NCBI GenBank assembly: GCA_017379015.1
Contig: JAFNXN010000009.1
Location: 33,244 to 97,243 of the forward strand
Origin: Alistipes sp.
GTDB taxonomy: Bacteria > Bacteroidota > Bacteroidia > Bacteroidales > Rikenellaceae
Length of the DNA: 64,000 nucleotides
Direction of reading: 5' to 3'
The translations under genes were made by a program, and so were the position numbers. Every line of letters starts with the position of its first letter. Position 1 is the first letter of the stretch. Below are positions 1-64,000 of this stretch, one piece after another. The notes beneath the pieces are model-generated. The model did no database searches. It worked only from the letters and a program-made list of their open reading frames with translations, and had not been told where the DNA came from.

Positions 1-327
1 CTGCTGAGCGATCTGCTGGAACTCCATGTAACGCTGCTGCAACTGCTGCAACTCAGCCTCCTTCATCTGGCGGATTGTGTCAGTGAATGTAGCCTTGTTC
101 TTCTCATAATCAGCATACTTCTGGTTGAACTCCACCTGAATTAGCTCAAGCTGATTCTGAAGGTCTTTACCATAGGTCTCAAGATTAGCCACAGCCTCCT
201 TATACTCAGGCATGTTAGGCACGATGGCTGCAAGGTCAACACGGCCAAACTTCTGGGCAGAAGCTGTGTTAGCACCAATAACAAGCAGTGCTAGAGCAAG
301 GGTTAGTTTCAAAAAATTCTTCATCAT
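1..327 (-). CDS. ompH: OmpH/Skp-like periplasmic chaperone (3' end outside window)
   Basis: Read on the minus strand from an ATG pair at 327/324, this encodes a signal peptide (MMKNFLKLTLALALLVIGA, then Ala-Ser-Ala-Gln) followed by a short beta-strand segment (KFGRVDLAAIVPNMPEY). A long Gln/Glu-rich helix then runs off the left edge of the window. That is the layout of the Skp/OmpH family, trimeric periplasmic chaperones that hold unfolded outer-membrane proteins on their way to the BAM complex. It lies 34 bp downstream of a second ompH and is in the same direction as bamA, the usual Bacteroidota order. The C-terminus is not visible, so its length cannot be judged. Confidence 0.88.
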   Translation of the reverse strand, partial: MMKNFLKLTLALALLVIGANTASAQKFGRVDLAAIVPNMPEYKEAVANLETYGKDLQNQLELIQVEFNQKYADYEKNKATFTDTIRQMKEAELQQLQQRYMEFQQIAQQ

Positions 328-361
328 TCTTAATTTTATAAATTATTATACTTAATTTCAA

Positions 362-868
362 CTACTTAAGGGCATCAATAAGACGCTGCGTAAAGTCTAT
401 CTTCGACGAATAGTAGAGCACCGTGGGGTTTGCAGCTATGTCGATCACAAGGTCGTAGCCATACTCCTTAGAGAAGTTCTCGATGGTCTGAAACACCCTC
501 TGCTGGATAGGCTGGATGAGTGCCATGCGTCGCTTCATAAGCTCGCCATCGGTGCCAAATATAGACTCTTGGAAGTCGGTAGCCTCCTGCTCGCGCTGAA
601 GGATCTCCTGCTCACGCTGCTGACGCTGGTAGTCGCTAAGCGAGTTACGCTGAGCGATATAGTTGTTATAGAGTGTCTCCACATCGCGGAACTTAGCATC
701 GACCTGCGCTTGATACTCCTGAGATAGACTTTCGATCTGGTCGAGAGCAGCGGTGTACTCGCCTATCGACTTAAAGATCTTCTCGCTATTGACAACCATA
801 TAGTTTTGTGCCGACACAGCGGTAATGCTCAACACCAATGCCACAAAGGCTACTATCACTCTTCTCAT
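362..868 (-). CDS. ompH: OmpH/Skp-like periplasmic chaperone
   Basis: 168 residues with an N-terminal signal peptide (MRRVIVAFVALVLSITAVSAQ), a short strand containing NYMVVNSEKIFKSIGEY, then a long charged helix (residues about 40-115) rich in Gln and Glu, and a C-terminal strand ending near YSSKIDFTQRLIDALK. Length and layout match Skp/OmpH chaperones, which shield beta-barrel proteins in the periplasm. It lies between bamA and another ompH on the same strand; such tandem ompH genes are common in Bacteroidota. The 182-bp gap to bamA holds a probable promoter (TAAATTTG on the minus strand), so it may be transcribed both with bamA and on its own. Confidence 0.93.
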   Translation of the reverse strand: MRRVIVAFVALVLSITAVSAQNYMVVNSEKIFKSIGEYTAALDQIESLSQEYQAQVDAKFRDVETLYNNYIAQRNSLSDYQRQQREQEILQREQEATDFQESIFGTDGELMKRRMALIQPIQQRVFQTIENFSKEYGYDLVIDIAANPTVLYYSSKIDFTQRLIDALK

Positions 869-952
869 TGCTTCAATAGTTTTTTGTTAATAACTCATAG
901 TTCAGAATCAGCCTTCAGCGTCTGATCCTCACTATTATAATGCTCCGTAACG

Positions 953-960
953 CAAATTTA
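953..960 (-). promoter_or_regulatory. Probable -7 box upstream of the ompH pair
   Basis: On the minus strand this reads TAAATTTG, which fits the Bacteroidota TAnnTTTG -7 consensus and lies about 85 bp upstream of the ompH start at 868. No clear -33 box was assigned. Confidence 0.4.
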
Positions 961-1050
961 TTGCCAGAGATAGATATTTATACTCGCAACACGGCTATCA
1001 CCACACTCATTACCGCCCCTCGCTATATCCACTCTCGCATATGCGCTCTA

Positions 1051-3609
1051 CTAGAACTGCTGGCCTAGGACGAAGTGGAACTGTGAGCCGCTACGCTTGG
1101 TACTGCCGTAAGCAGGGTCGAAGCCGTAACCCCAGTCGATACCCAACATACCAACGATAGGGAGGTAGAGTCGTACGCCAACACCCGCCGAACGCTTAAT
1201 CTTAAAGGGCGAGAACTCCTTCCATGAGTTGAAGCCATTACCACCCTCGAGGAATCCAAGCACATATATCGACGAGCTAGGCTTCATGATTATAGGGTAA
1301 CGAAGCTCCATGGTGTACTTGTTATATCCCACAGAGTAGTAGCTCGAAGGATCGAGAGCACCATCCTCATAACCACGTAGCGCGATGATGTCGACACCAT
1401 ATATATTATAACCAGTCATACCGTCACCACCGATCTCGAAACGCTCGAATGGCGACACCTTATCCTTATTATAGTGACCCAGATAACCCATCTCAGCACC
1501 GAGCATAAGCACAAGGTTCTGATTTGAGGTAAGCGGGAAGTACCAGCGGCCCTTCAACATCCACTTGTGGAACTCGATCCAACGGTAGCGATCCTGATCC
1601 GAGAGCGACTTATCAGCATAGTTCTTGCCATCCCACAACGAGAATGGAGGTGTCAGCTGTGCCGAGAGCGTAAACTCAGATCCCGAGCGCGAGTAGAACG
1701 GCGCATCGACAGACGAACGCTGGAGAACAAGCTTAAGCGAGAGGGTGTTAGCCACACCATCGCTGATGATAAAGGAGTTCCAGCCCTTGAGACCGTAACG
1801 CTGGTAGCCCAACTCACCGAAGAAGGTGAAGTAGGGATCGGGCCAGTGCATACGCTTACCAAAGCCCACAGCAAGACCCATCGAGCGATAGTGCATCGTG
1901 GCATTCTGCCAAACGTAGTAGGCATTATTCTGCTCCGAGATGTAGCCCGAGACGGTGAACGAGTTAGGGCGACGACCACCGAGCCATGGATCAGTGAAGC
2001 TAAGCGACAACGCCTTGTAATAGGTACCATTGGTCTGTCCCGAGATAGAGAGCTTCTGGTTCTGTCCCGATGGGTAGGGACGCCAAGCACCCTTCTTGAA
2101 GAAGTCGCGCACCGAGAGGTTGTTGAGCGTGATACCCACAGAGCCGACAAAGGTTCCAGAGCCGAAACCACCGGCAATATTGAACTGGTCAGAGGCCTTC
2201 TCCACGAGTGGCCAGTTGACATCTACCAGCTCGTCGGATACAGGCTGGATGTCGGGCATGATCGCCTGCTCATCGAAGTGACCCATACCCATAAGCATAC
2301 GCATGGTCTGCATGAGTAGCGCGCGGTTATATAGCTCGCCAGGGCGAACATAGAGCTCACGACGGATAACCTCGTCGTTGACACGCATATTACCCGATAT
2401 GCCGACGTTGTTGACCGTGAAAGGCTTACCCTCGTAGATGCGGATCTCGAGATCCAAAGAGTCGGGTCCCACGACGATCTCGGCAGGCTCGATCTGCGAC
2501 ATCAGATAGCCATTATTCTGGTATAGCGACGAGATGGAGATCTCCTCGGGGTTCATCTCGCGACCGATACCAAGACGCTTGTGCAGCGACTTCTTGTCGT
2601 AGATATCGCCCTTCTGGACACCGAGCATACTCTCGAGGTATGCCGTCTCGTAGATCGAGTTACCAACCCACTTAACATCGCGAATATAGAAGCGCGAGCC
2701 CTCCTCAACCTCGATGTCGACACCGAGCGTCACATCGTCGATAAAGTAGATTGAGTCGCGGACAATGTTAGCGTTGCGGAAGCCCTGCGAATTGTAGAAG
2801 TCGAGGAGCTTGAGCTTATCCTCCTCATAGTCCTCCTCGAGGAGCTTACGGTTTTGGAAGAAGAGGATGCTCTTCTGGTGGGTCTTCTTGAAGGTACGGC
2901 GAAGACGCTTATCGTCGAACTCATCGTTGCCGATAAAGTTAATTGCGCCAACCCTGACCTTAGGGCCACGATCTATGATGAAGGTGACGTTGACACACTG
3001 CTCGTAGGTGGTATCGTTGTCGATGCGCACATCAACGTTACATGTGCGGTAGCCCTTATCCGAATAGTGCTCCTTGATGAGCTTGATATTTTTGTCGATG
3101 ACGTAGTCCGAGAGCTCGGTATTACGACGTAGCTTAAGCACATCGCGGAGATCATCCTTCTTGCTCTTGGTGACACCCTCAAAGTCCCAGGTAAGGATAC
3201 GTGGACGCTCCTTGAGGAATACCTCGAGGTCGAGCGAGTCACCCTCGATGGTTGCACCTATCTGGATATTCGAGAAGTAGCGAGGTGCCCACAGACGCTG
3301 CATGGCGTTGGGGATGAAGTTGCTTGGCAGATATATTGAGTCGCCCTCCTGAAGGCCTGCCGACGACTTCAAAATACTATGGTTAAGATACTTAACACCA
3401 TGGAGGTTGACCTTACGGATGTAGTAGAGCCTTGGTGTGGTGTCGTCATACATAGGCGCATCGGGGTCGAAGCCCGTAGTGTCGACATCGCGGCTAAACT
3501 CCTCGCCCATAACATAACCCGTAGACTCGGTCTGCTGCGCACCTACTCGCTGCGCACCACAGATAAGAGCTACGAGGGCAATAATAGCTATTTTGAAATA
3601 TCTTATCAT
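1051..3609 (-). CDS. bamA: Outer membrane protein assembly factor BamA
   Basis: 852 residues: a signal peptide (about 1-25, ending GAQRVGAQQ), POTRA domains over roughly residues 60-450, and a C-terminal 16-strand barrel ending in VLGQQF with the terminal Phe typical of outer-membrane proteins. POTRA hallmarks include GNDEFDDKRLRR and GNMRVNDEVIRREL; the barrel carries RGYEDG. BamA is the central insertase for beta-barrel proteins in the outer membrane. The start overlaps the uppS stop by 4 nt (ATGA), implying translational coupling, and two ompH chaperone genes follow. This cell-envelope cluster is typical of Bacteroidota. Confidence 0.97.
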   Translation of the reverse strand: MIRYFKIAIIALVALICGAQRVGAQQTESTGYVMGEEFSRDVDTTGFDPDAPMYDDTTPRLYYIRKVNLHGVKYLNHSILKSSAGLQEGDSIYLPSNFIPNAMQRLWAPRYFSNIQIGATIEGDSLDLEVFLKERPRILTWDFEGVTKSKKDDLRDVLKLRRNTELSDYVIDKNIKLIKEHYSDKGYRTCNVDVRIDNDTTYEQCVNVTFIIDRGPKVRVGAINFIGNDEFDDKRLRRTFKKTHQKSILFFQNRKLLEEDYEEDKLKLLDFYNSQGFRNANIVRDSIYFIDDVTLGVDIEVEEGSRFYIRDVKWVGNSIYETAYLESMLGVQKGDIYDKKSLHKRLGIGREMNPEEISISSLYQNNGYLMSQIEPAEIVVGPDSLDLEIRIYEGKPFTVNNVGISGNMRVNDEVIRRELYVRPGELYNRALLMQTMRMLMGMGHFDEQAIMPDIQPVSDELVDVNWPLVEKASDQFNIAGGFGSGTFVGSVGITLNNLSVRDFFKKGAWRPYPSGQNQKLSISGQTNGTYYKALSLSFTDPWLGGRRPNSFTVSGYISEQNNAYYVWQNATMHYRSMGLAVGFGKRMHWPDPYFTFFGELGYQRYGLKGWNSFIISDGVANTLSLKLVLQRSSVDAPFYSRSGSEFTLSAQLTPPFSLWDGKNYADKSLSDQDRYRWIEFHKWMLKGRWYFPLTSNQNLVLMLGAEMGYLGHYNKDKVSPFERFEIGGDGMTGYNIYGVDIIALRGYEDGALDPSSYYSVGYNKYTMELRYPIIMKPSSSIYVLGFLEGGNGFNSWKEFSPFKIKRSAGVGVRLYLPIVGMLGIDWGYGFDPAYGSTKRSGSQFHFVLGQQF

Positions 3610-4337
3610 TTGGTTTCAGTACTTTCTGCAATAAGACCATAGCGGCGCTCACGCGAGGCATACACCTCAAGGGCACGCTTAAACTCCTGCTCATCGAAAT
3701 CGGGCCATAGCACCTCGGGGAAGTAGAACTCAGCGTAGGATGCCTGCCACAACAAGAAGTTGCTCAAGCGACACTCACCACTGGTGCGCACCACAAGGTC
3801 GGGATCGGGGATGTCACGAGTCATAAGATGCTCCGCGATGGTCGACTCGGTGATCTGCTCTGGCGAGAGCTCACCTGCGGCAACACGCCTAGCCACGGCC
3901 TCAGCGGCGAGCACTATCTCGCGACGCGACGAGTAGTTAAAAGCAAGCACCAACGTGAGCTTATCGCCCCCTGCCGTGGTGCTCTCGATGCGATCAATCA
4001 TCTGAAGCACACGCTCCGAGAAGCGGTTGCGCTCGCCAATGATCTGGATCCTCACACCCTGCTTGATAAGCTCGGGGGCCTCACCCACAACACTCTTGCA
4101 GAAGAGCTCCATGATGGCATCTACCTCAGCCTGTGGACGTCCCCAGTTCTCGGTCGAGAAGGCGTAAAGAGTCAACCACTTAACACCACACTCGACAGCA
4201 GCACGAACAACACATCGCACCGACTCGACGCCTGCAATGTGACCCTCGTATCGCTCCTTGCCTCGCTGCTTAGCCCAGCGACCATTACCATCCATAATGA
4301 TGGCTACATGTTGTGGTATTGAATGTTGCTTGCTCAT
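3606..4337 (-). CDS. uppS: Undecaprenyl diphosphate synthase (isoprenyl transferase)
   Basis: 243 residues, the usual length for cis-prenyltransferases. The substrate-binding signature IIMDGNGRWAKQRG is near the N-terminus with catalytic Asp16. Further conserved segments are TLYAFSTENWGRP and the C-terminal DPDLVVRTSGECRLSNFLLWQ with YAEFYFPEVLWPDF. The enzyme makes the C55 lipid carrier for peptidoglycan and surface polysaccharides in the cytoplasm. Its stop overlaps the bamA start by 4 nt, placing it first in the uppS-bamA-ompH unit. Confidence 0.97.
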   Translation of the reverse strand: MSKQHSIPQHVAIIMDGNGRWAKQRGKERYEGHIAGVESVRCVVRAAVECGVKWLTLYAFSTENWGRPQAEVDAIMELFCKSVVGEAPELIKQGVRIQIIGERNRFSERVLQMIDRIESTTAGGDKLTLVLAFNYSSRREIVLAAEAVARRVAAGELSPEQITESTIAEHLMTRDIPDPDLVVRTSGECRLSNFLLWQASYAEFYFPEVLWPDFDEQEFKRALEVYASRERRYGLIAESTETK

Positions 4338-4484
4338 AATAATCTCGCAAATGTAAACAAATTAATTATATTTTCCCAATGCGCAACACACTTTTTCGCA
4401 CGCATACGCACGCATATTGCAAATATCACACTGATAACCAGTGTTTTACAACATGTGCAAATCTAGCACTAGAACCCTCGCTTA

Positions 4485-5354
4485 TTAACGACTATCAACG
4501 CCCCACATCATCTTTTCTCGTAACGTGTCGTAGAACGTATTATTATGTGGCGTGGCGAGAATAAGTTGCTCCTCGGCAATTCGTAGCTCGATCTCGGCAC
4601 CATCGTGGAGCGTGTAGGTGCGGTTGTCCAGCGACAGAAAGGCATCGCCCCCGCGAGCATTAAGACGCAGCGTTATAAGGCTGCTATCGGGGACCACAAC
4701 GGGACGCATCGTGAGGTTGTGAGGGGCAAGAGGCGAGAGTATCAGGCAGCGACACATCGGGTCGACGATAGGGCCTCCAGCACTCAGCGAGTATGCCGTA
4801 GAGCCCGTAGGGGTCGAGATGATAAGGCCATCACCATGGTAGGTAGCTATACGCTTCGAGTTGATAAGAGCCTCCACCGAGATCATCGTAGCACCATGAC
4901 GATGTATCGTTACCTCGTTAAGTGCCAGTGCATTACCGCCGCAATCTACATCACCTCGTACGCTCAACATCTCGCGACGCTCGAAGCAGAGATCTCCGCT
5001 ACGGATGCGCTCGAAAAGCTCCTCGATGCCCTCACCATTATCGGCAGTGAGGTAACCTAAGCGACCGCAGTTGATACCAACAATCGGGGTCTTGGCATCG
5101 GGGCGAAGCTCCACGGCATCGAGCAACGTGCCATCGCCACCATAGGCAACAAGGACATCATTACCCGTGGGTAGTGGCATCACACGATAGCGATGCTCAG
5201 CGGCGATGCTAACCCCCAAAAGATGCTCAATAACATTGGCAAAGTCCTCATTTATAGAGTATTCAAAGCCAAACTTGCTAATCAACGAGAGTATCGTGCG
5301 AAGCTGCTCGGGGCGGTGACGAAGCTCCTTGCGAGAAAAAAGTATTATATTCAT
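4485..5354 (-). CDS. nadK: NAD kinase
   Basis: 289 residues. The GGDGT nucleotide-binding motif is at residues 72-76 in an AYGGDGTLLDAV context, and the second hallmark, TPTGSTAYSLSAGGPIV, lies in the C-terminal half. The enzyme phosphorylates NAD+ to NADP+ in the cytoplasm. Length and motif order are those of bacterial NadK. It is on the minus strand, directly divergent from pdxJ; the two starts are only about 55 bp apart, so their promoters share this short interval. Confidence 0.96.
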   Translation of the reverse strand: MNIILFSRKELRHRPEQLRTILSLISKFGFEYSINEDFANVIEHLLGVSIAAEHRYRVMPLPTGNDVLVAYGGDGTLLDAVELRPDAKTPIVGINCGRLGYLTADNGEGIEELFERIRSGDLCFERREMLSVRGDVDCGGNALALNEVTIHRHGATMISVEALINSKRIATYHGDGLIISTPTGSTAYSLSAGGPIVDPMCRCLILSPLAPHNLTMRPVVVPDSSLITLRLNARGGDAFLSLDNRTYTLHDGAEIELRIAEEQLILATPHNNTFYDTLREKMMWGVDSR

Positions 5355-5385
5355 TGTCGCAGAATGAAAAAAAATCGTAACTTTG
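5354..5385 (+). promoter_or_regulatory. Promoter of pdxJ
   Basis: TTG (5354-5356), a 21-nt spacer, and TAACTTTG (5378-5385), matching the Bacteroidota -33/-7 pattern. It ends 23 bp before the chosen pdxJ start and overlaps the start of the divergent nadK. Confidence 0.6.
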
Positions 5386-5408
5386 CTTTTGCAAAGATAG
5401 AAAAAATT

Positions 5409-6140
5409 ATGACAAAACTAAGCGTAAATATCAATAAGATTGCCGTTGTGCGCAATTCACGCGGCGGAAATATGCCCAATCTGCTCGAAGCAGCACTCAA
5501 CATCGAACGCTTTGGCGCAGATGGTATCACCGTACACCCACGTCCCGATGCTCGTCATATTCGCTACAGCGACGTTCGCGAGCTTAAGGCAAACATCGCA
5601 ACAGAGCTAAATGTCGAGGGTAACCCCATCGAGAGCTTCTGCGAGCTTGTCGAGCAGGTGCGCCCCGCACAGGTTACACTAGTGCCCGATGCCGAGGATG
5701 CCATCACCTCGTCGGCAGGCTGGGACACGATCAAGCATCGCGACTTTCTACGTCAGATGGCTGAGCGTTTCCACCGTGCAGGCATTCGCGTGTCAATCTT
5801 CGTAGACCCTAAGGTTGAGATGGTTACAGCAGCCAAGGAGTGTGGTGCCGACCGTGTTGAGCTATACACCGAGGCCTATGCCGCAGGCTATAGTGCCGAC
5901 CGCGAAAAGGCTATCGAGCCATACGTGGCAGCAGCCGAGGAGGCACGTCGCGTGGGTCTTGGGCTGAATGCTGGTCACGACCTTAACACCGAGAACCTGC
6001 AATACTTCATCGAGCGCATACCATGGGTTGACGAGGTCTCAATAGGTCACGCACTAATCAGCGATGCTCTCTACTGGGGACTCGAGAACACCGTGGCAAC
6101 ATACCAACGCTGTATTCGTCGCGCCCACAACAAAGAGTAG
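5409..6140 (+). CDS. pdxJ: Pyridoxine 5'-phosphate synthase PdxJ
   Basis: 243 residues from the ATG at 5409 (MTKLSVNINKIAVVRNSRGG). A longer in-frame opening from 5193 exists, but it runs through nadK and past the promoter, so the internal start is preferred. Family hallmarks: the N-terminal LSVNINKIAVVRN, the HPRPDARHIRYSDV phosphate/substrate loop, TLVPD, and GLNAGHDLNTENL. PdxJ condenses 1-deoxyxylulose 5-phosphate with 3-amino-2-oxopropyl phosphate in the DXP-dependent vitamin B6 pathway. The stop is 7 bp from the next gene, the CCA-adding enzyme. Confidence 0.96.
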   Translation: MTKLSVNINKIAVVRNSRGGNMPNLLEAALNIERFGADGITVHPRPDARHIRYSDVRELKANIATELNVEGNPIESFCELVEQVRPAQVTLVPDAEDAITSSAGWDTIKHRDFLRQMAERFHRAGIRVSIFVDPKVEMVTAAKECGADRVELYTEAYAAGYSADREKAIEPYVAAAEEARRVGLGLNAGHDLNTENLQYFIERIPWVDEVSIGHALISDALYWGLENTVATYQRCIRRAHNKE

Positions 6141-6147
6141 TCGAGCA

Positions 6148-7545
6148 ATGCCACTTAAACATCCGATATTCAAACATATCATGCAGACCGTCGACAGCAT
6201 GGGCCTAGAGGCCTATGTCATAGGCGGTTATGTACGCGACCACTACCTCCATCGCCCCTCGTCCGACATCGACGTTGTGGTGGTGGGCAACGGCGTTGCC
6301 GTGGCCGAGGAGCTGGGACGCAAGCTAGGTGCTAAGGTGACGATATTTAAGACCTACGGCACAGCAATGCTCCAGTGGCGAGGCGTAGAGATCGAGTTTG
6401 TGGGGGCACGCCGCGAGAGCTACACCCCCGAGTCGCGCAACCCACAGGTGGAGCCAGGCACGCTGCGTGACGACCAGTGTCGTCGTGACTTCACGATAAA
6501 TGCCCTGGCGTGGTCGCTCAATGGCGACAGCTTCGGCGAACTCGTAGACCCCTTTGGTGGTCTTGACGACCTTGACGACTGCATAATACGCACCCCCTGT
6601 GAGCCAGATAAGACATTCTCGGACGACCCACTGCGCATGATGCGAGGCATACGCTTCGCCTCACAGCTGGGCTTCGACATCGACGATGAGACATTCGAGG
6701 GTATATGTCGTCAGGCAGAGCGCATAAAGATAATCACACGCGAACGTATCGCCGTGGAGCTCAACAAGATAATGGCATCGCCCGTGCCATCTATCGGCAT
6801 CACGCTGATGCGCAACGCAGGACTCCTAAAGCACATACTCCCCGAGCTTGACCGCATGGCTGGCGTGGAGCGACGTGGCAAGCATGGGCACAAGGACAAC
6901 TTTGAACACACGATGAAGGTGCTCGACAACGTTGCCAAACGCTCCGACGACATCTGGCTACGCTGGGCGGCACTCCTCCACGACATAGGCAAGCCCCTAA
7001 CAAAGGCCTACGACACACGCACAGGGTGGACCTTCCACCAGCACGAGGCGGTAGGCTCAAAGCTTATCCCTCAGCTCTTTAGGCGTCTACGACTGCCCCT
7101 CACCGAGCCGATGCGCTTTGTGCAGAAGATGGTATTCCTGCACATGCGTCCCATAGTGCTCTCGGAGGATCTCGTGACCGACTCTGCGGTGCGTCGCCTA
7201 CTCTTCGAGGCGGGTGACGACATCGACAAGCTGATGCTGCTCTGCGAGGCAGACATCACCTCGGGCATCGACAGCAAGGTGCAACGCTACATGCGCAACT
7301 TCGAGCTTGTGCGCACAAAGCTACACGACCTTGAGGAGCGCGACCGCATACGCAACTTCCAGCCACCAATCACCGGCGACATCATCATGCGCACCTACAA
7401 CCTCCCACCATCGGGCATCATCGGCGAGATTAAGGAGGTGATAAAGAATGCCATTCTCGATGGTGTGATACCCAACGACTACGATGCTGCCTACAGCCTT
7501 ATGGAGCAGGAGGCGGCACGTCGAGGCATAAGCAAACAGGAGTAA
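6148..7545 (+). CDS. cca: CCA tRNA nucleotidyltransferase with HD domain
   Basis: 465 residues from the ATG at 6148 (MPLKHPIFKHIMQTV). A longer frame opening at 6064 overlaps pdxJ and is unlikely. The polymerase-beta-like head has GGYVRDHYLHRPSSDIDVVV with the metal-binding DxD, then RRDFTINALAWSL and the RMMRGIRFASQLGF neck segment. A C-terminal HD phosphohydrolase domain shows the LLHDIGKP motif. The enzyme adds or repairs the 3' CCA of tRNAs. It follows pdxJ by 7 bp and precedes a phosphoesterase by 15 bp, so all three are probably co-transcribed. Confidence 0.95.
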   Translation: MPLKHPIFKHIMQTVDSMGLEAYVIGGYVRDHYLHRPSSDIDVVVVGNGVAVAEELGRKLGAKVTIFKTYGTAMLQWRGVEIEFVGARRESYTPESRNPQVEPGTLRDDQCRRDFTINALAWSLNGDSFGELVDPFGGLDDLDDCIIRTPCEPDKTFSDDPLRMMRGIRFASQLGFDIDDETFEGICRQAERIKIITRERIAVELNKIMASPVPSIGITLMRNAGLLKHILPELDRMAGVERRGKHGHKDNFEHTMKVLDNVAKRSDDIWLRWAALLHDIGKPLTKAYDTRTGWTFHQHEAVGSKLIPQLFRRLRLPLTEPMRFVQKMVFLHMRPIVLSEDLVTDSAVRRLLFEAGDDIDKLMLLCEADITSGIDSKVQRYMRNFELVRTKLHDLEERDRIRNFQPPITGDIIMRTYNLPPSGIIGEIKEVIKNAILDGVIPNDYDAAYSLMEQEAARRGISKQE

Positions 7546-7560
7546 GACTCGATAGATGAT

Positions 7561-8643
7561 ATGATTTGGGGAGTGGTTGCGGGTATGGCCATCTATCTAG
7601 GGGCTAACCTATATCTATTTATACGCCTTTGGCAGGCTCTCGGCGAGCTGCCAACACCCTGGCGTGTACTATTCGCCATGCTCTTCTGGTTGTTGTCCGT
7701 GGCACTTTTCGTTGCTATCGCAGCACGCAACCTACCCCTTGGCGAGGTGGTGCAGCGCACACTCTTCACCCTAGGCTCGTGGTGGATGGTATTCCTGCTA
7801 TATATGGTGCTTGCCACGGCGATCATGGATGTTGCTCATGCGATGTTTCCTCAGCTGCAGCATGGAGTGTGGTATGCACTGGGGATCACCACGATAGTGC
7901 TTATAGCCGGGAATATAAACTACCACCATCCTCGCATTGAAAGCCTTCAAATTCAGACAGATAAGCCGCTTGATGAGCTACGTATAGTTGCCCTTAGCGA
8001 TGTTCACCTTGGCTATGGCACAGGTCGTAGGGCGTTGGCACGCTATGTCGATATGATAAACGCGCAAAAGCCCGACGTGGTAGTTATCGTGGGCGACCTC
8101 ATAGATAATAGCATACGACCTGTTGTAGAGGCGCGTATGGAGGAGGAGCTACAACGACTCTCAGCCCCCAAAGGCGTCTATATGGTGGCGGGAAACCACG
8201 AGTATATATCGGGCATTGACGCTTGCAAGGAGTTTGTGCAGCGAACACCTATACACCTGTTGCGCGATAGTGTGATTAGGGTCGATGAGGCGGTGGCTAT
8301 TATTGGGCGTGACGATCGAATGAACAAGCGTCGCAAGAGTGTCAAGGAGTTGACGGATAGCACTGATAAGCAATGCTTTACGATTGTGCTCGATCATCAG
8401 CCATACGATATAGCTCAGAGCGATAAATGTGGCGTAGATCTCCACATCTCGGGACATACACACCGAGGTCAGGTGTGGCCTATAAGCTGGCTTACGGATG
8501 CCATCTACGACCAGAGTCACGGCTACCGCAAGTGGTCGTCGACACACGCCTATGTGCTTCAGGGGCTATCTCTCTGGGGTCCGCCGTTCCGCATCGGCAC
8601 ACATAGCGATATGCTGGTGGTAGATATCAAGCATAAAAAGTAG
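7561..8643 (+). CDS. Membrane-anchored metallophosphoesterase
   Basis: 360 residues. The first 120 or so hold about four hydrophobic helices; then comes a calcineurin-like phosphoesterase domain with the motifs ALSDVHLG, GDLIDN, GNHEY and SGHTHRGQ that coordinate two metal ions. The catalytic domain probably faces one side of the inner membrane. Similar proteins (the YkuE/YaeI type) include UDP-2,3-diacylglucosamine hydrolases and other phosphodiesterases, so the substrate here is open. Last gene of the pdxJ-cca cluster. Confidence 0.85.
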   Translation: MIWGVVAGMAIYLGANLYLFIRLWQALGELPTPWRVLFAMLFWLLSVALFVAIAARNLPLGEVVQRTLFTLGSWWMVFLLYMVLATAIMDVAHAMFPQLQHGVWYALGITTIVLIAGNINYHHPRIESLQIQTDKPLDELRIVALSDVHLGYGTGRRALARYVDMINAQKPDVVVIVGDLIDNSIRPVVEARMEEELQRLSAPKGVYMVAGNHEYISGIDACKEFVQRTPIHLLRDSVIRVDEAVAIIGRDDRMNKRRKSVKELTDSTDKQCFTIVLDHQPYDIAQSDKCGVDLHISGHTHRGQVWPISWLTDAIYDQSHGYRKWSSTHAYVLQGLSLWGPPFRIGTHSDMLVVDIKHKK

Positions 8644-8746
8644 GGGCAAAATAGCAGAGGATTCAGGGATAAGCGCGGACATCGTTTTCTCTTTGACTAC
8701 CTTTGATGCCTGAAGAGGTCTGTTTTTTAGGCGTAAATTTAGGCGC

Positions 8747-8789
8747 AAAAAAAGTAAATCCCCTCCACACTGCTGTGTAGAAGGGATTT
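8747..8789 (-). terminator. Terminator of tRNA-Cys
   Basis: Immediately after the tRNA 3' end (minus strand) there is a hairpin with stems AAATCCC/GGGATTT and CACAC/GTGT-like inner pairs, followed by a run of seven T on that strand (8747-8753). Confidence 0.75.
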
Positions 8790-8863
8790 TGGAGGTCTGA
8801 AGCGGATTCGAACCGCTGTACGAGGTTTTGCAGACCTCTGCCTAGCCACTCGGCCATCAGACC
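8790..8863 (-). tRNA. tRNA-Cys (GCA)
   Basis: The minus strand folds into a full cloverleaf. The acceptor stem is GGTCTGA/TCAGACC; the anticodon loop CTGCAAA gives anticodon GCA; the T-arm loop is TTCGAAT; position 73 is U, as required by cysteinyl-tRNA synthetase. The 3' CCA is encoded (8790-8792). A rho-independent terminator follows at once, and a -33/-7 promoter precedes it. Confidence 0.97.
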
Positions 8864-8881
8864 ATTTGTCCAACCGGAGTG

Positions 8882-8912
8882 CAAAGATAGATATTATTTA
8901 TCAATTTCCAAA
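8882..8912 (-). promoter_or_regulatory. Promoter of tRNA-Cys
   Basis: On the minus strand: TTTG (8909-8912), a 19-nt spacer and TATCTTTG (8882-8889), the full Bacteroidota consensus, ending about 19 bp before the tRNA 5' end. Confidence 0.75.
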
Positions 8913-9030
8913 ACTTTTGCGAAAAATATTTTGCCAACGTCAATTATTATGCACTATTCGCCGTTATTTACATTTTTATTACTATATTTGATTTACAAAT
9001 CTAACTAACACTTAAATACATTGTAAGCTT

Positions 9031-9720
9031 ATGAAGCGTTATTTTATCTATCTATCATTGATTGCTGCAATGATGGTTCAGTCGTGCATCACGATTAATA
9101 CCACTCCTAAGGAGGATGCTAAGCAGGAGCCTGCTGTAGAGCAGACAGTTGAGGCTGAAGCTACTGCTGAGGCTGAGGCTGCTGTTGAGCGTGTATACGC
9201 TTGTGGCTATGATGGCTATGTCTCTATTCGCGAGACTGCATCATACAAGGGCACAAAGCTTGGTAACTTCGATAATGGTCCTGATGGAGCAGTCCTCTTG
9301 GAGGATCTAGGTGAGTGGATGAAGATTGAGTATTACGGCATTGTGGGCTATGTAACATCGTTCTATGTTCAGGATACCCCATCTGAGCCATATAATGGTC
9401 GACTCACACCTGACGACCTTGCAGGCGTATGGGCCGGCAATGGTGGTTTCATGCTCTTCATTTTTGATAATGGTACTTGGGAGTATGGCTACGACAATGC
9501 TGCACAGAAGGGTACTTACGTTATGCAGAACGGCAGCCTTAAACTAGATGATGATTGGGTAATTAACGTTGACGAGGCAAGCAAGACGCTTGAGGGTTTT
9601 CAGCGTTGTGGCTTTGTTAACAACTACGATGAGGATGGCGGTGGCTATGGCTGCATCACACGTGCCGACTTCAAGGCGGCAGGCAAGGCTCTCTTGAAGG
9701 AGCTTCGCAGCAACAAGTAG
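9031..9720 (+). CDS. Lipoprotein with bacterial SH3-like domain
   Basis: 229 residues. A signal peptide with a lipobox (AAMMVQSC, Cys19) predicts a lipid-anchored envelope protein. Residues about 30-52 are a Glu/Ala-rich linker. Residues about 55-112 resemble a bacterial SH3 domain (GYVSIRETASYKGTKLGNF, then EWMKIEYYGIVGYVTSFYV), which often binds cell-wall peptides. The C-terminal 100 residues (LAGVWAGNGGFMLFIFDNGTW onward) look like a small beta-sheet module of a lipocalin-like or stress-protein type. It stands alone with its own terminator. Ligand unknown. Confidence 0.8.
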   Translation: MKRYFIYLSLIAAMMVQSCITINTTPKEDAKQEPAVEQTVEAEATAEAEAAVERVYACGYDGYVSIRETASYKGTKLGNFDNGPDGAVLLEDLGEWMKIEYYGIVGYVTSFYVQDTPSEPYNGRLTPDDLAGVWAGNGGFMLFIFDNGTWEYGYDNAAQKGTYVMQNGSLKLDDDWVINVDEASKTLEGFQRCGFVNNYDEDGGGYGCITRADFKAAGKALLKELRSNK

Positions 9721-9743
9721 TCACTCTTCAACGAGTATAAGCA

Positions 9744-9784
9744 GGGCTGGCAGGGGCACACCTTGTCAGCCTCTTGTTTTTCTG
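9744..9784 (+). terminator. Terminator after SH3 lipoprotein
   Basis: Hairpin GGCTGGCAGG / CCTTGTCAGCC (with G-U pairs) around a short loop, followed by a T-rich stretch containing TTTTT. Confidence 0.6.
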
Positions 9785-9861
9785 CTCTGCCAGTCACCAA
9801 GTAACGCGAGCAACAGGGGTGGGGTCATGCGTTACTGGTGTTACTGGGGAGAGTAAAGAGG

Positions 9862-9891
9862 ACAGAGAGTGTACAGAGAGGAAACAGAGAG
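9862..9891. repeat. Three ACAGAGAG copies at exact 11-bp spacing
   Basis: ACAGAGAG begins at 9862, 9873 and 9884 inside a strongly purine-rich strand (about 9851-9916) between two convergent genes. The spacing is about one helical turn. No function is assigned. Confidence 0.6.
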
Positions 9892-9900
9892 AAGACAATG

Positions 9901-9932
9901 AAAACAGGGAGAGAACAAACGCTCCCTCCCTG
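9901..9932 (-). terminator. Terminator of the HtrA gene
   Basis: On the minus strand a CAGGGAGGGAG / CTCTCCCTG hairpin is followed by TTTT. It lies 59 bp beyond the htrA stop. Confidence 0.55.
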
Positions 9933-9990
9933 AAAACTCTCCCTAAACTCCTCAACCTCCTGGTCTCAGCGGGGCAACCGCCGAACGACG

Positions 9991-11469
9991 CTACTCAACT
10001 ATGACATAGCTTGAGGCGCGGCCATTAGGATAGATGCCGTCGATAGATCGAATCTTCGTGGTGAGCTTGTCAAGGTCCTCGACGCTATATACTGCCCTAT
10101 CGTTGATATGGGTGATGACAAAGCCCTCACGAACACGCGCACGCTGCAACAGACCATTGCCATCGAGTTTCTGCACCTGGATACCACCGCGAATGTCGAG
10201 CTGTCGGCACAACGACGTAGGCGCAGTAACAAGCTTACCACCAAGCATTTGAGCCACATCCACAGAGCCTGACTCAAGCAACGAGGTCTCGCCAGCCCTA
10301 TTTTGGAGCGTAGCAACCACCGATGCCTCGCGGCCATCGCGGATAAACCTTATGCGCACCTTATCGCCCGGACGACGCTTGCCTATCTGCTCGAGGAGCG
10401 TAGCGTTGTCGTTGATCTCAACACCCTCGATATGTGTGATCACATCGCCCTTGCGAATACCCGCCTTAGAGGCTGCACCATCCTCGGCAACAGAGGCAAC
10501 ATAGATGCCGCCAATTCGGCTGATGCCCGTCTGCTCGCCCATCTGATCGATAAACTGCTGATCCACAGCCCTAAACGACAGACCAAGCACAGCACGCTGC
10601 ACCACGCCCGACTCCTTGAGGTCGACAACAACCTTGCTCACGATGCTCACAGGCACGGCAAACGAGTAGCCCATATAGCCTCCCGTAGAGGTCTTGATAA
10701 TGGTATTGATGCCCACAAGCTCGCCACGCGAGTTAACCAGCGCACCGCCCGAGTTACCGGGATTCACCGCCGCATCTGTCTGGATGAATGCCTCGATGCC
10801 GTTACGGTTGTCGATAGCACCCAACGAGCGCGCCTTAGCCGAGACGATACCCGCTGTGATTGTCGACTGCAGGTCCATAGGATAGCCTATGGCAAGCACC
10901 CACTCGCCAAGGCGCAGGTCATCCGACGAGCCAAAGGGGATCGTGGGTAGGTTCTCCGCCTCGATCTTCACAAGAGCCACGTCGGTAGAGGGGTCGCTAC
11001 CAATGATACGTCCATCAAAGACCCTACCATCGGGGAGCTTGACCTTCACCGTCTTAGCATTCTCGATAACGTGGTTGTTGGTTACGATATATCCATCCTT
11101 CGAGATGATCACTCCCGAGCCTCCTGCGCGTGCCTCACGCTGCTGCTCGTAGCCCTCGGGGAGTCCGAAGAAGAGCGAGAAGGGGTCGGCATAACGCTGC
11201 GACTCAACAGCTATGGTGCAGTCGAGGCTCACAACAGCCTTCACGGCACTCTCGGCGGCGTATGTCAGGTCGGGATACTCTGCCGAGGCTGCTGACGACG
11301 TAAATAGTGCCCTCGTTGTGTTTGCCTCTTGGCTCTCCACGACGGCATCTACACCGAGAAGATCTGCTCCACTGTGATTAAAATAGCGCGCCATGACACC
11401 TGTGGTGATGGCTCCAGTTGCTGCCGATAGTAGGGCAACACCTGCTAAAAGAAATAGACTACGTTTCAT
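9991..11469 (-). CDS. htrA: HtrA/Deg-family periplasmic serine protease
   Basis: 492 residues: an N-terminal signal or anchor helix, a trypsin-like domain with the complete triad His133 (VTNNHVIENA), Asp163 (STDVALVKI) and Ser240 (NPGNSGGALV), then two PDZ domains at about 290-385 and 400-485. This is the DegP/DegQ class, an envelope protease and chaperone that removes misfolded exported proteins and is usually induced by envelope stress. It faces a convergent lipoprotein gene on one side and a small DivIC-like gene about 116 bp upstream. The family name is certain, the degP/degQ subtype is not. Confidence 0.95.
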   Translation of the reverse strand: MKRSLFLLAGVALLSAATGAITTGVMARYFNHSGADLLGVDAVVESQEANTTRALFTSSAASAEYPDLTYAAESAVKAVVSLDCTIAVESQRYADPFSLFFGLPEGYEQQREARAGGSGVIISKDGYIVTNNHVIENAKTVKVKLPDGRVFDGRIIGSDPSTDVALVKIEAENLPTIPFGSSDDLRLGEWVLAIGYPMDLQSTITAGIVSAKARSLGAIDNRNGIEAFIQTDAAVNPGNSGGALVNSRGELVGINTIIKTSTGGYMGYSFAVPVSIVSKVVVDLKESGVVQRAVLGLSFRAVDQQFIDQMGEQTGISRIGGIYVASVAEDGAASKAGIRKGDVITHIEGVEINDNATLLEQIGKRRPGDKVRIRFIRDGREASVVATLQNRAGETSLLESGSVDVAQMLGGKLVTAPTSLCRQLDIRGGIQVQKLDGNGLLQRARVREGFVITHINDRAVYSVEDLDKLTTKIRSIDGIYPNGRASSYVIVE

Positions 11470-11585
11470 AACACAAAAAAATTAAATTCAGTGGGCGACT
11501 TACACCATAGGCAAAAAGGCTAAATATAAATACTCGCTAAGCCAACGGCTAGGAGCAACCAATTATTGCACGAGAGGCAACTTAT

Positions 11586-11876
11586 TTACTCGAGAATGTA
11601 GACCACCTCGCCCTCGCGCTGCATCAGAAAACGCTCGCGTGCAAACTTCTCGACGAACTCTGGCGAGTGTTGCAGGTTGTAAATGAAGCTACTATCGCGC
11701 GCTATTTTTGCCTGTAGCTCAGCAATTTGAGGCTCTATCTCGCGCCTACGCTCGTTGGTGCGCCTGATGTCCTCCACCGTGCCCACAGCCACGACAATGG
11801 TGAAGATGGCTATCGCCACAGTGAGCGACACCCAGAAATACTTCACCAGCCTATCTTTAATACTCTGCCCGTCCAT
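11586..11876 (-). CDS. FtsB/DivIC-like septum formation protein
   Basis: 96 residues: a short cytoplasmic N-terminus, one membrane helix (about 13-32, YFWVSLTVAIAIFTIVVAVG), then a coiled coil (about 36-65) and a C-terminal segment PEFVEKFARERFLMQREGE. That segment matches the FtsB/DivIC family, single-pass division proteins that form a complex with FtsL and FtsQ. Its stop lies 3 bp after the queE stop region on the same strand, suggesting one transcript with queE and hpt. Confidence 0.85.
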   Translation of the reverse strand: MDGQSIKDRLVKYFWVSLTVAIAIFTIVVAVGTVEDIRRTNERRREIEPQIAELQAKIARDSSFIYNLQHSPEFVEKFARERFLMQREGEVVYILE

Positions 11877-11879
11877 AGC

Positions 11880-12515
11880 CTATGGGATATGCATAAACTT
11901 ATGGGTCTGAATAGATATATTCCACTCGGGATGGAGCTTCACCCACTCGACAATCTCGCCAATGATCTGCTCATAGACGCTCCACTCGGGCTGCACATAG
12001 AGCAGACACTTACGACCCACCCTGCGGCTGCACTCAACAGCCCACTCAAGGTCCTCCTTGGTCTGAATGATCACCTTAAGCTCATCGGCACGCGCAAATG
12101 CCTCATCGAGGGGTGGCAGCTGACGCTTGGGCGATAGACACACCCAGTCGAACTCGCCACTGAGAGGCTGCGTGCCCGAGGTCTCGAGGAAGATCTCCAA
12201 TCCGCGCGCATGAAGCTCTCGTGTGAGCATACCTAGGGGGTAGAGCAGAGGCTCGCCACCTGTGATTACTATAGCCTGTGCCGAGCACGACGCAGCACGC
12301 TCGACGATGGTGCTCACCTCGGTAGGAGGAAAGACCTTGGGGTTCCACGTGTACTTAGCATCGCACCAGCGACAACCCACGTCACAGCCACCAAGGCGTA
12401 TGAAATAGGCGGGCTTACCAGTGTGGTAGCCCTCGCCCTGCACGGTGTAGAAGTCCTCAACGAGGGGCAACTTACGTCCACCCTCCAAAAGTTCTAGGTC
12501 GGGGTTAATCTTCAT
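11880..12515 (-). CDS. queE: 7-carboxy-7-deazaguanine synthase QueE
   Basis: 211 residues. A radical-SAM cluster motif CDVGCRWC (C-x3-C-x2-C) sits in a GGCDVGCRWCDAKYTW context, preceded by TVQGEGYHTGKPAYFIRLGG, which is diagnostic for QueE. The ITGGEPLL segment follows. The enzyme contracts 6-carboxytetrahydropterin to 7-carboxy-7-deazaguanine in queuosine biosynthesis. Its start overlaps the end of hpt by 11 bp. The other queuosine genes (queC, queD) are not next to it. Confidence 0.95.
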   Translation of the reverse strand: MKINPDLELLEGGRKLPLVEDFYTVQGEGYHTGKPAYFIRLGGCDVGCRWCDAKYTWNPKVFPPTEVSTIVERAASCSAQAIVITGGEPLLYPLGMLTRELHARGLEIFLETSGTQPLSGEFDWVCLSPKRQLPPLDEAFARADELKVIIQTKEDLEWAVECSRRVGRKCLLYVQPEWSVYEQIIGEIVEWVKLHPEWNISIQTHKFMHIP

Positions 12516-13056
12516 CTATAACATAAATATCTTTGAGGTTACGACCTATCTGATTGTAATCCAAGCCATAACCAACAATAAACTCATTACCAATAGGCAT
12601 CGCCACATAGTCAATCTCGTACTCGTAGAGGAACTTCTCGGGCTTGAAGAAGAGCGTGCATATTGAGATGCTTGCAGGCTTACGCACCTTGAGATAGTCG
12701 AGTAGGTAGTTCATGCTGTGACCCGTCTCGACGATATCCTCGACAATGATAATATCCTTGCCCTCGATGTCGAAGTCGATGCCGAGGTGCTGCTTGATGC
12801 AACCCGTAGACTGCGTACCCTCGTAAGATGAGATCTTGACAAATGCCAAGCGACAATCGAACTTTGTCTTGCGCACCAAGTCGCTAAGGAACAGGAATGC
12901 ACCCGACAACACACCAAGGAAGATCGGTGTCTTGCCCTCGTAACGAACATTAAGCTGGTCGGCAACACGCTGCACAGCCTTATCAATCTCCTCTGCTGGG
13001 ATCATAGTCTTGAACTTACGATCTAAGAGCTTGATCCTTTCGATATTCTCCGCCAT
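12505..13056 (-). CDS. hpt: Hypoxanthine phosphoribosyltransferase
   Basis: 183 residues, normal for the family. The PRPP-binding motif is IIIVEDIVETGHSM; the dimer/active-site segment near the N-terminus is ...KTPIFLGVLSGAFLFLSDL; and VGYGLDYNQIGRNL lies near the C-terminus. It salvages hypoxanthine or guanine to IMP/GMP in the cytoplasm. First gene of a probable hpt-queE-divIC unit, with a promoter match just upstream. Confidence 0.95.
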   Translation of the reverse strand: MAENIERIKLLDRKFKTMIPAEEIDKAVQRVADQLNVRYEGKTPIFLGVLSGAFLFLSDLVRKTKFDCRLAFVKISSYEGTQSTGCIKQHLGIDFDIEGKDIIIVEDIVETGHSMNYLLDYLKVRKPASISICTLFFKPEKFLYEYEIDYVAMPIGNEFIVGYGLDYNQIGRNLKDIYVIDED

Positions 13057-13083
13057 AATATATTAGTAAACAAATTAATTTCT

Positions 13084-13115
13084 CAAAGTTATACATTTTT
13101 CTTAGAACAACCAAA
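13084..13115 (-). promoter_or_regulatory. Promoter of hpt
   Basis: On the minus strand: TTTG (13112-13115), a 20-nt spacer and TAACTTTG (13084-13091), about 28 bp before the hpt start. It lies just beyond the hydF stop. Confidence 0.6.
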
Positions 13116-14300
13116 CTACTCGGTGCGCACACGGTCAAGAATACCCGTCAGGGCAGCGAGTATCACACCGTAGTTTGTTATCGCCACACCCTGCTTACGC
13201 GCTCGCTCAATGCGACTTAGCACATGTTGGCGATTGAACATACACGCTCCGCAGTGTATCACAAGGTCGTACGAGGTAAGCTCCTCGGGGTAGTCCGAGC
13301 CACCCACAATGTCGATATGCAGCCCCTCGCCAAACCTCTTGCGTAGGATGCGAGGCAGCTTTACACGACCAATATCCTCGTTCTGCGGCGTATGCGTACA
13401 CGCCTCGGCGATGAGTATTCGCGACTGCTCGGTAAGCTTTCCAAGAGCCTTAACACCCTCGGTGAAGAGCTTTATATCGCCCTTGTAGCGAGCAAACAAG
13501 ATCGAGAATGAGGTGAGCGTAGACTCCTGAGGCTTAAGCGCATAGACCTCATTAAACGCCTGAGAGTCAGTGATAATAAGCTCGGGAGGCGTCGTCATCG
13601 AAGCTAGAGCCTCAGCCATACGGTCGGGCGTACAGCAGATTGGCACACACCCACGATCAAGCAGCTCACGGATGGTCTGCACCTGAGGCTGAATAAGACG
13701 TCCCTTGGGTGCCGACTTATCTTGTGGCATGACGAGGAGCACCCTATCGCCTGCCTGGCAGAAGCCCTCGGTAATAAGACGCTCATCGCGCTTATAGCTC
13801 TCCACAATCGCAGCACGCAGCTCCTCAACACCCTCGCCACGTAGGGCACTTATCGCCAACACACGACGCTTGGCACGCTCCTCGATATATCGCCTTACTG
13901 CCTCAGCATCGCTCAGCTGGTCCACCTTATTGAGAACCAGCAGCGTGGGGATCTCGCGCACACGACATTCATCCACCATGCCCCACTCGCTATCGCCACC
14001 TTTGTCCGTGAAGATTATAATAGCTAAATCGGTCTTATTGAGCACCTTAGCAGCGCGAGCCATACGCTCATCACCAAGCGTCGTGCGATCGTCAAGACCA
14101 GGAGTATCAACCAACAATGCAGCACCTAACCCATTGATCTCCAACGCCTTCTGCACAGGATCGGTCGTTGTTCCCGCCTCGGGCGATACGATTGCAACAT
14201 CGTGACCCACGAGCAGGTTCATCAATGTCGACTTACCGGCATTGGTGCGTCCGAAGAGTGCTACATGCACGCGTTCCGAAATAGGTGTTGTAAGAGCCAT
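13116..14300 (-). CDS. hydF: [FeFe] hydrogenase maturation GTPase HydF
   Basis: 394 residues. The N-terminal GTPase domain has the P-loop GRTNAGKS (17-24), the VDTPGLDD switch and NKVD. The C-terminal cluster-binding part shows EACTH and HCGAC, the CxH...HCxxC ligand set of HydF. HydF is the scaffold on which the 2Fe subcluster of the H-cluster is assembled and handed to the hydrogenase. It is the last gene of hydA-hydE-hydG-hydF, 12 bp after hydG. Confidence 0.97.
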   Translation of the reverse strand: MALTTPISERVHVALFGRTNAGKSTLMNLLVGHDVAIVSPEAGTTTDPVQKALEINGLGAALLVDTPGLDDRTTLGDERMARAAKVLNKTDLAIIIFTDKGGDSEWGMVDECRVREIPTLLVLNKVDQLSDAEAVRRYIEERAKRRVLAISALRGEGVEELRAAIVESYKRDERLITEGFCQAGDRVLLVMPQDKSAPKGRLIQPQVQTIRELLDRGCVPICCTPDRMAEALASMTTPPELIITDSQAFNEVYALKPQESTLTSFSILFARYKGDIKLFTEGVKALGKLTEQSRILIAEACTHTPQNEDIGRVKLPRILRKRFGEGLHIDIVGGSDYPEELTSYDLVIHCGACMFNRQHVLSRIERARKQGVAITNYGVILAALTGILDRVRTE

Positions 14301-14312
14301 ACTATCAGATGA

Positions 14313-15743
14313 TTAAAATCTAAAATCACGCTTACCTTCGACAATAGCACGTAGGTTATTCTCGGTTATGCGACGTATCTTCTCCGAGGGTATAACCTGC
14401 TTAAGACGCTCAATCATCTTAAGTGCCTCAACCTTAACCGCTGGCGAGGCATAATCCTCGGCATACTCGGCAAGGGTCATCAACGCATTAGGTGCGCAGC
14501 AGTCGCCTATCAAGCCACGCTTCGCTAGCGACATAAATCTATCTCCGGTGCGTCCCTCACGATAGCACGCCGTGCAGAAGCTTGGGATATAGCCCAACTC
14601 AAGCAGCCAGCCCACGATCTGGTCGAGCGTACGGTTATCCGATATATCAAACTGTGCCGACTCCTCAGCATCCTCGATGCCCTCAGCATAGCCACCCACC
14701 GAGGTCTTCGAGCCACCACTAAGCTGCGATACGCCGACATCGAGCACCAACTCGCGCGAACGCTGCGACTCGCGTGTCGAGACGATCATGCCAGTATAGG
14801 GCACTGCAAGGCGCAACACCGCAACGATACGACGGAACACCTCATCGGTAACGGCATTAGGGAAGTCACGAGGGTCGATGTCGTCAGCAGGACGGATGCG
14901 TGGCACACTGATGGTATGAGGTCCCACGCCAAAGCGTGCCTCAAGGTGCTCGGCATGCATCAATATACCCACAACGTCGTAGCGGTAGTTAGACAAGCCA
15001 AACAGAGCTCCCACACCCACATCGTCGATGCCGCCAAGCATAGCACGGTCCATCGCCTCGGTGTGGTAAGCCCAATCGCTCTTAGGGCCTGTTGGGTGGA
15101 GCTTCTCGTATGCCTCACGGTCGTAGGTCTCCTCGAAGAGGATATATGTGCCGATGCCAGCATCCTTCAATCGGGTGTAGTTCTCTACCGTCGTAGCCGC
15201 AATATTGACGTTTACGCGGCGTATAGCACCATTCTTATGGTGTATCGAGTAGATGGTGTCGATCGACTCGAGGACATACTCTATAGGGCTCTGTGTGGGG
15301 TGCTCACCCGTCTCGAGCGCAAGTCGCTTGTGACCCATATCCTGAAGTGCGATGACCTCACGACGTATCTCCTCCTGCGTGAGCTTACGACGTGGGATGG
15401 TGCGATTCTTAGCATGATAAGGACAATATACACAGCCATTTACGCAGTAGTTCGAGAGATACAATGGCGCAAACATCACTATACGATTGCCATAGATCTG
15501 CTCCTTGAGCCTGCGGGCGATGCTATACATGCGCTCCTCGATCTCCTTATCCTCCACCTCGATAAGCACAGCTGCCTCGCGGTGCGTAAGACCGCCACCC
15601 TTCTCTGCCTTTGCCAAGATCTCCTCAACGAGTGCCTTGTCGTGCTTGTGGTCGAGAGCATATTGCAGCGTCGAGCGAATCTCACCATCGTGGATAAACT
15701 CTGCCGCATGCTCCGACATTACGTTATACTCTATATTGCTCAT
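14313..15743 (-). CDS. hydG: [FeFe] hydrogenase maturase HydG (radical SAM tyrosine lyase)
   Basis: 476 residues. The radical-SAM cysteines are C100-x3-C104-x2-C107 in NYCVNGCVYCPYHAKN. The C-terminal auxiliary cluster site is FCTACYREGRTG with GDCCAPNALMT. HydG splits tyrosine to supply CO and CN- on an Fe(Cys) synthon for the H-cluster. It sits between hydE (10 bp) and hydF (12 bp). The C-terminal motif separates it from the related thiazole enzyme ThiH. Confidence 0.97.
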   Translation of the reverse strand: MSNIEYNVMSEHAAEFIHDGEIRSTLQYALDHKHDKALVEEILAKAEKGGGLTHREAAVLIEVEDKEIEERMYSIARRLKEQIYGNRIVMFAPLYLSNYCVNGCVYCPYHAKNRTIPRRKLTQEEIRREVIALQDMGHKRLALETGEHPTQSPIEYVLESIDTIYSIHHKNGAIRRVNVNIAATTVENYTRLKDAGIGTYILFEETYDREAYEKLHPTGPKSDWAYHTEAMDRAMLGGIDDVGVGALFGLSNYRYDVVGILMHAEHLEARFGVGPHTISVPRIRPADDIDPRDFPNAVTDEVFRRIVAVLRLAVPYTGMIVSTRESQRSRELVLDVGVSQLSGGSKTSVGGYAEGIEDAEESAQFDISDNRTLDQIVGWLLELGYIPSFCTACYREGRTGDRFMSLAKRGLIGDCCAPNALMTLAEYAEDYASPAVKVEALKMIERLKQVIPSEKIRRITENNLRAIVEGKRDFRF

Positions 15744-15753
15744 AAATCATTTA

Positions 15754-16797
15754 TTAAAAGTTAAAATCGCCACGGGCATAATCAATGTGATAGCCAATGG
15801 TTTGTAGTTCAGCCTCGAGAGCCGAGAGACCTTCGGCAGCCTCCTTGCCCCACGACGCTTTATTCTCATATATGGCATACTTCGCCCTGATGTCCGAGGG
15901 CGATAGGTTGGGCATCACCACGTTAGCTCCCGAGAGTATTCCCTCCAGACGACCCGTAGGACTCAATGTAGCCAACGCCGTGGTCGACGGTATGAGTGCC
16001 TTGGGAAGCATAAGCCTCACTATAGCCACCGCGGCAAGCACTAGGCGCAGATCACCCGCCGGCTCACCACCAAGCGGCGTAGCACGATGCGGCAAGAAGG
16101 GTCCTATGCCCACCATCTCGGGGCGCATACGCTCGATAAGTTGCAGATCCTCAACAATATGGTCTATGGTCTGCCCCTTAACGCCAATCATCATACCCAT
16201 GCCCGTCTGATAGCCTATACGCTTCAGCGACTCAAGACAGTCAAGACGATGCCTAAGTCCTCGTCCTGCGGGGTGTAGGCTCTCGTATAGCTCCTCGTTT
16301 GCCGCCTCGTGGCGCAACAAGTAGCGATTAGCTCCCGCCTCGTAGAGAGCACGATAGGACTCCTCGCCACGCTCACCCAACGACAGTGTGATAGCCACAT
16401 CGGGGTATTCACGACGCATAGTGGCAACAAGCTCAGTGAGCCACCTATCGGTATGCGTTCCATCCTCGCCACCCTGAAGCACAAAGGTGCGAAATCCTAG
16501 TCGGTAGCCCTCCTTGCAGCACTCCATCACCTCGTCATGCGTAAGACGGTAACGCTCGGCACTACGGTTGCTACGACGCAAGCCGCAATACAAGCAGTCG
16601 CAACGACAGTAGCTCGACAGCTCAATAAGGCCACGTATATATATGCCAAGTCCGAACTGCTCACGGGCAGTTCGGACAGCACTATCACGCAAGAGTTGGA
16701 GCACGTGGTCATCTTTGGCACACTGCGAAAGTAGTGCCTTAAGGCTCACGTTGTCGAGCCTACCTAGGGATGTTAACTGCTCAACTAACTCTCTCAT
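15754..16797 (-). CDS. hydE: [FeFe] hydrogenase maturase HydE (radical SAM)
   Basis: 347 residues. The radical-SAM motif is C64-x3-C68-x2-C71 (SSYCRCDCLYCGLRRSN), followed by FRTFVLQGGEDG and GMMIGVKGQT, matching HydE/BioB-fold maturases. HydE acts on the HydG-derived iron synthon on the way to the 2Fe subcluster. It lies 8 bp downstream of the hydrogenase gene and 10 bp upstream of hydG. Confidence 0.96.
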   Translation of the reverse strand: MRELVEQLTSLGRLDNVSLKALLSQCAKDDHVLQLLRDSAVRTAREQFGLGIYIRGLIELSSYCRCDCLYCGLRRSNRSAERYRLTHDEVMECCKEGYRLGFRTFVLQGGEDGTHTDRWLTELVATMRREYPDVAITLSLGERGEESYRALYEAGANRYLLRHEAANEELYESLHPAGRGLRHRLDCLESLKRIGYQTGMGMMIGVKGQTIDHIVEDLQLIERMRPEMVGIGPFLPHRATPLGGEPAGDLRLVLAAVAIVRLMLPKALIPSTTALATLSPTGRLEGILSGANVVMPNLSPSDIRAKYAIYENKASWGKEAAEGLSALEAELQTIGYHIDYARGDFNF

Positions 16798-16805
16798 TTT
16801 TAAGA

Positions 16806-18254
16806 TTAACGTTTCTTCAGCTCTGCATCGAAGGTCTTCTTACCATCGCCATAAGCCGTATGTACGCTCGGACCAGAGATACAGCCACCATCGCAGACCA
16901 TCACCTCGATGAACTGTGCTGGAGCCTTACCAGTCTTACCGTAAGCCTTCAACAGACCGACATTCTTCTTGTTTAGACCCGCGATCTGAAGCGTAGTGAA
17001 GTCGAGCTTACCGTCAACCAACTCCTTGACAGCAGCCGTAACACCACCATTCTCAGCAAAGCCGTGTGCCGAGCGACGTGATGCGCAATCTACTGGGTGG
17101 ATGTTAGCCTCGCCAAGCTCAATATTCATACCACCGAGAATAGCGTGTACCTCCTCGTATGTGAGTACGAAATCTACCTTACCCTCAAGACCCTCACGAC
17201 GTACCTCCTTACGCTTAGCGATACATGGACCTACGAAGACAAGCTTAGCGTTAGGATACTTCTCGCGAGCAAGCTCAGCGGTGTAGATCATAGGTGAGTA
17301 TGTCGACGAAATATACTTCTTAAGCTCTGGAGCGTGCTTTGCAGCCATCTCCATATATGATGGGCAGCACGATGTGGTCATGAATGGCTGACCCTCCTCC
17401 ATCTTCTCGGCAAACTCGTGAGTCTCCTTCTCGGTAGTGATCTCAGCACCACGCGCCACCTCGATAACATCCTTGAAGCCGATAGCCTTGATCGCACCAT
17501 ATACCTGCTCAGTAGGCACGTTGTACTGCGAGAGGATCGAAGGAGCTACCATAGCTACTACCTCCTCGCCACGACGGATAGCCTCCAAGATGTCGAACAC
17601 CTGCGAGATCTCGAAGATAGCACCGAATGGACAAGCGTTCATACACTTACCGCAGTAGATACACTTCGACTCGTCGATATGCTCCACACCATACTCATCC
17701 TTAGAGATTGCACCCACAGGACAAGCCTCCTCGCAAGGAACTGGGATGTAAACGATAGCATGGTAAGGACATGCAGCGAAGCACTTACCACAGCTGATAC
17801 AGATATTGTGGTTGATCTTACCCTGTGATGTATCGGGATCAAACTCGATAGCATTCTTTGGACAAGCATGCTCGCAAGCACGTGCCACACAACCACGACA
17901 AAGGTTTGTAATATCGTAGTTCGTACGAACGCATGATGAGCAAGCCTCATCAATAACGCACATGATGTTATCCTTAATCTTCTTACGATCGAGAGCCATC
18001 TTAGCGTATGCCGATAGTGGCATAAGCTCATCCTGCTCGTCGGTCATGTCGTAACCCAACAATGGCAACGACTTATACTTCCATACGGCACGCTCCTTGT
18101 GGATACAGCAGCGGCCACGCACCTTAGAGTTACGAGGGCTAAACTCAATAGGTACTCGATCAATCTTCTCGACGAGAGCACCCTCATTCCAGAGGCTCAC
18201 AAGCTTTGTGAGAAGTCTCTGGCGAACGATCATTACATTATTCTTAATTGCCAT
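16806..18254 (-). CDS. hydA: [FeFe] hydrogenase, group-B-like
   Basis: 482 residues. Clusters of cysteines at about 119-131, 152-162, 174-179 and 198-208 are ferredoxin-type 4Fe-4S sites. The H-cluster domain follows with L1 TTSCCPSY (Cys296/297), L2 VGPCIAKRKEV (Cys344) and L3 VMVCDGGCISGPS (Cys454, Cys458). L2 has GPC where the prototypical group A enzymes have MPC, which points to the group B enzymes widespread in gut Bacteroidota. It likely evolves H2 from reduced ferredoxin in the cytoplasm. First gene of a complete maturation operon. Confidence 0.94.
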   Translation of the reverse strand: MAIKNNVMIVRQRLLTKLVSLWNEGALVEKIDRVPIEFSPRNSKVRGRCCIHKERAVWKYKSLPLLGYDMTDEQDELMPLSAYAKMALDRKKIKDNIMCVIDEACSSCVRTNYDITNLCRGCVARACEHACPKNAIEFDPDTSQGKINHNICISCGKCFAACPYHAIVYIPVPCEEACPVGAISKDEYGVEHIDESKCIYCGKCMNACPFGAIFEISQVFDILEAIRRGEEVVAMVAPSILSQYNVPTEQVYGAIKAIGFKDVIEVARGAEITTEKETHEFAEKMEEGQPFMTTSCCPSYMEMAAKHAPELKKYISSTYSPMIYTAELAREKYPNAKLVFVGPCIAKRKEVRREGLEGKVDFVLTYEEVHAILGGMNIELGEANIHPVDCASRRSAHGFAENGGVTAAVKELVDGKLDFTTLQIAGLNKKNVGLLKAYGKTGKAPAQFIEVMVCDGGCISGPSVHTAYGDGKKTFDAELKKR

Positions 18255-18282
18255 ACGTATGGTGTTAGTGTTGTTAATTGAG

Positions 18283-18313
18283 CAAAGATACTATTAATTT
18301 CCTATTTTACAAA
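18283..18313 (-). promoter_or_regulatory. Promoter of the hydrogenase operon
   Basis: On the minus strand: TTTG (18310-18313), a 19-nt spacer and TATCTTTG (18283-18290), about 29 bp before the hydA start. A full consensus suggests strong expression of hydA-E-G-F. Confidence 0.72.
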
Positions 18314-18383
18314 AATTAATCTACCAAATTAGCATATTTATTTTACTGTGGACAATCACAGCTGACCTCCACACCTATTATAC

Positions 18384-20597
18384 CTATTGGAGAATAAATC
18401 CTCCTTTAAGGCGAATATCATTCGATGCAGCACCCACAAGGAGCTCAAACTCACCCACTTCGGCACGCCACTCGCCCTTCTGATCATCGTAGAACGATAG
18501 CGCATCACGAGTGATGACAAACGACACCTCCTTAGACTCGCCAGCGTTGAGCTCCACCTTCTCAAAGCCCTTAAGCTCCTTGATTGGGCGAACCAACGAA
18601 GACTCCTTATCAGCCACATATAGCTGAACAACCTCCTTGCCGGCACACTTACCCGTGTTGGTCACAGTCAGACTAACCCTCAGGCTATCATCAACACCCA
18701 TCACCTCAGACGACACCTTGAGGTCGCTATATTTAAATGTAGTGTAGCTGAGTCCATGACCGAAGGCGAAGAGGGGCTTTATGCCGCGCTTCTCGAAACC
18801 ACGATAGCCAACAAAGATGTCATCGTGATAGTAGACCTTATCGGGGTTAGGGAACTGACACTCACCGCTGTGCGATGGGTAGTCCTCGATCTTCATACCA
18901 AAGGTGAATGGGAGCTTACCACTAGGGTTAACCTCGCCCGAGAGCACACGTGCTATGGCATTGCCCGACTCCGAGCCGAGATACCATGCCTGAACGACCG
19001 ACTCCACCTCATCGACCCATGGCATAGCCACAGCATTACCCGACACGATGACCACGGTAAGGTGCTTGGTCGCAGCTGCCAAGGCGCGAATAACCTCATC
19101 CTGACCATAGGGCAAACCATACTGCGTACGGTCAGCACCCTCGCAATCCTGCTGCTCGCTCTTGTTTAGACCACCAATGAATATCACATGATCTGCCGTG
19201 CGTGCCGCCTCAACAGCCTCAGCAATAAGCTCCTCCGCAGTGCGGCTATCGGCAAGATTTTGACCCGTAACAACGCCGTTATACTCTCCTGTAACGTCGC
19301 CCACATAGCCACGCACCCATGCAACCTCTGCCCTACCGGCATAGTAACGCTCCAGACCCTCCAGTGGCGACACCTCACGCTGAACCTTAAGCGACGAGCT
19401 ACCACCGCCCACAGTCATCATCTTCACGGCATTCTCGCCAACAACAACTATGCGCTTTGCATCGCGAGCAACAGGGAGGTTAGCCTTTTTATTCTTTAGC
19501 AGGACGATACCCTCCTCGGCTATGGTTCGCGCAGCATCAACATGCTCCTCCGAGCACATCGCGCCATAGGGCTTATATGGGTTCATCGCCGTACGGAACG
19601 TAAGTCGCAACACACAGCGCACCTTATCATCGAGCTCCTCGGTGCCAAACACCCCACTCTCAATGAGTTTGAGGTATGGCAAGGCGAGATAGTAGTTATC
19701 GTAGGCGTTGCTCGCTCCCTCAGTAAGACCATCTGTCCAAGTGCCAAACTCCAAGTCAAGGCCGTTGAGCACAGCCTCCTCGGTAGAGTGTACACCACCC
19801 CAATCCGAGATAACCGCACCATCGAAGCCCCACTCACCCTTCAAGATCTCGCATATCAGGCGATGGTTGTGACAAGCGTGCGTACCACGATACTTGTTGT
19901 AAGAGCCCATGATGCTCCATGCTCCACCCTCGACAACTGCCGCCTTGAAGGCTGGAAGGTAGATCTCGTAAAGAGCGCGATCGCTAAGATCAACATCGGT
20001 CTGGTGGCGATAGAGCTCCTCGTTGTTGAGCGCATAGTGCTTAACGCAAGCCGCAACACCCTGCTGCTGAACACCCTGCACATAGAGAACAACGATCTGC
20101 GAGGCGAGATATGGATCCTCACCCATATACTCGAAGTTACGACCACAGTAGGGCGTACGATAGATATTTACGCCAGGTCCGAGCAACACATCCTTATCGC
20201 GATAGCGTGCCTCCTCGCCAATGCTTACGCCATAGCGAAGTGCGATATCACGATTCCACGTAGCTGCAAGGCAGGTGAGCGCAGGATATGCCACACACGA
20301 GTCGTTGGTCCAACACGCCTGATCCCACTCATCCCACAACACCTCGGGGCGTATGCCATGAGGACCATCCGTACACCACAACTCCGCAATGCCAAGGCGA
20401 CGAACGCCGGGCGATGAGAACTTTGACTGAGCATGGATGATGGCGATCTTCTCCCTGAGCGTCATACGACTAAGCGCATCCTCAACACGCTCCTCGATAG
20501 GGGCATTTGGATCGAGATAGATAGGTTGCTGCTTCTGTTGTGCAGATAGCATGAATGGCACAAGCAGTGCGACGAGCAACAAAAACTGACGTTTCAT
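18384..20597 (-). CDS. Glycoside hydrolase family 3 beta-glucosidase-like
   Basis: 737 residues from the ATG at 20597, chosen because it begins a clean signal peptide (MKRQFLLLVALLVPFMLSAQ); an upstream in-frame ATG would add 13 residues. The N-terminal GH3 barrel has the KH motif (VKHYALNN, residues 186-190) and the nucleophile Asp265 in AVISDWGGVHS. The second alpha/beta domain follows, and the C-terminal 70 residues are an FN3-like domain (VTNTGKCAGKEVVQLYV). It is exported, probably to the periplasm, and likely removes beta-linked glucose or a similar sugar. The substrate cannot be read from sequence. Confidence 0.92.
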   Translation of the reverse strand: MKRQFLLLVALLVPFMLSAQQKQQPIYLDPNAPIEERVEDALSRMTLREKIAIIHAQSKFSSPGVRRLGIAELWCTDGPHGIRPEVLWDEWDQACWTNDSCVAYPALTCLAATWNRDIALRYGVSIGEEARYRDKDVLLGPGVNIYRTPYCGRNFEYMGEDPYLASQIVVLYVQGVQQQGVAACVKHYALNNEELYRHQTDVDLSDRALYEIYLPAFKAAVVEGGAWSIMGSYNKYRGTHACHNHRLICEILKGEWGFDGAVISDWGGVHSTEEAVLNGLDLEFGTWTDGLTEGASNAYDNYYLALPYLKLIESGVFGTEELDDKVRCVLRLTFRTAMNPYKPYGAMCSEEHVDAARTIAEEGIVLLKNKKANLPVARDAKRIVVVGENAVKMMTVGGGSSSLKVQREVSPLEGLERYYAGRAEVAWVRGYVGDVTGEYNGVVTGQNLADSRTAEELIAEAVEAARTADHVIFIGGLNKSEQQDCEGADRTQYGLPYGQDEVIRALAAATKHLTVVIVSGNAVAMPWVDEVESVVQAWYLGSESGNAIARVLSGEVNPSGKLPFTFGMKIEDYPSHSGECQFPNPDKVYYHDDIFVGYRGFEKRGIKPLFAFGHGLSYTTFKYSDLKVSSEVMGVDDSLRVSLTVTNTGKCAGKEVVQLYVADKESSLVRPIKELKGFEKVELNAGESKEVSFVITRDALSFYDDQKGEWRAEVGEFELLVGAASNDIRLKGGFILQ

Positions 20598-20643
20598 AGT
20601 TATGATTTTTACAAGATTAAATTCGTGGCAACTCAAGTAGTTA

Positions 20644-20651
20644 CAAATATA
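20644..20651 (-). promoter_or_regulatory. Probable -7 box of the GH3 gene
   Basis: Minus strand TATATTTG, about 47 bp upstream of the GH3 start at 20597 and just beyond the stop of the upstream radical SAM gene. Confidence 0.5.
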
Positions 20652-20659
20652 GGAACAAT

Positions 20660-21607
20660 TTAGTAATTATACAAGTCCCCTTGCACAAAACCGCCACTAA
20701 GCATGCGAGAAACCAGCATATTTTTAAGAATATCGGGGCGAAGACCACCCAGAGGCGAGTGAAGCGTAAGGTGGCGCGGTGCTAAGGCAAAAAGACGATC
20801 CAGAGAGATCGTTGGCGCGAGGCGACGAAGAATAGCGACAAGGAGATCGACGTAGCTACTAGCAGAGAAACCCTCTGCACCAAACATAAAACGTTCGGGA
20901 TGCAACGCCCACTCCTCAGCCATCGGCGTAGAGCGAAATATCTGCAACTGATGAAACTTTATATAGTTGATATCCAACTCATTAATCTTGTCAGTTTGCT
21001 CGATAAGTTGCTCTGGTCTCTCGTTAGGCAACCCAAGTATAAAGTGCGCCCCGACATCTATGCCACGCTCCCTTGTTGCCCCTATTGCCCAGCGCGCATC
21101 GTCGAAGCTGTGACCACGATTAACATGGCTAAGCGTAGCATCCGACGTGGACTCCACACCATACTCCACAGCAACATACTTCTTAGTGGAGAAATCTGCC
21201 AACATGTCGAGCTTTTCGGAACTAACAGCATCGGGACGTGTACCGATGATTAAGCCCGAGATACGAGGATGATCAAGCACCTCAGCATAGAGCTTACGCA
21301 ACCTATCTACCGAGGCATTTGTATTTGTTCCCGCCTGAAGATAAGCAACATAGTAGTCTGCCGAGCGACCACGCGAGAGATGAAACCTCAACCCCTCGTC
21401 AATCTGCTCGCAGAGGCTCTTCACACCACGGCAGTATGATGGCGAAAAGGCTTCATTAAGACAAAAAGTACAGCCGCCACGGCCACCCCTCGCATCGCGA
21501 TTAGGACAGACCATAGCGGCATCTATCGAGAGCTTCTGCACACGACCACCAAACCTCTGACGCATCATGCGTCCATAGTCGTTATATGGCAGTGTAGCCT
21601 CCGTCAT
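20660..21607 (-). CDS. Radical SAM protein, YhcC / TIGR01212-like
   Basis: 315 residues from the ATG at 21607 (MTEATLPYNDYGRMMRQRFG). The longer frame from 21694 overlaps tsaD and is rejected. The family motif is CPNRDARGGRGGCTFC, where the spacing of the cluster cysteines is longer than in standard radical SAM proteins. GAHFILGLPNERPEQL follows. Members are cytoplasmic; the molecular role of this family is not well defined, though related proteins are linked to RNA modification. The start lies 1 bp after the tsaD stop, so the two are almost certainly co-translated. Confidence 0.9.
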   Translation of the reverse strand: MTEATLPYNDYGRMMRQRFGGRVQKLSIDAAMVCPNRDARGGRGGCTFCLNEAFSPSYCRGVKSLCEQIDEGLRFHLSRGRSADYYVAYLQAGTNTNASVDRLRKLYAEVLDHPRISGLIIGTRPDAVSSEKLDMLADFSTKKYVAVEYGVESTSDATLSHVNRGHSFDDARWAIGATRERGIDVGAHFILGLPNERPEQLIEQTDKINELDINYIKFHQLQIFRSTPMAEEWALHPERFMFGAEGFSASSYVDLLVAILRRLAPTISLDRLFALAPRHLTLHSPLGGLRPDILKNMLVSRMLSGGFVQGDLYNY

Positions 21608-21608
21608 T

Positions 21609-22634
21609 CTACAAATCTTCGAGTCGTGCCACAGGCGACACATCGAGTTGCGATAGCTCGCCCTCCATATAGCGGTAGTATCCCGCCACGGCAATCATCG
21701 CAGCATTATCGGTGGTAAACTTAAACTCAGGCAGGAACGTGCGCCATCCACGACGGCGACCCATCTCGGTAATACCATTGCGCAAGCCCGAATTTGCCGA
21801 CACACCACCAGCGATAGCTATATCCTTAATACCCGTAGCCTTAGAGGCCTTAACCAGTTTGTCGAGCAGGATGTCGACAATGGTCTTCTGGAGCGACGCA
21901 GCGAGATCTGCCTTATGCTTTTCAACAAAGTCGGGATCCTCCTTTACGGCATCGCGCAACGTATAGAGGAACGATGTCTTTAGACCCGAGAACGAGTAGT
22001 CGAAAGCACCCTCAACATGGGGCTTTGCAAACTTAAATGCCGAGCTATCACCCTCCTGAGCAAGTCTATCGATTACCGGTCCACCAGGATATGGCAGACC
22101 CATCACCTTGGCACACTTATCAAAGGCCTCACCCGCAGCATCATCTATCGTAGTGCCGATGATCTCCATCTTAGTTGGTGAGTCGACACGCACAATCTGC
22201 GTATGTCCTCCACTCACAAGCAACGTTAGGAACGGGAAGTCGGGGTGCGGAAGGTTACGATCGGGGAGGTCGACAAAGTGCGAGAGGATATGTCCCTGAA
22301 GGTGGTTAACCTCGACAAGCGGGATATTATTTGCAATGGAGAGTCCCTTGGCAAACGAGACACCAACAAGCAGCGAGCCGAGCAGACCAGGACCGCGCGT
22401 AAAGGCTATAGCATCGACCTTATCGATGGTTATTCCCGCCTCCTTAAGAGCAGTATCAACAACAGGGATGATATTCTGTTGATGCGCTCTCGACGCCAGC
22501 TCAGGGATCACTCCGCCATATTTTTGATGCACCGCCTGCGAGGCGATAACATTCGAGAGAAGTGTTCGGTTGCAGAGTACCGCAGCCGAGGTGTCGTCAC
22601 ACGACGACTCAATGCCAAGTATCGTAATATCCAT
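21609..22634 (-). CDS. tsaD: tRNA N6-threonylcarbamoyladenosine transferase TsaD
   Basis: 341 residues, full length. Hallmarks: ILGIESSCDDTSAAV at the N-terminus, GVIPELASRAHQQNI and VNHLQGHILSH (the metal-binding histidines), LVSGGHTQIV, and IAGGVSANSGLR. TsaD installs threonylcarbamoyl on A37 of ANN-decoding tRNAs together with TsaB/TsaE. It is followed directly by the radical SAM gene on the same strand and is divergent from tamB. Confidence 0.98.
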   Translation of the reverse strand: MDITILGIESSCDDTSAAVLCNRTLLSNVIASQAVHQKYGGVIPELASRAHQQNIIPVVDTALKEAGITIDKVDAIAFTRGPGLLGSLLVGVSFAKGLSIANNIPLVEVNHLQGHILSHFVDLPDRNLPHPDFPFLTLLVSGGHTQIVRVDSPTKMEIIGTTIDDAAGEAFDKCAKVMGLPYPGGPVIDRLAQEGDSSAFKFAKPHVEGAFDYSFSGLKTSFLYTLRDAVKEDPDFVEKHKADLAASLQKTIVDILLDKLVKASKATGIKDIAIAGGVSANSGLRNGITEMGRRRGWRTFLPEFKFTTDNAAMIAVAGYYRYMEGELSQLDVSPVARLEDL

Positions 22635-22808
22635 AGCTTGATGGTAAACATTTTTTGCTTTCTACCGCACATCCTACGTAGCCTACACCCCTCAAAAAAG
22701 AGCTCTCAAAGTCCATCGACCGCCAGCATCAATCCTCTAATCTAGATGCAAGCAATTTTTAACGACTCTTTTTTGCCAAAAATCTTTTTCTATTTATAGA
22801 AAAATTAC

Positions 22809-22816
22809 TACTTTTG
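22809..22816 (+). promoter_or_regulatory. Probable -7 box of tamB
   Basis: TACTTTTG fits TAnnTTTG and lies 43 bp before the tamB start; a weak TTTC at 22787-22790 could serve as the -33 element. The rest of the 225-bp gap to tsaD shows no gene. Confidence 0.5.
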
Positions 22817-22859
22817 TAGGTTATTTGTAGTATAGCACGCAACAACACATACGGTTTCA

Positions 22860-25800
22860 ATGCGCAAAGTTATAAAAATATTGGCAAAGATAGTATCAGC
22901 AATCATATTGTTGTTGATATTTTTGCCTATTAGCGCAACCCTACTTCTCAACATCGACCGCGTACAAAACTACATTATCGACCATGCTTCCAACTACGCC
23001 AGCGAGTTTCTCGATAGCCGCGTATCGGTGGGTAGCATCAAGATAGACCTACTCACAAAGGTGCATGTTCACGACTTCTATGTCGAGAGTCCCGAACGAG
23101 ATACACTGCTCTACGTCAAGGAGGTGGAGGCCTACATCGGAAGCCTCAACATCCCTCAAGATGGACTATGCCTTCGTGATGTCGAGATCGTGGGCGCAGA
23201 GCTCAATCTTCGCGAGATGGAGAATGGAGATCTCACCATTCACCCAATCGTAAAACGCCTCACCAAGCCTAACCACCATAGCAACTTCTGCATGTATGTC
23301 AACAAGGTCGAGATCTCGGAGAGCCGTTTTCGCTACGAACGTCTGGAGCACCGCGACCCTGAGTATGGCATCGACTACGACAACATGGTCGTTGGCGACA
23401 TTGAGGGCAAGCTCCAAAACTTTGCCATCGAGCAGGGTGCTGTGGCTGCTACGATCAATGAGCTGAGTGCTCGCGAGAAGAGTGGCTTTGAGCTTGGCAA
23501 CCTCACGGGTAACTTCTACATAAACCGTGGTGTCATACGCTTCGGAAGCATCATAGCCAATACCGAGCAATCGCACATCAACATCCCATCCTTCATCATA
23601 GATGGTCAAAACTGGGAGGAATATAAGCAGTATATCGACCTTGTCGAGATGCGAGGAGTGGTCACCAACTCTCGACTTTCGACCTTCGACCTCGGCTTCT
23701 TCGCCCCCAACCTACGCAACTGGGAGCTTATGGCAGACTCGCTGCAAGGCTCATTCGAGGGCACCGTGGCAGACTTCACAGCCACAATCGAGAGTGGTAA
23801 CCTTGGCGAGCACACATCAATAGCGGGCGAAGCACATATCATCGGCATACCGCTATGGCAGGAGTCCGACTACAAGGTCAAGGTAGATCGTCTCTACACA
23901 ACAGCCTCCGATGTCGAAAACTTTGTCTATCGCACAACGGGCAACCACCTCCCCGAGAAGGCGCAGGAGATTGTGCGCAACCTCGCCACGGCAGATGTGC
24001 GAGGCACCTTCAATGGCAAGCTATACTCGTTCCGCACACTTGGAAACATACGCACAGCACAAGGTAACATTTCGGCAGATGTCGACATGCGACGTGTCGA
24101 TGGCGAGCACCACATGCTAAGCGGATCGGTAGATACAGACAACCTACACCTAGGCAAGATCCTCGAGATCAACCTCCTTGGCACGCTCGACTCGAAGATC
24201 TCGGCTAGAGGCTTGGTGGGTAGCAACAACGTCAAAGGCTCGATAAATGCCTCGGTGGGCAAGATGGTACTTGGCGGAAAGCCCTTCCGCGAGATCACAG
24301 CTTCGGCAAAGATAGGCGAGACGAGTCGTGACACGCTCAAGGTGAGCTCTCCACGTCCTGAGCTCAACTTTAACTTCCTTGGCAGCGTAAACCGCCGAGG
24401 ACACAAGCCATTCTACGACTTCGATCTCGAGCTGCGCAATGCCGATCTACACGCCCTAGGCATCAACCAGCGCGACTCCATATCGCGCCTATCGCTCACA
24501 GTCGCCGGAGAGAAGATCTCGGGAAACACAATCGACGACCTAGATGGCACGGTAACCCTAAGCGACATCAGGTATCTGTATGCTAGCGAAGAGCTCGAAA
24601 CCGACAAACTCATCATCAAGGTGCATGGCAACAAGCTACCTCGAAAGATAGACCTAAGTTCGGACTTTATGGAGGTTAAGTTTACGAGTACGTGTGGCTA
24701 CAAGGAGCTCCAGAGCTACCTTCCAAACATCCTTCGCGACTACATACCATCGCTCTACTCCAGCGAAGTTCCCCGAAATAGCTACACCCCATCGAACAAA
24801 CACAACATATCGAGCCTCAAGGTTAACGCACAGAGCCGAATCAACGACCTGCTCTATGCCATTGCTCCAGACCTATATATCGCCCCTAACACCGACCTAG
24901 AGGCGACGCTCGTTCACGAGAGCAACAGCGTTGATCTTCGCCTCGACTCTGAGGGTATGGACTTTAGAGGCTTCATCATCGACTCGATGAGTGTTAACAT
25001 CTTCAACACGCCATATTCGCTCAGCGCAAAGGAGGATAACAACAAGTTTAAGCTACATTTCAACTCAAGGGCTACCTATCTGCGTTCTCAGCCTCTATTC
25101 CCTCGCCTCGACATTACGGGTGAGATCTACAACAACCAGATAGACCTCGAGGCCACACTCAGCGAGAATAAGGGTGTGTTAGGCTTCACAACCTACGTGA
25201 GTCGCAACCCACAGACAAATCGACGCACGCTACGCATCGACATATCACCGTCATATATCAACGCCGGCAACCGTCAGTGGCGACTGATGTCAAAGAGCAT
25301 AAACATCGACTCGTCGCGAGTACATATCAACGACTTCCGCATCAAGAGCAATGATGAGGAGCTACGACTTAACGGTATTGCCTCGGCTAATCGTCAGGAC
25401 ACGATCCACCTAGAGCTAACCAACTTCGACCTGTCGCCACTATCGGAGCTTATCGCCCACATCGGCTACAACTTCGCGGCAAAGTCGAATGGCTATGCTA
25501 CACTGCGCTCGGCACTACGCAAACCACAGCTTGAGGCGCGCATCAACCTCACCGACATCACGGTAAATGGCATTGAAGCACCTCCACAGCTGCTCACCTC
25601 TGATTGCGATTTCGCACAGAACCAAGCACGTGTCACCATGAGCGACTATGCCTCGGGCAACACCATAGCCGAGGGAACATACCGTCCCGATGATAAGAGA
25701 TACAATGTACGTGCCCAAATGCAGGAGCTCCCCTTGTCGCTCATGCAACCGTTCCTCGTAGACATCATCTCAGACATTCGTGGTTCGGCAAGAGATATTG

Positions 25801-27554
25801 ATGTAAGACTCACAGGTCAGGGACGTCAGGCAGTACTCAGCGGTAGTGCAACGATTGATGGTCTTGATGTACATGTCGACTACACCAACACGCGTTACAC
25901 CGCACCACGTGGCAAGGTGACCATTGCCAACAACATCATCGCTGCCAACGAGATCTCGGTATTCGATAGCGAGGGGCACGAGGGCTACTTTACAATGAAC
26001 ATCGACCTCAACAAACTATCAAAGGTCCGCTACGACATTGGTATCGAGGCTAGAAACATGCTGGTATTCGACACTAACGAGGAGCTTAACGACCTATTCT
26101 ACGGACGCATCCACGCCTCGGGAACAGCCAAGTTCAGCAACAAGGATATGGATCAGGGCATGAAGATGATCATCAATGCCTACTCTGAGCCAAACTCAAC
26201 ATTCTACATGCCACTAACAGGCACAGAGGATATATCTTATGCCGACTACGTGAGCTTCAAACAACCAGCCAAGAGGCAAGTTGAGTCGGTAGGATACATC
26301 GCCAGCCGCATAAACACATACGCACGAGCAAGCCGCTTCAGCGACTCGTCGGATAGCAACATGGATATTGACATCGCGCTCAACATAAGCCCCAACATCG
26401 AGATGCAGCTTATCACCGACCCCGATTCGGGCGATGTTATCAAGGGTAAGGGTAGCGGCGAGATCAACATGCATATTGAGCCTCACACCGACAAGTTTGA
26501 GATGACAGGAACCTACACCCTCTCGGAGGGTACCTACCGATTCTCGCTCGTGGATATTGTCACCAAGCTCTTCGAGGTAGAGAATGGCTCTACAATCAAG
26601 TGGTCGGGAGATCCTCTGGGTGCAGAGCTTAACATCAAGGCCATCTACAAGACCAAAGCATCGCTCAAGCCTCTGCTTGGTAGCTCCGTGCCCGGCGTGG
26701 ACACCTCACGCTCGGCGGATGTCGATTGCTACATAATTCTCACAGGCGACCTGATGTCACCCGACGTCAACTTCGACGTAAAGGTTACGAAGGTGTCACC
26801 CGAGATTCAGAGTATCGTCAACTCGATGCTTGTCGACCAGCAATCTATAAGCACGCAGATGGTCTCACTATTGACTGCAAACACCTTCTCGGCAGATGAG
26901 CTCGGTGCGCTCACGTCGATAGTAACAACCACCGGATTGGAGTTCGCGTCGAGCTATCTTAGCCGAATGCTCCTCGGCGACAACTTCGACCTGAACGTAC
27001 GCTATCTACCAGGTGCTGGCAGCAACGAGCTAGACCTCGGCTTCTCGACAGGATTGCTCAACAACCGCCTGCAACTAGAGGTGGATAGTGGTTATATAAA
27101 TGACCAGACGCAGCAGCAGGTGCGCTTCAACAACTTCCTTGTGGATGCCTACATAACCTATCTCTTTGATGCCGATGGCACGTTCCGCGTCTATGGCTTT
27201 ACGCAGACTACCGATCGCTATGACGAGAACCAGGGTGAACAAGAGGGAGGTATAGGTCTATCCATAAACGCTAGCTTCAACACCCTTAATGAGTTGTGGA
27301 CAAACATTGTTGGCAGCAAGGTGGTGCGCATGGAGCGTCGTACGGAGCGTCGCGCACACAAGGATAGCCTAAAGCGCGCCCATACAGAGCCTAGAAATGT
27401 CGAGCTTCAGGATACTACTCGACGCGTAGACTCGTTAATAAATACAGAGATGATCGAGATTGAGGAAAAGGAGATCGACAAGGGATCGTCAAAGATGAGA
27501 GAGCTCAGCGTCGACTCAGATAGAGTGGAGCTACCCAACGAAGATCAAGACTAA
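22860..27554 (+). CDS. tamB: TamB-like translocation/assembly module (DUF490)
   Basis: 1564 residues: an N-terminal membrane helix (about 6-30), a very long region of amphipathic beta strands, and a C-terminal TamB domain (DUF490) with VTKLFEVENGSTIKWSGDPLG and LNIKAIYKTKASL, then DVNFDVKV and DLNVRYLPG. TamB-like proteins bridge the periplasm and carry lipids and/or assist outer-membrane protein insertion with an Omp85 partner. The last 70 residues are a charged tail. It is divergent from tsaD and followed by exbB after 80 bp. Confidence 0.93.
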   Translation: MRKVIKILAKIVSAIILLLIFLPISATLLLNIDRVQNYIIDHASNYASEFLDSRVSVGSIKIDLLTKVHVHDFYVESPERDTLLYVKEVEAYIGSLNIPQDGLCLRDVEIVGAELNLREMENGDLTIHPIVKRLTKPNHHSNFCMYVNKVEISESRFRYERLEHRDPEYGIDYDNMVVGDIEGKLQNFAIEQGAVAATINELSAREKSGFELGNLTGNFYINRGVIRFGSIIANTEQSHINIPSFIIDGQNWEEYKQYIDLVEMRGVVTNSRLSTFDLGFFAPNLRNWELMADSLQGSFEGTVADFTATIESGNLGEHTSIAGEAHIIGIPLWQESDYKVKVDRLYTTASDVENFVYRTTGNHLPEKAQEIVRNLATADVRGTFNGKLYSFRTLGNIRTAQGNISADVDMRRVDGEHHMLSGSVDTDNLHLGKILEINLLGTLDSKISARGLVGSNNVKGSINASVGKMVLGGKPFREITASAKIGETSRDTLKVSSPRPELNFNFLGSVNRRGHKPFYDFDLELRNADLHALGINQRDSISRLSLTVAGEKISGNTIDDLDGTVTLSDIRYLYASEELETDKLIIKVHGNKLPRKIDLSSDFMEVKFTSTCGYKELQSYLPNILRDYIPSLYSSEVPRNSYTPSNKHNISSLKVNAQSRINDLLYAIAPDLYIAPNTDLEATLVHESNSVDLRLDSEGMDFRGFIIDSMSVNIFNTPYSLSAKEDNNKFKLHFNSRATYLRSQPLFPRLDITGEIYNNQIDLEATLSENKGVLGFTTYVSRNPQTNRRTLRIDISPSYINAGNRQWRLMSKSINIDSSRVHINDFRIKSNDEELRLNGIASANRQDTIHLELTNFDLSPLSELIAHIGYNFAAKSNGYATLRSALRKPQLEARINLTDITVNGIEAPPQLLTSDCDFAQNQARVTMSDYASGNTIAEGTYRPDDKRYNVRAQMQELPLSLMQPFLVDIISDIRGSARDIDVRLTGQGRQAVLSGSATIDGLDVHVDYTNTRYTAPRGKVTIANNIIAANEISVFDSEGHEGYFTMNIDLNKLSKVRYDIGIEARNMLVFDTNEELNDLFYGRIHASGTAKFSNKDMDQGMKMIINAYSEPNSTFYMPLTGTEDISYADYVSFKQPAKRQVESVGYIASRINTYARASRFSDSSDSNMDIDIALNISPNIEMQLITDPDSGDVIKGKGSGEINMHIEPHTDKFEMTGTYTLSEGTYRFSLVDIVTKLFEVENGSTIKWSGDPLGAELNIKAIYKTKASLKPLLGSSVPGVDTSRSADVDCYIILTGDLMSPDVNFDVKVTKVSPEIQSIVNSMLVDQQSISTQMVSLLTANTFSADELGALTSIVTTTGLEFASSYLSRMLLGDNFDLNVRYLPGAGSNELDLGFSTGLLNNRLQLEVDSGYINDQTQQQVRFNNFLVDAYITYLFDADGTFRVYGFTQTTDRYDENQGEQEGGIGLSINASFNTLNELWTNIVGSKVVRMERRTERRAHKDSLKRAHTEPRNVELQDTTRRVDSLINTEMIEIEEKEIDKGSSKMRELSVDSDRVELPNEDQD

Positions 27555-27583
27555 CACACTACTAACACACTACTAACACACTA
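27551..27583. repeat. Three perfect tandem copies of CTAACACACTA
   Basis: The 11-bp unit is repeated three times without a mismatch. The first copy contains the tamB stop codon (27552-27554). It lies between tamB and exbB; a variable copy number would alter spacing only. Function unknown. Confidence 0.85.
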
Positions 27584-27634
27584 TATGAAAGATAGATGAA
27601 AATACAATAATTAATTAAAACCTTACTTAAAATC

Positions 27635-28360
27635 ATGATTAACATTCTAACAATTGAGAGCGCCGAGGAGCTAGCCCAGGGCGCACAAGATCCAGTGATT
27701 AACACAACTGTGTCGGAGACAGCAGAGAGCCTCACGGTAAGTTTTTGGGATCTCTTCCTCAGCGGAGGTTGGCTTATGTGGGTGCTCGTTGCCCTTGCAG
27801 CAGTGATGATCTTCATCTTCGTGGAGCGTTTCATCTCTATTCGCAAGGCTACACGCATCGACAAGAACTTCATGAACCGCATTCGCGACTTCATCCTCGA
27901 GGGTAACATCTCAGCCGCTATTGATCTATGCCGTCGTACCGACTCTCCTATTGCCCGCATGATTGAGAAGGGTATCGAGCGCATCGGCCGCCCTATGGGT
28001 GATATTCAGACCGCTATTGAGAATGTTGCAAATGTCGAGGTTGCGAAGCTCGAGTCGGGACTTCCATGGTTGGCATCAATCTCGGGTGGTGCTCCAATGA
28101 TTGGTTTCTTGGGTACTGTTGTAGGTATGGTGCAGGTATTCATCGGCATGTCGGCAAACCAGAGTGGCGGCATTGAGCTAGCACAGCTCTCGGCAGGTAT
28201 GTACGTGGCGATGGTCACCACCGTGGGTGGTCTTATTGTTGGTATCCCCGCCTACTTTGCTCACAACTACCTTGCAGCACGCATCGAGAAGATGATCTTC
28301 CGCATGGAGGCTACCACCATCGCCTTTATGGATATTTTGAACCAGCCAGTACGCAAATAG
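27635..28360 (+). CDS. exbB: ExbB/TolQ-family proton channel
   Basis: 241 residues with three membrane helices (about 45-70, 145-170 and 185-210). The family core WLASISGGAPMIGFLGTVVGMVQVF and the LSAGMYVAMVTTVGGLIVGIPAY segment are clear. It forms the proton-driven motor in the inner membrane with the ExbD protein encoded next. Whether it serves TonB (uptake) or Tol-Pal (envelope) is not decided by sequence, but the tonB-like gene two places on favours energy transduction to the outer membrane. Confidence 0.94.
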   Translation: MINILTIESAEELAQGAQDPVINTTVSETAESLTVSFWDLFLSGGWLMWVLVALAAVMIFIFVERFISIRKATRIDKNFMNRIRDFILEGNISAAIDLCRRTDSPIARMIEKGIERIGRPMGDIQTAIENVANVEVAKLESGLPWLASISGGAPMIGFLGTVVGMVQVFIGMSANQSGGIELAQLSAGMYVAMVTTVGGLIVGIPAYFAHNYLAARIEKMIFRMEATTIAFMDILNQPVRK

Positions 28361-28405
28361 TGCTCCTCACGAAGAGCCTTTCACGCAACATAAAACATAA
28401 GCAGT

Positions 28406-28876
28406 ATGGCAATTAAAAGAAGTTCAAAGATCGATTCGACCTTCTCATCATCGTCGATGACCGACCTTGTGTTCCTACTCTTGGTCTTCTTCGTGCTCGC
28501 CACGACGCTAATCAACCCGAACAATGCTGTGAAGCTCACCCTACCCTCATCATCGAGCACCATGGGCGACCCTTCGGCAGTATCTATCTCGGTTATTAGC
28601 GGACCAGAGGGCTACACCTACATATTCAATGGCAACAGGCGCAACCCCTACACCGAGGCCGAGCAGCTAGCAACAGAGCTTAACACCTATTACGACACAC
28701 ACCTCGCCCAGAGCGGCAAGCCTCTCATCGTATCGGTACACTGCGAGAAGGATGTCACAACCGTTGATGCCCTACTCTCGATTATCGACATGATAAACGA
28801 TCAGAACAAAGCCACAGGCGAAATAGCACCTGGTGTGCAGCGTTATAAAATGGTATTGGCAACCGACAAACGATAA
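28406..28876 (+). CDS. exbD: ExbD/TolR-family motor subunit
   Basis: 156 residues: a cytoplasmic N-terminus, one membrane helix at about 14-36 (MTDLVFLLLVFFVLATTLI) with the essential Asp just inside it, and a periplasmic domain. Partner of ExbB in the proton motor. The stop overlaps the next ATG by one base (TAATG), so expression with the tonB-like gene is coupled. Confidence 0.92.
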   Translation: MAIKRSSKIDSTFSSSSMTDLVFLLLVFFVLATTLINPNNAVKLTLPSSSSTMGDPSAVSISVISGPEGYTYIFNGNRRNPYTEAEQLATELNTYYDTHLAQSGKPLIVSVHCEKDVTTVDALLSIIDMINDQNKATGEIAPGVQRYKMVLATDKR

Positions 28877-29613
28877 TGGAGTACTACAAAACTACAGACA
28901 ACAGGTCAAAGATCTATGCTGGCGTGACAACATTTGTTGTCATGGCACTTATGGTCGTTGGCGTAAGCTTCATCAATATTGTTGTGGTGCCCACACACGA
29001 GGATCTTCACGACATTGAGATTGAGTATCTCGACGAGGTTGCCGAGGAGGTAAGGGAGCTACCTGAGCCTCAGCCACAGCCAGAGCCTACGCCGCCACCC
29101 CCAGTGCAGAGTGTCGATCGCAATCTTGTTGCATACGAGGAGCCTGCCCCAGCAGATACTCGCGCAGAGACCTCGGGTGATGAGCCGAAGACTCAAACCG
29201 TAAACCCTAATGCGCTGTTCAAGCCTACCGCCGGCACAACTCCCGACAACGAGGTTGCGCATGGCAATCGTCTTGCACCTCAGGGCGAAGCGGAGCAGCA
29301 CAAGGGCGAGGGCACAGGAAACAACGTAACAGGCAACGTTGACTTTGACGGAGGTCTTACCCGCAAGGATGTGCTACCTGGATACCCTGAACCAACTGGT
29401 AACAATGAAGTGGGTAAGGTTGCTGTCAAGATCGAGGTGGACTACCTGGGTCGGGTTACTCGTGCAGTTATCCAGCAGAAGGGTACAACGACATCAAACA
29501 GTACCCTCAGAAAAAACGCATTGGATGCAGCACGCAATACCCGATTTAAGGCAGACTCTACGAGCATGCGTCCTCGTACTGGCATCCTAACATACACCTA
29601 TAAAGTGAGATAA
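28876..29613 (+). CDS. tonB: TonB/TolA-like energy transducer
   Basis: 245 residues: one membrane helix (about 14-36), a Glu/Pro-rich spacer (about 50-80, PEPQPQPEPTPPPP) that spans the periplasm, a low-complexity Gly/Asn-rich middle, and a C-terminal TonB-like domain (about 170-245) with VAVKIEVDYLGRVTRAVIQQKG. It passes motor energy to outer-membrane partners. Third gene of exbB-exbD-tonB. Confidence 0.85.
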   Translation: MEYYKTTDNRSKIYAGVTTFVVMALMVVGVSFINIVVVPTHEDLHDIEIEYLDEVAEEVRELPEPQPQPEPTPPPPVQSVDRNLVAYEEPAPADTRAETSGDEPKTQTVNPNALFKPTAGTTPDNEVAHGNRLAPQGEAEQHKGEGTGNNVTGNVDFDGGLTRKDVLPGYPEPTGNNEVGKVAVKIEVDYLGRVTRAVIQQKGTTTSNSTLRKNALDAARNTRFKADSTSMRPRTGILTYTYKVR

Positions 29614-29614
29614 C

Positions 29615-30010
29615 ATGTGGTATTTACTTAGGAGGATTACCCTCGTGGGAGTGGCAATGCTAACCATTGCGACACTTAGTGCCTCAGCGCCCGAGGGCGC
29701 AGAGATAGAGCTATCTACGGCGATTATCGACCTAGGGACAATATCGCAGGAGGATGGCAAGCAGATGGTGCGCCTCAGCTATACCAACACGGGCGACCTT
29801 CCGTTGGTAGTCACCGAGGTGCGCACAAGCTGCTCATGCACCACCGTAGACTATGAGCGAAAGAAGATACTCCCCACGGAGCGTGGCACCATCACCATCA
29901 CGATGAACCCAGCAAAGGCTCCTAAGGGGCAATACCTTCGTGTAATGCAGATTTTTTCGACAGCCAAGAGTGGCACCAAGCGCGTAACAATCAAGGCTGT
30001 CATAGAGTAA
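29615..30010 (+). CDS. DUF1573-domain exported protein
   Basis: 131 residues: a signal peptide (about 1-25) and one DUF1573 domain with the typical IDLGTISQEDGKQMVRLSYTN, CSCTTVDYE and GTITITMNPAKAPKGQYLR. The fold is Ig-like; the function is not known. It starts 2 bp after the tonB-like gene stop and precedes an MBL hydrolase by 12 bp, so it lies inside the same operon. Confidence 0.88.
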   Translation: MWYLLRRITLVGVAMLTIATLSASAPEGAEIELSTAIIDLGTISQEDGKQMVRLSYTNTGDLPLVVTEVRTSCSCTTVDYERKKILPTERGTITITMNPAKAPKGQYLRVMQIFSTAKSGTKRVTIKAVIE

Positions 30011-30021
30011 TAAGGAAGATT

Positions 30022-30684
30022 ATGGAGATTAAACGTATAGTTTTCAACCCACTGCGCGAGAACACCTATCTTGTGTGGGACGAAAGCAAGGAGTGCATCA
30101 TCATCGATGCAGGAAATATGGCTGCAAGCGAAAACGCCATTCTATCGGATATGATCCGCGCACGCGATCTTAAGCCTGTGATGGCGGTAAACACCCACGG
30201 TCACTTCGACCATACAGGGGGTGTTGAGTATATTTGTCGTGAGCATGGTGCTAAGTTTGCCTGCTCGTCGAAGGACGACTTTCTAATGTCGCGCGAGCCA
30301 AGCATGATGTATGGTCTTAAGTGCAACCCTGTGCCAGCGATTGATATTGACCTTGATGCGTGCGACGAGCTCACCTTTGGCAATACCACGCTACGTGTTA
30401 TCAAGACCCCAGGACACACCCCAGGTCATGTTGCGCTATATCACGAAGCGAGCAAGTCGCTCTTCACTGGCGACACGCTCTTCCGCGAGAGCATAGGTCG
30501 CACAGACCTTCCTGGTGGCGACTACTCATGGATCATGAAGTCTATTCTCGAGGAGCTTGTGCCACTGGGTGACGACGTATCGATCTACCCTGGTCACGAG
30601 CATGAGTCGACGATAGGCCACGAGGTGCTCTACAATCCATTTATCGTCGAGGTGATCAACAACGAGATTAACTACAAAGGCTAA
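30022..30684 (+). CDS. MBL-fold metallo-hydrolase (glyoxalase II-like)
   Basis: 220 residues. The metal-binding THGHFDHTGG motif, then PGHTPGHVALY, LFTGDTLF and YPGHEHES define a glyoxalase-II-type beta-lactamase fold. Cytoplasmic. Small enzymes of this group hydrolyse thioesters; the exact substrate is open. It sits 4 bp before trmD. Confidence 0.9.
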   Translation: MEIKRIVFNPLRENTYLVWDESKECIIIDAGNMAASENAILSDMIRARDLKPVMAVNTHGHFDHTGGVEYICREHGAKFACSSKDDFLMSREPSMMYGLKCNPVPAIDIDLDACDELTFGNTTLRVIKTPGHTPGHVALYHEASKSLFTGDTLFRESIGRTDLPGGDYSWIMKSILEELVPLGDDVSIYPGHEHESTIGHEVLYNPFIVEVINNEINYKG

Positions 30685-30687
30685 GCG

Positions 30688-31365
30688 ATGCGCATAGATA
30701 TTATCACAGTGGTCCCAGAGCTGCTGGCATCACCTCTCAACGAATCTATACTTAAGCGTGCCCAGGAGTCTGGTCATGCCGAGATCTATGTCCACAACCT
30801 TCGCGACTATACCGACGACAAGCGTCGCACGGTCGACGACTACCCCTTTGGCGGCGAAGCGGGCATGGTCATGAAGATAGAGCCCGTCTATCGTTGCATC
30901 GAGAAGCTAAAGGCGGAGCGCGACTACGACGAGATCATCTTCACCTCACCCGATGGTATCACCTACAACCAGCATGAGGCAAATCGTCTGTCGCTGATGA
31001 AGAATATAATCATCCTCTGCGGCCACTACAAGGGTATCGACTACCGCATCCGCGAGCACCTCATCACACGCGAAATATCTATTGGCGACTATGTGCTCAC
31101 GGGTGGCGAGCTTGCAGCATGCGTCATTGCCGACTCGGTGGTGCGCATCATACCTGGTGCTATTGGCGACGAGGCATCGGCACTCACCGACTGCTTTCAG
31201 GATAACCTGCTAGCACCACCAGTCTATACCCGCCCAGCCGAATTTAATGGTTGGAAAGTTCCAGAGGTACTACTATCTGGCAACTTTGCCCAGATCGAGA
31301 AGTGGCAAGACGAACAGGCATACTCGCGAACAAAGGCCCTTCGCCCCGATCTAATCGAGGAGTAA
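30688..31365 (+). CDS. trmD: tRNA (guanine-37-N1)-methyltransferase TrmD
   Basis: 225 residues with the full trefoil-knot signature: [11 protein letters not shown] at the start, [47 protein letters not shown], then the C-terminal [26 protein letters not shown]. It methylates G37 of tRNAs reading CNN, preventing frameshifts. Last gene of the operon that starts with exbB. Confidence 0.97.
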
Positions 31366-31484
31366 GAGCGATATATAAATATAGGTAAGATGGAGAGCTA
31401 GAGTGGCTCTTCATCTTTTTTTGTGAATATGTGACGAATATGCAAATAAAAAGACCACTAATTAAATGTTTTTAACCATTAATA

Positions 31485-31514
31485 TTTGCAAATAACATTT
31501 TTTTTATATCTTTG
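31485..31514 (+). promoter_or_regulatory. Promoter of the PepSY-like pair
   Basis: TTTG (31485-31488), an 18-nt spacer and TATCTTTG (31507-31514), a full Bacteroidota consensus in the AT-rich gap after trmD. Confidence 0.75.
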
Positions 31515-31594
31515 CACCGTAGACATATAGTTTTTACGAAGGTCTGCGTTTGATATGTACAATTATTGCAACAGAGATGAAAAACTTTAAAACT

Positions 31595-32050
31595 ATGAAA
31601 AAGATTACAATGTTACTAGTAGCCCTATTTATGTTTGCGGCAACTACCCCTAGCTGGTCATCACCAATATTTGACAACGACCGTCCTATCGAGTTCAACG
31701 AGCTACCTGCTCAGGCACAGAACTTCATCAAGGAGTACTTCGGCAAGGACAAGGTATCATACGCGCTCATCGACGAGGGTATTGTGCTCAAGGAGTACAA
31801 GGTGATCTTCGAGAGTGGTGCTAAGATCGAGTTTACGGGCGATGGCACATGGAAGGATGTTGAGTGCCGCTATGATGCTGTACCTAAGAACATTGTTCCA
31901 GCTAAGATTGCTGACTACATTAAACGACACTATCCATCAAACAAGATTACGAAGATTAGCCGCGAGTACCACGAGTGGGAGGTAAAGCTCAGTGGAGGCC
32001 TCGAGCTCACGTTCAACAAATCATTTAAGATCGTCGACATCGACGACTAA
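31595..32050 (+). CDS. Exported PepSY-like (DUF2874 type) protein
   Basis: 151 residues from the ATG at 31595 (MKKITMLLVALFMFAATTPSWS), which starts the best signal peptide; ATGs at 31577 and 31550 are in frame and cannot be excluded. Two PepSY-like repeats are visible: IEFNELPAQAQNFIKEYFG ... VSYALID, and VPAKIADYIKRHYPSNKITKISRE. The domain has a beta-lactamase-inhibitor-like fold and is common in gut Bacteroidota exported proteins; its ligand is unknown. A related lipoprotein gene follows after 43 bp. Confidence 0.82.
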   Translation: MKKITMLLVALFMFAATTPSWSSPIFDNDRPIEFNELPAQAQNFIKEYFGKDKVSYALIDEGIVLKEYKVIFESGAKIEFTGDGTWKDVECRYDAVPKNIVPAKIADYIKRHYPSNKITKISREYHEWEVKLSGGLELTFNKSFKIVDIDD

Positions 32051-32093
32051 ATATGAGATAGTTAGGTTAAACTAAAAACATGATGGTTAGTCT

Positions 32094-32588
32094 ATGAGAA
32101 AAATTTTTTGGGTCGCGGCAATATGCCTAGGACTCTTTGCAGTGGGTTGCGATGATGACTACCACCCATCACAAAATCTTGAGGCATCGTTCTTCGCCAA
32201 ATACCCCGATGCTAGGGGTGTTGAGTGGGAGCGCAAGGGCAAGCATATCGTAGCAGAGTTTATGCTTCCTGGCGTGTCTAACGACTGCGATGCTTGGTAC
32301 GTAAGAAGAAGCGGCGAGTGGGTACTTACTGACTTTGAGATTCGCTACTCGGAGCTTCCAACCGCCGTGCAGAGCTCATTTGAGGGGGAGTACGGAGCTA
32401 TGGCTCCCGTCGACAGTGTTCACCACATCGTGAGATCGGGCAAGAGCGATGTCTACATCATCGAGACCGAGGAGGTTGTAAATGGCTTCCTTGCCGACAT
32501 CTACGTTGACTACGCTGAAGATGGCACTCTGCTTCGCACATCTGTCGATTACGAGTTCTTCGACTATGTTGACTATTACCTCGATTAG
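32094..32588 (+). CDS. PepSY-like lipoprotein
   Basis: 164 residues. Lipobox LFAVGC (Cys19), then two PepSY-like modules: ASFFAKYPDARGVEWERKGKH and ELPTAVQSSFEGEYGAMAPVDS. It is related in layout to the gene just upstream and probably arose by duplication. Envelope-anchored; function unknown. A strong terminator follows. Confidence 0.8.
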   Translation: MRKIFWVAAICLGLFAVGCDDDYHPSQNLEASFFAKYPDARGVEWERKGKHIVAEFMLPGVSNDCDAWYVRRSGEWVLTDFEIRYSELPTAVQSSFEGEYGAMAPVDSVHHIVRSGKSDVYIIETEEVVNGFLADIYVDYAEDGTLLRTSVDYEFFDYVDYYLD

Positions 32589-32613
32589 CGCGTAACGCTA
32601 CGAGATTCTAAAC

Positions 32614-32655
32614 AAGAGCCTTTGTGTTTAACGACACAAGGCTCTTCTCATTTTG
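32614..32655 (+). terminator. Terminator after the PepSY-like pair
   Basis: Near-perfect 13-bp stem AAGAGCCTTTGTGT / ACACAAGGCTCTT with a TTAACG loop, followed by a T-rich tail containing TTTT. Confidence 0.8.
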
Positions 32656-32791
32656 AATAAAAACCATATTGCTACACATCATGAACATACTACATAACCC
32701 ACTATATTACACTTTGTTGCGTATATGCAATAAAATAGAAAAATATGCAAATAAAACATAGATAAACAATCTACATATCACAATTTATTCG

Positions 32792-32799
32792 TAACTTTG
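32792..32799 (+). promoter_or_regulatory. Probable -7 box of the large lipoprotein
   Basis: TAACTTTG, 66 bp upstream of the chosen start at 32865. No clear -33 TTG at the right spacing. Confidence 0.5.
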
Positions 32800-32864
32800 C
32801 CGTGGCATATAATGCCGAGTTGAGTGACAACACACATAATAAAATAAATTTTTACACAAACTTT

Positions 32865-35594
32865 ATGAAAAACTTTAAGCACTATCTTATTGCAGTCGCA
32901 GCACTTGTTGCTGGCTTTGCAATAAGCGCTTGTACGCCAGACAACGATGACAATGGCAACAAAGCAACAACAAAGACACAGGTTGAGATTAAGGAGCTTA
33001 CGCCTAATGGAGCAACAATTAACGTTGTGACAAAGAACATTAAGGAGTTTGCATATATGCTCGATCGCGATGTAGCAACATCAGCTATTCTTCAGGCTGG
33101 CGAGAAGACCACAATCGAGGATGCATCATCTGAGAAGACTACTGAGATTGTGATCCGCAACCTTGAGCCAAACACCACTCACACACTCTACTTCGCATTC
33201 CGTCAGGCTAGTGACAACATTATCCTCGAGAAGCAGGCTCTAGAGTTCACAACAACAAGCTACGGTGACAATGTACTTACAGTTGTTGACCGCCGCTACG
33301 ATGGTTTCGCTGTTCATATCCAGATTCCTGAGGAGGTTAAGGAGCGTGGCAACGCATTGCGTTACTCAACATCATCACTGGCAATGTACAACTACATCCG
33401 CACATTCTACCGCAACATTGAGCCAGATATGCTCTTGTTCAATGCTCAGCAGTGTACCGCAGTAGACAAGACCGTGCGCTACGACGAGTACAACAGCTAC
33501 GAGCGTGATGAGGATGGTACGATCGTAGAGGATGGTGCTGAGTATGCTGACCCTAAGGTTCCTGGCGAGCCTGGTGTATTCCTCGTAGGTGAGTTCGCAT
33601 GGATGGACGACACCGAGGATCCTATGTATCCTCACGGCTGGGATCCTGGCTACTACTCAGCTCTTTTCGACTGGGCTAAGTGGAAAGAGGAGAGCACTAC
33701 AGACGCCTACGACTATACAAACAAGAGATATTGGACTGGCTACTTCGAGCGTCTTGACATCATGACACTTGAGCCAGAGACACTCGATGCTAATATTGAC
33801 ATCACAATTACCGACCTCTCACCAATCGAGGCATGTATGACATTTACCCCTACAGACAACATCGCTCAGTACTGCATCGTACTCTGCACCGAGTCTGAGT
33901 ACCAGAACGACATCCTTCCACTTATCGATGGTAATGAGGAGCACCTTCGTTGGCTTACTGGCTCATACTTTGCTATGATGACCCTTGGCTGCGAGATGGG
34001 TAGTGGCATCTCTGAGTTGTGGCTATCAGACTGGTTCCAGGATACCAAGGGCATGGCAGGTCAGGAGGTACGTGTACTCGTAGCAGGTCTTGGCGATGGC
34101 GAGGGTAAGACTCAGTACTTCACAACTACAACATTCACTTTGCCTGAGGTAACTCTTCCAAAGCCTGAGGTAGTAGTAACTCCTATTGAGAACCCTAACG
34201 ATCCATACAACGTTACATTCAACATCAAGAACCCTAACTACGCAACAAACAGAATTACTGAGGTGTACTTCGCTTGTAACTACGAGCGTGAGTTTAACAC
34301 TGTCTTGAAGGAGTACAGCTACACCGAGCTTTTGAAGGGCATGGGTAACCCTCTACACCAGGATCAGTCTGCTATGGAGGCTATCAACTCTGAGGCTGGT
34401 TTCAACTTCATAATGTCGAGCCGCGAGAACGCTACAACACGTCTAGCACTCCTCGTTTACAACTGGGAGGGTACGTCGAACAATCCTGACGACCCAAACA
34501 GCAAGGCTGTTGCTGAGTGCACAACACCTTCAGCAAATTACCCAGCACGCGTTAACTCTGAGCTCTTCGAGAAGCTCGTAGGCGAGTGGACAGCGGTAGC
34601 TCCTATGGTTTCATACGAGAACGAGACAGATGCTGATGGCAACGCTACTGGCAACTACGTTAAGAAGCCTATGGGCAACTACACATCACCTGTTACCATC
34701 TCAGCAGGTATTGAGTACCCATCAGAGCTTCCTGAGGAGGTTTACGATCTATATGAAGCGGGTGGTGTTAGCCGCGAGAAGACTGATGAGTACTGGGCAG
34801 AGTTCAAGAAGCTTGCCCAGCAGTACAACTCTCGCACACGTGGTTTCAACCGCCTATTGTGCATGGGTTACAACTTTGCTGATCCAGCATACATGCTTAG
34901 CGTTGTAGCTTCACCTTACGACCTCTTCACCGCTGAGGACTACTCTACACCACAGATCAGCTACATGTTCTACGACTTCGGTCCAAAGTGGAACCTTGAG
35001 ATCGACGCTGAGGGCAATGTATGGTTGCCAATCAACATCGAGCGCGAGTATCCTTTGGAGACATTCAGCTTCGGTCTTGACTACACATTCTACATGTTGG
35101 CTGTTGGCGATAGCTCTTACCTAGGTGCTCCTGCTTACGACTACCAGGGTAATCTCCTCTGCGACTCACGCTTCCCTGTTGAGGTATCTGACGACTACAA
35201 CACTATCACCATCAAGCCTATCGTTTACAACTATAAGGATAGCAATGGTCAGCCAGCTACTGAGACCTACTACCCATGTGTAGCACAGCTCCAGTATGGC
35301 ATGGCAACCCCTCTCAACCCACGTGTTGGTGGCGAGGTAGTCCTCACTCGTGCAACAGCATCTACAAGCGCAGCGAAGGCTAACGCTAGTGTTGGCAAGA
35401 ATGCTGCTAAGCAGTCTATCGCACCACGCGGCGAGGCTCCAGTACCTATGAAGCGTGCTTACTCGATGACTCCACTTGATGAGGCATTCATCAACGTTCC
35501 TACCAAGATCGTTCGTGAGGAGAAGATCGAGACTGGTAGCTTCCACAAGCGTGCTGAGGAGCTTGTTTACAAGACATACGGCATCAAGAAGTAA
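32865..35594 (+). CDS. Large surface lipoprotein with FN3-like repeats, function unknown
   Basis: 909 residues from the ATG at 32865; an upstream ATG at 32802 lies at the promoter and is unlikely. Lipobox FAISAC (Cys23), then an acidic DNDDNGN tether of the kind that favours surface export in Bacteroidota. Residues about 35-135 look like an FN3-type domain (VEIKELTPNGATINV ... NLEPNTTHTLYFAFRQ); two more Ig-like segments follow near 340-450 and 465-590. The C-terminal part is not recognised. Codon choice is strongly biased, suggesting high expression. It stands alone between two terminators. Confidence 0.75.
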   Translation: MKNFKHYLIAVAALVAGFAISACTPDNDDNGNKATTKTQVEIKELTPNGATINVVTKNIKEFAYMLDRDVATSAILQAGEKTTIEDASSEKTTEIVIRNLEPNTTHTLYFAFRQASDNIILEKQALEFTTTSYGDNVLTVVDRRYDGFAVHIQIPEEVKERGNALRYSTSSLAMYNYIRTFYRNIEPDMLLFNAQQCTAVDKTVRYDEYNSYERDEDGTIVEDGAEYADPKVPGEPGVFLVGEFAWMDDTEDPMYPHGWDPGYYSALFDWAKWKEESTTDAYDYTNKRYWTGYFERLDIMTLEPETLDANIDITITDLSPIEACMTFTPTDNIAQYCIVLCTESEYQNDILPLIDGNEEHLRWLTGSYFAMMTLGCEMGSGISELWLSDWFQDTKGMAGQEVRVLVAGLGDGEGKTQYFTTTTFTLPEVTLPKPEVVVTPIENPNDPYNVTFNIKNPNYATNRITEVYFACNYEREFNTVLKEYSYTELLKGMGNPLHQDQSAMEAINSEAGFNFIMSSRENATTRLALLVYNWEGTSNNPDDPNSKAVAECTTPSANYPARVNSELFEKLVGEWTAVAPMVSYENETDADGNATGNYVKKPMGNYTSPVTISAGIEYPSELPEEVYDLYEAGGVSREKTDEYWAEFKKLAQQYNSRTRGFNRLLCMGYNFADPAYMLSVVASPYDLFTAEDYSTPQISYMFYDFGPKWNLEIDAEGNVWLPINIEREYPLETFSFGLDYTFYMLAVGDSSYLGAPAYDYQGNLLCDSRFPVEVSDDYNTITIKPIVYNYKDSNGQPATETYYPCVAQLQYGMATPLNPRVGGEVVLTRATASTSAAKANASVGKNAAKQSIAPRGEAPVPMKRAYSMTPLDEAFINVPTKIVREEKIETGSFHKRAEELVYKTYGIKK

Positions 35595-35608
35595 CATACA
35601 ATCCTTGC

Positions 35609-35634
35609 AGGATGCCGCCACGGTGTGGCATCCT
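35609..35634 (+). terminator. First terminator hairpin after the large lipoprotein
   Basis: Perfect 8-bp stem AGGATGCC / GGCATCCT around a 10-nt loop. No T-run follows; instead a run of nine G begins at 35638. Confidence 0.5.
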
Positions 35635-35650
35635 ACAGGGGGGGGGTATA

Positions 35651-35690
35651 AACAAGGGGCTGACTTTCGAGTCGGCCCCTTGTTCGTTGT
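35651..35690 (+). terminator. Second terminator hairpin after the large lipoprotein
   Basis: Stem AACAAGGGGC / GCCCCTTGTT extended by GACT/AGTC around a TTCG loop, then a T-rich tail. The rest of the 302-bp gap to the next stop codon (35595-35896) shows no gene. Confidence 0.8.
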
Positions 35691-35896
35691 TTATAGATAG
35701 CCTACAACATACATTAGGGGCGAGCTTACAGCTAAACATCATATCGAGTGATCGCACAAAGGAGTATATTCAGACCATCAACCCAGCCACAAGCTATAGA
35801 GAGCCACCCACGTAGATGCAGAGATATAGATGTAAACAGCTAAAAAAGGGAGTCTGGCATACGACCAAACTCCCAAACTATATTTCTGCAAGCAAC

Positions 35897-37033
35897 CTAC
35901 GACAGGTAGTAAAGCGAAGGTACAGAACGCATGATAGGAACCTCTCCATTTTTCGACTCAACAGCGAAAACGATAACCATATATCGTCTAGCATTATCGA
36001 GTGGGAGAGAAATCTGACTAAACCCTGTGTAACAACTAGAACGCATAAACTGCTCTGCAGAAGCACCACTGCTCATAGCCTTGCGAGCATTGGTATAGAA
36101 CATTGATGCAAGAGCCTTTATCTCCTTATCAGACAAATACGAACCCTGCTCAACGTAATAAATAGAGTCCTCTGGAACAATCTGAACAGAGTAATATCCC
36201 GACCAGCTTCCTGGATCAATGCTCAACGAAGCAACGTTGCCACTTATCGACGAGTAGACGCTAAACTTAACGTCATACATACTAGGCATAGGTAGCTCCA
36301 AACGCATAGAGTGTAATGGTGTAGTCACATCGTAGCTATTACCATTGAACTCAACACCATAGCTATAAACAAGATATGTCGCACCGGGCTGCATGCCAAC
36401 AAACTGACGCTCGGCAACACCTCTAAATATAAGCTGAGGACTAACACGCTGCATAAGCTCTTCAAGCGACATATTGTTGCGCTGCGCAAGTGCGAGATAG
36501 TTGTTCATCTCCGCCTCGATAAACATACGCTCATCGCTAATACCCGACTGCTTAAAGTACTCGAAATCGATGATATTAGCCATATAGGGACGATTCTCAT
36601 CCGATGGTATATAGGATACCGAACAGCTATTATAGGTTAGGTCACTAATCTCAAATCGATACTGATTCAGAAGCTGCTTATCCTGCAATATGTAAACCTT
36701 AATGTCATCCTCCATGTATGGGTAAGAGATCGTTACAAAGCCAAAACGCTCCTCAGAAATGTTGCTACTCTCGACATGAAGGATAATCTTAGACGAGCCA
36801 ATTTCACCAGGTTTGATCCAATCGACATTTGATTTTACCGTAAGATGCTCACCCTTAATAGCATTCGACACAGCGTAGAAGAGTGCAATATCGCCGCCAC
36901 CACCATCAACATTGAGCTCATAGCAGTCGAGAACCACCACAGGAGGATTAGTGACATCCACCTTCTCACACGCGAAAAACAGCGATGAACAAAAAACAAG
37001 CAGCAGAGGCAAAAGTTGACGAAATATTCTCAT
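35897..37033 (-). CDS. BACON-domain lipoprotein
   Basis: 378 residues from the ATG at 37033 (an in-frame ATG at 37048 would add five). Lipobox LFFAC (Cys22), then a BACON-like Ig domain: LDCYELNVDGGGGDIALFY ... KSNVDWIKPGEI ... ISEERFGFVTISYPYMED. The remainder (about 130-378) is unassigned, with FN3-like strands (FEISDLTYNSCSVSYIPSD). BACON domains occur on gut Bacteroidota surface proteins and are thought to bind carbohydrate or mucin or act as spacers. It has its own promoter and no clear operon partners. Confidence 0.78.
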   Translation of the reverse strand: MRIFRQLLPLLLVFCSSLFFACEKVDVTNPPVVVLDCYELNVDGGGGDIALFYAVSNAIKGEHLTVKSNVDWIKPGEIGSSKIILHVESSNISEERFGFVTISYPYMEDDIKVYILQDKQLLNQYRFEISDLTYNSCSVSYIPSDENRPYMANIIDFEYFKQSGISDERMFIEAEMNNYLALAQRNNMSLEELMQRVSPQLIFRGVAERQFVGMQPGATYLVYSYGVEFNGNSYDVTTPLHSMRLELPMPSMYDVKFSVYSSISGNVASLSIDPGSWSGYYSVQIVPEDSIYYVEQGSYLSDKEIKALASMFYTNARKAMSSGASAEQFMRSSCYTGFSQISLPLDNARRYMVIVFAVESKNGEVPIMRSVPSLYYLS

Positions 37034-37064
37034 AGCATCGAATAACATTAATAATTAATATGGG

Positions 37065-37072
37065 CAAAGGTA
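37065..37072 (-). promoter_or_regulatory. Probable -7 box of the BACON lipoprotein
   Basis: Minus strand TACCTTTG, 32 bp upstream of the start at 37033. Confidence 0.5.
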
Positions 37073-37174
37073 CGACAAATTATCGGCAAAGCAAAATATT
37101 TGAGGAGCACTCATGTGGCACTCCTCAAAATATCTCCCTGAAAGGGAGCAAGCGGAATCTACAATTTAAGATGG

Positions 37175-37612
37175 TTATTGCTTTTTGCCTAGCTCAATAT
37201 CTGCAAGTGTCGACACAATAGAATTTGTCGTAATGTTATGCTGCTGAGCAAGTAGGAAGGTCACACATCGAGGCTCAGTAAGAGCATAGTAGAGCAGATG
37301 CACCGAACTTAGAGAGCGCACATTTACGGAGCTTCGCAGGTGGCGACAAAGATCGGCATAAAAGAGTTGCGAGGAGCAACGCTCAGCAACAGGATTGGTT
37401 TGTATATTTTGCTCAATATCAGCAATTAACAGCCTTAAACCCGCATCTCCAACACTCATCCTCAACAACTCTCGGGCGAAGGACAGATCATCGCCAAGCA
37501 GCTCGACAATAAGCCTATCGAGATAGGAGTTGCGAATCTTAGCACGACCATGCAAAAATACCAATCTGGCAATAGCAGCATCAACACGCTTTGAATTTCT
37601 AGTACAAGTCAT
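37175..37612 (-). CDS. Clp N-terminal-domain-like protein
   Basis: 145 residues, no signal peptide. Two helical repeats resemble the N-domain of ClpA/ClpC: the first around IRNSYLDRLIVELLGDD ... RMSVGDAGLRLLIADIEQ, the second around VRSLSSVHLLYYALTEP ... TFLLAQQHNITTNSIVSTL. There is no AAA+ domain, so it could act as an adaptor or substrate-binding module, as proposed for other free-standing Clp-N proteins. It lies 62 bp downstream of the tyrosine phosphatase and may share its transcript. The assignment rests on pattern only. Confidence 0.6.
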   Translation of the reverse strand: MTCTRNSKRVDAAIARLVFLHGRAKIRNSYLDRLIVELLGDDLSFARELLRMSVGDAGLRLLIADIEQNIQTNPVAERCSSQLFYADLCRHLRSSVNVRSLSSVHLLYYALTEPRCVTFLLAQQHNITTNSIVSTLADIELGKKQ

Positions 37613-37674
37613 CTACGTTATATTTTAACCATTTATTTCGGCAATATAACGATAATTATATGTTATTATTATAA

Positions 37675-38163
37675 TTATTTGACCTTTTTAATATTTTCGA
37701 TAAGTGTAGCGCAACCATCTTCAAGCAAATCGAGCACAAGCTCGAAACCCTCATGGCCCTCGTAATAGGGGTCAGGCACATAGGACCACTCGGGGTGGTG
37801 GCGCAAGAACTCTCGAAAACGGTAAATCTTCTGCTGCGCATCACGGTTGGGGGCAAGGCGAAACAGTGCCTCATAGTTATTATCATCCATAGCTATGACC
37901 ATGTCGAAACGCTCGAAGTCCTCCTCGCGCACCTGGCGCGAACGATGCACCAAGTCGATACCGCGAGCTGCCGCCGCACGACGCATACGAGCATCGGAAC
38001 GCTCTCCGGCATGTCCGCCATACGTACCTGCAGAGTCGACAACAACACTATCCTTAAGTCCCTCACGCTCTACGAGGTGGAGCAATACCCCCTCAGCAGC
38101 AGGTGAGCGACAAATATTCCCCAAACAGACAAATAGTATACGTGTTATCTTCTTGTTATCCAT
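37675..38163 (-). CDS. Low-molecular-weight protein tyrosine phosphatase, 5' end rebuilt by an integrated element
   Basis: 162 residues. The catalytic P-loop CLGNICRS (C-x5-R-S) is near the N-terminus and the general acid Asp lies in YVPDPYYEG. The enzyme dephosphorylates protein tyrosines; in bacteria it often pairs with polysaccharide-export kinases. The element joins the gene within the codons for FVCLGN, so the first nine residues (MDNKKITRI) and the start codon are element DNA. The displaced original start, MKQRI, followed by the same LFVCLGN, is still visible at 51224-51189. All catalytic residues are kept, so the hybrid gene should work. Confidence 0.93.
   Translation of the reverse strand: MDNKKITRILFVCLGNICRSPAAEGVLLHLVEREGLKDSVVVDSAGTYGGHAGERSDARMRRAAAARGIDLVHRSRQVREEDFERFDMVIAMDDNNYEALFRLAPNRDAQQKIYRFREFLRHHPEWSYVPDPYYEGHEGFELVLDLLEDGCATLIENIKKVK
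38120..38133. other. Left attachment site core
   Basis: CCCAAACAGACAAA, identical to 51193-51206. A further AGTAT match (38135-38139 against 51208-51212) follows one mismatch. On the minus strand the core encodes part of the phosphatase P-loop (FVCLG). Confidence 0.9.
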
Positions 38164-38188
38164 AAATATACAATTTTAATTATTTATT

Positions 38189-38210
38189 GGTTTACATTGT
38201 AGTTTACATT
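38189..38210. repeat. Left-end integrase arm-type repeats
   Basis: GGTTTACATT (38189-38198) and AGTTTACATT (38201-38210). The same 10-mer occurs at the right end (51075-51084 and 51108-51117). Such paired repeats at both ends are expected for arm sites bound by the integrase N-terminal domain. Confidence 0.65.
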
Positions 38211-38252
38211 TTATATTATCTTTTTTCAATAAGATGTTCTATAAACCCACAA

Positions 38253-38282
38253 CAAAGATAGCACATTTAATGAAAGCCACAA
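38253..38282 (-). promoter_or_regulatory. Outward promoter of the element driving the phosphatase gene
   Basis: On the minus strand: TTG (38280-38282), a 19-nt spacer and TATCTTTG (38253-38260), about 90 bp upstream of the rebuilt phosphatase start at 38163. It lies inside the element and points outwards. Confidence 0.65.
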
Positions 38283-38332
38283 TATGACAATGTTAAAAAG
38301 GCTTAGGATTTACACTGTTTTATATTAATGGG

Positions 38333-38375
38333 AAAGTAGTGAACTCTAATTGCAAAGTAGTGCCAAACTCTATTT
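38333..38375. repeat. Direct repeat of about 21 bp
   Basis: AAAGTAGTG followed by AACTCTA occurs at 38333-38348 and, with a short insertion, at 38354-38372. Possible binding site for an excision factor or replication protein of the element. Confidence 0.45.
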
Positions 38376-38498
38376 CAAAAACAGCGGTTTTGGATGGTTA
38401 TTGAATATTATCTATTTCAGTGTTTTGTAAAATACTGATTTAGACAACATTACTGTTTTTATGAATATTCATTTTTGTATATAAGTGAATGTTTCAAC

Positions 38499-38537
38499 AA
38501 AAAATCCGAATATCAATGTTGCTTGATACTCGGATTT
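38499..38537 (-). terminator. Terminator of the element's minus-strand cargo genes
   Basis: AAATCCGA / TCGGATTT-type stem extended by TATCAA/TTGATA, followed on the minus strand by TTTTTT. It is placed just after the last small cargo gene. Confidence 0.8.
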
Positions 38538-38580
38538 AATAGGTTGCCAAATACATTTACATTAGATGGTATAGGATGCT

Positions 38581-38799
38581 CTAAACAGTTTGTTCCACAT
38601 CATTACCACTAATTGTTAAGGCTTTATCATGTCTTTCAATTTTGCTGTTCATTTTCTCACTAACAATCGTATTGAATATAAATAGTATTGTCGATATTGT
38701 ACATACAACCCATGAACTCCAACATGTATCACAAAAGCTGCCAATAATAATACAGCCAATATTAAAAATAGCCAATACTATATTAATAAAAGTCTTCAT
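38581..38799 (-). CDS. Small membrane protein, unknown
   Basis: 72 residues with two hydrophobic helices (about 5-22, INIVLAIFNIGCIIIGSF, and 27-46, CWSSWVVCTISTILFIFNTI) and a charged C-terminal tail. No family recognised. It starts 3 bp after the stop of the 66-residue gene upstream and precedes a terminator, so it closes the minus-strand cargo unit led by the giant lipoprotein. It could be a membrane partner of that protein, but nothing in the sequence proves this. Confidence 0.6.
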   Translation of the reverse strand: MKTFINIVLAIFNIGCIIIGSFCDTCWSSWVVCTISTILFIFNTIVSEKMNSKIERHDKALTISGNDVEQTV

Positions 38800-38802
38800 A
38801 AA

Positions 38803-39003
38803 TTACTTTTTAAGCAATTTATATTCAATATCACCAGCTTCTTTACCTAAAAACACGTCTTTAACTTTATCTAGGCTAAGGAATATAAATTCCTCACAAG
38901 TTTCGTCATATACTAAACATGTGCCTTTACCATCAATGTTATAAGCAATAAATTCAAGCACTTCTTCACCGCTAATTTTCTTCATTTTAAGCCCCATAGA
39001 CAT
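38803..39003 (-). CDS. Small acidic protein, unknown
   Basis: 66 residues (or 60 if started at the internal ATG at 38985, MKKISGEEV). No signal peptide or membrane segment. The sequence alternates helix and strand (VLEFIAYNIDGKGTCLVYDE ... FIFLSLDKVKDVFLG). No family recognised. It lies 89 bp downstream of the giant lipoprotein and 3 bp upstream of a small membrane protein gene. In DGR loci a small accessory protein (Avd) often sits near the target, but this one is too short and shows no four-helix pattern, so that link is not supported. Confidence 0.55.
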   Translation of the reverse strand: MSMGLKMKKISGEEVLEFIAYNIDGKGTCLVYDETCEEFIFLSLDKVKDVFLGKEAGDIEYKLLKK

Positions 39004-39092
39004 AAATTTTTAAGTTAAAAAAAGGGTAATTGTACGGTTGGTGGCTTTTCGCCACCAACCATTGTTAAATTGATAAATAGCTAAATAGTTAA

Positions 39093-42000
39093 TTAAAAAG
39101 CGACAACAGAACGAACATTGTGTGTGGTATCCTTAAGGCTGGTGCCCCAATCTCCACTCGAGAAGTTTAGTATGTATGCGCCGATGTGGTAGTAGTTGAC
39201 GGAGGTGTAGTACTTGCCCTCAGTAGAAGACCAATACAAGCCTGTACCAATGGCTGTATAGCCATTTGCTGATAAAGTCGCATTTAGAATATCCTTGACA
39301 TCATAGATAGCTTGCAACTCATCTTTAGTTGGTAGATACCAATCTGTGGCGTAATTTGAGCACCAGTGTTTTGCTGCATCCCAATTACTGTTCGTTTCAT
39401 CAACAGATACCAGTTTGCAGTTTTTTCCTTCATTTGTTGATTCAAATACCACTCCACCATTGCAATATGGGATGTATTGTCCAATATAGTACGGGTATCC
39501 ATAAGACACTCCATCTGTATCTACAACTTGAATGGAGGCTGCGACATCATGATGCAAATAGTCATTGCATGTTGCTGTACACTCATCCCAAAGTATGATG
39601 GTCTTAAGATTAGCATTGCCCTTTAGGTTTACATTGGTTAGCATGTGATTATTCGACAGATTAATCTCTTCTATAGATATGCGTTCAGCATACAGTGTAT
39701 TTAAGTTTGTATTATTCTTAAGATACAATGATGATATTGCATTGTCTGAACAACTTAGATACTCCAAAACAGTATTCTGTCTAATGTTTAACTCTGCTAA
39801 GTTGTTGTTACTACACATTAGCTTTATCAAACTTAGATTCTTAGTAACTTCCAATGATGTGAGAGCACAATCACTAACATTCAGTTCAGTGAGGTTAAGC
39901 ATGTGTGATACATTAATACTCTCTAGCATAGAACATCCATTGGCAAAAAGTTTCTCAATTGTAGGAGGACAAAGAACAGATGTAAGTGCAGTATTCTCAT
40001 AGCAATTGAATACTACAAAATCATTGTCAGTAACATTGAGAGTATGTAGGGTCATGCTACTTGGAATATCCAAACGGTAGATGCCAGCATTAGATATTGA
40101 GAGTGTTAAGTTTGGTGTATAGTTATAACCTTCAATAGACAAATATTTGCCAGTTTCATCTGTGCGCACAGCATTGGTAGATGCATTCTCAATATAGAGG
40201 AACTCCAATGCTTCATCATTATTAAGGTTTATCTCCTCCATTGGATTGTCAAAGATTGTCAATGACTTTAGTTTGGTGAGAGATGGAAGGTAGATGTGTG
40301 AGATAGTATTATTTGAGCAGTTCAATGAGGTAAGGTTAGTACAAGCCTCCAAGCCTGTAAGGTCTGATACACCCTTGCCAGAGCAATTTATCATAGTGAT
40401 ATTGTCTGACTCGGCAATAGAGATTTCACCGTCACCATCATCATCGTAGTTGTTCACAAGGTATGCCTTAAGTGCTGTATCGGGGATAACAAGTCCACCG
40501 TTATTGAAGTAGATGTTGGTAGCATCATCCTTAGTGATGTCAATAGCGCCCTGCTGTGCAGAGTCCTTAACCCACAACTTAGCTAATGCTGCATTGTTAG
40601 AACAGTCAAGGGTGTTGAGCTGAGCATTTGCACTAACATTCAAGGATGCTATATTGTTGTATGAGCAGTTCAAGGTCTCAATAACAGCACACTTAGCAAC
40701 ATCAAGAGTAGCGATGTTGTTTTGTGAACAGTCAAGGCTCTTAAGCTTTGTGAATGTTGATACGTTAAGGCTATTGAGCTGGTTGTTTGCACAGTCAATA
40801 GTGGTAAATAGTGTACTACCCAAATGAATGCTTGGTAGCTGGTTGTCACGGCAATTAAGTGTTACAAGGGCAGCGTTCTTTGTAAGGTCAAGAGCGGTCA
40901 GGCTATTATCATTACACTCAAGAGCTGTAAGAGCTGTGTTCTTGGTCACATTGAGTGCAGCAAGGTTATTACCACCGCAATACAACTCCTCAAGGAGTAA
41001 CAAGTTGGTTAGGTTGAGTGTTGCAATGTCATTGCCTGTGCAGTTAAGCTCAACAAGTACCTTGTTCTTTGCAACATTGAGTGAGCCTAATGTGTTGTTT
41101 GCAACATTTAGTGTAGTAAGATTCTTAGCTGCACTAACATCAAGTGTGGTTAGCTTATTGTTTGAGGCATCAACAGCGGTAACAGATGCTGGAAGCATCA
41201 ATGAAGTCAGACGGTTGCTGCCAACATTAACCTCTGTGAGCTTTGTGTTGCTACTCAAGTCTAAAGATGTAATGCGGTTGAATGAGCAATCCAAAGTCTC
41301 AAGGTTAGAGAAATACTCGATACCAGCCAAGGACTTAACCTGAAGCAATGAGGCTGAGATGTCAATATTGGTAATGCTCTGTGCCTCCTCCAATGAAATC
41401 TCATTATCACCATTAGTATCAAACTCGGTAGTAAGGTATGCCTTGAAGTTTGCATCAGGGATATAGATAGTGTCTGTAGTCCAAGGTACTATATTCACAT
41501 AGTCAGATGTGAAGTCGTTGTAGCCATTAGATACCTCCAAGCGTACATTTGCAGAAATCTCACCACGGAAATAGCTTTCACTTAAATTAGAGCCTGATAC
41601 CACAATAGTAAGGAAGCCATTAGCAGCCTCAACACTCTCAATGCCGAGTGCCACAAAGTCACCTGCAGCTCTTGTCTGAGTATATACAGCCTTAACATTT
41701 AGTGCAGACTCCCATACTTCAGCAACCTCCTCTGCACAACTTGCAGGGCGGAACTCATATTTAAGTGTTGCCGTACCAGCAGTGATAACACCAGCAGAGT
41801 TAGTGTAGTACATTGTAGCATTACCATCATTGTACTCTGGAACGTATGAGATAGACTGGATGCGTGCAAGAATAGCTGCAATCTGCTCCTGTATATCAGC
41901 AATGTCAGACTGGATGTTATAGATAGCAACCTTAATGGTCTTTACCTCCTTCTCAAGGGCTGTTACACGTTCAGTAAGGGCTGCTATGGTATTGTTGATA

Positions 42001-43772
42001 GTGGCAACCTCATTGTCAATACGGCTGTTGATAGTAGCGACCTCAGTAGCTATCTTATCTCGGAGTTGTCCATCAAGGGTACTGATAGCTGTTGAAATGG
42101 CAGCCTTATATGCAGCGGTAATCTCAACCTTTGCATCTGCCAAGTCCTGCTGTAGTTGCAAGATGCTTGCAGTGTTCTGGGCAATGGCATTTGCATTGTT
42201 GTTGATAGCAGTAGCATTCTGTGCTATAAGGGTTGCATTGTTAGCAATGTTCTCAGCGTTGGTTGCAATGTCTGCTGCATTCTTAGCAATAGCACTATCA
42301 GTTGATGCTTTGAGTGCAGCAATGGCTGTTTTATTCTCAGCAATGGCAGCTGCATTATTCTCTATGCTCTGCTTGTTGGCATTAATCAAGGCTGTATTTG
42401 CAGAGATAAGTTGCTCCATAGCACTCTGCAATGCCGCAATCTTTGATGTATAATCATTGCGTACTGCCTCTATCTGCTCATTGATGTTGTCAATGTCTGC
42501 ATCAAGGTCAGTAAGGTGGCTCTCTATCTCTGAGATAGTAGCTGCCATCTCTTGCTTGTAGTTGTTGATTTGAGTGTTAAGATTCTCAATCTCTGTAGCA
42601 TTAGCCAGAATTGCAGATGTGTTGTCGGTAATGCTATCACTATTATCAGCAATAGCCTCAGCATTAGCCAAAATCTTTGAGCTATTCTCAGAGATAGCCT
42701 CGGCATTATCAGCAATATTACCCTCAGCAGTGGTCATATCATTACGCAATGCGTCAATGAGTATCTTGTTTGCAGAAATCTGACTGGTGAGGTTATTAGA
42801 TAGTGTATTGATAAGACCCTCAACGTAGCTCTTCTGTGATGCAAGGTCTCCCTCCAACTCACTCTTTAGGAGAGCTAACAAGGCATCTGTCTCGGCAATG
42901 GTATAGTATCCTGTAAGCTGCTCATTTACCCACTCTCTCATAGAACTCTCCAAATTGCTAATAGAGGCAGCAATAGCAGAGGTATATGCTGCTGTAATCT
43001 CACTCTTTGCAGTTGATATTGCAGCCATATAGTCTGATGCAATGCCAGATATAACCTCAGCTACTAGCTCATCTTTGATAGGCTCAATAGCAGTAGCTAT
43101 CTCTTCTGCAATACTCTCTGTGAGTCTCTCCTCAAGAGCCTCTATAGATGAATTAAGGGATTCAATGTTCTGCTTGATAGTAGCAATGTCTGAGGCAATA
43201 GAGTTGTACTGCTCAATGGTTGCAAATGTTGCAGTAGCCCAGTCCTCGGTGTTCTGAAGCTCTGTGTTCACATACTCCTCCAATGTAGTAATCTTTCCCT
43301 CCAACTCAGTATCCTTAGCCTGAAGAGTAGCAATAGTTGTGTTAATCTGGTTCAACTCAGCCTCCAAAGCAGTCTTTGTAGACTCAAGTTGAGCCAATAT
43401 GTCTGCTTTAGCGGTATTTAACTGAGCAACCAACTCTGCCTTAAGTGCATCGTCAGAAGCCTCTGCATCAGCAATAGCCTTGTTTAGTGCAGCCTCCAAC
43501 TCATCAATATCCTTATTGGTATTTGTTATCTGCTCCTGGAGGTTTGTTGCGGTAGTCTGCAATGATTTGATATACTCCTTGAGTTCTGCATCAGTCTCAC
43601 GGAGTTGAGGCAGTGTAGTGTTGATAGCCTCAATCTGCTGGTTGATTGTTGCAATCTGAGTCCCTTCAATTTGGTCAATGCGGTTCTCAAGACCATCAAT
43701 GCGGTCTTCAATCTTCTGGCACGATGGCAATAACATAGCCACCATTACCAATAGAGCTAATAGCTTTTTCAT
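39093..43772 (-). CDS. Giant surface lipoprotein: coiled coil, LRR blocks, DUF1566 tail (candidate DGR target)
   Basis: 1559 residues. Lipobox AMLLPSC (Cys18); a coiled-coil stalk over about 20-650 rich in Ala, Glu, Asn and Ile with repeating IADN/AIAEN units; a beta domain at about 660-775; then two units, each an EF-hand-like loop (DTNGDNEISLEE near 781, DDDGDGEISIAE near 1106) followed by leucine-rich repeats of the L-x-x-L-x-C-S-x-N-x-I form. Residues about 1450-1559 are a DUF1566 / C-type-lectin-like domain (DWYLPTKDELQAIYD, YWSSTEGK, VRSVVAF). The layout is that of a long-armed surface binding protein. Codons 1521-1531 all end in C, unlike the rest of the gene. Confidence 0.85.
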   Translation of the reverse strand: MKKLLALLVMVAMLLPSCQKIEDRIDGLENRIDQIEGTQIATINQQIEAINTTLPQLRETDAELKEYIKSLQTTATNLQEQITNTNKDIDELEAALNKAIADAEASDDALKAELVAQLNTAKADILAQLESTKTALEAELNQINTTIATLQAKDTELEGKITTLEEYVNTELQNTEDWATATFATIEQYNSIASDIATIKQNIESLNSSIEALEERLTESIAEEIATAIEPIKDELVAEVISGIASDYMAAISTAKSEITAAYTSAIAASISNLESSMREWVNEQLTGYYTIAETDALLALLKSELEGDLASQKSYVEGLINTLSNNLTSQISANKILIDALRNDMTTAEGNIADNAEAISENSSKILANAEAIADNSDSITDNTSAILANATEIENLNTQINNYKQEMAATISEIESHLTDLDADIDNINEQIEAVRNDYTSKIAALQSAMEQLISANTALINANKQSIENNAAAIAENKTAIAALKASTDSAIAKNAADIATNAENIANNATLIAQNATAINNNANAIAQNTASILQLQQDLADAKVEITAAYKAAISTAISTLDGQLRDKIATEVATINSRIDNEVATINNTIAALTERVTALEKEVKTIKVAIYNIQSDIADIQEQIAAILARIQSISYVPEYNDGNATMYYTNSAGVITAGTATLKYEFRPASCAEEVAEVWESALNVKAVYTQTRAAGDFVALGIESVEAANGFLTIVVSGSNLSESYFRGEISANVRLEVSNGYNDFTSDYVNIVPWTTDTIYIPDANFKAYLTTEFDTNGDNEISLEEAQSITNIDISASLLQVKSLAGIEYFSNLETLDCSFNRITSLDLSSNTKLTEVNVGSNRLTSLMLPASVTAVDASNNKLTTLDVSAAKNLTTLNVANNTLGSLNVAKNKVLVELNCTGNDIATLNLTNLLLLEELYCGGNNLAALNVTKNTALTALECNDNSLTALDLTKNAALVTLNCRDNQLPSIHLGSTLFTTIDCANNQLNSLNVSTFTKLKSLDCSQNNIATLDVAKCAVIETLNCSYNNIASLNVSANAQLNTLDCSNNAALAKLWVKDSAQQGAIDITKDDATNIYFNNGGLVIPDTALKAYLVNNYDDDGDGEISIAESDNITMINCSGKGVSDLTGLEACTNLTSLNCSNNTISHIYLPSLTKLKSLTIFDNPMEEINLNNDEALEFLYIENASTNAVRTDETGKYLSIEGYNYTPNLTLSISNAGIYRLDIPSSMTLHTLNVTDNDFVVFNCYENTALTSVLCPPTIEKLFANGCSMLESINVSHMLNLTELNVSDCALTSLEVTKNLSLIKLMCSNNNLAELNIRQNTVLEYLSCSDNAISSLYLKNNTNLNTLYAERISIEEINLSNNHMLTNVNLKGNANLKTIILWDECTATCNDYLHHDVAASIQVVDTDGVSYGYPYYIGQYIPYCNGGVVFESTNEGKNCKLVSVDETNSNWDAAKHWCSNYATDWYLPTKDELQAIYDVKDILNATLSANGYTAIGTGLYWSSTEGKYYTSVNYYHIGAYILNFSSGDWGTSLKDTTHNVRSVVAF
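39180..39212 (-). other. Run of eleven NNC codons: candidate DGR variable region
   Basis: On the minus strand the codons are TAC TAC ACC TCC GTC AAC, then TAC TAC CAC ATC GGC, encoding YYTSVNYYHIG inside the DUF1566 tail. In diversity-generating retroelements, AAC codons in the template become NNC in the variable region, which gives exactly this pattern. The flanking codons (TAT TGG TCT TCT ACT) follow the gene's own bias. The run lies about 85 bp before the stop, the normal place for a variable region. Confidence 0.6.
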
Positions 43773-43865
43773 AGTAATATAAATTTGAAGTTAAAATTGT
43801 TTCAAACTTTATTACCATACAACTCCTATACGGTGGGTTATATATAAAAAGAAAAGTGTGGAGTT

Positions 43866-44054
43866 GATTTCGTCTATCAAAATGGAGGTTGTGGAAAGAC
43901 CTGACAGTAATAAACGAATACAATGCCCCACACTTGGATAGTATGGGGTATATATGCACGAATAGTGCATAGCCGCATAGCTATACAAGAAATGAGTGCT
44001 GTTCGTCATCCTACTGTCTTGAAAACTTCCACATTTCCATTTTAGGACATCGAA
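43866..44054. repeat. Imperfect inverted repeat of about 50 bp upstream of the giant lipoprotein
   Basis: Left arm (43866-43918) and reverse complement of right arm (44001-44054) share, in order, TTTCG, AAAATGGA, TGTGGAA, GACAGTA and ACGAA at nearly equal spacing. The arms flank about 82 bp that contain small palindromes (CCCCA...TGGGG; TGCACGAATAGTGCA). This 394-bp gap (43773-44166) otherwise holds no gene. It lies between a tyrosine recombinase gene and the lipoprotein start. Confidence 0.5.
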
Positions 44055-44166
44055 AACACTTTCAATATGTCTGCTACTCTATTTGAATAGCACTACAAAA
44101 TTAAAAATATTTTCTTAAACGAACAACACTCAAGGGGGCATTGTTTAGGATATTTAGCTAAAACCA

Positions 44167-44754
44167 CTAAAAATCCAACATATCGTATGTCTCAAGTAAC
44201 TCATCCTGACGGATGCCAAGGTATATCTTAGTGATGCTGACTGATGAGTGATTGAACAACTCACTAAGTCGGACTAATGCAAGGTTAGCATTTTCACCCG
44301 CTGACTCAAACACCTTTCTGCCAAATGTCTTACGCATAGTGTGAGTTGAAAAGTTCTGAATTTTAAGGTTATAATCCCTCTTAATCTGCTTAAGGATAGT
44401 GTTTATACGTTGGATAGAATATACACAACCCTTTTGAGACAAGAAGCACTTTTCGGTATCTTCCTCAACCCTCAATTCACGGTAACAGTTCTTGATGTGT
44501 CGTTGGAAGTCTGAGTTAATCTTCACAACTCGTCTCTTACCTGTCTTCTTCTCCCTGACGATGAACTGGTCATCATAAAGAAGCATATCCCAGCTCAATG
44601 TTAGCAAGTCAGAGATTCTCAGTCCAAAGAAACTGCCACAACCCAGTAGCAAGCTCATTCGGTAGTTACCATCCCTATATAGTTTACGGATAAGGAGCAT
44701 CATGCTATCCCACTCCATATAGTCACTTGTGCGGTATGTCTTAGTCTCTTTCAT
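44167..44754 (-). CDS. Minimal tyrosine recombinase (catalytic domain only)
   Basis: 195 residues, about half the length of a normal integrase. It lacks the N-terminal arm and core-binding domains but keeps a full catalytic set: Arg46 (FFGLRISDLL), Lys in KKTGKRR, His138 and Arg141 (STHTMRKTFG), His169 (LFNHSS) and the nucleophile Tyr178 (ITKIYLGI). Such short enzymes resemble fimbrial or capsular invertases. It is encoded just upstream of the giant lipoprotein, with an inverted repeat in the gap, so it might control that gene by inversion. It could equally act in excision or dimer resolution of the element. Confidence 0.85.
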   Translation of the reverse strand: MKETKTYRTSDYMEWDSMMLLIRKLYRDGNYRMSLLLGCGSFFGLRISDLLTLSWDMLLYDDQFIVREKKTGKRRVVKINSDFQRHIKNCYRELRVEEDTEKCFLSQKGCVYSIQRINTILKQIKRDYNLKIQNFSTHTMRKTFGRKVFESAGENANLALVRLSELFNHSSVSITKIYLGIRQDELLETYDMLDF

Positions 44755-44793
44755 AGTTGAGGTTGTTTGTGGGAGGGTTTCCCCTCCCTGTAG

Positions 44794-45120
44794 TTAAAAG
44801 ACCTTTACAATGTTCTCCCAACGGAAGCTTCTCCAGGCAGACTTCTCAATGTCAAAGTAGGCTGTTGTGGCGTACATCTCTCTGCTGCATCCTCTGCCAT
44901 TGGTGTACTTTGCTGCAAGGGTAGGATTTGTTGTTCCCCATGCCTCTCTAATCTCACCGTTCTTCTTGGTGTAGAGAAAGTGTGCAACACCGTTGTGGAG
45001 CTTGTTTTTGAGCTCACATATCATCATTGCCTTTGCTCCTGCAATCAACTCACTATTTGTTCTTGATGCAATCACTACCATACGGGTAGCTGTCTGATTT
45101 GTAATTACCAATGTATTCAT
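44794..45120 (-). CDS. WYL_2 / Sm-like SH3 beta-barrel protein (DUF2693-like)
   Basis: 108 residues. The segment AHFLYTKKNGEIREAWGTTNP, then YFDIEKSAWRSFRWENIVKV, matches the small SH3-barrel family DUF2693 (called WYL_2), common in Bacteroidota phages and mobile elements and perhaps nucleic-acid or ligand binding. It lies between a 56-residue gene and the minimal recombinase, all on the minus strand. Function unproven. Confidence 0.7.
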   Translation of the reverse strand: MNTLVITNQTATRMVVIASRTNSELIAGAKAMMICELKNKLHNGVAHFLYTKKNGEIREAWGTTNPTLAAKYTNGRGCSREMYATTAYFDIEKSAWRSFRWENIVKVF

Positions 45121-45142
45121 ATCTGTAAGATTTTTTGTTACA

Positions 45143-45313
45143 CTAATAGTTTCTTCTGTATTTGCTCGGATTCCAATTCCAACCCATTAGGTGGTATAGG
45201 TTTTCCACTGCATCGTAATGACTACGGCACCACATCACCTTCTTACCCTCATTGTCCCAAATGCCCCAACCACTACCTGAGCAACCAATCGTATATTTCC
45301 TTGTCTGTACCAT
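45143..45313 (-). CDS. Small Trp/Tyr-rich protein, unknown
   Basis: 56 residues, read from the ATG at 45313: MVQTRKYTIGCSGSGWGIWD, then a Lys-rich turn, then HYDAVENLYHLMGWNWNPS and a basic tail ending RRNY. The density of Trp and Tyr, the intact frame, a promoter match directly upstream and close spacing to the next gene (22 bp) support a real gene. No family recognised. Confidence 0.65.
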   Translation of the reverse strand: MVQTRKYTIGCSGSGWGIWDNEGKKVMWCRSHYDAVENLYHLMGWNWNPSKYRRNY

Positions 45314-45345
45314 ATCTTAATACTTTATTACTTATTTTGTTAATG

Positions 45346-45377
45346 CAAAGATAGTGTTTTAATGTTAATTATCCAAA
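45346..45377 (-). promoter_or_regulatory. Promoter of the element's minus-strand genes
   Basis: On the minus strand: TTTG (45374-45377), a 20-nt spacer and TATCTTTG (45346-45353), about 33 bp before the 56-residue gene. It overlaps the control region of the divergent XRE regulator, so it is a likely target of that regulator. Confidence 0.65.
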
Positions 45378-45437
45378 TATTTTTAGTATTTTATTTTAAT
45401 TTTTATTAAAAATATTAGTATTTTAATATTTATTTGC

Positions 45438-45445
45438 TACTTTTG
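45438..45445 (+). promoter_or_regulatory. Probable -7 box of the XRE regulator
   Basis: TACTTTTG, 19 bp upstream of the regulator start at 45464, in an AT-rich divergent control region of about 150 bp. Confidence 0.55.
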
Positions 45446-45463
45446 CATTAAAATTATATCATT

Positions 45464-45757
45464 ATGGCTGTATTGAAGATTAAGCAAATAGCAAAAGAGA
45501 AGGGTATGACTATGGCTAAGTTAGCCGAAGAAATGGGTGTGCATCCCGTTAACTTGTCCTCATCCTTGAACGGCAATCCAACTTTATCTACTCTAACAAA
45601 GATAGCAGAAGTCTTGAATGTTGAGGTGATAGATTTGTTTGAGAGGGAGAATAAGACTTCTGTTAATGGTTTTGTGAAGGTGGATGACACAGTATATGAG
45701 GTATCATCTGTAGCTGATTTAGAGAACGTGTATAACATTGTAATGCTCAAAAAATAG
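45464..45757 (+). CDS. XRE-family HTH regulator
   Basis: 97 residues. An N-terminal Cro/C1-type HTH (residues about 4-60): LKIKQIAKEKGMTMAKLAEEMG, then a recognition helix VNLSSSLNGNPTLSTLTKIAEVLNV. The remaining 35 residues may dimerise. It is divergent from the minus-strand recombinase and cargo genes across a shared promoter region, the usual position for an element repressor or switch. Next on its own strand is the HTH/methyltransferase-like gene. Confidence 0.88.
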   Translation: MAVLKIKQIAKEKGMTMAKLAEEMGVHPVNLSSSLNGNPTLSTLTKIAEVLNVEVIDLFERENKTSVNGFVKVDDTVYEVSSVADLENVYNIVMLKK

Positions 45758-45814
45758 TGAAAAAACCATCATCTTTTGGTGATAAACAAGCAACTTCAAC
45801 CTTAAATAACTTCA

Positions 45815-47227
45815 ATGAAGATAGCCTACGAACTATATGATGCTAATCTATCAATTAGAGAGAATGCTCAAAAACTTGGGTGTTCTGAGGCTGCATTGCG
45901 TAAGTATATCAAGCAAACAGGAGCAGATAGAAGGTATGATGCTTACTATTCCAGATGGAAAAGGATTAAAGATTATTTTAAGATAAATCCATCTGCAACA
46001 TTGCTGGAAGCTAACCAGGAATTAGGGTACTCCATACATACCATTCGTAAATAGAAAAAAGTATCTGAACAGGAGCTTGAACAGGCATTTCGTGATACTT
46101 CCAAGGTATCAAACTTTGATATTAAAAATAAGAATGCCATTAAGAGCATTTCATATTCTCAAACAGACATTCTGTCTTGGATAATGAAGCTATATAATGA
46201 CAGCAAACCGTTTGAATGTGATTTAACAGCTTCCAAGTGCATTTTCTGGAAATTTTTACCGAAGCCCCAATACCTCTATGACAAGTACCCACAAGTTGAA
46301 GGAGTAAAACCACTATCTGAAGCAGATTTACTGCCGAATAAGTCTTTTAGTAGTATTGTGTATGACTTACCGTTCATTGTATCAAATGGAGCAATGAGTA
46401 AAATCAAGGAGCGTTTCACTCACTTTGAGAGTGTTGAGGAACTATATCAAGCAAATGATGAGATGCTTGAACGTTCATTCAGACTACTTAAGAAGCAGGG
46501 CTTATTGATTGTAAAGACAATGGATATTAGTCACGGTAATAAGCAAATATGGATTTCAGATTATGTCATCAGAAAGGCTGAGGAGTTAGGATTAGAATTA
46601 ATAGAGAAGTTTATTTTATTATCTAACTTAAGACTGTTTGCCCGTACACATCAGCAACGAGTAGCAAGGAAGTATCACTCATATTTCTTTGTATTTAAGA
46701 AGAAGTCTACTGCGCCATTAAACAAGGTAAAAGCATTGTTGTTAGATTTTGACCATACTATATTCAACACTGATGCAGACTGTGAAGTAAGAAAGAATAG
46801 TAAGGTTAAAGATTGGGATTTAATATTCTCTAAAATACCTGAGTACAAGCTATATGATGGATGGAGTGAAGTATTCGATGATGCTAAGGCTAAAGGTATA
46901 AAGATAGCCATTGTAAGCACCGCTAAGAAAGAATTGATAGAACGTACACTCAAACACTTCCAATTGGATTGCGATGTTATTATTGGATGGCAAAGATGCT
47001 ATAAGAAGCCTAATCCTAAATTGGTAGAAATGGCATTAAATAAACTTAAAGTCAATAAAGAAGATGTTATATCCGTAGGTGATGATGTTGTTGATAAACT
47101 GATGTCTGATAATGGTGGAGTAAGATTTATTGGAGCTATCTGGGATTGTGAGCACGAAGAATCAATACAAGAACTTAAACAAGGAACTGTACTAAACTCA
47201 CCTACAGATCTTTTAAGTTACATATAG
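45815..47227 (+). CDS. HTH / methyltransferase-like / HAD fusion interrupted by an in-frame TAG
   Basis: Two open frames, 45815-46054 (79 residues) and 46184-47227 (347 residues), are in the same frame. The 43 codons between the TAG (46052-46054) and the second ATG are open and protein-like, so the original gene was probably about 470 residues. Part one is an HTH module (MKIAYELYDANLSIRENAQK; LGYSIHTIRK). Part two resembles a DNA methyltransferase with motif IV as DLPF in SFSSIVYDLPFIVSN, where DPPY/F is usual. Part three is a HAD phosphatase with DFDHTIFNT, IVSTA, KKPNP and GDDVVD. The TAG may be a recent mutation or be read through. Function unknown. Confidence 0.7.
46184..47227 (+). CDS. 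Methyltransferase-like + HAD protein (downstream frame if TAG is a true stop)
   Basis: 347 residues from the ATG at 46184. Residues about 10-172 are the methyltransferase-like part (DLTASKCIFWKFLPKP; DLPF at 61-64; LLKKQGLLIVKTMD; ARKYHSYFFVFKK). Residues about 181-345 are a HAD hydrolase with nucleophile Asp188 and acid/base Asp190, Ser245/Thr246, Lys275 and Asp300/301, all present. The HAD half looks catalytically intact. The altered motif IV leaves methyl transfer uncertain. HAD domains on nucleic-acid enzymes can remove terminal phosphates, which is one possible role here. Confidence 0.7.
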   Translation: MKLYNDSKPFECDLTASKCIFWKFLPKPQYLYDKYPQVEGVKPLSEADLLPNKSFSSIVYDLPFIVSNGAMSKIKERFTHFESVEELYQANDEMLERSFRLLKKQGLLIVKTMDISHGNKQIWISDYVIRKAEELGLELIEKFILLSNLRLFARTHQQRVARKYHSYFFVFKKKSTAPLNKVKALLLDFDHTIFNTDADCEVRKNSKVKDWDLIFSKIPEYKLYDGWSEVFDDAKAKGIKIAIVSTAKKELIERTLKHFQLDCDVIIGWQRCYKKPNPKLVEMALNKLKVNKEDVISVGDDVVDKLMSDNGGVRFIGAIWDCEHEESIQELKQGTVLNSPTDLLSYI

Positions 47228-47335
47228 TTAACTATTCAGTAATCTACACTTGTAACAACCCCAAGCACTGTATGTAGAAAAATAGATTAACTATTGATTT
47301 TTAAGAAATAGACTCTATATTATATTAAAAATAGT

Positions 47336-48838
47336 ATGGTAAAATCAAAACATAAATTATACTCCATCAAGGGAATTGACTTTTATGCTGTGGTAGCCAA
47401 GTACCGTGAGATATGTATAGAGGGTATTAAGGAAATTGACTCAGATAGTCTTAGTGTCTACTCCACAGATGGGTTGGAATACAATGAAAAACACAAGCCC
47501 CGTGAACCCTTGCATGATGATTTCAAGATACTGTTCAAAGCCAAATATCTGCTACATGCTATAGCCTATAGGCAAGCTACACACATTGAAGATGGTATTG
47601 ATAGTGTTACTATGCAAGCTGCCATTCTCAAGGATGCTATCGGTGATGATTACCTTGAGTTACTCAAAGCATTTGAGGCTTTAGGTTATATTAAGATGTA
47701 CTCTGATTATATCGTTGGAAAAAAGGCAAGACGATATAAGGTTCTTGGAGATATTGTAGTTACCCAGTGTAGCTATAATAAGGCTATTGAAGGTTATATA
47801 GAGAGAGTAAAGAACAAATTGTTAGAAGCTGCTCATAAAAGAGTTGATGAGAGATATGGTGTGGATTTTAGAAAGAGATATACTAAGAATCTAAGAAAGT
47901 TTAAGATACGAGATATAAAGGCATTTAATAGCTTTATAAATAGAAATAGGAAACCTGCTAAAATACACTATTATAACTTTATAAAAGATTGTTTTAATAG
48001 TAAATTAGAGATTTTTAGTGTTGATTCTAATAACAGAATATACCATATCTTAACATCTCTTAAGCGAGAATTAAAACAATATCTAAATATTAAATTCTCT
48101 ATTGATTGTAAGAATAGTCATCCTCTACTATTCAACTATTTTATATTCTATAGTAAGAATATACCTTCTAATATAGCTTATAAGATTTCATATATATTAT
48201 CTACTATTTCATTTTCTGATATATACGATACCATCAACAATCATTATGTTGGGAAAAATCTCTATAAGATATTGAGGGATAATGAAATAAATGATTCTAT
48301 TATTGAGAAGTTCGCAGAAGATGAGTTGATATATATATGGAAGACTACTTCGGGCAGATTTTGGGATGACATTGTTGAGGAAAACAAAGGCAAGTATTGC
48401 AGGAGCACCATCAAGAAGCGTATGTTTGCACAGGTGTTCTATGCAAAGAAGCAGAAGGATGCAATCTTTGTAAATCAGTTTAAGCGAGATTATCCCAATG
48501 TATATGAGCTTGTAATCAAATGGAAGTCACCACTCAGTTACGATAACCTCAGGGGGTATATAGTAGACAATAAGAAGGGGGTTGTGTATAAAGGTGCGGT
48601 TAAGGGTGTTGATGAAGAAACTGCTTTACCTAACTTGATGATGAGCTTGGAATCAGATATATTCCATGAGGTGCTGATGGAGTTGTATCGGAAGAATATA
48701 TCAGCTGTGCATATACATGATGCTATTGTTATCCCTGACTCTGAGGTTGAGGTTTGTGCATCACAAATTGAAGAGGTGATGAGAGAGGTTTACAAAGGAA
48801 GGGGACTGCATCCAACCTTTTCAGTAGATACTTATTAA
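47336..48838 (+). CDS. Divergent family-A-polymerase-like replication protein
   Basis: 500 residues. The C-terminal half carries a pattern like family A polymerases: motif A as FSIDCKNSHPLLF (Asp257), a motif-B-like basic helix (STIKKRMFAQVFYAKKQ, about 358-373), LPNLMMSLESDIFHEVL, and motif C as VHIHDAIVIP (His461-Asp462). The N-terminal 200 residues are unrecognised and might hold a DNA-binding or priming function. The middle (about 47,800-48,330) is much more AT-rich, with many ATA/AGA codons. A replication role for the excised element fits but is inferred from these short motifs alone. Confidence 0.55.
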   Translation: MVKSKHKLYSIKGIDFYAVVAKYREICIEGIKEIDSDSLSVYSTDGLEYNEKHKPREPLHDDFKILFKAKYLLHAIAYRQATHIEDGIDSVTMQAAILKDAIGDDYLELLKAFEALGYIKMYSDYIVGKKARRYKVLGDIVVTQCSYNKAIEGYIERVKNKLLEAAHKRVDERYGVDFRKRYTKNLRKFKIRDIKAFNSFINRNRKPAKIHYYNFIKDCFNSKLEIFSVDSNNRIYHILTSLKRELKQYLNIKFSIDCKNSHPLLFNYFIFYSKNIPSNIAYKISYILSTISFSDIYDTINNHYVGKNLYKILRDNEINDSIIEKFAEDELIYIWKTTSGRFWDDIVEENKGKYCRSTIKKRMFAQVFYAKKQKDAIFVNQFKRDYPNVYELVIKWKSPLSYDNLRGYIVDNKKGVVYKGAVKGVDEETALPNLMMSLESDIFHEVLMELYRKNISAVHIHDAIVIPDSEVEVCASQIEEVMREVYKGRGLHPTFSVDTY

Positions 48839-48855
48839 AAATAGGATAAAAAAAT

Positions 48856-48895
48856 CATAGCCTACTACCTTTCGTTGGTAATGGGCTATGTTTTT
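48856..48895 (+). terminator. Terminator of the polymerase-like gene
   Basis: CATAGCC / GGGCTATG stem with an inner CTACC/GGTA pairing and a TTTC-like loop, followed by TTTTT. Confidence 0.8.
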
Positions 48896-48919
48896 AATGG
48901 AATTCCACACTCGAATAAC

Positions 48920-48943
48920 TTGCTGTAACCGCACGTACAGCAA
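48920..48943. repeat. Perfect inverted repeat TTGCTGTA / TACAGCAA
   Basis: Two 8-bp arms separated by 8 bp (ACCGCACG), in the 172-bp gap between the polymerase-like gene and a small basic protein gene. It could be an operator, an origin element or a weak terminator; not assigned. Confidence 0.6.
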
Positions 48944-49011
48944 ACTGATACAAAGATATTGCTCAGTGTATCTACGATAATTGACACTTACTCCGTGAGG
49001 GGGATGGGATG

Positions 49012-49224
49012 CTACAACATAATATCCTGCATGGTTGCGTTATTATGGGTAACACCAGTCTGTTTATGGGGTATGCTGCTCCAGTATCTTTTCTGAGACT
49101 CACTACGTTTTTTGTTAGCTGCCCGTTTGGTGTCAATGCTCATTTCTTGATGATGTCTCTTCATTGCATCCGAAATCTTTTGTCTTACTTCTACAGGTAG
49201 TTCCCTATATATTCTCTTTGCCAT
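49012..49224 (-). CDS. Small basic NUMOD3-like protein
   Basis: 70 residues, strongly basic. ELPVEVRQKISDAMKRHHQE and KRSESQKRYWSSIP resemble the NUMOD3-type DNA-binding motif (short basic helices with repeated Lys-x-Ser-x-x-x-x) found beside mobile-element integrases and homing nucleases. No nuclease domain is present. It lies 153 bp beyond the integrase stop on the same strand, so it could be an accessory factor such as an excisionase, but this is inference. Confidence 0.6.
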   Translation of the reverse strand: MAKRIYRELPVEVRQKISDAMKRHHQEMSIDTKRAANKKRSESQKRYWSSIPHKQTGVTHNNATMQDIML

Positions 49225-49377
49225 AATAGTCAGTTTGTTTACTATAAATACTATGACAAGTTAAAAAAGTACAAAAAATCAGAAAAAATTTCTCTCAACA
49301 CATAGAGGTGTAGTAAATATACTAACCTCAAAGTAGAAAAGTAGAGGAGGTTGATAGTTAAGCAGATAATTGGAACA

Positions 49378-51090
49378 CTATATGCTTTGGTCACTCGTTA
49401 AATACTTAATTTTTGCTTCAATGTCATTTCCAAATTTCTCGCTCAGTTCTGCTTCAAGAGCTTCCATTTTCTGCTGGATGTATCTATTGTACGCATCAAT
49501 GCCTCCATATTCTTCTAGGATCTCTTCCTCCTCTGTTTTCTCGGCACTTTTTGTCTCAATTTGCTTCTTGAGTTTTTTGTTTACAGGTTTCTGCTTAGAA
49601 GCCTCAATATATTCAGGCTGACCTGTTATGTATGAACGATTATTTGCGTCAATGATATTCTCATCTTCAAACTCTCTTAGGTATGTTTCAATCTCAGCAA
49701 CGTTTCTGCCCATATTTTGAGCAATCAACCCCATTGGTATACTGCTATGGTATAGAGCTGAAGCATATGAGTGACGTGCAGAATAGAATGTGATACCTTG
49801 TATATTCAGCTTCTCTCCAATCCTTTTGAGATTGTTGTTCACAAGATATGTTGCATAGGTCATTCTGCCAAACTTCTTACTTGGAGTATTGTCAATATCA
49901 GAGTATATAGGGAATATATATGTGTTGTCATATTCCTCATCTGTCAAATCCTTAAGTCCTCGTGTAAAAGGAAGTGTGTACGGGAGCAATATAGACTGTT
50001 CAACAATTATCCTAACGGGATGTCCAGTCTTAGTACGGGCAATCTCTATCTTATAATATTCCTTAACCTCTTTGTGCTCATCTGCATAATCTAATCCATA
50101 CATTGCAGTATCCTGAAGATACTTGGTATTATTCACCACCTCATAATCCTGTAGGTCTTTCCATTTTAAGTTCGCTAAATCCACTAAAGCCAATCCCTGC
50201 ATTAGATAAGAACTCAGAAATAGAGCAAGAGAGAGTTGTTCTGCATCAATGGGGGTAAGTTTAGTCTCTCCTCTACGTTTGAAGGAGCTATTCCAATAAT
50301 GCTTTTTACACACCTCTATATTAGGGCTCTTCTCTCCAAAGGCACCATAGGTGTTTATATAATAACGCATTAAACTTGTGATTTCAGGGAGCGTTAAAGC
50401 CCTTTTCTTGGTGCGGGTATCAAGTTTGCGAATATAGGAATAGTTCTCTAATGGTGATTTCTCAATATACTTTTTTACAACAGCATAATTCATAATTGCC
50501 TTGAAACCATCAAAGAACTTTCTTATACTTGTATCCTTATATTTTGTTCTAAGGTGTGCTTCAAAATCTCTAACCCAAGCAACATCTATATCAAATAACT
50601 CTATGTCACTATTATTAGTGTATCGTTTAATAACATTTAATAGAGTCCTGTAGCCTGTTGCTGTGTTATATTGCTGTGCTGTCTCTTTCAAAAAATCTAT
50701 CCTCTCCTCAAAGAGTTTGAATAGGGTCATAGTTGAAGGCAGTGTTTTAGTTAGAGCATTGACAATTGATGTAACTGAGTAGGCAACACCTGATTTCTCA
50801 AGTGTCATCACAATGTTATCAGCATTACGTTTCTCTCTACGGATAATAGTGTTGAAATCTGTTGATTGAGGATGGCTTGCTCTTACCTCCTCTTTTTTAT
50901 TATTCCAATCCTTAGGTGTACAAGAAAGTCCTAAACTTTTATACTTTCTCTGACCATTGTAACACACTCTCAACAAGATTGGATGCTCATTATTTGCTAA
51001 CTTCTTGGATTTGAACAATATAGCTGAGATACTAGGGAGACTTCTTGTCATCTTTGCAAAATGGTTTACACTATGGTTTACATTATTCAC
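49378..51090 (-). CDS. Tyrosine site-specific integrase of the element
   Basis: 570 residues if started at 51090, 557 from the ATG at 51051 (MTRSLPSISAILFKSKK), which is the better start because the upstream codons overlap an arm-type repeat. N-terminal arm-binding domain (about 14-100), core-binding SAM-like domain (about 115-215), catalytic domain (about 230-475) with Lys354, Arg439 in FYSARHSYAS and Tyr470 in EIETYL. The first conserved Arg is Ala301 (MQGLALVDLANL), as in other Bacteroidota integrases that lack it. An acidic, Lys-rich C-terminal extension follows. It should catalyse recombination at the 14-bp core. Confidence 0.93.
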   Translation of the reverse strand: MNNVNHSVNHFAKMTRSLPSISAILFKSKKLANNEHPILLRVCYNGQRKYKSLGLSCTPKDWNNKKEEVRASHPQSTDFNTIIRREKRNADNIVMTLEKSGVAYSVTSIVNALTKTLPSTMTLFKLFEERIDFLKETAQQYNTATGYRTLLNVIKRYTNNSDIELFDIDVAWVRDFEAHLRTKYKDTSIRKFFDGFKAIMNYAVVKKYIEKSPLENYSYIRKLDTRTKKRALTLPEITSLMRYYINTYGAFGEKSPNIEVCKKHYWNSSFKRRGETKLTPIDAEQLSLALFLSSYLMQGLALVDLANLKWKDLQDYEVVNNTKYLQDTAMYGLDYADEHKEVKEYYKIEIARTKTGHPVRIIVEQSILLPYTLPFTRGLKDLTDEEYDNTYIFPIYSDIDNTPSKKFGRMTYATYLVNNNLKRIGEKLNIQGITFYSARHSYASALYHSSIPMGLIAQNMGRNVAEIETYLREFEDENIIDANNRSYITGQPEYIEASKQKPVNKKLKKQIETKSAEKTEEEEILEEYGGIDAYNRYIQQKMEALEAELSEKFGNDIEAKIKYLTSDQSI

Positions 51091-51117
51091 TTATAAAACC
51101 GAAATATGGTTTACATT
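51063..51117. repeat. Right-end integrase arm-type repeats
   Basis: GGTTTACA at 51063-51070 and GGTTTACATT at 51075-51084 and 51108-51117, matching the left-end copies at 38189-38210. They lie just upstream of, and partly in, the integrase start and next to its promoter, so binding could also regulate the integrase. Confidence 0.65.
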
Positions 51118-51118
51118 G

Positions 51119-51126
51119 CAAAGATA
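51119..51126 (-). promoter_or_regulatory. Probable -7 box of the integrase
   Basis: Minus strand TATCTTTG, 28 bp upstream of the long integrase start and directly beside an arm-type repeat. Confidence 0.5.
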
Positions 51127-51182
51127 GTAAAAATGTATTAAATACCTAATTTATAGTATTATATATTGAATTATAATAATTA

Positions 51183-51224
51183 CTATTTGTTTCCCAAACA
51201 GACAAAGAGTATCCTCTGTTTCAT
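51183..51224 (-). pseudogene. Original 5' end of the tyrosine phosphatase gene (displaced remnant)
   Basis: Read on the minus strand from the ATG at 51224: MKQRILFVCLGN, then one element-derived Lys codon and TAG. The LFVCLGN part matches the P-loop of the phosphatase at 37675-38163. The core repeat lies in these codons. Before integration the gene would have begun MKQRILFVCLGNICRS. Confidence 0.9.
51193..51206. other. Right attachment site core
   Basis: CCCAAACAGACAAA, identical to 38120-38133, located in the remnant phosphatase start. Confidence 0.9.
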
Positions 51225-51270
51225 AAAATCAAATCTTCAAGTTAGGTAGTAATAATCAATCTTACGATGT

Positions 51271-51278
51271 CAAAGGTA
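51271..51278 (-). promoter_or_regulatory. Native promoter of the displaced phosphatase start
   Basis: Minus strand TACCTTTG, 47 bp upstream of the remnant ATG at 51224. It now points across the remnant into the element and the integrase. The rest of the 248-bp stretch up to the YtfJ-like start shows no gene. Confidence 0.5.
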
Positions 51279-51418
51279 CAAAAAAGTATCAATATTTCAC
51301 CCTTTGTTCATTGAATAAAACTAAGCGTTCATTTAAAGTTACTCCAATTAGACGAAGATAACAAACCAAATAGCCCCTTTATTCTTCGAACAGAGGGCTC
51401 TATGATAATAATTTTTCC

Positions 51419-51426
51419 TATATTTG
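51419..51426 (+). promoter_or_regulatory. Probable -7 box of the YtfJ-like gene
   Basis: TATATTTG, 46 bp upstream of the start at 51473. Confidence 0.5.
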
Positions 51427-51472
51427 CAAGCGTTTTTTGAATAGTAAGTTTACACTAATAAATAGTTTACAG

Positions 51473-51991
51473 ATGAAAATTAACCGTTTACTACTGCTGA
51501 TCGTCGCTGCACTAAGTCTCCCTATTGTAGCAGATGCTCAGGCTCTTCCTCGCCCAGTGCGCAATGTCGAGGTGCAGGATCTCGACGGCAAGAAGGCACG
51601 TCTACCATGGTGGGGCGAGAAGAATCTTTTGATCTTTTATGTAGATCCTGAAGTACCAAAACAGAACCACGACTTTATCACATACATCGAGGAGACTGGT
51701 CGCGTGCAAGGTCCAAACATCGAGGGCTTTGGCATCGTAAACCTCAAGGATGCTGTATATCCCAACTCGCTTGTTCGTCAGATTGCCGACGCTCGCACGG
51801 CTAAGAATGGCGCGACAATCCTCTGCGATCCCGACCACTGGATCTCTAGCGCATGGCGTCTTGGCGACTGCAACAACGCCTTTGTGATAATGCTCGTAAA
51901 CAAAAAGGGCGAGCTTGTCTACATGCACAAGGGCGAGATGTCAGAGGCTGAGCAGAAGCGTTTTATCGCTGCTGCCGAACCACTTCGCTAA
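51473..51991 (+). CDS. YtfJ-like exported thioredoxin-fold protein
   Basis: 172 residues from the ATG at 51473, which begins a clear signal peptide (MKINRLLLLIVAALSLPIVA); an ATG at 51437 is in frame but upstream of it. The fold follows the YtfJ family: GEKNLLIFYVDPEVPKQNHDF, then WRLGDCNNAFVIMLVNKKGE and GEMSEAEQKRFI. The thioredoxin CxxC is absent. The role is not known. The next gene, an Omp85-like barrel, starts 13 bp later, suggesting a two-gene operon for an envelope function. Confidence 0.8.
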   Translation: MKINRLLLLIVAALSLPIVADAQALPRPVRNVEVQDLDGKKARLPWWGEKNLLIFYVDPEVPKQNHDFITYIEETGRVQGPNIEGFGIVNLKDAVYPNSLVRQIADARTAKNGATILCDPDHWISSAWRLGDCNNAFVIMLVNKKGELVYMHKGEMSEAEQKRFIAAAEPLR

Positions 51992-52004
51992 ACGAAAACA
52001 CTAG

Positions 52005-53186
52005 ATGTTGCGTAGGGCGTTAATCACCATCTTAGCACTAGTGTCAGCGGCTGAAATCCGCGCACAGAGTCTCGATACAGAGATGGCTGATAGTACCCCT
52101 ATCGACTACGTCTACACACCTTTAGACCAGGCTTCCAGTGCGAAGCTTGGTCTTCACTTTTTCAAAAACCTCGACCTCGAGCCTGAGCTAACACACCGCA
52201 CAAATATCTCGATTGCAGCCCTCCCGACATACACACCTCATAGAGGTCTAGGGATAGGTTTAAGTGGGGATATACGATATGGGCAACATCGTAACAATGT
52301 CCCTCAAAACAGAGTATACATCAGCGCATCTGCCTCGCTTACTGGGTGTTATGAAATATCTATTGACGGACATCACCTTCTACCAAGTGGCATTGATCGT
52401 CTACGCTACGACGCCTCAATATTTTCAGAGCCAACACGCCTCTACGGACTTGACTACGCAACATCGCAACAAGGCAGCTACGGCAACTACACTAAGCGCG
52501 GCTTCAATATCGAGATAGGCTACTCGATAAGAGCCAGCGAGCACCTCACCCTTTGCGCCCTAGCTGACTATATCGCCATGCGCACCACATCACCCAACCG
52601 ACGAGCCGAGGAGATCCTTCAGCACCATCCACGCGCATACTCAGGAGCTGGCATAGGCTTAGAGGTAGAGTTCTCGACACACAGAGTCTATGAGGTCAAC
52701 GAACAACGAGGCATACGACTAAATATCAAGGGGTTACTGCGTCCAAACGTTCTGAATTCTGGCAATCACACACTTTGGGGCATCAACTCTTCGTTCAACA
52801 TTTACAAACCCCTCTGGCGAGGCGCGCTGCTCAGAGTAGAGATCTGGGGCGAACACCTCTCGAAACATACGCCGTGGATGCTCCGCTCTGCGTTAGGCAA
52901 CGACTTCCAGATGCGCGGCTACTACGCATCGCGCTACAACGGCAATACGCAGATAGGCACTCAAGTAGAGCTGGGGCAACTTTTCTTAAACAACCTTGTC
53001 ATTGCAGGATGGGGTGCTGTGGCAACAATCTTCTCACCCAACGACAAAGCGTCGTGGCACAAGCTACTACCCAACTACGGCGTGGGCATACGTTGGCATG
53101 CAAACGCCACCTCCGCTTTACGTCTAGATCTAGGCTTTGGCAAGCGCACTTGGGGCATTATCCTAGGTGTCGACCGACCATTTTAG
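52005..53186 (+). CDS. Omp85/D15-like outer-membrane barrel protein
   Basis: 393 residues: a signal peptide (about 1-20), no visible POTRA domain, then alternating strands that fill the rest. QMRGYYASRYNGNTQIGTQVELG matches the RGY segment of the BamA/TamA surface-antigen family, and the protein ends in a terminal Phe (GVDRPF), as for outer-membrane barrels. Lipoprotein or outer-membrane assembly and secretion are possible roles. It pairs with the YtfJ-like gene. Confidence 0.75.
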   Translation: MLRRALITILALVSAAEIRAQSLDTEMADSTPIDYVYTPLDQASSAKLGLHFFKNLDLEPELTHRTNISIAALPTYTPHRGLGIGLSGDIRYGQHRNNVPQNRVYISASASLTGCYEISIDGHHLLPSGIDRLRYDASIFSEPTRLYGLDYATSQQGSYGNYTKRGFNIEIGYSIRASEHLTLCALADYIAMRTTSPNRRAEEILQHHPRAYSGAGIGLEVEFSTHRVYEVNEQRGIRLNIKGLLRPNVLNSGNHTLWGINSSFNIYKPLWRGALLRVEIWGEHLSKHTPWMLRSALGNDFQMRGYYASRYNGNTQIGTQVELGQLFLNNLVIAGWGAVATIFSPNDKASWHKLLPNYGVGIRWHANATSALRLDLGFGKRTWGIILGVDRPF

Positions 53187-53226
53187 CCCCGCGCACAACA
53201 ACATGTTAACATTTAGCATGTAAACC

Positions 53227-53258
53227 TTTCGGAAATTCGGTTTTTTGTCGTATATTTG
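53227..53258 (+). promoter_or_regulatory. Promoter of nadE
   Basis: TTTC (53227-53230), a 20-nt spacer and TATATTTG (53251-53258), 69 bp upstream of the nadE start. Confidence 0.55.
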
Positions 53259-53326
53259 CCGCCGTATAACTATACCTTTGGTATAGCAACTCAAATTTTC
53301 AATCGCGTTTTGAACAATTTTTATTT

Positions 53327-54913
53327 ATGAAAATTGCATTAGCACAGCTAAACTTTACGGTCGGTGACATCAAGGCAAACACCGCAAAGATCATCGATGC
53401 CATAGCTCGCGCCAAGGATGAGAGGGCAGACCTCGTGGTATTCTCGGAGTTTGCCGTTAGTGGCACACCTGCCTACGGACTCCTTACCAAGACAACCTTT
53501 CTCACACTCTGCGAGGAGGCTATCGACAGCATAGCATCAAAGTGTCGTGGCATAGCAGCCATCGTCGGCACACCATATCTCACTGCCGAGGGTCCTATCA
53601 GCGCAGCTGCCTACATCGACTCTAAGGGAGAGGTTGAGTATATCGGCAAGCGTCACGTCTCAGCACGCCGCGAGATGGGCTACATCGTAGGCTCGTCGGT
53701 AGGTTGCCAGACAATACACATCAATGGTCACAACCTACGCGTAGTTGTTGGTGACGACCTTAGCCACATGGACGACATCGACGAGGAGGTAGATGCAATT
53801 ATCTCGATCAACGCACGCCGCTACGGTAAGGGTATTATGACCCGCCGCTTCGACAAGATGAGCCGCCTAGCGTTCTCCGAGGGCACAAACCTCATCCTGA
53901 TGAACCAGGTGGGAGGCTCAGGCGACATCGTCTACGATGGAACATCGGGCATCCTAAACCGCGAGGGACGTCTTGTGATGCTACTCAACAGTTTTGAGGA
54001 GGACTTCCGCGTATTCGACACCGAGGCAGAGAACACCCCATTCGAGGTGCCATTCACCACATACAAGGACCGCAACTCTATGCTCTACAAGGCTGCATGC
54101 CTAGGTCTTCGTGACTACTTCCACAAGAATGGCTACAAGAAGGCATGCGTTGGACTATCAGGAGGTATCGACTCAGCCGTTGTTGCTTGCATCGCGGTAG
54201 GTGCTTTGGGCAAGGAGAATGTACGCGTTCTGCTCATGCCATCGCCATTTACCCCAAATGAGAGCGTGGAGGATGCTAAGCACCTCGCCGAGAACCTTGG
54301 CGTGGAGTATAGCGTATTGCCAATCATCGAAGCTTACAAGGCTATCGTTGGCACTCTACAGCCAGTGATCGGTGGCACAGAGTTTGATGCTACTGAGGAG
54401 AATATCCAGACACGTATCCGCACCACAATGCTTATGGCATTGCAAAATAAAACGGGCTACATGCTTCTCAACTCGTCAAACAAGAGTGAGAATGCCCTTG
54501 GCTGGTGTACGCTCTATGGCGACACAGCGGGTACTTTCAGCCCTACTGGCGACCTATACAAGGGCGAGATATATGACCTTGCTCGTTACATCAACGACTC
54601 TTTGGGTGAGATCATCCCCGATGAGATCCTCGACAAGGAGCCATCCTCTGAGTTGCGCCCCAACCAGAAGGATAGCGACTTCCTACCCCACTACGAGGTT
54701 ATCGATGCCATCCTCTTCCGTATGATCGAGAAGAAGCAGCACCGCGAGGAGATCATCAACGCCGGCTTCGACTCAAGCGTGGTGGAGAAGATCCATACCA
54801 TGGTGATGCAGAACGAGAAGAAACGCTATCAGTTCCCTCCCGTATTGCGTCTTTCGCCATGCGCCTTCGGCCATGAGTGGCTCATGCCCCTTGTAAACCA
54901 CTACCACGAGTAA
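53327..54913 (+). CDS. nadE: NAD+ synthetase (NadE, long form) with altered glutaminase site
   Basis: 528 residues. The C-terminal synthetase domain is intact: the P-loop is in LSGGIDSAVVACIAVGALG, with NSSNKSENALGWCTLYGD downstream. The N-terminal nitrilase-like domain keeps Glu41 (FSEFAVSG) and Lys108 (IGKRH), but where the catalytic Cys is expected (I-C-E-D-L/W) the sequence reads VVVGDDL, so Gly142 replaces the nucleophile. The enzyme amidates deamido-NAD+. Without the Cys it may rely on free ammonia. It stands alone before the rseC-rnf cluster. Confidence 0.9.
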   Translation: MKIALAQLNFTVGDIKANTAKIIDAIARAKDERADLVVFSEFAVSGTPAYGLLTKTTFLTLCEEAIDSIASKCRGIAAIVGTPYLTAEGPISAAAYIDSKGEVEYIGKRHVSARREMGYIVGSSVGCQTIHINGHNLRVVVGDDLSHMDDIDEEVDAIISINARRYGKGIMTRRFDKMSRLAFSEGTNLILMNQVGGSGDIVYDGTSGILNREGRLVMLLNSFEEDFRVFDTEAENTPFEVPFTTYKDRNSMLYKAACLGLRDYFHKNGYKKACVGLSGGIDSAVVACIAVGALGKENVRVLLMPSPFTPNESVEDAKHLAENLGVEYSVLPIIEAYKAIVGTLQPVIGGTEFDATEENIQTRIRTTMLMALQNKTGYMLLNSSNKSENALGWCTLYGDTAGTFSPTGDLYKGEIYDLARYINDSLGEIIPDEILDKEPSSELRPNQKDSDFLPHYEVIDAILFRMIEKKQHREEIINAGFDSSVVEKIHTMVMQNEKKRYQFPPVLRLSPCAFGHEWLMPLVNHYHE

Positions 54914-54938
54914 ACAACATTTCTACCTCCAAGATATT

Positions 54939-55370
54939 GTGAAGCAGAGTGTGCGACATAGAGGCTCAGTGCAGAGTATCGAGCAGCAAGAAGCAGGCAA
55001 GATACTCATCAAGGTGCGCGTAGAGAAGGCATCGGCATGTGCTGCGTGCCACGCTAAGGGCATCTGCTCGGAGCAGGGATCTGAGCGCATCATCGAGGTG
55101 GTGACATCTAGCGATGAGGGCTACAACCTAGGCGACGATATTGTCGTTGCCCTTGAGCAGAACTCTATGGGTCTTACCTCTGTGGTTTGGGCATATATGC
55201 TACCCCTGGTCGTGCTTCTCGCAACACTCTTCGGCACACACGCCCTAGGTGTTGAGGAGGGGATCTCGGCTCTAGCCTCGGTAGCTATGGTTGGCGTCTA
55301 CTACCTAGTTTTGTATATTTTGAGGGGTTACTTCGACAAAAAAATTAAATTTACAATCATAAAAGAGTAA
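54939..55370 (+). CDS. RseC/SoxR-reducing-system-like membrane protein
   Basis: 143 residues from a GTG at 54939. The N-terminal domain has the Cys motif CAACHAKGICSEQG, then two membrane helices (about 75-95 and 101-125). The family (RseC) is often linked to Rnf. Its stop overlaps the rnfB start by one base (TAATG), so it is the first gene of the rnf operon and may help the complex assemble or exchange electrons. Confidence 0.85.
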   Translation: MKQSVRHRGSVQSIEQQEAGKILIKVRVEKASACAACHAKGICSEQGSERIIEVVTSSDEGYNLGDDIVVALEQNSMGLTSVVWAYMLPLVVLLATLFGTHALGVEEGISALASVAMVGVYYLVLYILRGYFDKKIKFTIIKE

Positions 55371-56263
55371 TGAACGAACTACTATTGACAGTCTTGACAC
55401 TCAGCGTATTAGGAGCGTTACTCGCCGTCATACTATACTTCGTAGCTCAGAAGTTTAGAGTCGACGAGGATCCTCGCATCGACGATGTTGAGAAGATGCT
55501 ACCCGGTGCCAACTGCGGTGGCTGTGGCTTTGCGGGATGTAGAGCCATGTCTGAAGCTTTGGTAAAGCGCGATAACATCTCTGCGCTCTTCTGTCCTGTT
55601 GCTGGAGGCGACACGATGAAGTCTATAGCAAACTTCCTCGGCAAGACCGCAGCCGAGAAGAGCCCTATGGTGGCAACCATGCGCTGTGGCGGCTCGTGCC
55701 AGAAGCGTCCTAAGGTTAACCACTATGATGGTGCGCTGAGCTGCGCCGTGGTCAACACATTCTATGTTGGCGAGTCGGCATGTGCCTTTGGTTGTATCGG
55801 CTATGGCGACTGTGTTCAGGCCTGTAAGTTTGGAGCGTTGAGCCTCAACCCTGAGACGGGTCTTGTAGAGGTAGATCCCGACAAGTGTACGGCGTGTGGT
55901 GCCTGTGTCAAGGCATGTCCTAAGGGCTTGTTCGAGTTGCGCAAGAAGTGGCCTAAGAATCGCGCCATCTACGTGGCTTGTCGCTCTAAGAACCGAGGTG
56001 CTGTGGTTATGAAGGCGTGCAAGGCGGGATGTATCGGCTGTGGCAAGTGCGAGAAGGTGTGTCAGTTTGGTGCTATCACCATCGACAACTTCTTGGCATA
56101 CATCGACCCAGAGAAGTGCAAGCTATGTCGCAAGTGCGTTAACGAGTGTCCAACAGGAGCTATTCACATTGTTAACATGGAGCCTCTTGCCAAAGAGCCT
56201 AAGGAGTCGGCATCAAAGGGTGCGGCAAACCAGAAGAGTGCAGAAACCGCTAAAAACGAGTAA
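55370..56263 (+). CDS. rnfB: Rnf complex subunit RnfB (ferredoxin-like)
   Basis: 297 residues: an N-terminal membrane helix, then the 4Fe-4S cluster motif GANCGGCGFAGC (C-x2-C-x4-C) plus a downstream Cys, and three further ferredoxin-type cluster sets (ACKFGAL..., CTACGACVKACP, CIGCGKCEKVC and CKLCRKCVNECP). It takes electrons from reduced ferredoxin at the inner membrane in the Rnf ion pump. A charged, Ala/Lys-rich tail ends the protein. Confidence 0.95.
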   Translation: MNELLLTVLTLSVLGALLAVILYFVAQKFRVDEDPRIDDVEKMLPGANCGGCGFAGCRAMSEALVKRDNISALFCPVAGGDTMKSIANFLGKTAAEKSPMVATMRCGGSCQKRPKVNHYDGALSCAVVNTFYVGESACAFGCIGYGDCVQACKFGALSLNPETGLVEVDPDKCTACGACVKACPKGLFELRKKWPKNRAIYVACRSKNRGAVVMKACKAGCIGCGKCEKVCQFGAITIDNFLAYIDPEKCKLCRKCVNECPTGAIHIVNMEPLAKEPKESASKGAANQKSAETAKNE

Positions 56264-56267
56264 TTCA

Positions 56268-57620
56268 ATGAGAACATTTCCCATAGGCGGTATTCACCCG
56301 TCAGACAACAAGGAGTGGAGCAAGGATAAAGCTATTGAGACTCTTGAGCTTCCTAGCGAGGTCTATATTCCTATGATTCAGCACATAGGAGCTCCGTCAA
56401 CACCCATCGTCAAGAAGGGCGACAAGGTACTCACAGGTCAGCTTATTGGTCAGTCGGTAGGCTTTGTTTCGGCAAATATTCATGCCTCGGTATCGGGTAC
56501 TGTCACCTCGGTAGATGCCTACCCCAATGGCCAGGGACAGCGTCGGATTATGGTTGTCATCAAGCGCGAAGGCGACGAGTGGGTCGAGAGCATTGACCGT
56601 TCTACGGAACTTAAGCGCGAGTGCACACTCACCTCGGAGCAGATCATCGCAAAGGTTAAGGATGCAGGTATCGTAGGTCTTGGTGGTGCTCAGTTCCCCA
56701 CACACGTAAAGCTGTCTGTGCCAAACGACCAGAAGGCTGAGGTGCTCATTATCAACGGCGTAGAGTGCGAGCCATACCTTACGTCGGACTATCGTAACAT
56801 GATCGAGCGCGCTGAGCTTATCCTCACAGGCGTAGAGATCCTTATGCGTGCCATCAACGTTAATCGCGCCGTTATTGGCGTTGAGAACAACAAGCCTGAT
56901 GCCATCGCTCATCTGCGCGACATCATCGCCAAGAACAACTATCGCGGCATCGAGGTTATGCCTCTTAAGGTGCGTTACCCTCAGGGTGGCGAGAAACAGC
57001 TTATCGCTGCTGTCACAGGTCGCCAGGTGCCACCTCCACCAGCCCTACCAATATCTGTTGGCGCTGTGGTTTGCAACATATCGACAGCCATAGCTGTCTA
57101 TGAGGCAGTGCAGAAGAATAAGCCTCTCATTGAGCGGGTAGTGACAATTACAGGCAAGGAGCTTAAGAGCACCCACAACTACCTAGCACGCTTCGGCACT
57201 CCAGTACACGAGCTATTCGAGCTAGCAGGTATTCCCGAGGGCGATGTTAAGCTGCTTAATGGTGGCCCTATGATGGGACGGGCTATCGTGGATGTCTCAG
57301 CACCACTTATCAAGGGTTGCTCGGGACTCACCGTGCTCTCGGGCAAGGAGGCAGCACGCGGCAAGGAGCTACAGTGTATCAAGTGTGCAAAGTGTGTTGA
57401 GGCTTGTCCTATGGGTCTTGAGCCATACCTACTATCGAAGCTCGCAAAGCTTCAGAAGTGGGACATGGCAGAGGCACACAACACTGCCGACTGCATCGAG
57501 TGTGGCTGCTGCTCATACACATGCCCCTCGTACCTACCGCTGCTTGACTACATACGGATTGGCAAGCAGACCGTGATGACAAACATCCGCGCACGCGCTG
57601 CAGCTGCAAACAAGAAGTAA
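56268..57620 (+). CDS. rnfC: Rnf complex subunit RnfC
   Basis: 450 residues from the ATG at 56268 (MRTFPIGGIHPSDNKEW). The longer frame from 56040 overlaps rnfB and is rejected. It carries the NADH/FMN-binding region (GAQFPTHVKL, then INGVECEPYLTSDYR), and two C-terminal 4Fe-4S motifs, CIKCAKCVEACP and CIECGCCSYTCP. It is the peripheral subunit that exchanges electrons with NAD(H). The start follows rnfB by 4 bp. Confidence 0.96.
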   Translation: MRTFPIGGIHPSDNKEWSKDKAIETLELPSEVYIPMIQHIGAPSTPIVKKGDKVLTGQLIGQSVGFVSANIHASVSGTVTSVDAYPNGQGQRRIMVVIKREGDEWVESIDRSTELKRECTLTSEQIIAKVKDAGIVGLGGAQFPTHVKLSVPNDQKAEVLIINGVECEPYLTSDYRNMIERAELILTGVEILMRAINVNRAVIGVENNKPDAIAHLRDIIAKNNYRGIEVMPLKVRYPQGGEKQLIAAVTGRQVPPPPALPISVGAVVCNISTAIAVYEAVQKNKPLIERVVTITGKELKSTHNYLARFGTPVHELFELAGIPEGDVKLLNGGPMMGRAIVDVSAPLIKGCSGLTVLSGKEAARGKELQCIKCAKCVEACPMGLEPYLLSKLAKLQKWDMAEAHNTADCIECGCCSYTCPSYLPLLDYIRIGKQTVMTNIRARAAAANKK

Positions 57621-57642
57621 AACGAATAAGCAAGATAAGATT

Positions 57643-58599
57643 ATGCAAACAAGACTTTTTGCATCCCCTTCACCCCATATCCATGGTGGCGAGAAGACAC
57701 AGCACATCATGGGCGATGTGGTGTTGGCACTTGTTCCAGCACTCGCAGTGTCGACCTATGTGCTTGGCTGGAGGGTGCTCATGATTACGGCAATATCTAT
57801 TGCCAGCTGCGTGCTGTTCGAGTATCTCATACAGCGCTTCCTGCTTAAGGGTCGCACGACAATTGGCGATCTATCGGCAGTGGTTACAGGTCTACTATTG
57901 GCATTCAACCTCCCCGCAGGTATTCCATGGTGGATCGTCGTAATAGGTGCATTGGTGGCCATCGGCATCGGTAAGATGACCTTCGGAGGTTTGGGCTGCA
58001 ACCCATTCAACCCTGCGCTCACAGGTCGTATCTTCCTGCTTGTAGCATACCCTGTGCAGATGACCGACTGGACAACAGGTGTGCCCGACGCACTCTCAGG
58101 ATCTACTTTTCTGGCAAATGTCAAGGCTGGAGCTCTATCACTTGGCGAGGTGGACTATGTGGCACTACTCAGCGGACACATGAATGGTTCGATGGGTGAG
58201 ATTGGTGCCTTGGCACTTCTCCTAGGTGGCGTCTACCTTCTATGGCGTAGAGTGATCTCATGGCATATTCCTGTAGCTGTGCTCGGCACGATGATGGTGT
58301 TCTCGCTCTGCGTTGCTATTCCTGATGGTGGTGCTATGCTATGGCAGATGCCTCTGTTCCACGTTCTTGCCGGTGGTGCTATGCTTGGCGCAATATTCAT
58401 GGCTACGGACTACGCCACCTCACCAATGACCCACAAGGGAATGATTATATATGGTGTAGGTATAGGTCTGCTCACGATGATCATCCGTCTTTGGGGTGCT
58501 TATCCCGAGGGTATGTCGTTTGCGATATTTATCATGAACGCCGTGACACCACTTATTAATAAGTACTGCCGTCCAAAGCGTTTCGGCACCAAAAAGTAG
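57643..58599 (+). CDS. rnfD: Rnf complex subunit RnfD
   Basis: 318 residues with about eight to ten membrane helices. The N-terminal SPHIHGGEKTQHIMGDV and GLGCNPFNPALTGR are typical, and the covalent FMN site corresponds to the DALSGST segment. Inner-membrane core of Rnf. It follows rnfC by 22 bp and precedes rnfG by 9 bp. Confidence 0.95.
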   Translation: MQTRLFASPSPHIHGGEKTQHIMGDVVLALVPALAVSTYVLGWRVLMITAISIASCVLFEYLIQRFLLKGRTTIGDLSAVVTGLLLAFNLPAGIPWWIVVIGALVAIGIGKMTFGGLGCNPFNPALTGRIFLLVAYPVQMTDWTTGVPDALSGSTFLANVKAGALSLGEVDYVALLSGHMNGSMGEIGALALLLGGVYLLWRRVISWHIPVAVLGTMMVFSLCVAIPDGGAMLWQMPLFHVLAGGAMLGAIFMATDYATSPMTHKGMIIYGVGIGLLTMIIRLWGAYPEGMSFAIFIMNAVTPLINKYCRPKRFGTKK

Positions 58600-58608
58600 G
58601 CTGAGATT

Positions 58609-59295
58609 ATGAAGAGTACACTAAAAAATATGGTCTTGGTGCTGTTTAGCATCACTGCCATCGCTGCACTTCTCGTGGGCTTGGTTAACAACCTTACTAA
58701 GTCTACAATAGCTGAGACCGAGCAGCGTAACAAGGATCTTGCAAAGCTTGAGGTGCTTCCCGAGTTCGAGGGAGAGCCACAGCTCGAGGAGAAGTGTCGA
58801 GAAATTGGCGACTTCAAAGTAAACGTAACTATCGTAAGTGCTGACGATAAGGTCGTTGGCTATGCCGTAGAGGCTCCAAGCATCACACGTGGTGGCTATG
58901 GCGACCGCATCTATCTTATGGTAGGCTTTGTCGAGGAGGGCGACAACACCCTAATCAGCGGCGTTAAGGTTATCTCGCAAAAGGAGACTCCAGGTCTTGG
59001 TGCCAACATGACAAACAAGGGCAACAGCCTCGAGCTAAGTGTTGTGGGCAAAAACCCTACGGAGCTTAAGTTTGCCGTAAAGAAGGATGGTGGCTCGTTC
59101 GACGCACTCACAGGCTCGACAATATCGTCACGCGCCTATGCTAATGCTATTGAGACCGCCTACGCAGGCTATCTCTGGGCTAAGGGTGAGCTTCCCTCAC
59201 TCGAGGATGCTAAGTCGGGAGCTACAAAGGAGCACGACGAGGCTAAAACTAACGACGAGCCAGAGGCTCAGAAAGGAGAGCTAAGCAATGAGTAA
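58609..59295 (+). CDS. rnfG: Rnf complex subunit RnfG
   Basis: 228 residues: one N-terminal helix, then an FMN-binding domain with the covalent-flavin motif DALTGSTISS (the S/T-x-x-T type). A Glu-rich tail ends the protein. The stop overlaps the rnfE start by 8 bp. It carries electrons on the outer face of the membrane. Confidence 0.93.
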   Translation: MKSTLKNMVLVLFSITAIAALLVGLVNNLTKSTIAETEQRNKDLAKLEVLPEFEGEPQLEEKCREIGDFKVNVTIVSADDKVVGYAVEAPSITRGGYGDRIYLMVGFVEEGDNTLISGVKVISQKETPGLGANMTNKGNSLELSVVGKNPTELKFAVKKDGGSFDALTGSTISSRAYANAIETAYAGYLWAKGELPSLEDAKSGATKEHDEAKTNDEPEAQKGELSNE

Positions 59296-59869
59296 GCTAC
59301 AACTAATAACCAAGGGTATCGTCAAGGAGAACCCTACATTCGCACTTATCTTGGGTATGTGTCCCACACTAGGTGTGACATCATCGGCGATAAACGGCAT
59401 GGGTATGGGCGTTGCCACAATGGCAGTGCTTATCATGTCGAACATGGTGATATCGATGATTAAGAACATCGTGCCAGACAAGGTGCGTATTCCGGTATTT
59501 ATCGTTGTTATCGCATCGTTTGTTACCATCATCGAGATGCTGATGAAGGCATACGTGCCAGCACTCTATGCTTCGTTGGGTGTGTTTATCCCGCTTATCG
59601 TGGTAAACTGCATCATCCTAGGTCGTGCCGAGGCCTTCGCCTCGAAGAATGGCTTGGTTGACTCGGCTCTCGATGGCATAGGCATAGGTCTTGGCTTCAC
59701 ACTCTCGCTTACGGCGATTGGCGCAATGCGCGAGATCCTCGGTGCAGGCTCAATCTTTGGATTTAGCTTCGCCCCAGGTGTCATGCCACTACTCTTTATC
59801 CTCGCACCAGGCGGCTTCTTCGCTCTGGGATATTTAATGGTATTGTTTAACAAAGTAGCAAAACGATAA
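59288..59869 (+). CDS. rnfE: Rnf complex subunit RnfE
   Basis: 193 residues, almost all in about six membrane helices. Family signature: NPTFALILGMCPTLGVTSSA at the N-terminus with the conserved Cys, and NCIILGRAEAFAS in the second half. RnfA and RnfE are homologous and form the membrane core that holds an Fe-S centre. It overlaps rnfG by 8 bp. Confidence 0.94.
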   Translation: MSKLQLITKGIVKENPTFALILGMCPTLGVTSSAINGMGMGVATMAVLIMSNMVISMIKNIVPDKVRIPVFIVVIASFVTIIEMLMKAYVPALYASLGVFIPLIVVNCIILGRAEAFASKNGLVDSALDGIGIGLGFTLSLTAIGAMREILGAGSIFGFSFAPGVMPLLFILAPGGFFALGYLMVLFNKVAKR

Positions 59870-59872
59870 GAG

Positions 59873-60523
59873 ATGGTTGAGACAAATATTTCAAAGGAGG
59901 TCATCCAGGGCTTTGTGGATGGCACAATCAGCGTAGAGGCGATCACTCTCTTTGCCGTGGTCATCGGCGCGATATTCGTAAACAACGTCGTTCTATCGCA
60001 GTTTCTCGGCATCTGCCCCTTCCTAGGTGTATCTTCAAAAGTTGACACCTCGTTGGGCATGGGCATGGCTGTAACATTCGTTATGGCACTCTCTTCAATA
60101 GTTACGTGGGCTCTACAGAGATATATCTTGGTACCCTTTGGCATCGAGTATATGCAGACTATCGTCTTCATCTTGGTCATTGCGGCACTTGTGCAGATGG
60201 TCGAGATCGTGCTTAAGAAGGTATCGCCATCGCTCTACCAGGCACTCGGAATCTTCCTTCCGCTTATCACAACCAACTGTGCCGTGCTTGGTGTTGCGAT
60301 TATCGCCGTGCAGAAGGACTTTGACCTTTTGACGAGTGTCATCTACTCGGTATCTATCGCCATTGGCTTTGCCATAGCCCTAGTGCTCTTTGCCGGCATC
60401 CGTGAGCGTCTAGAGACCGAGGATGTTCCTCAGGCTATGCGTGGCGTGCCTATCGCGCTTATCACAGCGGGTCTGCTAGCTATGGCATTCATGGGATTTG
60501 CCAACGTTGTGCAACTGCCATAA
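59873..60523 (+). CDS. rnfA: Rnf complex subunit RnfA
   Basis: 216 residues in about six membrane helices. NNVVLSQFLGICPFLGVSS and TNCAVLGVAIIA are the paired motifs of RnfA. It completes the rnfBCDGEA set, the order seen in Bacteroidota. Its start is 3 bp after rnfE. A strong terminator follows. Confidence 0.94.
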   Translation: MVETNISKEVIQGFVDGTISVEAITLFAVVIGAIFVNNVVLSQFLGICPFLGVSSKVDTSLGMGMAVTFVMALSSIVTWALQRYILVPFGIEYMQTIVFILVIAALVQMVEIVLKKVSPSLYQALGIFLPLITTNCAVLGVAIIAVQKDFDLLTSVIYSVSIAIGFAIALVLFAGIRERLETEDVPQAMRGVPIALITAGLLAMAFMGFANVVQLP

Positions 60524-60567
60524 CCGCTTAAACGACAAGCCGCAGTAGGCGGTAAATAGGCAAAAGT

Positions 60568-60615
60568 AAACCACCGTAGGAAGCGACTTTAAAGTGCAAC
60601 CTACGGTGGTTTTTA
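60568..60615. terminator. Bidirectional terminator between rnfA and the DUF4837 gene
   Basis: Perfect 13-bp stem AAACCACCGTAGG / CCTACGGTGGTTT with a 19-nt loop and a T-rich tail on the plus strand. It separates convergent genes. Confidence 0.85.
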
Positions 60616-60641
60616 TTGATACATCAGAGTCTTCGTCGAGC

Positions 60642-61625
60642 CTACTTCGTTGTATAGATAAGATACTCAAGCTCACCCATCAAACCTCGCTGCATCTCCT
60701 CGGGGGCATACAACGCAAAGAGTATTGTCTTGATTGTTTGGCTCTGCTCGTCAAGTGTCGAGAAGCTAACAAAAGGACCACCCATCTGGTCGAACATAAC
60801 CTCCCAGCAGCCACGCAACTCAAACCAGACACGATCGTTAATATCGAGTGCGCTGAAGTAGATAGGTGCCGACTGGCTAATAGTCATATAGGCATGGGGC
60901 TTATCTGTGTGAACCACAGCAAGTTTGTTGATAAGCATACGCTCCAACCACTCGCCCGTAAGATCTCTCTCATCGGTATATTGGGTCTCGAACGCAAAGA
61001 TATACTGCGCCTTCTTCTCATAGTCACGCATAAACCATAGCAGGCTACGATCGCCACTATTAGCCTTGCTAAAACCAGCGGGGATGTGCATCTCGATGCC
61101 GATATGATTCTTAAGTGCCTCCATGAGCTTAGGTGTCGAGCTACGGCGGCTATTAGCAAGCTGACGATTGCGCTCGCCAATCTCGAATAGGCCACATATC
61201 TCGCCACCATGGTCCTCGATAAATGCCTTAGCATCAGAAGCTGATGCAGCATTCACCGTCACGATGGTCTGTGGACGTGCATAGACATTATCTGCCACCA
61301 TAAGCTGAGGCTCAGCGTAGGATGGGTTTAGGTTGATAGATAGAATGTTAGCATACTTGCGATCGATGTCGCTAAGCTGGTTCTGATCTCTATGGTCAAC
61401 GACATAGAAGTAGCTCTCGGGGCGTGGAAGACCGAGAACGCGCGCGCCCAAGCTTCGGTAGACAACCGAGTCCATACCCTCGTTCCACGACTTATCGTCG
61501 CAGATGACAAAGGCCTCATAGGGCACACCGATAGAGGTGCGCGACGGAGCACTGGGCTTAATAGTGCAGCCCACCGACAGGATCACTACAACAAGAGCAA
61601 TAAGCGATAATATTGTGCGTTTCAT
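60642..61625 (-). CDS. DUF4837 lipoprotein
   Basis: 327 residues. Lipobox ILSVGC (Cys20). The body matches the Bacteroidota family DUF4837, with VYRSLGARVLGLPRPESYF near the start, ANILSINLNPSYAEP, and CWEVMFDQMGGPFVSF in the C-terminal half. Envelope-anchored, function unknown. It is convergent with rnfA and divergent from a deacetylase gene. Confidence 0.85.
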   Translation of the reverse strand: MKRTILSLIALVVVILSVGCTIKPSAPSRTSIGVPYEAFVICDDKSWNEGMDSVVYRSLGARVLGLPRPESYFYVVDHRDQNQLSDIDRKYANILSINLNPSYAEPQLMVADNVYARPQTIVTVNAASASDAKAFIEDHGGEICGLFEIGERNRQLANSRRSSTPKLMEALKNHIGIEMHIPAGFSKANSGDRSLLWFMRDYEKKAQYIFAFETQYTDERDLTGEWLERMLINKLAVVHTDKPHAYMTISQSAPIYFSALDINDRVWFELRGCWEVMFDQMGGPFVSFSTLDEQSQTIKTILFALYAPEEMQRGLMGELEYLIYTTK

Positions 61626-61683
61626 AGCTGAAAATATTTATACCAACACTAAGCAAATAACGAGCAACAGCCGTTATTAAATA

Positions 61684-61691
61684 CAAAGGTA
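61684..61691 (-). promoter_or_regulatory. Probable -7 box of the DUF4837 gene
   Basis: Minus strand TACCTTTG, 58 bp upstream of the start at 61625. Confidence 0.5.
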
Positions 61692-61722
61692 TAGACAATT
61701 TTTCAAATTGTAAAAAAAAAGT

Positions 61723-61730
61723 TATTTTTG
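61723..61730 (+). promoter_or_regulatory. Probable -7 box of the deacetylase-ubiX pair
   Basis: TATTTTTG, 33 bp upstream of the deacetylase start at 61764. Confidence 0.5.
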
Positions 61731-61763
61731 CACTCACTATAGTGATCATTAGCTCGGCAGACA

Positions 61764-62372
61764 ATGCGCATAAAGCCACGAAATATCTTTCGTAAGTTAT
61801 TCCCAGGTGCAATATGGGAGATTGACGACCCCGAAGGCATATATCTCACCTTCGACGACGGCCCAACGCCAGGCGTTACGGAGTGGATACTAAACACCCT
61901 CGACCGCTACGATGCCAAGGCTACATTCTTCGTGCTAGGCAAGAACGTAGAGCTTTACCCTGATCTATACCAGATGATCCTCGACCGAGGACATAAGGTG
62001 GGCAACCACACCTACTCACACCAGAAGGGTTGGTCGATGAGTGTTGAGCGTTATGTGGAGGATGTTGACCTCGCGGCAGACATGGTGCATAGCGAGCTGT
62101 TCCGTCCGCCATACGCCGAGATACGCCCCTCGCAGCTACGCGCCATATTGCAACGCTATCGCGTAGTGATGTGGTCGGTGCTATCGCGCGACTACAGCCG
62201 CAAGATAACACCCAAAAAAAGCCTACGCGGAACACTAAAGGGGCTACGTGCCGGCGACATAGTATCGCTGCACGATAGTGCCAAGTCGTTTCGCAATACA
62301 AGTTACGTATTACCTCAGCTGCTTCGCCGCACGCGCGAGATGGGGCTTGAGTGTAAAATCATAGAACTATAA
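61764..62372 (+). CDS. Polysaccharide deacetylase family protein (NodB domain)
   Basis: 202 residues. The NodB motifs are LTFDDGPTPGVTEWIL (the metal-binding Asp pair), HTYSHQKGW (the two His ligands) and RPPYAEIRP. It lacks an obvious signal peptide, so it is probably cytoplasmic or membrane-associated and acts on an N- or O-acetylated sugar. The substrate is not evident. Its stop is 1 bp before the ubiX start. Confidence 0.9.
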   Translation: MRIKPRNIFRKLFPGAIWEIDDPEGIYLTFDDGPTPGVTEWILNTLDRYDAKATFFVLGKNVELYPDLYQMILDRGHKVGNHTYSHQKGWSMSVERYVEDVDLAADMVHSELFRPPYAEIRPSQLRAILQRYRVVMWSVLSRDYSRKITPKKSLRGTLKGLRAGDIVSLHDSAKSFRNTSYVLPQLLRRTREMGLECKIIEL

Positions 62373-62373
62373 G

Positions 62374-62922
62374 ATGAATATCGTTGTAGCCATAACAGGA
62401 GCCAGCGGCGCAATATACGCACGTCAGTGCATCGAGCTGCTACTTGCAGATAGCCAGGTGCACCACATAGCCCTTATTCTTAGTCGACATGCCCGCGATG
62501 TGATCGCAGCAGAGGGGGTAACGCTCCCCGAAAGCCCACGCATCACAGAGTATGCCAACGACGATATGTGGTCGTCTGTAGCAAGCGGCTCAGCGAACTG
62601 GGATGCTATGATTGTCGTACCCGCGTCGATGGGCACCGCGGGACGTATAGCCTCGGGCGTGTCGCAATCGCTCATCGAGCGCGCTGCCGACGTGATGCTC
62701 AAGGAGCGTCGTAGGCTCGTCCTCGTTGTGCGCGAGGCACCCTACTCGCTTATCCACCTACGCAACTTAACAACCATAACCGAGGCTGGAGGCATCATCA
62801 TCCCCGCCTCGCCATCGTTCTACTTCGAGCCTCACGATATTGAGACTTTGACGATGACAGTGAGCACACGTGCCGTAGAGCTTCTGGGTATTCCGGTTAC
62901 GCATCGCAAGTGGGGCAAGTAA
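62374..62922 (+). CDS. ubiX: Flavin prenyltransferase UbiX
   Basis: 182 residues. The motif VAITGASGAIYARQCIELL at the start, the SMGTAGRIASGVSQSLIERA segment and a C-terminal LVVREAPYSLIHLRNL are diagnostic for UbiX/Pad1. It makes prenylated FMN used by UbiD-type decarboxylases; the partner ubiD is not in the window. It follows the deacetylase gene by 1 bp. Confidence 0.94.
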   Translation: MNIVVAITGASGAIYARQCIELLLADSQVHHIALILSRHARDVIAAEGVTLPESPRITEYANDDMWSSVASGSANWDAMIVVPASMGTAGRIASGVSQSLIERAADVMLKERRRLVLVVREAPYSLIHLRNLTTITEAGGIIIPASPSFYFEPHDIETLTMTVSTRAVELLGIPVTHRKWGK

Positions 62923-62960
62923 ACAGCGACTCTCTTTGCAGCCCACTAATTCAGTAGACA

Positions 62961-62992
62961 AAAAAACTCCGACCCATTGGGCCGGAGTTTCT
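62961..62992. terminator. Bidirectional terminator between ubiX and frdB
   Basis: Stem AAACTCCGACCC / GGGCCGGAGTTT with an ATT-like loop; T-rich tails on both strands. It separates convergent genes. Confidence 0.85.
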
Positions 62993-63027
62993 CTTTTCGA
63001 GTGGGTCACACGACCCACACTCCTCAA

Positions 63028-63771
63028 TTAGTCCTTAAGCTTAGCTGCAAGGAACTCGCGGTTAAGACGAGCGATGTGAGCGATAGAGATCGACTTAGGG
63101 CACTGTGCCTGGCATGCACCAGTGTTAGTACAGTTACCGAAGCCAAGCTCATCCATCTTAGCAACCATCGCCTTAGCACGACGAGCACCCTCAACGCGAC
63201 CCTGAGGAAGCTTAGCGAGTGACGAAACGCGAGCTGCAACGAACAACATTGCAGAACCGTTCTTACATGTTGCAGCGCAAGCACCACAACCTACACATGC
63301 TGCAGCATCCATACTCTCATCAGCATCAGCCTTTGGAATAGGAATAGCGTTACCATCAGGCACTGAGTTAGTACGTACTGAGATGAAACCACCAGCCTGC
63401 AAAATCTTATCGTAAGCACCACGATCTACTACGAGGTCGCGGATTACTGGGAATGCAGCCGAACGCCAAGGCTCGATAGTGATGGTTGAACCATCCTTAA
63501 ACTTACGCATATACATCTGGCAAGTGGTCACAGCCTGTGATGGGCCGTGAGCGTGGCCATTGATGTGCATCGAACACATACCGCAGATACCCTCGCGGCA
63601 GTCGTGGTCGAAGGCTACAGGCTCCTTACCCTCGTGGATAAGGTTGTTGTTAAGGATATCCATCATCTCGAGGAATGAGGTATCCGCGGAGATGTTCTCA
63701 ACCTTATAGGTCTCGAAAGCACCCTGTGACTTAGCGTCCTTTTGACGCCATATCTTTAATGTAAAATTCAT
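63028..63771 (-). CDS. frdB: Fumarate reductase / succinate dehydrogenase iron-sulfur subunit
   Basis: 247 residues. The 2Fe-2S site is [20 protein letters not shown] (with a later Cys at TCQMYM); the 4Fe-4S site is [11 protein letters not shown], and the third cluster site lies in [16 protein letters not shown]. It relays electrons between the flavoprotein and the membrane quinone subunit. In a gut fermenter the direction is most likely fumarate to succinate. The flavoprotein gene is directly upstream. Confidence 0.95.
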
Positions 63772-63804
63772 AGTTTACTCTTTATTAAAGTTCAACGTCA
63801 AAAA

Positions 63805-64000
63805 TTAGTCTTTGTAGTTACGCTGTGCGCGGTGTACGAACTCGTAGTCGAGGCTCTCGATAGTCATCTCAGGAACATTGTCGATGCCCTTATACTCCCA
63901 AACAGCTGCGTAAGCGAACTTGTCGTCGTGACGCAATGCCTCGCCATCCTCGGTCTGGTGCTCAGAACGGAAGTGACCACCGCAAGACTCCTCACGGTTC
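63805..64000 (-). CDS. frdA: Fumarate reductase / succinate dehydrogenase flavoprotein, C-terminal end (5' part outside window)
   Basis: The minus strand translates to the last 64 or so residues: [19 protein letters not shown], then [15 protein letters not shown], and a tail ending [11 protein letters not shown] before TAA. The S/G-x-H-F-R-x-E segment near the start is conserved in FrdA/SdhA C-termini. It precedes frdB by about 33 bp, the usual order after the cytochrome b subunit gene. Confidence 0.9.

Follow-up and report, generated by a model that had tools for sequence, protein, structure and literature searches.

A putative Bacteroidales integrative element that recombines with active-site codons of a tyrosine phosphatase gene and rebuilds its start

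The 64,000-nucleotide stretch of an Alistipes sp. genome analysed here (the window; contig JAFNXN010000009.1, positions 33,244 to 97,243) very probably carries an integrative element from a Bacteroidales family, which recombines site-specifically with the FVCLG codons of an LMW tyrosine phosphatase gene and rebuilds the start of that gene. Among the papers listed from the open-access literature, we found no description of this element family and no report of a tyrosine phosphatase gene that harbours an element.

Results

Core repeat, target gene and empty site

A preliminary description of this DNA had placed a 14-bp core at both ends of the element, within P-loop codons of a phosphatase that remained whole. 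The core, CCCAAACAGACAAA, was indeed found in two exact copies, with no further match in the window when up to two mismatches were allowed. The core starts are 13,073 bp apart, and both copies encode FVCLG on the minus strand. An ATG at 38163 opens the frame of the left copy, an intact reading frame of 162 aa (MDNKKITRIL followed by FVCLGNICRS). The right copy is in frame with an ATG at 51223, the old host start described as stranded 13 kb away at the far end, and reads MKQRIL, then FVCLGNK and a stop.

37675..38163, minus strand: LMW tyrosine phosphatase (LMWPc; ORF and PF01451, E=8.5e-39)
38120..38133, minus strand: left core copy (attachment-site repeat; exact match), FVCLG codons of the intact phosphatase
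38134..38163, minus strand: codons 1-10 of the gene, MDNKKITRIL, which the element supplies ahead of the left core (reading frame; homologous left ends elsewhere)
38190..38213, minus strand: pair of 12-bp arm-type repeats of the left end, each with GTAAAC, at 62 and 74 nt from the core (direct repeat; fixed positions in relatives)
38253..38260, minus strand: predicted -7 box for the phosphatase promoter that the element brings (sequence; position class in relatives)
51182..51223, minus strand: displaced 5' end of the host gene, a 13-codon frame with a stop that opens with MKQRIL and crosses the core to FVCLGNK (sequence reading)
51193..51206, minus strand: right core copy (exact match)

A 14-bp repeat alone is weak evidence, since shuffled sequence gave a mean of 0.51 core matches at up to two mismatches and at least two matches in 13 of 100 shuffles; the real proof lies in the empty sites. 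In three relatives (G022, G017 and G011), the locus is uninterrupted and the phosphatase starts with MKQ(R/Q)IL. As had been predicted, this start runs straight into the phosphatase body, as MKQ(R/Q)ILFVCLGNICRS, and the gene adjoins homologues of three genes that lie beyond the right end of the window. The insert is marked as an integrative element by the repeated core at its two ends, together with relatives in which the site is uninterrupted. The genomes of the relatives are MAG assemblies as far as named.

Left end

Start codon and N-terminus are supplied by the element, as the preliminary description held: MDNKKITRIL lies upstream of the left core, and homologous left ends occur in other genomes. 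The element thereby provides an in-frame start, as do 5'-targeting elements of the SXT/prfC and dusA type. The -33/-7 promoter ascribed to the element is plausible. Upstream of the new start, TATCTTTG at 38253-38260 matches the Bacteroidetes-type -7 box, and a TTG read by eye 19 nt further upstream could be the -33 element (counts across relatives refer to the -7 box). The left end is predicted to work as a promoter.

Right end and integrase

49378..51090, minus strand: integrase, tyrosine recombinase with arm-binding domain (PF17293 4.7e-20, PF13102 8.4e-18, PF00589 7.4e-5)
51060..51117, minus strand: arm-type repeats of the right end, with GTAAAC at +93, +126 and +138 from the core (three units) (repeat search; right ends of relatives)
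51119..51126, minus strand: predicted -7 box of a separate promoter for the integrase (+81; sequence)
51271..51278, minus strand: predicted -7 box from the original promoter of the host phosphatase, displaced to 72 nt before the core and facing the element and the integrase (sequence)

The integrase lies just inside the right end and has the arm-binding, SAM-like and catalytic domains of a tyrosine integrase, its PF00589 (Phage_integrase) match of 23.0 bits being below the curated cut-off of 27.1. Among 24 pattern-matching stretches of viral contigs, none encoded a relative of this integrase. The displaced host promoter was considered as the driver of the integrase, an idea that was downgraded because all four integrase-bearing right ends have a -7 box of their own at +79 to +81; their arms are found at +92-94, +124-126 and +136-138.

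Cargo and element class

39093..43772, minus strand: 1559-aa lipoprotein-like protein (by eye) with coiled coil, LRR and Lcl_C (ORF, Pfam)
44167..44754, minus strand: 195-aa tyrosine recombinase, catalytic part only (PF00589, E=2.7e-17)
44794..45120, minus strand: WYL_2 protein (PF10902)
45464..45757, plus strand: Cro/CI-type HTH regulator (PF01381, E=8e-11)
45815..46054, plus strand: small DNA-binding protein (phrog_664, E=7e-6)
46184..47227, plus strand: fusion of methyltransferase-like and HAD hydrolase domains (phrog_24333, PF13419)
47336..48838, plus strand: 500-aa protein, no family match (Pfam, PHROG, NCBIfam)

No relaxase of the kind that an ICE or IME carries was detected among nine window-element proteins scanned with Pfam, a set that covers part of the small ORFs and in which the 500-aa protein has no family. 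The profiles run recognised no conjugation genes in the 13-kb element. No structural PHROG was present among ten element proteins scanned, which argues against a prophage. PADLOC gave only weak matches for eight element proteins, and no convincing pair of invertible repeats flanks the 195-aa recombinase. The 500-aa protein matched no Pfam, PHROGs or NCBIfam family and no plasmid; it has a weak match (22.6%) in two phage records of equal length, and its fold model (mean pLDDT 33.3) was too poor for use.

Related elements in other genomes

Further elements at the same codons, which the preliminary description had suggested to search for, were found in G159 (a split element with its two ends on different contigs), SIG152 (a complete 4.3-kb element with both junctions), RUG11857 (a right end) and G095 (a 930-bp mini-insert without integrase, with neither arms nor -7 box within the first 300 nt of its right end). 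The architecture is shared: in G159, SIG152 and RUG11857, the right junction FVCLGNK and stop is followed by a related integrase, 56-60% identical to that of the window. The displaced host starts vary by element (MKQRIL, MKESAKHKIL, MMETANNKYKVL and MIEDGKYSVL). The only phosphatase found in RUG11857 starts with plain MKIRIL, and no left end was seen there. The core copies of G159 differ at several bases, so that the strictly shared part is CTGGGAAACA only. Between G159 and SIG152, the integrases are 92% identical and the left ends agree in 115 of 118 nt, and the phosphatase bodies are only 51.7% identical, a pattern that suggests transfer between distant hosts. Few genomes have an intact right junction: three of 180 in the genus (window and G095 included) and one of 393 in the order sample, the window itself.

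Arm-repeat footprints across the genus

At least 158 of the 180 genus genomes had a phosphatase match. From these matches 139 loci were fetched, and two (L141 and L181) were dropped because they had no phosphatase motif, leaving 137 genes, to which G150 and G005 contribute two each. Of the 137 genes, 13 have GTAAAC arm repeats whose distance from the core is 62/63 or 74/75 nt. This proportion cannot be read as unbiased: the first 62 genes comprised the best matches and some picked because the match reached the query's N-terminus, and all 13 arm loci are among these, with none in the 75 fetched later. Within up to 300 nt upstream, 22 of 28 GTAAAC matches are at positions 62/63/74/75. The predicted -7 box lies at 80-131 nt in 10/13 arm loci vs 9/100 short-start genes, and at 25-75 nt in 0/13 vs 77/100 (these arm positions and the range 80-131 were chosen after the first loci had been inspected). 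No TAnnTTTG box occurs in the 80-131 nt range of the left ends of G021, G149 and G095.

A recognisable right end and integrase are absent from at least seven of these 13 arm loci. The supplied 5' end does not stand alone in all of them, since G021 and G149 retain a cargo-like gene and other genes lie next to it in G155. A fuzzy search for the displaced host start in 11 intervals between neighbour and phosphatase recovered it in G095 only (one mismatch), the other ten being at shuffle level. The preliminary description would have been contradicted by element-free relatives with the MDNKKITRI start, and KKITRIL-type N-termini do occur in relatives that lack an intact element. Judged from their arm repeats, the ten arm-bearing genes outside G000, G159 and G095 look like decayed insertions rather than natural starts. 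At least three more genes (in G025, G015 and G033) have a KKITRIL-type N-terminus but no arm repeats at 62/63 or 74/75 nt, and their origin as insertions is unproven.

Discussion

In the proposed mechanism, the integrase would recombine the core of the element with the FVCLG codons at the start of the host P-loop. The left end is a portable gene start that comprises about ten codons with their start codon, preceded by arm-type sites for the integrase and a predicted promoter, so that integration severs the host gene from its own start and yet restores the reading frame. The displaced host promoter and start come to lie at the far end, where they read a 13-codon dead-end frame (MKQRILFVCLGNK and a stop) towards the integrase. 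When the element decays later, the supplied 5' end could remain, because it would then be the only start of the gene. The sequence itself shows the core, the empty site, the in-frame reconstruction, the common architecture, the element ends that are nearly identical in distant hosts and the left ends that have no integrase. Binding of the integrase to the arm repeats, activity of the predicted promoters and a continuing capacity for excision are presumed. Potentially, integrase bound between promoter and start also couples the expression of phosphatase and integrase.

It is tempting to speculate, although we put this forward only tentatively, that the family consists of movable gene starts (promoter, integrase-binding leader and N-terminal codons), that repeated insertion and decay have permanently replaced the 5' ends of the enzyme in part of the genus, and that bound integrase ties phosphatase expression to the state of an intact element. 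The 13 element-type 5' ends among the 137 genes, at least seven without a recognisable right end or integrase, form a countable record of the lasting effect of a mobile element on a host gene. The target rule suggested here is one of invariant active-site codons, which would explain how one element reaches hosts with phosphatases that are only about half identical.

Manipulation of host phosphotyrosine signalling for the element's own benefit, through the promoter and the integrase sites in the leader, appears unlikely. Arm-like sites do separate the predicted promoter from the start codon, and the LMW-PTP Ltp1 governs exopolysaccharide in Porphyromonas gingivalis (PMC8787120). Autorepression of an integrase via att sites that overlap its own promoter is a known case, shown for the KplE1 intS module (PMC2951348). 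The overlap between attachment region and integrase promoter in that module resembles the position of the right arms in the window element, for which autorepression can only be presumed. However, the same layout is explained by the rebuilding of a disrupted gene that spares the host, and the footprints outlast the integrase, where such control cannot operate.

We regard it as still less probable that MDNKKITRIL is the ancestral start of the lineage, of which the element holds a captured copy, and that the footprints reflect vertical inheritance of one old insertion. An ancestral start would fit METKKITRIL in G025, which has neither an element nor arm repeats at the fixed positions, as well as MNSSKITRLL without arms in G278 (g45), of another genus of the family. 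On the best tree, the arm label needs 11 changes, not clearly fewer than the shuffled mean of 12.0 (134/500 shuffles as low), and such changes may be losses through exact excision from a single old insertion; the MKTRIL genes (L009 and L017) were not labelled element-type here. Against this, the arm label is interleaved with MKQRIL genes, at least six changes being forced by supported branches alone, the displaced host starts differ among elements, and near-identical element ends sit in two hosts with 52%-identical phosphatases. A chance duplication of the 14 bp by non-mobile rearrangement or assembly chimera, for which the 13 of 100 shuffles and the incomplete 41-contig genome of the window could be cited, is refuted by the recurrence of the same junctions in other assemblies, with the integrase at the same place and the arms at the same distances, and has a negligible probability.

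Comparable elements are known. SXT/R391 ICEs are large conjugative elements of Gammaproteobacteria, and the insertion of SXT in prfC was reportedly described by Hochhut and Waldor in 1999. The window element differs in its target, an LMW tyrosine phosphatase instead of prfC (PMC8409611, in excerpt), and in lacking recognised conjugation genes. The principle of an island that replaces a 5' end is already known from SXT/prfC and dusA (PMC8409611). IMEVchUSA3 and other dusA elements likewise have a 5' site in a conserved gene and a rebuilt N-terminus; their island supplies a promoter, which is a predicted one in the window element, and expression from a lacZ fusion has been shown for IMEVchUSA3, at a lower level (PMC8409611, PMC4482086). 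According to these papers IMEVchUSA3 targets dusA and is mobilised by IncC plasmids, whereas the crossover of the window element lies in catalytic P-loop codons. Unlike the dusA elements as presented there, the phosphatase element leaves integrase-less left ends in several relatives.

Integration into the active-site codons of a phosphatase gene

The window contains the 14-bp core CCCAAACAGACAAA at 38120-38133 and 51193-51206, its sole matches at up to two mismatches. In minus-strand orientation each copy encodes FVCLG, the start of the P-loop of a low-molecular-weight tyrosine phosphatase. The left copy is part of a complete 162-aa phosphatase starting with MDNKKITRIL, and the right copy is preceded by ATGAAACAGAGGATACTC (MKQRIL) and reads FVCLGNK to a stop. 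Thus the phosphatase is whole with an element-supplied start and the old start lies stranded about 13 kb away (13,073 bp from core start to core start), as claimed in the preliminary description. In this study, we show that the element integrated at conserved active-site codons and that the phosphatase was rebuilt in frame, the element being the source of its start and N-terminus. The element carries the following features.

49378-51090, minus strand, integrase gene just inside the right end
39093-43772, large coiled-coil cargo frame adjoining the left end
44167-44754, short tyrosine recombinase of 195 aa, the second in the element, lacking an arm or SAM-like domain and adjoining the large cargo gene; clear invertible repeats were not found with it
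46184-47227, phage methyltransferase-like domain fused to a HAD hydrolase

The proposed empty site was seen in three relatives (G022, G017 and G011), in which the phosphatase starts with MKQQIL or MKQRIL and directly adjoins homologues of the three genes that in the window lie past the right end of the element. Their products have 184, 393 and 528 aa, the last of which we take to be NAD-synthetase-like. G022 and G017 also have a homologue of a gene (383 aa) from the opposite side.

A degenerate right-junction pattern searched in the GTDB collection matched seven stretches. Four were assigned here, in G159 (Alistipes sp. RGIG9139), G095 (Alistipes sp. RGIG377) and the Bacteroidales genomes SIG152 and RUG11857, and bear out the expectation of other elements joined at the same codons. 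The remaining three (L093, L094 and L097, titled Bdellovibrionaceae, Rhodospirillales and Mucilaginibacter) were taken as chance matches, judged by their titles. In SIG152 both ends are present and the element measures 4.3 kb in all: the displaced start, MMETANNKYKVL joined to FVCLGNK and a stop, is followed by an integrase of 505 aa, a protein weakly resembling Rep_trans (E=0.00055, below the cut-off), the element's left end and, last, the rebuilt phosphatase. The ends in G159 lie on two separate contigs. For RUG11857 a right end with its integrase was seen, and a search for the left end did not find it. In G095 the two cores are only ~930 bp apart (L071 10908-11854) and enclose left arms (GTAAAC repeats near the core) and one secreted-protein-like frame (by eye), with no integrase and no right arms; this insert is a mini-element or a deletion derivative.

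The integrases of G159 and SIG152 are 92% identical, their right 1.6 kb share 89.5% DNA identity and their left ends agree at 115 of 118 nt, whereas the phosphatase bodies are 51.7% identical. This comparison indicates that two distant hosts acquired elements of one family, which left both phosphatases with the same N-terminus.

Arm repeats and predicted promoters

At left ends, GTAAAC is spaced 62/63 and 74/75 nt away from the core. The four integrase-bearing elements have it at +92 to +94, +124 to +126 and +136 to +138 in their right ends, where a -7 box, TAnnTTTG, also lies at +79 to +81. From the integrase's arm-binding domain and the placing of the repeats, we infer that the integrase binds them.

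We fetched 139 same-genus phosphatase genes; two lacked the motif and 137 were scored. The repeat stands at one of four left positions, picked after the first loci had been seen, in 13 of the 137 genes (12 genomes). Of the 28 GTAAAC matches in the upstream regions (up to 300 nt) of the 137 genes, 22 fall at these positions. Arm-repeat genes make up 13 of the 62 first-fetched genes, which were partly picked for an N-terminal match, against 0 of the 75 later fetched and scored. TAnnTTTG lies 80-131 nt upstream in 10/13 arm genes, compared with 9/100 short-start and 6/24 other genes; at 25-75 nt the counts are 0/13, 77/100 and 8/24. This contrast argues that the element brings a predicted promoter with different spacing. 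In the three arm genes lacking the box at 80-131 nt (G021, G149 and G095), another open frame ends close upstream of the phosphatase start.

Left ends without the element

Exact right junctions were found in 3 of 180 genus genomes. Of 268 family genomes, 3 have integrase relatives (E<=1e-60), two of which lie at the phosphatase site (G159 and G000, the window's genome). In six footprinted loci, having the arm repeat at the left positions and both neighbour gene and phosphatase on one contig, the intervening 424 (G150:C3) to 3,425 bp contain no recognisable right junction. The stretch in G158 and G082 holds a gene that is probably host DNA, because in G159, G033 and G015 it is flanked by the same genes. 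In G155 (L073, 10575-13414) four minus-strand frames of >190 aa separate the neighbour from the phosphatase; one presumably begins like a thiamine-pathway kinase. In G021 and G149 the stretch contains a frame of coiled-coil or LRR type that is related to the cargo frame of the window (L034 2064-5132; L072 712-3039), and no integrase was found in either. The window-type integrase is absent from 13.8 kb upstream in G036, and contig ends in G016, G106 and G150:C9 are too near to score for element remains. From core to stop the phosphatase frame spans 149-154 codons in all 13 footprinted genes. We read these left ends as decayed insertions that kept the supplied 5' end.

In a tree built from 62 phosphatase bodies, each taken from the core onward, many branches are weak and the bootstrap is not settled. 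The arm label changes 11 times on its best topology and no fewer than 6 times on supported branches. Shuffled labels gave a mean of 12.0 changes, and 134 of 500 shuffles were as low. Both several insertions and an older insertion with later exact excisions are compatible with these label changes; one inherited insertion that was never lost is not.

In G033 and G015 a lipoprotein-like gene (by eye; 793/796 aa; L037 983-3364, L040 15529-17919) ends directly upstream of a phosphatase with a TRIL/TCIL-type start and no arm repeats at the fixed positions.

Comparison with known systems

According to the available text of PMC8409611, prfC receives a new promoter and N-terminus from SXT, and dusA from IMEVchUSA3, the latter case with lacZ fusion evidence; dusA islands were described earlier in >200 bacteria (PMC4482086, available text). 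Giving a host gene a new promoter and N-terminus is thus an established principle; the window's element brings the N-terminus and a predicted promoter. Novel, as far as seen, are three things: the phosphatase target, the family of elements and a census of left ends outlasting the integrase; among the literature matches listed, none reported an element in a tyrosine phosphatase gene. The layout is most simply explained by the preservation of a useful host gene. The predicted promoters are presumably functional. In the window the left arms lie between predicted promoter and phosphatase start, and integrase bound there would lower phosphatase expression, by analogy with the KplE1 integrase, which regulates its own gene (PMC2951348, available text).

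In G159 (L041 12419-12943) and RUG11857 (L091 4190-4822) a gene for a serine resolvase is located close to the integrase; none was found among the window-element proteins scanned. G162 (L042, ~1495-1530) encodes a sister integrase, 47% identical, with the same GTAAAC double repeat just upstream. It adjoins an AraC-type gene (named by eye) and no FVCLG core was seen, which suggests that related integrases may use another target.
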